From an uncultured Eubacterium sp. (GTDB lineage Bacteria > Bacillota > Clostridia > Peptostreptococcales > Anaerovoracaceae): DNA of 12,331 bases. The translations under genes were made by a program, and so were the position numbers. Below the pieces are notes generated by a model. That model was given only the letters and a program-made list of their open reading frames with translations, was not told the DNA's origin and did no database searches. Position 1 is the stretch's first letter. Each line of letters starts with the position of its first letter. Shown piece by piece: positions 1 through 12,331 of this stretch. The stretch spans positions 1-12,331 of the forward strand of contig CANBFZ010000020.1 in the NCBI GenBank assembly GCA_947367725.1, written 5' to 3'.

Positions 1-1
1 T

Positions 2-781
2 CGAGGGGCAGCGACGGCAACGGTGATTTCTCAAGCCATCAGTGCGCTTTGGGCGCTGCAGTTCCTGCGAGGGAAGAAAACTTTGCTTCGGCTGAAAAAA
101 GAGAATTTTCGTTTGCAGAAGCGGATTCTGCTGCCTTGTATTGGGCTGGGCGTCGCACCTTTTGTGATGATGTCGACAGAAAGTCTGCTGACGCTGTGCT
201 TCAACACCTCGCTGCTGAAATACGGCGGAGATTTGGCGGTGGGCGCCATGACAATTTTGGCCAGTGTGATGCAGTTTGCAATGATGCCGATGCAGGGGCT
301 GACCCAGGGCGGGCAGCCGATCATCAGCTATAGTTTTGGCGCTGGCAATCTGGACAGGCTGAAACAGGCGGTGCGGCTGCAGGTGCGCTGCTGCTTTCTT
401 TATGCAGCAGTGGTATGGGCGCTGGCAGAACTAGCGCCGCAGATGCTTGCGGGTATTTTTACTAGTGATCCGGCGTTGGCGCAGTTTACCGCGTGGGGAC
501 TGCGCATCTATATGGCGACGTCGGTTTTGATGGGGCTGCAGACGGGGTGTCAGCAGGCGTTTATTGCATTGGGTAATGCGAAGACCAGCGCCTTTCTTGC
601 GATTTTCAGGAAGATTCTGGTGCTGATTCCGCTGATTTATATTTTGCCGCTGTTTTTTGCGGACAAAGTCTTTGCAGTGTTTCTGGCAGAACCGGTGGCA
701 GACGCCATTGCTGTAGCGACGACGGTTACACTGTTTATGCGAGAGATGCGCAGGCTGCTGCAGACAAAACCTGAGAATTAA
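2..781 (+). CDS. MATE family multidrug/cation antiporter, C-terminal part (5' end outside window)
   Basis: This is the C-terminal ~259 residues of a membrane transporter of the MATE family, which normally has about 450 residues and 12 helices and exports drugs or metabolites in exchange for Na+ or H+. The frame is open to the window edge: codons before the GTG at 23 read R-G-A-A-T-A-T, which fits the family, so the true start lies upstream. Several hydrophobic segments are visible. The stretch QGGQPIISYSFGAGN is the typical 'QG.QPi..Y.yGA' signature of the second MATE half, and the cytoplasmic C-terminus is basic (REMRRLLQTKPEN). The substrate cannot be told. The response regulator gene follows 71 bp downstream in the same direction with no clear terminator between, so co-transcription with the two-component system is possible. 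The family call is firm; the specific role is open. Confidence 0.9.
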   Translation, partial: RGAATATVISQAISALWALQFLRGKKTLLRLKKENFRLQKRILLPCIGLGVAPFVMMSTESLLTLCFNTSLLKYGGDLAVGAMTILASVMQFAMMPMQGLTQGGQPIISYSFGAGNLDRLKQAVRLQVRCCFLYAAVVWALAELAPQMLAGIFTSDPALAQFTAWGLRIYMATSVLMGLQTGCQQAFIALGNAKTSAFLAIFRKILVLIPLIYILPLFFADKVFAVFLAEPVADAIAVATTVTLFMREMRRLLQTKPEN

Positions 782-852
782 GGTTTTTTTAAGAATTTTA
801 TTACGCTTTTTCTAAAAGAAAGACGATAAAGTAGGGATGGTAAGGAGGTTAA

Positions 853-1566
853 ATGGATATGGACGCAGAGACCATTTTAATTGTAGATGACAACAGGGAG
901 ATTGTGGATTCACTGGGAAAGCTGCTGAAGCTGGAAGGATATTTTATTCTGACTGCTTATGACGGCATGGAGGCACTGGATGTGCTGGAAAAAAATCCAG
1001 TAGATTTGATTTTGCTGGATGTAATGATGCCCCGTCTCAACGGGCTTTCTGCGCTGATGAAAATTCGGGAACGGTATAAGATTCCCTGCATCATTTTATC
1101 GGCAAAGACGGAGGAAAGCGACAAAGTTTCTGGCTTGATTTTAGGGGCAGATGATTATATCAGCAAGCCGTATAATGCAGCAGAGTTGATTGCCCGTGTA
1201 AAAGCGCAGCTGCGCCGTTATCATATGTGGGGCGGCAGTACGCCGGAAGCAGATGAAGACACCGTCGTCAACGGCGGTCTGGTGCTGGACAGAAAGCAGA
1301 AAAATGTGGTAGTCGAAGGGCAGGAAGTGAAACTGACGGCTACAGAATACAAGATTATGAAACTGCTGATGGAACATGCGGGCAGAGTGTTTCCTGCAGA
1401 GCAGATCTATGAAAATGTCTGGGGTGAAGAGGCGACCTTTGCTGTAGAAAATACGGTCATGGTGCATATCCGTCACATTCGGGAAAAAATCGAAATTGAT
1501 ACCAAGAATCCGAGATATATAAAGGTGGTGTGGGGCATTGGATACAAAATGGAAAAGTACAGTTAA
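853..1566 (+). CDS. OmpR/PhoB-family response regulator
   Basis: This 237-residue protein is a DNA-binding response regulator that should be phosphorylated by the kinase encoded next to it. The receiver domain covers about residues 6-120. It has the acidic pair D12/D13, phospho-acceptor D56 in LLDVMMP, S83 and K105 in the SKPYN loop. A winged-helix Trans_reg_C domain follows (about 140-235), with TATEYKIMKLL, the VENTVMVHIRHIREKI recognition region and WGIGYKM at the wing. The length is usual for the family. AGGAGG (843-848) is only 4 nt from the ATG at 853 and 10 nt from a second ATG at 859, so the protein may be two residues shorter. The 3' end overlaps the kinase gene by 29 bp, which suggests translational coupling. 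Overall it resembles VanR-like regulators, but the target genes are unknown; the adjacent MATE gene is one candidate. Confidence 0.95.
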   Translation: MDMDAETILIVDDNREIVDSLGKLLKLEGYFILTAYDGMEALDVLEKNPVDLILLDVMMPRLNGLSALMKIRERYKIPCIILSAKTEESDKVSGLILGADDYISKPYNAAELIARVKAQLRRYHMWGGSTPEADEDTVVNGGLVLDRKQKNVVVEGQEVKLTATEYKIMKLLMEHAGRVFPAEQIYENVWGEEATFAVENTVMVHIRHIREKIEIDTKNPRYIKVVWGIGYKMEKYS

Positions 1567-2818
1567 ACAGGTAAAGACCGTATTACGGGATAATCGAAAG
1601 CTCATAGGCGGACTGGGGCTTATGGTCATCACAGTGTTTTTCTTCTGGCAAATTTTACATCGGCTAGGCGGGCTTAGTACGAAGACCGTCTGGACCCTGG
1701 GACTCATCAGTTATGTGCCGCTTTACGGTGCAGTATCGCTGCTTTTACCGACATTTCTTTCGCGTCTCTATCGGGACTGGATTCCGGAGAACGGCGATTT
1801 TTATGGAGAATGGCAGAAAAAAAGGGTGCATCAGCAGCGGGCGTTGCTGGGTATCTGTGCAGGGCTTTTGGTACTGGCATTTTTCTTTTTCCGCTTTCAG
1901 GTTGCGACGTCTTATTACTATTTCTATGTGAATTTGGCGCCGGCGTATTTTATGATTATAACGGTGATACTGCTGTATATCGTCTGCCAGATGCAGGTGA
2001 ATCGGTTTATGGATCAGCGCCTTGATGCGATGATGGAGAAGGTGACAGCGATGAATAAGGCGCGATTGCTGGAAGCCATTGAACTGGAACGTAAAAGCCT
2101 GGAAAAAGAAGCAAAGAGCGAGCAGCTCAAAGTGGATCTCATTTCGAATGTATCCCATGATTTGAAAACGCCGCTGACTTCGATGGTCGGGTATCTGGAG
2201 CTTTTAAAGAAAGAAGAACTGGATGATGTAGCAAGCGATTATGTAGATGTTATTTTTGATAAGGCACAGAAGCTGAAAGAAATGATAGAAAGCCTGTTTT
2301 CTTTGGCAAAGGCCAGCAGCGGAAATATTCAGATTCATCCAGAGCCGGTGGAACTCAATATGCTCATTGAGCAAATTTTTGCAGATATGGACAGCCAGAT
2401 TCAGAAAAGTGCGCTGCATTTTGTCACTTCCATGACGGAAGAAGATACGCATTTGATAACGGATAATCTGCATCTTTACCGAATTTGCCAGAATCTAATT
2501 GAGAATGCGCTGAAATATGGGGCGAAAGGTACAAGGGTTTTTGTACGAACCTATATTGCGGACAGAGTTTCTGGAAAGCGGTTGTTTTTGGAAATTACCA
2601 ACACCGCAGGGTATTTTATGGACTTTAATGCGGAAGATATTGTGGAACGATTTGCCAGAGGTGATAAAGCCCGCTCTAGTGAAGGAAATGGGCTGGGACT
2701 GGCCATTGTCAGTACGTATGCTGGCGCATTAGGCGGCGCATTTGATATCAACATTGACTGCGATCAGTTCAAGGCGATCCTCAGTTTTCCTATCGAGGAA
2801 CCTCCAAAAGACGTGTAA
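1538..2818 (+). CDS. Membrane sensor histidine kinase
   Basis: This 426-residue sensor kinase is the cognate partner of the upstream regulator. It has about four hydrophobic segments (roughly residues 24-42, 54-75, 102-120 and 131-152) and then a charged helical linker. The HisKA domain carries NVSHDLKTPLTS with phospho-acceptor H207. The HATPase domain has an N-box at NLIENALKYG (319-328), a G1 region reduced to NTAG (355-358), an F-box RFARGD (371-376) and G2 GNGLGLAI (383-390). The short NTAG box recurs in a clostridial kinase subfamily and need not mean inactivity. No large extracellular sensor domain is present, so the signal is probably sensed within or near the membrane. The start is TTG at 1538 inside the regulator gene: AAAGGTGG (1521-1528) lies 9 nt upstream, and the next in-frame ATG (1622) would cut into the first membrane helix. 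Confidence 0.92.
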   Translation: MDTKWKSTVKQVKTVLRDNRKLIGGLGLMVITVFFFWQILHRLGGLSTKTVWTLGLISYVPLYGAVSLLLPTFLSRLYRDWIPENGDFYGEWQKKRVHQQRALLGICAGLLVLAFFFFRFQVATSYYYFYVNLAPAYFMIITVILLYIVCQMQVNRFMDQRLDAMMEKVTAMNKARLLEAIELERKSLEKEAKSEQLKVDLISNVSHDLKTPLTSMVGYLELLKKEELDDVASDYVDVIFDKAQKLKEMIESLFSLAKASSGNIQIHPEPVELNMLIEQIFADMDSQIQKSALHFVTSMTEEDTHLITDNLHLYRICQNLIENALKYGAKGTRVFVRTYIADRVSGKRLFLEITNTAGYFMDFNAEDIVERFARGDKARSSEGNGLGLAIVSTYAGALGGAFDINIDCDQFKAILSFPIEEPPKDV

Positions 2819-2821
2819 TAG

Positions 2822-2853
2822 AAACCCGCAGAACTAGCTGGTTCTGCGGGTTT
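2822..2853. terminator. Bidirectional intrinsic terminator between the kinase gene and cysK
   Basis: The arms AAACCCGCAGAAC (2822-2834) and GTTCTGCGGGTTT (2841-2853) form a perfect 13-bp stem with a 6-nt loop. The + strand continues into a T run at 2851-2854. The hairpin sits 3 bp after the kinase stop and 10 bp beyond the cysK stop on the other strand, so it can end both convergent transcripts. The T tract is better on the + strand. Confidence 0.9.
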
Positions 2854-2863
2854 TAAAGTGGAA

Positions 2864-3817
2864 TTAATTTGAGGAAGGAAGTACGCGATTTGAAAAAAGA
2901 GGTGTGGATAAATATCTGTCGCCAGTATCAGGGAGCAAAGTGACAATTGTTTTTCCTTCATTTTCGGGTCGCTTTGCTAATTGTAGTGCAGCGTGAAGGG
3001 CAGCACCTGCGGAAATTCCGACAAGAATGCCTTCTTTTGCACAAATTAGTTTTCCCGAAGCGAATGCATCTGCATCAGTAACTGGAATGATTTCGTCAAG
3101 AATAGAAGTATCCAGTACATCTGGAATAAAACCAGCGCCGATTCCCTGAATTTTGTGGGGACCGGCAGAACCGGCAGACAACATAGGAGAACCTGCAGGT
3201 TCTACCGCGATGATTTTAATGCCTGGATTTCGCTTTTTCAGGTACTTGCCAACGCCAGTGATTGTGCCGCCAGTACCGACGCCTGCGATAAATAAATCGA
3301 TTTTGCCGTCAGTATCTGCAAAAATTTCTGGACCTGTCGTATCATAGTGAATTTTGGGGTTCGCAGGATTTATGAATTGACCCGGTATAAAACTGCCTGG
3401 AATTTGTCTGTGTAATTCCTCTGCTTTGGCAATGGCGCCACGCATACCTTTTTCTCCCTCTGTTAGTACTAGTTCCGCTCCATATGCCTGCATGAACTGG
3501 CGGCGTTCTATGGACATAGTTTCAGGCATTACAATGATGATGTGATAACCTCTGGCGGCAGCAACGGCGGCGAGACCAATCCCGGTATTGCCAGAGGTCG
3601 GTTCGATTATGATGGTATCGGCTTTTAGCCTGCCGTCAGTTTCAGCGCGGTCAATCATCGCTTTTGCAATACGATCCTTGACGGAACCGGAGGGATTAAA
3701 ACACTCCAGTTTGGCAAGGATGTGTGCTTTTAGTCCAAGACTGTTTTCGATATTCGTCAGTGCCAGTAACGGTGTTTTTCCGATGAGTTGGTCCGTAGAC
3801 GTATAAATGTTAGCCAT
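2864..3817 (-). CDS. cysK: Cysteine synthase A (O-acetylserine sulfhydrylase)
   Basis: This 317-residue PLP enzyme makes L-cysteine from O-acetylserine and sulfide in the cytoplasm. The PLP lysine is K47 in PSGSVKDR. The substrate-binding loop TSGNTG is at 74-79, the phosphate-binding glycine loop GTGGT at 181-185, GISAG at 267-271, and the C-terminal [10 protein letters not shown] at 296-305. Length and motif order are normal for CysK rather than for cystathionine beta-synthase, which has extra domains. The start ATG is preceded by AAGGAGA (3825-3831) with 7-nt spacing. That ribosome site almost touches the metY stop at 3833, so the two genes form a tight operon read from the metY promoter. 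The convergent hairpin at 2822-2853 ends the transcript. Confidence 0.96.
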
Positions 3818-3832
3818 GATAAAATCTCCTTA

Positions 3833-5128
3833 TTACTTCTTCAAAGCCTTTACAGCAGCAAATCCATGTTCTAAATCAGAGATGATATCGTCGATATGTT
3901 CTATGCCGATGGAAAGGCGAATTGTGTTAGGGTAAATATTTTGCGCAGCCAGTTCCTCTTCTGTCAGTTGGGAATGGGTTGTGGTAGCGGGGTGAATCAC
4001 GAGACTTTTCACATCAGCCACATTGGCGAGCAGGGAGAAAATCTCCAGATGGTCGATGAAACGATAGGCTTCGTCTTGACCACCTTTGATTTCAAAGGTG
4101 AAGATCGAGGCGCCACCCCTGGCAAAATATTTCTGGTAAAGTGGGTGATCAGGATGTTCAGGTAGAGAAGGATGATGAACCTTTTCTACAAGCGGATGCT
4201 TCGTGAGATACGCGATCACTTTTTTTGTATTTTCAATGTGGCGGTCAAGGCGCAGTGATAATGTTTCTACGCCTTGCAGCAGCAGAAACGCATTAAACGG
4301 AGAAATTGTCGCACCAGTGTCGCGAAGCATGATTGCCCGGAGATAAGTAACGAAAGCAGCCGGTCCTGCGACGTCGACAAAGGAGATATCGTGGTAACTT
4401 GGATTTGCATTTGCAATTGCAGGGTATTTGCCGCTGACCTTCCAGTCAAATTTGCCAGAATCCACAACGACGCCGCCCAATGTCGTGCCATGACCGCCGA
4501 TAAATTTTGTTGCTGAGTGCACCACAATATCTGCACCATGTTCGATGGGGCGAATCAGGTAAGGCGTTCCAAATGTATTGTCGATGACGAGTGGAAGCCC
4601 ATGCCGATGGGCGATTTCTGCTATGGCGTCGATATCTGGAATATCGCTGTTAGGGTTGCCCAGGGTTTCCAGATAAATTGCCTTTGTATGCTTCTTAATA
4701 GATGCTTCCACTGCTTTTGGATTATGGGCGTCAACGAAAGTCGTGGTAATGCCATAGTGGGGTAGCGTATGCGCAAGCAGGTTGTAACTGCCGCCATAAA
4801 TTGTTTTTTGTGCAACAATGTGACCTCCATCTTGCGCAAGTGCCTGTAATGTATAAGTAATGGCAGCTGCGCCTGATGCTAATGCCAGTGCGCCTACGCC
4901 ACCTTCTAGTGCAGCGATTCTCTTTTCTAATACCTCTTGTGTGGAATTGGTCAGACGTCCGTAAATATTGCCGGCGTCTGTCAGCTGAAAGCGTGCCGCA
5001 GCATGTGCTGCATTGTGAAATACATAAGATGTTGTTTGATAAATTGGCACAGCGCGAGCGTCTGTAACAGGATCTGCCTGTTCTTGTCCGACATGAAGCT
5101 GTAACGTTTCAAATTTATAATTATGCAT
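3833..5128 (-). CDS. metY: O-acetylhomoserine sulfhydrylase (aminocarboxypropyltransferase)
   Basis: This 431-residue enzyme of the Cys/Met-metabolism PLP family (fold type I) makes homocysteine from O-acetylhomoserine and sulfide, the direct sulfhydrylation route to methionine. The PLP lysine is K208 in SATKFIGGHG. D183 in VIDNTF should pair with the PLP ring nitrogen, Y56 and R58 in NIYGRLTN bind the cofactor phosphate of the partner subunit, and Y111 stacks on the ring. The insertion around VVVDSGKFDW and the total length favour O-acetylhomoserine sulfhydrylase over the shorter (~380 residue) cystathionine gamma-synthases and lyases. The start ATG has GGAGCC about 8 nt upstream. It is the first gene of a metY-cysK operon, divergent from an Rrf2 regulator that probably controls it. 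Confidence 0.94.
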   Translation of the reverse strand: MHNYKFETLQLHVGQEQADPVTDARAVPIYQTTSYVFHNAAHAAARFQLTDAGNIYGRLTNSTQEVLEKRIAALEGGVGALALASGAAAITYTLQALAQDGGHIVAQKTIYGGSYNLLAHTLPHYGITTTFVDAHNPKAVEASIKKHTKAIYLETLGNPNSDIPDIDAIAEIAHRHGLPLVIDNTFGTPYLIRPIEHGADIVVHSATKFIGGHGTTLGGVVVDSGKFDWKVSGKYPAIANANPSYHDISFVDVAGPAAFVTYLRAIMLRDTGATISPFNAFLLLQGVETLSLRLDRHIENTKKVIAYLTKHPLVEKVHHPSLPEHPDHPLYQKYFARGGASIFTFEIKGGQDEAYRFIDHLEIFSLLANVADVKSLVIHPATTTHSQLTEEELAAQNIYPNTIRLSIGIEHIDDIISDLEHGFAAVKALKK

Positions 5129-5178
5129 GAGTAAGGCTCCTTTCTGTTTGTGTATATAGTGCGGTTGATATAGTTGGG

Positions 5179-5207
5179 ATTATACACCTATAAACATACT
5201 TTGTAAA
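5179..5207 (-). promoter_or_regulatory. Sigma-A type promoter of the metY-cysK operon
   Basis: Read on the - strand, TTTACA (5207-5202) is followed after 17 nt by a perfect TATAAT (5184-5179). Transcription should start near 5172, giving a leader of about 44 nt, too short for a SAM riboswitch or T-box. The spacer contains, on the + strand, ACCTATAAA (5186-5194), which also occurs in the divergent promoter. Confidence 0.8.
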
Positions 5208-5234
5208 TAGGAAAATAGGAAAAAATTATAAATA

Positions 5235-5253
5235 ATTTCAATAAAATTGAAAT
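5235..5253. promoter_or_regulatory. Inverted repeat between the divergent metY and rrf2 promoters
   Basis: ATTTCAAT (5235-5242) and ATTGAAAT (5246-5253) form an 8-bp inverted repeat with a 3-nt centre. It lies just upstream of the rrf2 -35 box and about 28 bp behind the metY -35 box. It is AT-rich, so chance is possible, but size and place fit a dimeric regulator site. Confidence 0.4.
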
Positions 5254-5260
5254 CATTTTC

Positions 5261-5290
5261 TTGATAATACCTATAAATTTATAGTATAAT
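5261..5290 (+). promoter_or_regulatory. Sigma-A type promoter of the Rrf2 regulator gene
   Basis: TTGATA (5261-5266) and a perfect TATAAT (5285-5290) are separated by 18 nt. The predicted transcript starts near 5297, about 20 nt before the gene. The spacer is largely filled by a perfect palindrome (5271-5284), so a protein bound there would block RNA polymerase. Confidence 0.8.
5271..5284. promoter_or_regulatory. Palindromic putative operator inside the rrf2 promoter
   Basis: CTATAAATTTATAG is a perfect 14-bp palindrome lying wholly between the -35 and -10 boxes of the Rrf2 gene. Its left part ACCTATAAA (5269-5277) is repeated in the metY promoter spacer (5186-5194). This suggests autorepression and shared control by the Rrf2 protein; no binding data are implied. 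Confidence 0.55.
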
Positions 5291-5315
5291 TGGAAATACC
5301 AGAAGGAGGAAAGAT

Positions 5316-5729
5316 ATGATTTCAACAAAAGGAAGATATGCATTGCGAGTTATGGTTGATTTGGCAGAACAGGAGACAGATAAATTTGTTCCACTGGATG
5401 AAATTGCAGCGCGTCAAGGAATTTCTAAAAAGTATCTGGAAATTATTGTAAAAGTTTTTGTAAAGGAGAAACTGATTACAGGGCTGCGCGGCAAAGGCGG
5501 CGGATATAAGTTGACGCGTAAGCCTGTAGAATATACAGTTGGGGAAATTTTGGAACTTGCGGAAGGTACCCTGGCTACAGTGGCATGTTTGCAAAAAGGG
5601 GCAGAAGTCTGTCCGATGAGAAGCAAATGTAAAACGCTGCCATTATGGCAGCGTTTTGACGATATAGTGTATCACTTTTTTTTCCATATTACACTGGAGG
5701 ATTTGGCGCAGGGTAAATGGAAAGATTAA
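5316..5729 (+). CDS. Rrf2-family transcriptional regulator (CymR/IscR-like, three cysteines)
   Basis: This 137-residue winged-helix regulator belongs to the Rrf2 family. The N-terminus MISTKGRYALRVMVDLA and the wing GLRGKGGGYKLTRKP are typical. Three cysteines, C91, C99 and C105 (C-x7-C-x5-C), sit where IscR and NsrR ligate an iron-sulfur cluster, whereas classical CymR of Bacillus lacks that triad. The position, divergent from metY-cysK, points to control of cysteine and methionine synthesis as for CymR. The protein could therefore be an Fe-S sensing regulator of sulfur genes, or a CymR relative with structural cysteines. GGAGG (5305-5309) lies 6 nt before the ATG. The stop codon overlaps the convergent carboxypeptidase stop, leaving no space for a terminator between them, and a strong hairpin lies inside the coding region (5631-5657). 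Confidence 0.92.
   Translation: MISTKGRYALRVMVDLAEQETDKFVPLDEIAARQGISKKYLEIIVKVFVKEKLITGLRGKGGGYKLTRKPVEYTVGEILELAEGTLATVACLQKGAEVCPMRSKCKTLPLWQRFDDIVYHFFFHITLEDLAQGKWKD
5631..5657. terminator. Terminator-like hairpin inside the Rrf2 coding region
   Basis: The arms AAAACGCTGCCAT (5631-5643) and ATGGCAGCGTTTT (5645-5657) are exact reverse complements around one central base. On the - strand the stem is followed by a T-rich run (TTTTACATTT). It lies about 70 nt past the stop of the convergent D-Ala-D-Ala carboxypeptidase gene, so it is the likely terminator of that transcript. On the + strand it falls before the end of the Rrf2 gene. Confidence 0.6.
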
Positions 5730-6763
5730 CATCTTTGACGAGCCTTTTTCCTTTTCATTACGATGAAGACGATGAACGCTGCGGCAATCACTGCTGCAGC
5801 AATGCCTGCAATCAACAGTGGGCTGATCGGTTTTTTTAGGTCATCGGCAGTCAGTCCTTCTGTCAGATTGTAAAGGGCAATGGTATCGATAAAGTCGCCC
5901 TGCAGAATCCTGCCATCGCCGTTATCCAGTTCATCGCCGCCCATGACGACGGAATACCAAACCAGACCATCTTTTTCCATGCAGCCGGAGAAGCACCAGC
6001 CAGCAGCCGGGGTATAACCTGTTTTTACGCCGGTTACATACGGTGCATAAGGACTTTCGTAGCGGTCGTCGGGAAATTTGACGCGGTTTGTCGTGTAGTA
6101 GTCAAAGCCTTGGTCGCGCATGTTGGAAGCAGGAACGCTGCCGCTCTCCTGACAAACGATCTCGCGGAATTTATCGAATTGCATGGCATATTCGCAGATT
6201 TTTACCATGTCTCGCGGGGTGGTATAATGATCGGAGGAAGATAAGCCGACGGGGTCTTTAAAATTGGTATTTTCGCAGCCCAGTGCTTTGGCTTTTTCGT
6301 TCATCATAGCAACGAAGTCAGAAAACGAGTCGCATAATGCAAAGGCAAAGGCGGTGGCGGCTTCATTGCCGGAAGGAATCAGCAGATATTTCATGCATTC
6401 CTCAAAGGAAATGGTTTCGCCTGCCAGTAAATGTTGCTGCGGCACCATATAACTGCAGTAGTAATGACGGACTGCATTTTTGTTTACTGTCAATTCGCCT
6501 GTCAGGTCAGGATTTTGCTCCAGTACCAAAATGGCGGTCATTACCTTTGTCATACTTGCCATGGGAAGCTGCATATCTGCATTTTTTTCGCAGAGCACTG
6601 TGCCGGTCGTCGCTTCGTATAAGATGCCTGCTTTTGCGTGTTTTATGACGTCTTCTCCTGTGGCTTCTGTGGCAAAAGCCGTTTGACAATTTGCGAGGGC
6701 GGTAAATCCGAGGAGAATGGAAATTACTACAGGTACAATACATTTTTTTACTGTTTGCGTCAT
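5726..6763 (-). CDS. D-alanyl-D-alanine carboxypeptidase (S11 family, DacF/PBP5-like), membrane-anchored
   Basis: This 345-residue secreted penicillin-binding protein should remove the terminal D-Ala from peptidoglycan pentapeptides outside the membrane. It has an N-terminal signal peptide (about 1-31), the active-site SMTK with S70 and K73, SGN at 131-133 and KTG at 247-249. After the catalytic domain there is room for only about 60 residues and then a membrane helix (about 316-336) with a basic tail KRKKARQRC. The beta-rich PBP5 C-terminal domain of DacA/DacF therefore seems absent and anchoring is by a true helix. I chose the ATG at 6763 because AAAGGA lies 9 nt upstream and the signal peptide follows; a longer frame reaching 6832 would overlap the bEBP gene. 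It follows that gene by 49 nt without a terminator. In Bacillus a related carboxypeptidase gene, dacB, is in one operon with spmAB; here spmAB lies in the same cluster. Confidence 0.93.
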   Translation of the reverse strand: MTQTVKKCIVPVVISILLGFTALANCQTAFATEATGEDVIKHAKAGILYEATTGTVLCEKNADMQLPMASMTKVMTAILVLEQNPDLTGELTVNKNAVRHYYCSYMVPQQHLLAGETISFEECMKYLLIPSGNEAATAFAFALCDSFSDFVAMMNEKAKALGCENTNFKDPVGLSSSDHYTTPRDMVKICEYAMQFDKFREIVCQESGSVPASNMRDQGFDYYTTNRVKFPDDRYESPYAPYVTGVKTGYTPAAGWCFSGCMEKDGLVWYSVVMGGDELDNGDGRILQGDFIDTIALYNLTEGLTADDLKKPISPLLIAGIAAAVIAAAFIVFIVMKRKKARQRC

Positions 6764-6780
6764 AACAATCAATCCTTTCT

Positions 6781-6794
6781 TGTGATTTATCACA
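6781..6794. promoter_or_regulatory. Palindrome upstream of the carboxypeptidase gene
   Basis: TGTGATTTATCACA is a perfect 6-bp inverted repeat with a 2-nt centre, 17 bp before the carboxypeptidase start and after the end of the bEBP gene. It resembles CRP/FNR-type half-sites (TGTGA / TCACA), but the spacing is 4 rather than the CRP 6. No convincing promoter accompanies it. Confidence 0.3.
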
Positions 6795-6812
6795 TAAATA
6801 AGTGAAATGGTG

Positions 6813-8789
6813 TTAATAAGCTGTCTGGGCATGATCTAAAAAGGAAAGCCCTGCGCTGGTAATGCGCGTTCCTATGCGACCTTTGCCAATCTCGATGTAG
6901 CCTTTTTCCTGTAATGCAGAAAGCTCGCTGCGCAGCCGGAAATCACTGATTTTCAGTCCTTCTTGTCCCAGATACTGCACCAGCGCCGCACGACCGATGC
7001 CATGGGAAATGTGGGTGTGTTCGCTGATGATTTTCAAAATCGCCAGGTTCACATTGGCGCCAGATACTCGTACAGTCGTCCCGCTGCTCTGGGCTGCAAT
7101 CTGTGGCGGAAAATCTGACAGGGTCTGATAATATGTCGCCATGTTCTCCAGTTCTCTAATGTTGCCTGGCCAGCTGTAGTTTGTCAGCTGCCGCAGTTTT
7201 GCTGCAGGAATGTTCTTAAAAGCACTGCCTAAAAAGTGCTGCAATAGCGGCAGGATGTCTTCTTTTCTCTTTCGCAGCGGCGGCAGCACCACCGGTAGCA
7301 CGTTGAGTCTGAAAAACAAATCGCTTCGGAAACTTCCCTCTCGTACTGCGCTCTCAAGATCTCGGTTGGTTGCTGTAATCAATCTGATATCCACATCAAT
7401 CAGCCGATCACTTCCCACTCGCATAATTTGTCGTTCTTGTATGGTTCTAAGCAGTCTTGCCTGCAGTTTCGGTGAAATATCTCCGATTTCATCCAGAAAG
7501 ATCGTGCCGTGGTTGGCCTGCTCAAAGAGTCCAATTTTTCCCTTTGCCTGCGCACCTGTAAATGCGCCGCCCTCGTAGCCGAACAGTTCGCTTTCCAGCA
7601 GATTGTCAGGCAGTGCTGCGCAGTTGATGGCGACAAAAGGAAACTTGTTGCGGTAAGAGGCATTGTGAATGGACTGGGCAATCAGTTCCTTGCCTGTGCC
7701 GCTTTCTCCCCGGATTAATACGGTATGGTCTGTCAGTGCGATCTGCTTGGCAGTATGAATGACCTGACTCATATCGCTAGACTGATGGATGATATCTTTA
7801 AAGTGATATCTTGCAATATGTCCTTTCTGCCGGTTGACCTTGTTGGCAGTAGAAACGTCGGCTTCATCCTGCAGGGTGATATAGTAGCCTGCCACTTCGT
7901 CCATCAGCGTCAGCGGATATTTGTTGTAATAGTAGTTGCCATCGTCGATGGCAAGGGGTGCATCAGGGGTGTCGGCGCTTGTCAGAATGCTTGGATCAAT
8001 GCAGCTTTCCAGGTGGATCTGGTTCTTGTCGTCTGCCTGGAAAATCTGCAGTGCTTTGCTGTTGGCGTAGACTACCTGATAGTAATTGTCGACGAGAATC
8101 ATGGCGATTTTGCTGGAATTGACAATGTGGCTGAGCATCTCGCTTTTTAGGTGCCCGTAAATGTAGTTGGCATGGAATGCGTTGTTGGATTCCACCAAAG
8201 ACTGCATGTAGCGGAAGAGATTGCGGTTGATGATGCTGATGTCCAGATCCAGCATTTTCATCAGTTTGAACATGGTTTCAAAGCTGACCTGCCGGTAGCC
8301 AATATCGATGATTTCAGAGATATGGGGCGGAACCAGCAGCGGCTCTGAGGGTGTAATGGCGATTTTCAGATGATTGTAGATGCCGGTATGGGCTAGAGAA
8401 TCATCGAAAGCAATCATGTTGATATGGCTGATGCCCACTTCGTAAAAGGAGTTCAGGGTATCGAGAGAGCTGATGTAGGAGTCATTGACGATGAGGACGT
8501 TGGTGCCTGCAGGAATCTGGGAAATCTTTTTCAGGGCGTCGCGCTCAGGGCTTCTGGTGATTTTGATGAGTTTGTTAAAATCCTTGATGTATAGGGAAGC
8601 CTGCTGATAGATATATTCATCGATGGCGAGAAAGGCGTCGGCGTGCAGCTTCTGCCCCTCTGCCAGATCGTCTAGATAGCAGTTGGTGAAGGCGATATGA
8701 TCTCCAAAGATATCTTCCAGGTTCTTTTTGATAAATTCTATCGCGTTGACATTTCCGTTGGTGCGGTAAATTAATGAAACGTGTTTCAT
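6813..8789 (-). CDS. Sigma-54-dependent transcriptional activator (enhancer-binding protein)
   Basis: This 658-residue activator opens sigma-54 promoters with ATP. An N-terminal region (about 1-190) resembles PrpR-type sensory domains, without a receiver domain. A PAS-like segment follows (about 222-308). The AAA+ core has Walker A GESGTGKE (361-368), the sigma-54 contact loop GAFTGA (408-413), Walker B IFLDEIGD (430-437), TATNRDL, an arginine-finger region FRSDLFFRL and WPGNIREL (540-547). The C-terminus is not the usual Fis-type helix-turn-helix but looks like a winged helix (about 580-650, wing IEIGKGRIGTRIT). GGAGG (8800-8804) lies 10 nt before the ATG. It follows the small membrane protein gene by 23 nt and shares a putative sigma-54 promoter with it, so it is probably autoregulated. 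Likely targets are the divergent spmA-spmB-ldcA genes. The ligand is unknown. Its linker and first helix are nearly duplicated at the right end of the window. Confidence 0.95.
   Translation of the reverse strand: MKHVSLIYRTNGNVNAIEFIKKNLEDIFGDHIAFTNCYLDDLAEGQKLHADAFLAIDEYIYQQASLYIKDFNKLIKITRSPERDALKKISQIPAGTNVLIVNDSYISSLDTLNSFYEVGISHINMIAFDDSLAHTGIYNHLKIAITPSEPLLVPPHISEIIDIGYRQVSFETMFKLMKMLDLDISIINRNLFRYMQSLVESNNAFHANYIYGHLKSEMLSHIVNSSKIAMILVDNYYQVVYANSKALQIFQADDKNQIHLESCIDPSILTSADTPDAPLAIDDGNYYYNKYPLTLMDEVAGYYITLQDEADVSTANKVNRQKGHIARYHFKDIIHQSSDMSQVIHTAKQIALTDHTVLIRGESGTGKELIAQSIHNASYRNKFPFVAINCAALPDNLLESELFGYEGGAFTGAQAKGKIGLFEQANHGTIFLDEIGDISPKLQARLLRTIQERQIMRVGSDRLIDVDIRLITATNRDLESAVREGSFRSDLFFRLNVLPVVLPPLRKRKEDILPLLQHFLGSAFKNIPAAKLRQLTNYSWPGNIRELENMATYYQTLSDFPPQIAAQSSGTTVRVSGANVNLAILKIISEHTHISHGIGRAALVQYLGQEGLKISDFRLRSELSALQEKGYIEIGKGRIGTRITSAGLSFLDHAQTAY
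6991..7139 (-). repeat. Near-identical direct repeat, copy 1 (inside the first bEBP gene)
   Basis: These 149 bp match 12183-12331 with four mismatches by eye (at 6993, 7008, 7058 and 7062); the last 77 bp are identical. The repeat encodes the linker after the AAA+ domain and the start of the winged helix. Copy 2 reaches the window edge, so the full repeat is probably longer. Confidence 0.9.
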
Positions 8790-8812
8790 TGTTCGATTTC
8801 CTCCGGTTTTAG

Positions 8813-9415
8813 TTAATGAAACGTTTGAAACAGAATGATAACCGTATAAAGCGGCTGCATTGAAATGATCAGAATGCAGAATGTCAAGAACGCGTAAAAG
8901 AGGGACAGCAGGGTCCAGGCTTTGGAATAGCCCGGCAATATTTTGAACTGTTTCTCCACGCGGATGGTATCTCTGGCGAGGAGCCGCTCAAAGAAATGAT
9001 TGATCGGCACTGCGTCAATAATGCCCAATCTGAAAAAAGGAATGGTCAGATCCGGTTTTGCGTCGGCGTCGGGTGCAGCGGTTTTATATAGATGTACGCC
9101 GTTTTTACTGAAGACAGCGTATTGCACTTCGGTGAGGGAGATAGATGTAGCGCGCTTTCGTAAAATGTTGTGATACGTAATGGTGGTTTCGTCGTAAGTT
9201 GTGAAGAAGAACTTGTAACCGAAGAAAACAGCAGTCAACACGATAAAAATAATCAGATAGTATAGGATAGTAGGCAAAAGAAATACTTCATAGCCGTCTA
9301 AGTGATAGGCTTTGATCTGCACCATCAAGATGAGCCGTAGCACAAAATATGCCAGTAGCATCAGATAAAAGATAATTTTAGATTTATTGGTGTATGTATA
9401 GGGAATTTTGTACAT
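8813..9415 (-). CDS. Small membrane protein with a PH-like middle domain, unknown function
   Basis: I do not recognise a named family for this 200-residue protein. It has two N-terminal membrane helices (about 13-34 and 45-70), a soluble middle (about 71-160) and one or two C-terminal helices (about 167-198). The middle part alternates strand-like stretches, with ITYHNILRKRATSISLTEV and a final amphipathic helix VPINHFFERLL. This resembles bacterial PH-like domains of small membrane proteins, a weak call from pattern only. I chose the ATG at 9415 because AAGGAGGT lies 9 nt upstream; a longer frame to 9538 lacks a ribosome site and would run over the sigma-54 promoter at 9449-9465. It is the first gene before the bEBP (23-nt gap) under that promoter, so it could be a membrane partner that modulates the activator or a structural member of the same envelope system. 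Confidence 0.8.
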   Translation of the reverse strand: MYKIPYTYTNKSKIIFYLMLLAYFVLRLILMVQIKAYHLDGYEVFLLPTILYYLIIFIVLTAVFFGYKFFFTTYDETTITYHNILRKRATSISLTEVQYAVFSKNGVHLYKTAAPDADAKPDLTIPFFRLGIIDAVPINHFFERLLARDTIRVEKQFKILPGYSKAWTLLSLFYAFLTFCILIISMQPLYTVIILFQTFH

Positions 9416-9448
9416 AAAACAGACCTCCTTGTTTTTGCAATAATACAA

Positions 9449-9465
9449 TGCAAGAATCGTACCAT
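9449..9465 (-). promoter_or_regulatory. Sigma-54 (-24/-12) promoter for the membrane protein-bEBP operon
   Basis: On the - strand the sequence reads ATGGTACGATTCTTGCA, matching TGGYAYG-N4-TTGC. The -24 GG (9463-9462) and -12 GC (9451-9450) are 12 nt apart, as required. Transcription should begin near 9438, about 23 nt before the ATG at 9415, with the ribosome site in between. Confidence 0.75.
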
Positions 9466-9498
9466 AATAAAGCGGCGCACAGAAATGCATTGAGATGA

Positions 9499-9543
9499 AA
9501 TAAGTTGAATAATAAGTTGCAATAAGTTGAACAACCAATTGTT
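9499..9543. promoter_or_regulatory. Putative enhancer (UAS) for the sigma-54 activator: three direct repeats plus inverted repeat
   Basis: AATAAGTTG occurs three times (9499-9507, 9511-9519, 9521-9529), offset by 12 and 10 bp, close to one helical turn. An inverted repeat AACAA-CCAA-TTGTT (9530-9543) follows at once. The block lies about 60-105 bp upstream of the predicted - strand start and 125-170 bp upstream of the + strand start, normal distances for bEBP enhancers. It is within the 307-bp gap 9416-9722, where I see no gene. Confidence 0.6.
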
Positions 9544-9640
9544 TGCACTAGATAGATTTCTTGTCTTATAGGAAAGGAAACTAGAGAAAAATGTGTATTT
9601 TTACATGTTTTTGTCGATTTAGAAAAGCGGGATGAGCCAG

Positions 9641-9658
9641 TTGGCATGGCATTTGCAT
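9641..9658 (+). promoter_or_regulatory. Sigma-54 (-24/-12) promoter for spmA-spmB(-ldcA)
   Basis: TTGGCATGGCATTTGCAT fits the consensus YTGGCAYG-N4-TTGCW at all key positions. The -24 GG is at 9643-9644 and the -12 GC at 9655-9656. The predicted start is near 9668, leaving a leader of about 55 nt to the spmA ATG. A 10-bp palindrome ACTACGTAGT (9671-9680) lies right after the start site. Confidence 0.85.
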
Positions 9659-9722
9659 ATTAAAAAAACGACTACGTAGTAAACCGTTACAACCTGATTT
9701 TACTATTTTGGAGGTAGTATTT

Positions 9723-10406
9723 ATGATGAATTATATCTGGCTGCTCCTGATGGCGGTAGCAGTCATTGCTGGTGCGGCAACTGGCACAATCAGTGATGTG
9801 CAGGACAACCTGTTTGCTTTTGCAGATACAGCAGTGCAGCTTGCAATCGGTCTGATTGGTACAATGGCATTTTTCTGCGGCTTAATGAAAGTGATGGAAG
9901 ACGCAGGTCTTTGCGAAAAGCTGGGCAATGCACTTTCTCCTGTGATGAAATTTTTATTCCCTGGCGTGCCAAAAGGACATCCGGCAAACTCTGCCATTGC
10001 AATGTATATTGCAGCCAGCGTATTAGGCCTGGGGAATGCTTGTACACCGCTTGGTATCAGAGCGATGCAGGAACTGCAGACGCTGAACAAGACCAAGAAT
10101 GTTGCAACTGACGCACAGTGTATGGTTATGGCGATTTCAACCGGTTCCATTTGTCTGATTCCGACAACTGTAATCGCAATGCGTACAGCAGTACAGGCGG
10201 AAGGTGCTGCTGAAATCGTAGGACCTACGATTTTAACCACAATGTGTGCTGCCATTGTCTGCGTTGTCATGACCAAGCTGTTAGGAAGACTGAAAGTCTT
10301 TAAATATGACAATATTATCGAAAAAGAAAGAGCTGCAGGAAAACTGCAGATTAATGAAGAATATATCGGAAATGATCCGTTAGTGCTTGACAGGAAGGAG
10401 GCATAA
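9723..10406 (+). CDS. spmA: SpmA-like membrane protein (nucleoside-recognition/Gate domain)
   Basis: This 227-residue integral membrane protein is closely similar in pattern to spore maturation protein A of Bacillus (about 196 residues). Shared features are an N-terminal helix followed by NG/TGT..DVQ, the central GLMKVMEDAGL, LFPGVPKGHPA, the conserved GLGNACTPLGIRAMQELQ, and SICLIPTTVIAMRT with VGPTIL near the end. SpmA and SpmB are needed for spore core dehydration in Bacillus and carry the Gate domain found in transporters, but their substrate is not established. The C-terminal tail of about 35 residues is longer than in Bacillus. GGAGG (9710-9714) lies 8 nt before the ATG at 9723; a TTG-started frame from 9708 would begin inside that ribosome site. 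It is placed behind a near-consensus sigma-54 promoter rather than in a sporulation operon with dacB. spmB follows after 2 nt. Confidence 0.93.
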   Translation: MMNYIWLLLMAVAVIAGAATGTISDVQDNLFAFADTAVQLAIGLIGTMAFFCGLMKVMEDAGLCEKLGNALSPVMKFLFPGVPKGHPANSAIAMYIAASVLGLGNACTPLGIRAMQELQTLNKTKNVATDAQCMVMAISTGSICLIPTTVIAMRTAVQAEGAAEIVGPTILTTMCAAIVCVVMTKLLGRLKVFKYDNIIEKERAAGKLQINEEYIGNDPLVLDRKEA

Positions 10407-10408
10407 AC

Positions 10409-10945
10409 ATGACAGCAGCTTTAAATTTCTTATCTACTTATTTGATTCCGGTTTTTGTTGTGGCCGTGCCGTTTTATGCATTATTCTTTAAGAAAGTTCC
10501 TATTTACAGTTCCTTTACAGAAGGCGCCAAAGAAGGGTTCGAAACCGGTATTATGATTATTCCTTATCTGGTTGCTATGCTTTGTGCAATCGGCATGTTC
10601 CGTGCTTCCGGTGCGATGGACTGGCTTGTCAGCGTGTTGGAGCCAGCGACCAGTCTTATAAAAATGCCGGCTGAAGTACTGCCGATGGGTTTGATGCGTT
10701 CCTTATCCGGCGGCGGTGCCCAGGGACTTTGTGCGGATCTTCTGGAAACCTACGGAACACAGTCGCAGATTGGTCGTGTTGCTTCGGTTGCTTTTGGTTC
10801 TACAGAAACGACATTCTATGTACTGGCGGTTTACTTTGGTGCAGTTGGTGTTACTAATACAAGACAGTCTATGCTCGCAGGCATTGCAGGAGACTTATTC
10901 TCCCTGATCATGGCAGCGATCATCGTAAACATTATGTGGTTCTAA
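10409..10945 (+). CDS. spmB: SpmB-like membrane protein (nucleoside-recognition/Gate domain)
   Basis: This 178-residue membrane protein has the length and layout of spore maturation protein B and is the usual partner of SpmA. Visible family features are the N-terminal helix YLIPVFVVAVPFYALF, KVPIYSSFTEGAKEGF, the glycine/serine-rich GLMRSLSGGGAQG, and GSTETTFYVLAVYFGAVG, followed by a C-terminal helix. These polar motifs inside hydrophobic stretches suggest a channel or carrier, though transport has not been shown for the family. AGGAGG overlaps the end of spmA and the ATG is 2 nt past the spmA stop, so translation is probably coupled and the two products made in equal amounts. No terminator follows; instead a putative sigma-54 promoter lies 4 nt beyond the stop, ahead of ldcA. 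Confidence 0.93.
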   Translation: MTAALNFLSTYLIPVFVVAVPFYALFFKKVPIYSSFTEGAKEGFETGIMIIPYLVAMLCAIGMFRASGAMDWLVSVLEPATSLIKMPAEVLPMGLMRSLSGGGAQGLCADLLETYGTQSQIGRVASVAFGSTETTFYVLAVYFGAVGVTNTRQSMLAGIAGDLFSLIMAAIIVNIMWF

Positions 10946-10948
10946 GTT

Positions 10949-10964
10949 TGGTATGAATTTTGCG
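10949..10964 (+). promoter_or_regulatory. Putative second sigma-54 promoter, upstream of ldcA
   Basis: TGGTATGAATTTTGCG matches TGGYAYG-N4-TTGC, with -24 GG at 10950-10951 and -12 GC at 10962-10963, 12 nt apart. The predicted start near 10975 leaves about 45 nt to the ATG. It would let ldcA be made without spmAB, although read-through from spmAB also seems possible. Confidence 0.55.
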
Positions 10965-11019
10965 CTTTAATTTATGTAATCAGCACTAGAATCGAATTTT
11001 ATGAAACGAGGTGGCTCAC

Positions 11020-11937
11020 ATGGTACATCCAAAGAGATTAAAAGCCGGTGATGTAGTTGGTCTGGTTGCGACCAGTTCTCCGGTAGAAGAAGAAAGAGCA
11101 AAGCAGTGCAAGGCTGTTTTGGAACAGCAAGGCTTTAAAGTAAAAGCGGCGGATAACCTGTTCGCATCGAAAGGCGGTTATATGGCCGGCGAAGAAGCGG
11201 TACGGGGACGTTGGCTCAACAATATGTTTGCAGACGACGAGGTGGATGCGATCTTCTGCTTGAGAGGCGGCGATGGAGCCAACCGTATTTTGGAATATTT
11301 GGATCTGGATATGATTCAAAAACATCCAAAGATCTTTGTAGGCTACAGCGATGTGACTAGTTTGCATCTGCTTTTGAATCAAACTTGCGGTCTGGTGACC
11401 TACCACGGTCCTATGGTGTCTTCCAACATGGTTGACGATTTTGATCGGGAAAGCAAAACTGCATTTTTCGAGGCGCTGACGGCAGATGACTGCTATACTT
11501 ATCCGGCGCCGGAAGGTTTTCCGATTGGTGTTGCGCGGGAAGGTCGTGCAGAGGGCGTTTTGGTAGGCGGCAATCTGACTGTGATGTGTGCATCCGTTGG
11601 TACGCCTTGTGAAATCGACACCAAAGGGAAGATACTCTTTATTGAGGAAATCGGAGAACATATTGGAAATCTGGACCGTCATATTTATCAGCTGCGCAAT
11701 GCGGGCAAATTTGATGATCTAGCAGGGATCCTCTTAGGGCAGTTCACCAGATGTAACATTGATGAGGAAGGCTATGATATTGTACAGGTTATGCTAGAGG
11801 CGACAGAAGGGCTGGATATTCCAATCATGTACAATATTCAGTCTGGACATGGGGCGCCGATGATCACCATTCCGATGGGCGGCACCTGCATCATGGACAC
11901 GGAAAAAGGCGAAATTTGCTTTCCGGTAGAAAAATAA
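11020..11937 (+). CDS. ldcA: LD-carboxypeptidase, S66 family (LdcA/MccF-like)
   Basis: This 305-residue cytoplasmic serine peptidase should cleave the L,D bond before the terminal D-Ala of murein tetrapeptides during cell-wall recycling. The family triad is visible: nucleophile S110 in VGYSDVT, a glutamate in LFIEEIGE (E209 or E210), and H277 in QSGHGAP. The RGGDGANRIL stretch (82-91) corresponds to the conserved RGG.G motif. MccF-type enzymes of the same family hydrolyse peptide antibiotics, so self-resistance is an alternative role. The ATG at 11020 is preceded by GAGGTGG with about 6-nt spacing; an in-frame GTG at 11011 would lie inside that ribosome site. It follows spmB by 74 nt and ends at a strong terminator. 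Together with the D-Ala-D-Ala carboxypeptidase in the cluster it would trim stem peptides stepwise, one enzyme outside and one inside the cell. Confidence 0.92.
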   Translation: MVHPKRLKAGDVVGLVATSSPVEEERAKQCKAVLEQQGFKVKAADNLFASKGGYMAGEEAVRGRWLNNMFADDEVDAIFCLRGGDGANRILEYLDLDMIQKHPKIFVGYSDVTSLHLLLNQTCGLVTYHGPMVSSNMVDDFDRESKTAFFEALTADDCYTYPAPEGFPIGVAREGRAEGVLVGGNLTVMCASVGTPCEIDTKGKILFIEEIGEHIGNLDRHIYQLRNAGKFDDLAGILLGQFTRCNIDEEGYDIVQVMLEATEGLDIPIMYNIQSGHGAPMITIPMGGTCIMDTEKGEICFPVEK

Positions 11938-11946
11938 ATCTAAAAT

Positions 11947-11988
11947 AAAAACAGAGGAATGCCTATGTTGGCAGAGTCCTCTGTTTTT
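11947..11988. terminator. Bidirectional intrinsic terminator after ldcA
   Basis: AAAAACAGAGGA (11947-11958) pairs with TCCTCTGTTTTT (11977-11988), and an inner TGCC/GGCA stem (11960-11963 with 11970-11973) lengthens the hairpin. A run of seven T follows on the + strand, and a T-rich tract follows on the - strand. It ends ldcA and, on the opposite strand, the paralogous bEBP whose stop is at 12008. Confidence 0.92.
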
Positions 11989-12007
11989 TTGTTGTATGCG
12001 ATGGAGC

Positions 12008-12331
12008 TTACTGATCGGACTGTGTCTGCAGCGCAGCAAGTCCATTTTCTGTAATTCTAGTGCCGTAGCGGCCTTTGCCGATTTCAATCCACTGGTTTTG
12101 TGCTAGGGCACCTAAAATTTCTCGCAATTTGCCGTCACTGACGCTGATGCCCGAATTTTTTAAAATCTGTACCAGTGCGGTGCGGCCGATGCCATGGGAG
12201 ATGTGGGTGTGTTCGCTGATGATTTTCAAAATCGCCAGGTTCACATTGGTGCCGGATACTCGTACAGTCGTCCCGCTGCTCTGGGCTGCAATCTGTGGCG
12301 GAAAATCTGACAGGGTCTGATAATATGTCGC
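12008..12331 (-). CDS. Second sigma-54-dependent activator, C-terminal part (5' end outside window)
   Basis: The last 107 residues of a second bEBP are present; the frame is open to the window edge, so the gene continues beyond it. Read from the edge the protein begins ATYYQTLSDFPPQIAAQSSG, exactly as residues 551-570 of the first bEBP. About 52 residues align with two changes (A to T in SG(A/T)NVN and in GR(A/T)ALVQ), and then the proteins diverge: ISDFRLRSELSALQEKG in one, VSDGKLREILGALAQNQ in the other, before the wing IEIGKGRxGTRIT becomes similar again. The DNA-reading helix thus differs while the linker does not, so this protein probably activates other promoters. It is convergent with ldcA. 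Whether its AAA+ core is intact cannot be seen here. Confidence 0.88.
   Translation of the reverse strand, partial: ATYYQTLSDFPPQIAAQSSGTTVRVSGTNVNLAILKIISEHTHISHGIGRTALVQILKNSGISVSDGKLREILGALAQNQWIEIGKGRYGTRITENGLAALQTQSDQ
12183..12331 (-). repeat. Near-identical direct repeat, copy 2 (inside the second bEBP gene)
   Basis: These 149 bp match 6991-7139 with four mismatches, at an offset of 5192 bp and in the same orientation. Identity continues to the last base of the window, so the right boundary is unknown. The left boundary is sharp: beyond 12183 the genes differ clearly. Confidence 0.9.

Follow-up and report, generated by a model that had tools for sequence, protein, structure and literature searches.

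We found that the SpmA and SpmB membrane proteins encoded in the window (the whole 12,331-nucleotide stretch of uncultured Eubacterium sp. DNA that was analysed) are a distinct subfamily, here called class I. They are not the rewired spore pair that an earlier note on this DNA had proposed, because spore-type pairs (class II) exist separately and both kinds sit side by side in seven of the sampled genomes. In every sampled case a gene for a wall-peptide-trimming enzyme, the S66 LD-carboxypeptidase, lies near class I SpmAB, which suggests that the pair imports cell-wall fragments as food. In the reading that we prefer, to which we give a probability of roughly 60%, a sigma-54-controlled module takes up stem peptides of peptidoglycan, breaks them down and converts the diaminopimelate (DAP) in them to lysine, with SpmAB acting as a transporter akin to the concentrative nucleoside transporters (CNT). 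The genome has two class I SpmAB modules, one of them in the window, whose features are as follows.

5726-6763, minus strand: S11 D-Ala-D-Ala carboxypeptidase (Pfam match; SxxK, SGN and KTG motifs)
6813-8789, minus strand: sigma-54 activator 1 (Pfam domains; GESGTGKE and GAFTGA motifs)
8813-9415, minus strand: small membrane protein without a Pfam match, divergent from spmA
9449-9464, minus strand: candidate -24/-12 site with 1 mismatch, 34 bp 5' of the membrane-protein gene
9642-9657, plus strand: sigma-54 (-24/-12) promoter site of spmA-spmB-S66, TGGCATGGCATTTGCA, 0 mismatches to TGGCAYRN4TTGCW
9723-10406, plus strand: spmA, class I by tree, Gate domain membrane protein of 227 aa (PF07670, 39.4 bits, cut-off 29.6)
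10409-10945, plus strand: spmB, class I, Gate domain membrane protein of 178 aa (PF07670, 47 bits, cut-off 29.6)
11020-11937, plus strand: S66 LD-carboxypeptidase family protein (PF02016, 134 bits; PF17676, 119 bits; GYSD and GHG motifs)
12008-12331, minus strand: sigma-54 activator 2, C-terminal part, cut by the contig end, near-identical to activator 1 DNA

We picked the start codons of these genes from the sequence. All six genes that the earlier note described are present, and the motifs listed for activator 1, S11 and S66, which we take to be functional, are intact. The adjacent SpmA and SpmB both carry the Gate domain with scores above the cut-off, and SpmB scores 356 bits against the class I profile, a profile that includes this SpmB itself. 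Two observations go beyond the earlier note: the second activator gene at the window end, whose DNA matches 6975-7139 at 94.5% identity across 165 bases, and a second spmA-spmB-S66 cluster in the same genome, on contig C27.

The spmA-spmB-S66 row is best read, from sequence features, as being under sigma-54 control, with an activator of the one-component type (PAS, AAA+, winged helix) adjoining it; the three marks of a sigma-54-dependent operon that we looked for, a -24/-12 sequence, rpoN in the genome and an activator with GAFTGA, are all present. The exact site lies 65 bp 5' of spmA, and shuffling the 300 bp upstream of that gene gave an exact site in 0 of 500 shuffles. Exact sites precede 16 of 20 class I spmA genes vs. 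0 of 24 class II spmA genes (a tally without L079, where spmA is cut to 22 residues and its start has an exact site 156 bp upstream), which upholds the earlier view of a sigma-54-type promoter rather than a sporulation setting. A chance promoter was ruled out, as the shuffles predict 0.00 exact sites across the 20 regions. The same note had spoken of such promoters in the plural, and this holds for the exact site before spmA and the one-mismatch site before the membrane-protein gene, but not for the S11 and activator genes, upstream of which no site with at most one mismatch was found. Relatives of the membrane protein are encoded within 9 kb at 14/18 class I loci, and exact sites precede its gene in L009, L073 and L075.

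Activator 1 consists of an N-terminus, PAS, AAA+ with GAFTGA and a C-terminal RNase R-like winged helix (PF08461). The Pfam domain search matched no Fis-type HTH in it and no family besides PAS in its N-terminus, for which a sequence comparison also returned no solved structure. The 10-mer AAAATGGATA occurs in 7 of 36 upstream regions (shuffle maximum 4), several of them common to divergent genes; a palindrome built on it, as an activator binding site, is absent from the window.

The constant partner of class I SpmAB is S66, and S11 is no regular partner. S66 is encoded within 9 kb at 18/18 class I loci vs. 0/24 others; the earlier note had named a lack of conserved linkage in relatives as grounds for its refutation, and this check, once run, went in its favour. 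S11 matches fall inside the same 9 kb range at only 2/18 class I loci, one of them a weak match (28%), and with S66 constant and no sigma-54 site before S11 here, the idea that the Bacillus SpmAB-DacB partnership persists finds no support; S11 as the heir of DacB was rejected. The window's S66 has both S66 domains, and its best scores against solved chains are to those named MccF, followed by chains named LD- or muramoyltetrapeptide carboxypeptidase.

Recurrent neighbours of class I loci encode DAP decarboxylase (LysA), DAP epimerase (DapF), alanine racemase, D-peptide peptidases and peptide importers; the peptidase and racemase genes comprise M19, M20, M55, M15, S58 and Alr, and D-aminoacylase is found too. 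Such DAP and D-amino-acid neighbours support the earlier guess that SpmAB may move a wall-derived peptide or amino acid, and make it more specific. Both dapA and dapB are present in the genome of the window. Among 14 genomes examined, four (G072, G043, G116 and G011) have neither gene and retain lysA and dapF, the pattern by which we recognised DAP salvage, inside the spmAB-S66 cluster in three and beside a sigma-54 activator in one. These four class I genomes are 99% complete and are also without a DNPR-type MurE; in relatives of this kind no internal source is visible for the DAP on which DapF and LysA would act.

From the observed linkage and promoter sequences we infer transport, substrate and direction as follows. 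SpmA and SpmB would jointly form a CNT-like transporter: the SpmB model weakly resembles CNT transporters (e.g. CNTnw, vcCNT) and aligns to their chains over most of its length, as does, less clearly, the SpmA model, with no Foldseek match for either at E <= 0.001. Stem peptides (e.g. L-Ala-gamma-D-Glu-DAP-D-Ala), or their DAP-containing cores, would move inward, a cytoplasmic S66 would take the terminal D-Ala off the tetrapeptide, and the M19, M20, M55, M15, S58 and Alr enzymes coded nearby would split the remainder. DapF would then convert LL-DAP to meso-DAP, and LysA would decarboxylate meso-DAP, giving lysine that the cell would use in protein synthesis or ferment, while the activators may turn the set on in the presence of a wall-derived ligand.

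An unlikely alternative is that the cell uses SpmAB, S66 and S11 to remodel or recycle its own peptidoglycan during vegetative growth, with sigma-54 in control. S11 does adjoin the operon here, and its relatives, seldom near spmAB, neighbour the orthologous activator in L005 and L007, where one-mismatch sites are present; in Bacillus SpmAB has a wall peptidase partner, DacB, whose gene shares an operon with spmAB in B. subtilis (available part of PMC8745062). However, S66 shows no signal peptide by eye, DapF and LysA occur in many clusters, even in genomes without dapA, dapB or DNPR-type MurE, and the peptide importers, M19, M55, S58 and D-aminoacylase fit nutrient breakdown.

We consider it improbable that the cargo of SpmAB is a single amino acid such as lysine or DAP, perhaps exported, with sigma-54 coupling SpmAB to lysA and the peptidases as bystanders. 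While the only lysA found in G243, G307 and G357 is the cluster copy, with a sigma-54 site upstream, lysA is present at 10/18 class I loci and S66 at all of them, and dapA and dapB are missing in three genomes with lysA in the cluster. An unrelated cargo, such as a nucleoside, with the wall-enzyme company arising from operon shuffling, is very improbable: it would suit the nucleoside transporters that the SpmB fold resembles, but the 18 loci with S66 nearby include four families, and a unit of four genes has moved together.

Class II SpmA and SpmB are 28-45% and 34-47% identical, respectively, to the window proteins, and their surroundings are mostly a tmk-holB-yaaT-trmN6 block with murA and spoIID, or a metG-tatD block (names mostly assigned by eye). 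Neighbouring murA/spoIID were found at 0/18 class I loci, where a sigma-54 site occurs instead. The seven genomes with both pairs comprise six from the family, recognised by spmB score and spoIVA, plus G307. The second pair of G243 (L118) has neither S66 nor a sigma-54 site and was for that reason assigned to the 24 class II loci; as it lies in neither spore block and the tree places it beside L117, G243 is not counted as having both kinds. All tallies are without L087 (spmAB not recovered) and L131 (1,000 bases), and the tree is without the first spmA of L075 (157 residues). With spoIVA as the sporulation gene tested, lower-scoring spmB accompanies it in 27/30 genomes (hand count), and no tie of class I to sporulation genes appeared among 11 class I family genomes: five are without spoIVA, four of them 99% complete, and the six with it also carry a lower-scoring, spore-type spmB. 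That class I SpmAB still serves spore core dehydration, with the sigma-54 site as an added layer, is thus hardly credible, particularly as no class II spmA gene has that site, even though the protein families are identical to those of the spore pair and all spore-forming bacilli and clostridia are listed with spmA and spmB (available part of PMC3533761).

For SpmA and SpmB a 2012 survey found no data on activity or structure (available part of PMC3533761). With a non-spore subfamily that is linked to a single enzyme, and often to DAP metabolism, the question of what the pair does becomes a simple uptake test, and the context of that subfamily hints at the kind of cargo that the spore pair may carry. 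If our import reading is true, it provides a lysine source for bacteria unable to make DAP, which is relevant to community cross-feeding. More tentatively, some gut-type Clostridia may have given up DAP synthesis and use other bacteria's DAP through a sigma-54-switched, horizontally mobile SpmAB-S66 importer with DapF and LysA; by extension, SpmA/SpmB, including the spore pair and E. coli YjiHG, might be a family of two-subunit transporters whose peptide substrates contain isopeptide bonds or D-amino acids.

Among known systems, Clostridiales regulons for amino-acid catabolism are governed by mostly one-component PAS activators that switch amino-acid and peptide breakdown through sigma-54 (Nie et al. 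2019, PMC6615313). In the available part of that paper, none of the 39 activator groups of Table 1 is named with spmAB, S66, lysA or dapF, though some targets have generic names (hyp, memP) and might conceal an unlabelled case, and the two 'peptide degradation' groups, XcyR and YpdR, have other targets; a sigma-54 regulon for feeding on bacterial walls, if true, would be unnamed among them. Our literature search, mostly outside subscription papers, found no paper pairing 'spore maturation protein' with 'LD-carboxypeptidase', none naming COG2715 or COG0700, no title or abstract start on an SpmAB-S66-type module and no title about E. coli yjiH-yjiG. The B. subtilis SpmA/SpmB-DacB system shares with the window both Gate-domain membrane proteins and their order, and spore-type class II pairs, unlike class I, have no S66 and no sigma-54 site nearby. 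E. coli yjiH-yjiG-iadA likewise encodes a pair of small membrane proteins, very distant in sequence (branch length 3.7) and with a Gate family annotation for one of them, followed on the same strand by the isoaspartyl dipeptidase IadA in the place of S66. In E. coli murein peptide recycling (LdcA, Mpl, MppA-Opp), an LD-carboxypeptidase trims the tetrapeptide after uptake, to our knowledge with no SpmAB involved; there the peptide returns to the wall, while the presence of DapF and LysA in the class I setting points to lysine.

The window, all 12,331 bases of contig C20 in a 2.12-Mb draft genome (73.6% complete), carries in order genes for an S11 D-Ala-D-Ala carboxypeptidase, a sigma-54 activator (activator 1) and a small membrane protein, all on the minus strand, then spmA, spmB and the S66 LD-carboxypeptidase gene on the plus strand, and finally the tail of a second activator gene (activator 2) on the minus strand. 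A second copy lies on contig C27, in the order lysA (cut by the contig end), S66, spmB, spmA and divergent small membrane genes, with an M15 D-Ala-D-Ala dipeptidase, M19, M20, M55 and another activator further on; rpoN was also found in this genome. In the window, an exact -24/-12 site (TGGCAYRN4TTGCW, no mismatch) stands 65 bp before spmA and a site with one mismatch precedes the small membrane protein gene; no site with at most one mismatch was found upstream of S11 or activator 1. Across the loci searched, a few one-mismatch sites fall within genes, and a lone site of this kind therefore proves little.

We distinguished two kinds of SpmAB: class I, the S66-linked subfamily of the window, and class II, the others, mostly of the spore type. 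An SpmB profile built from four class I proteins and run over 119 genomes of the family gave scores with two peaks: 11 genomes, with 16 places between them, reached at least 256 bits, and 30 genomes had matches at 61-157 bits. Matches of 20-25 bits in a further five genomes were disregarded. spoIVA, found in 30 of the same 119 genomes, accompanied the lower-scoring class in 27/30 genomes and the upper-scoring class in 6/11, all six of which also carry the lower class (hand counts); the five upper-class genomes lacking spoIVA (the window's own and four with 99% completeness) have class I only. Among 392 genomes of the taxonomic class, only three outside the family reached at least 220 bits, all with an S66-linked cluster. 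Both kinds occur together in seven genomes, six identified by score and spoIVA (genomic context checked for G088 and G008) and the seventh, G307, having its second spmAB pair in a spore-type housekeeping block. A tree computed on joined SpmA and SpmB places 16 class I pairs (from the family and from loci L004 and L009) in a single group with support of 100, which three class I pairs from other families and locus L118 adjoin with support of only 64; the E. coli branch was too long to serve as root. L118, the second pair of genome G243, lacks S66 and lies outside the usual spore-type housekeeping block; it groups in the tree with L117 of the same genome, one pair having S66 and a sigma-54 site and the other neither. 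In G008, a damaged spmA is cut to 22 residues (L079, 9440-9505).

The two classes also differ in their neighbours. The class I sample took in all 14 profile places outside the window's genome (11 stretches), and the class II sample stretches from 9 of the 30 family genomes; the class-wide search added 20 stretches, L004 and L009 were included as the two spmAB-bearing loci among eight activator loci, and L087 and L131 were left out, for totals of 18 class I and 24 class II loci. The tally within 9 kb of spmB, which is tilted by label proteins drawn mostly from class I loci and includes some related loci, such as the congeneric L069 and L070 at 92.5% identity, was as follows.

Neighbours within 9 kb of spmB (class I; class II)
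S66: 18/18; 0/24
Small membrane protein: 14/18; 0/24
Activator: 11/18; 1/24
LysA: 10/18; 0/24
M20: 8/18; 0/24
DapF: 7/18; 0/24
Alr: 6/18; 0/24
M19: 6/18; 0/24
M55: 4/18; 0/24
M15: 3/18; 0/24
MurA: 0/18; 7/24
SpoIID: 0/18; 6/24

S66 lies immediately 3' of spmB at every class I locus except L078, where it is upstream of spmA at a contig end; at L072 and L077 it is present without diaminopimelate (DAP) genes. A zinc-ribbon-like protein of ~130 residues, matching no Pfam family over cut-off, recurs at 6/18 class I loci:
L069, 3249-3647
L070, 11922-12323
also L072, L074, L078 and L004

Promoters divide the classes in the same direction. Within 300 bp before spmA, 16/20 class I genes have an exact site, 1/20 a site with one mismatch and 3/20 none (13/17 exact by hand count, leaving out congener L070 and the transferred L075 copy), vs 0/24 class II genes with a site at two or fewer mismatches. 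The siteless class I genes are those of L077, L119 and L121; at the latter two, an exact site precedes lysA, the first gene of lysA-spmA-spmB-S66-M20. Related loci have exact or one-mismatch sites before S12, racemase, S58, M19, M20, alr, dapF, oppA and membrane-protein genes, and S11 has a one-mismatch site upstream in L005 and L007.

Some relatives keep DAP-handling genes without those for DAP synthesis. We searched 14 class I genomes for lysA, dapB, dapA and murE; dapA and dapB were both missing from four, each 99% complete (G072, G043, G116 and G011), and the remaining ten matched both, counting below-cut-off matches (dapA in G049; dapB in G028, G069 and G106). The DNPR motif in MurE marks meso-DAP addition; the sole MurE over cut-off in each of the four lacks it, and the other ten genomes have a MurE with it. 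In three of the four (G072, G043 and G116) the spmAB-S66 cluster still includes lysA and dapF, and G011 retains activator-dapF-lysA at another place; a second lysA of G011 is damaged, in two pieces (L164, about 5000-6196). In G072, of the window's genus, no murE was found between the PBP and murF matches (L160); the window's genome has one there, in its division and wall gene cluster (L157). The absence of murE from this cluster in G072, along with that of dapA and dapB from its genome, is possibly a recent change of wall type within one genus. In the window's genome dapA, dapB and MurE of both kinds are all present, and the argument from dapAB loss therefore covers the relatives of that genome rather than the genome itself; ten of the 14 genomes can probably still make DAP.

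G072 and G069, members of different genera whose other cluster is only 70-74% identical, share at 98.8% identity a 3,018-bp block that comprises the membrane gene, spmA, spmB, S66 and both promoter sites:
L073, 7965-10982 (G072)
L075, 12454-15466 (G069)
In G069 the block lies between ISL3-type and DDE-type transposase genes and a 46-nt repeat (93%). Given this identity and these flanks, the four genes appear to move together as a unit that does not include the activator; an assembly error is possible, as both genomes are drafts.

The window ends within the second activator:
12008-12331, minus strand, C-terminal part of activator 2, cut by the contig end
Its last 165 bases are 94.5% identical to 6975-7139 of activator 1, and a 58-base stretch ending contig C289 (L033, 3256-3313) is 98% identical to the beginning of activator 1; on these two matches, activator 2 probably runs from C20 into C289 as a nearly identical second activator split by assembly. 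The joined gene would stand back to back with the racemase, S12 enzyme and dppB genes of C289, and the membrane gene and spmAB-S66 would lie between the two activators. The window's activator has 23 further matches in the draft (25 with the window's two), most to the AAA+ part, and eight relatives on organism-labelled contigs of Emergencia timonensis and uncultured Clostridia, including Emergencia and Eubacterium. Its C-terminus (6816-7142, minus strand) gave no match to a Fis-type HTH and matched the RNase R winged helix (PF08461; 22.2 bits vs a cut-off of 21.4), which would be an unusual DNA-binding end for a sigma-54 activator. A 460-residue protein adjoins the orthologous activator and an S58 peptidase in L005 (12183-13565), L006 and L007; the L005 copy has a transglutaminase core domain. 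On contig C92, an exact site (L035, 5125-5140) precedes an amino acid transporter, AGCS-type by eye, beside another activator.

Gene linkage and promoter sequences together show what we read as a sigma-54-type module for the handling of wall peptides and DAP. We infer that SpmAB would bring a wall peptide into the cell, import rather than export being likewise a prediction, from the constant S66 partner, a fold hint, the peptide ABC importers near activators and a parallel in E. coli. The importers (family names assigned by eye) stand beside orthologous activators in L002, L003, L005 and L007, stretches without spmAB. The parallel is yjiH-yjiG-iadA, which like class I combines two membrane proteins with a hydrolase of unusual peptides:
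NC_000913.3, 4558354-4560680 (L116), yjiH-yjiG-iadA of E. coli
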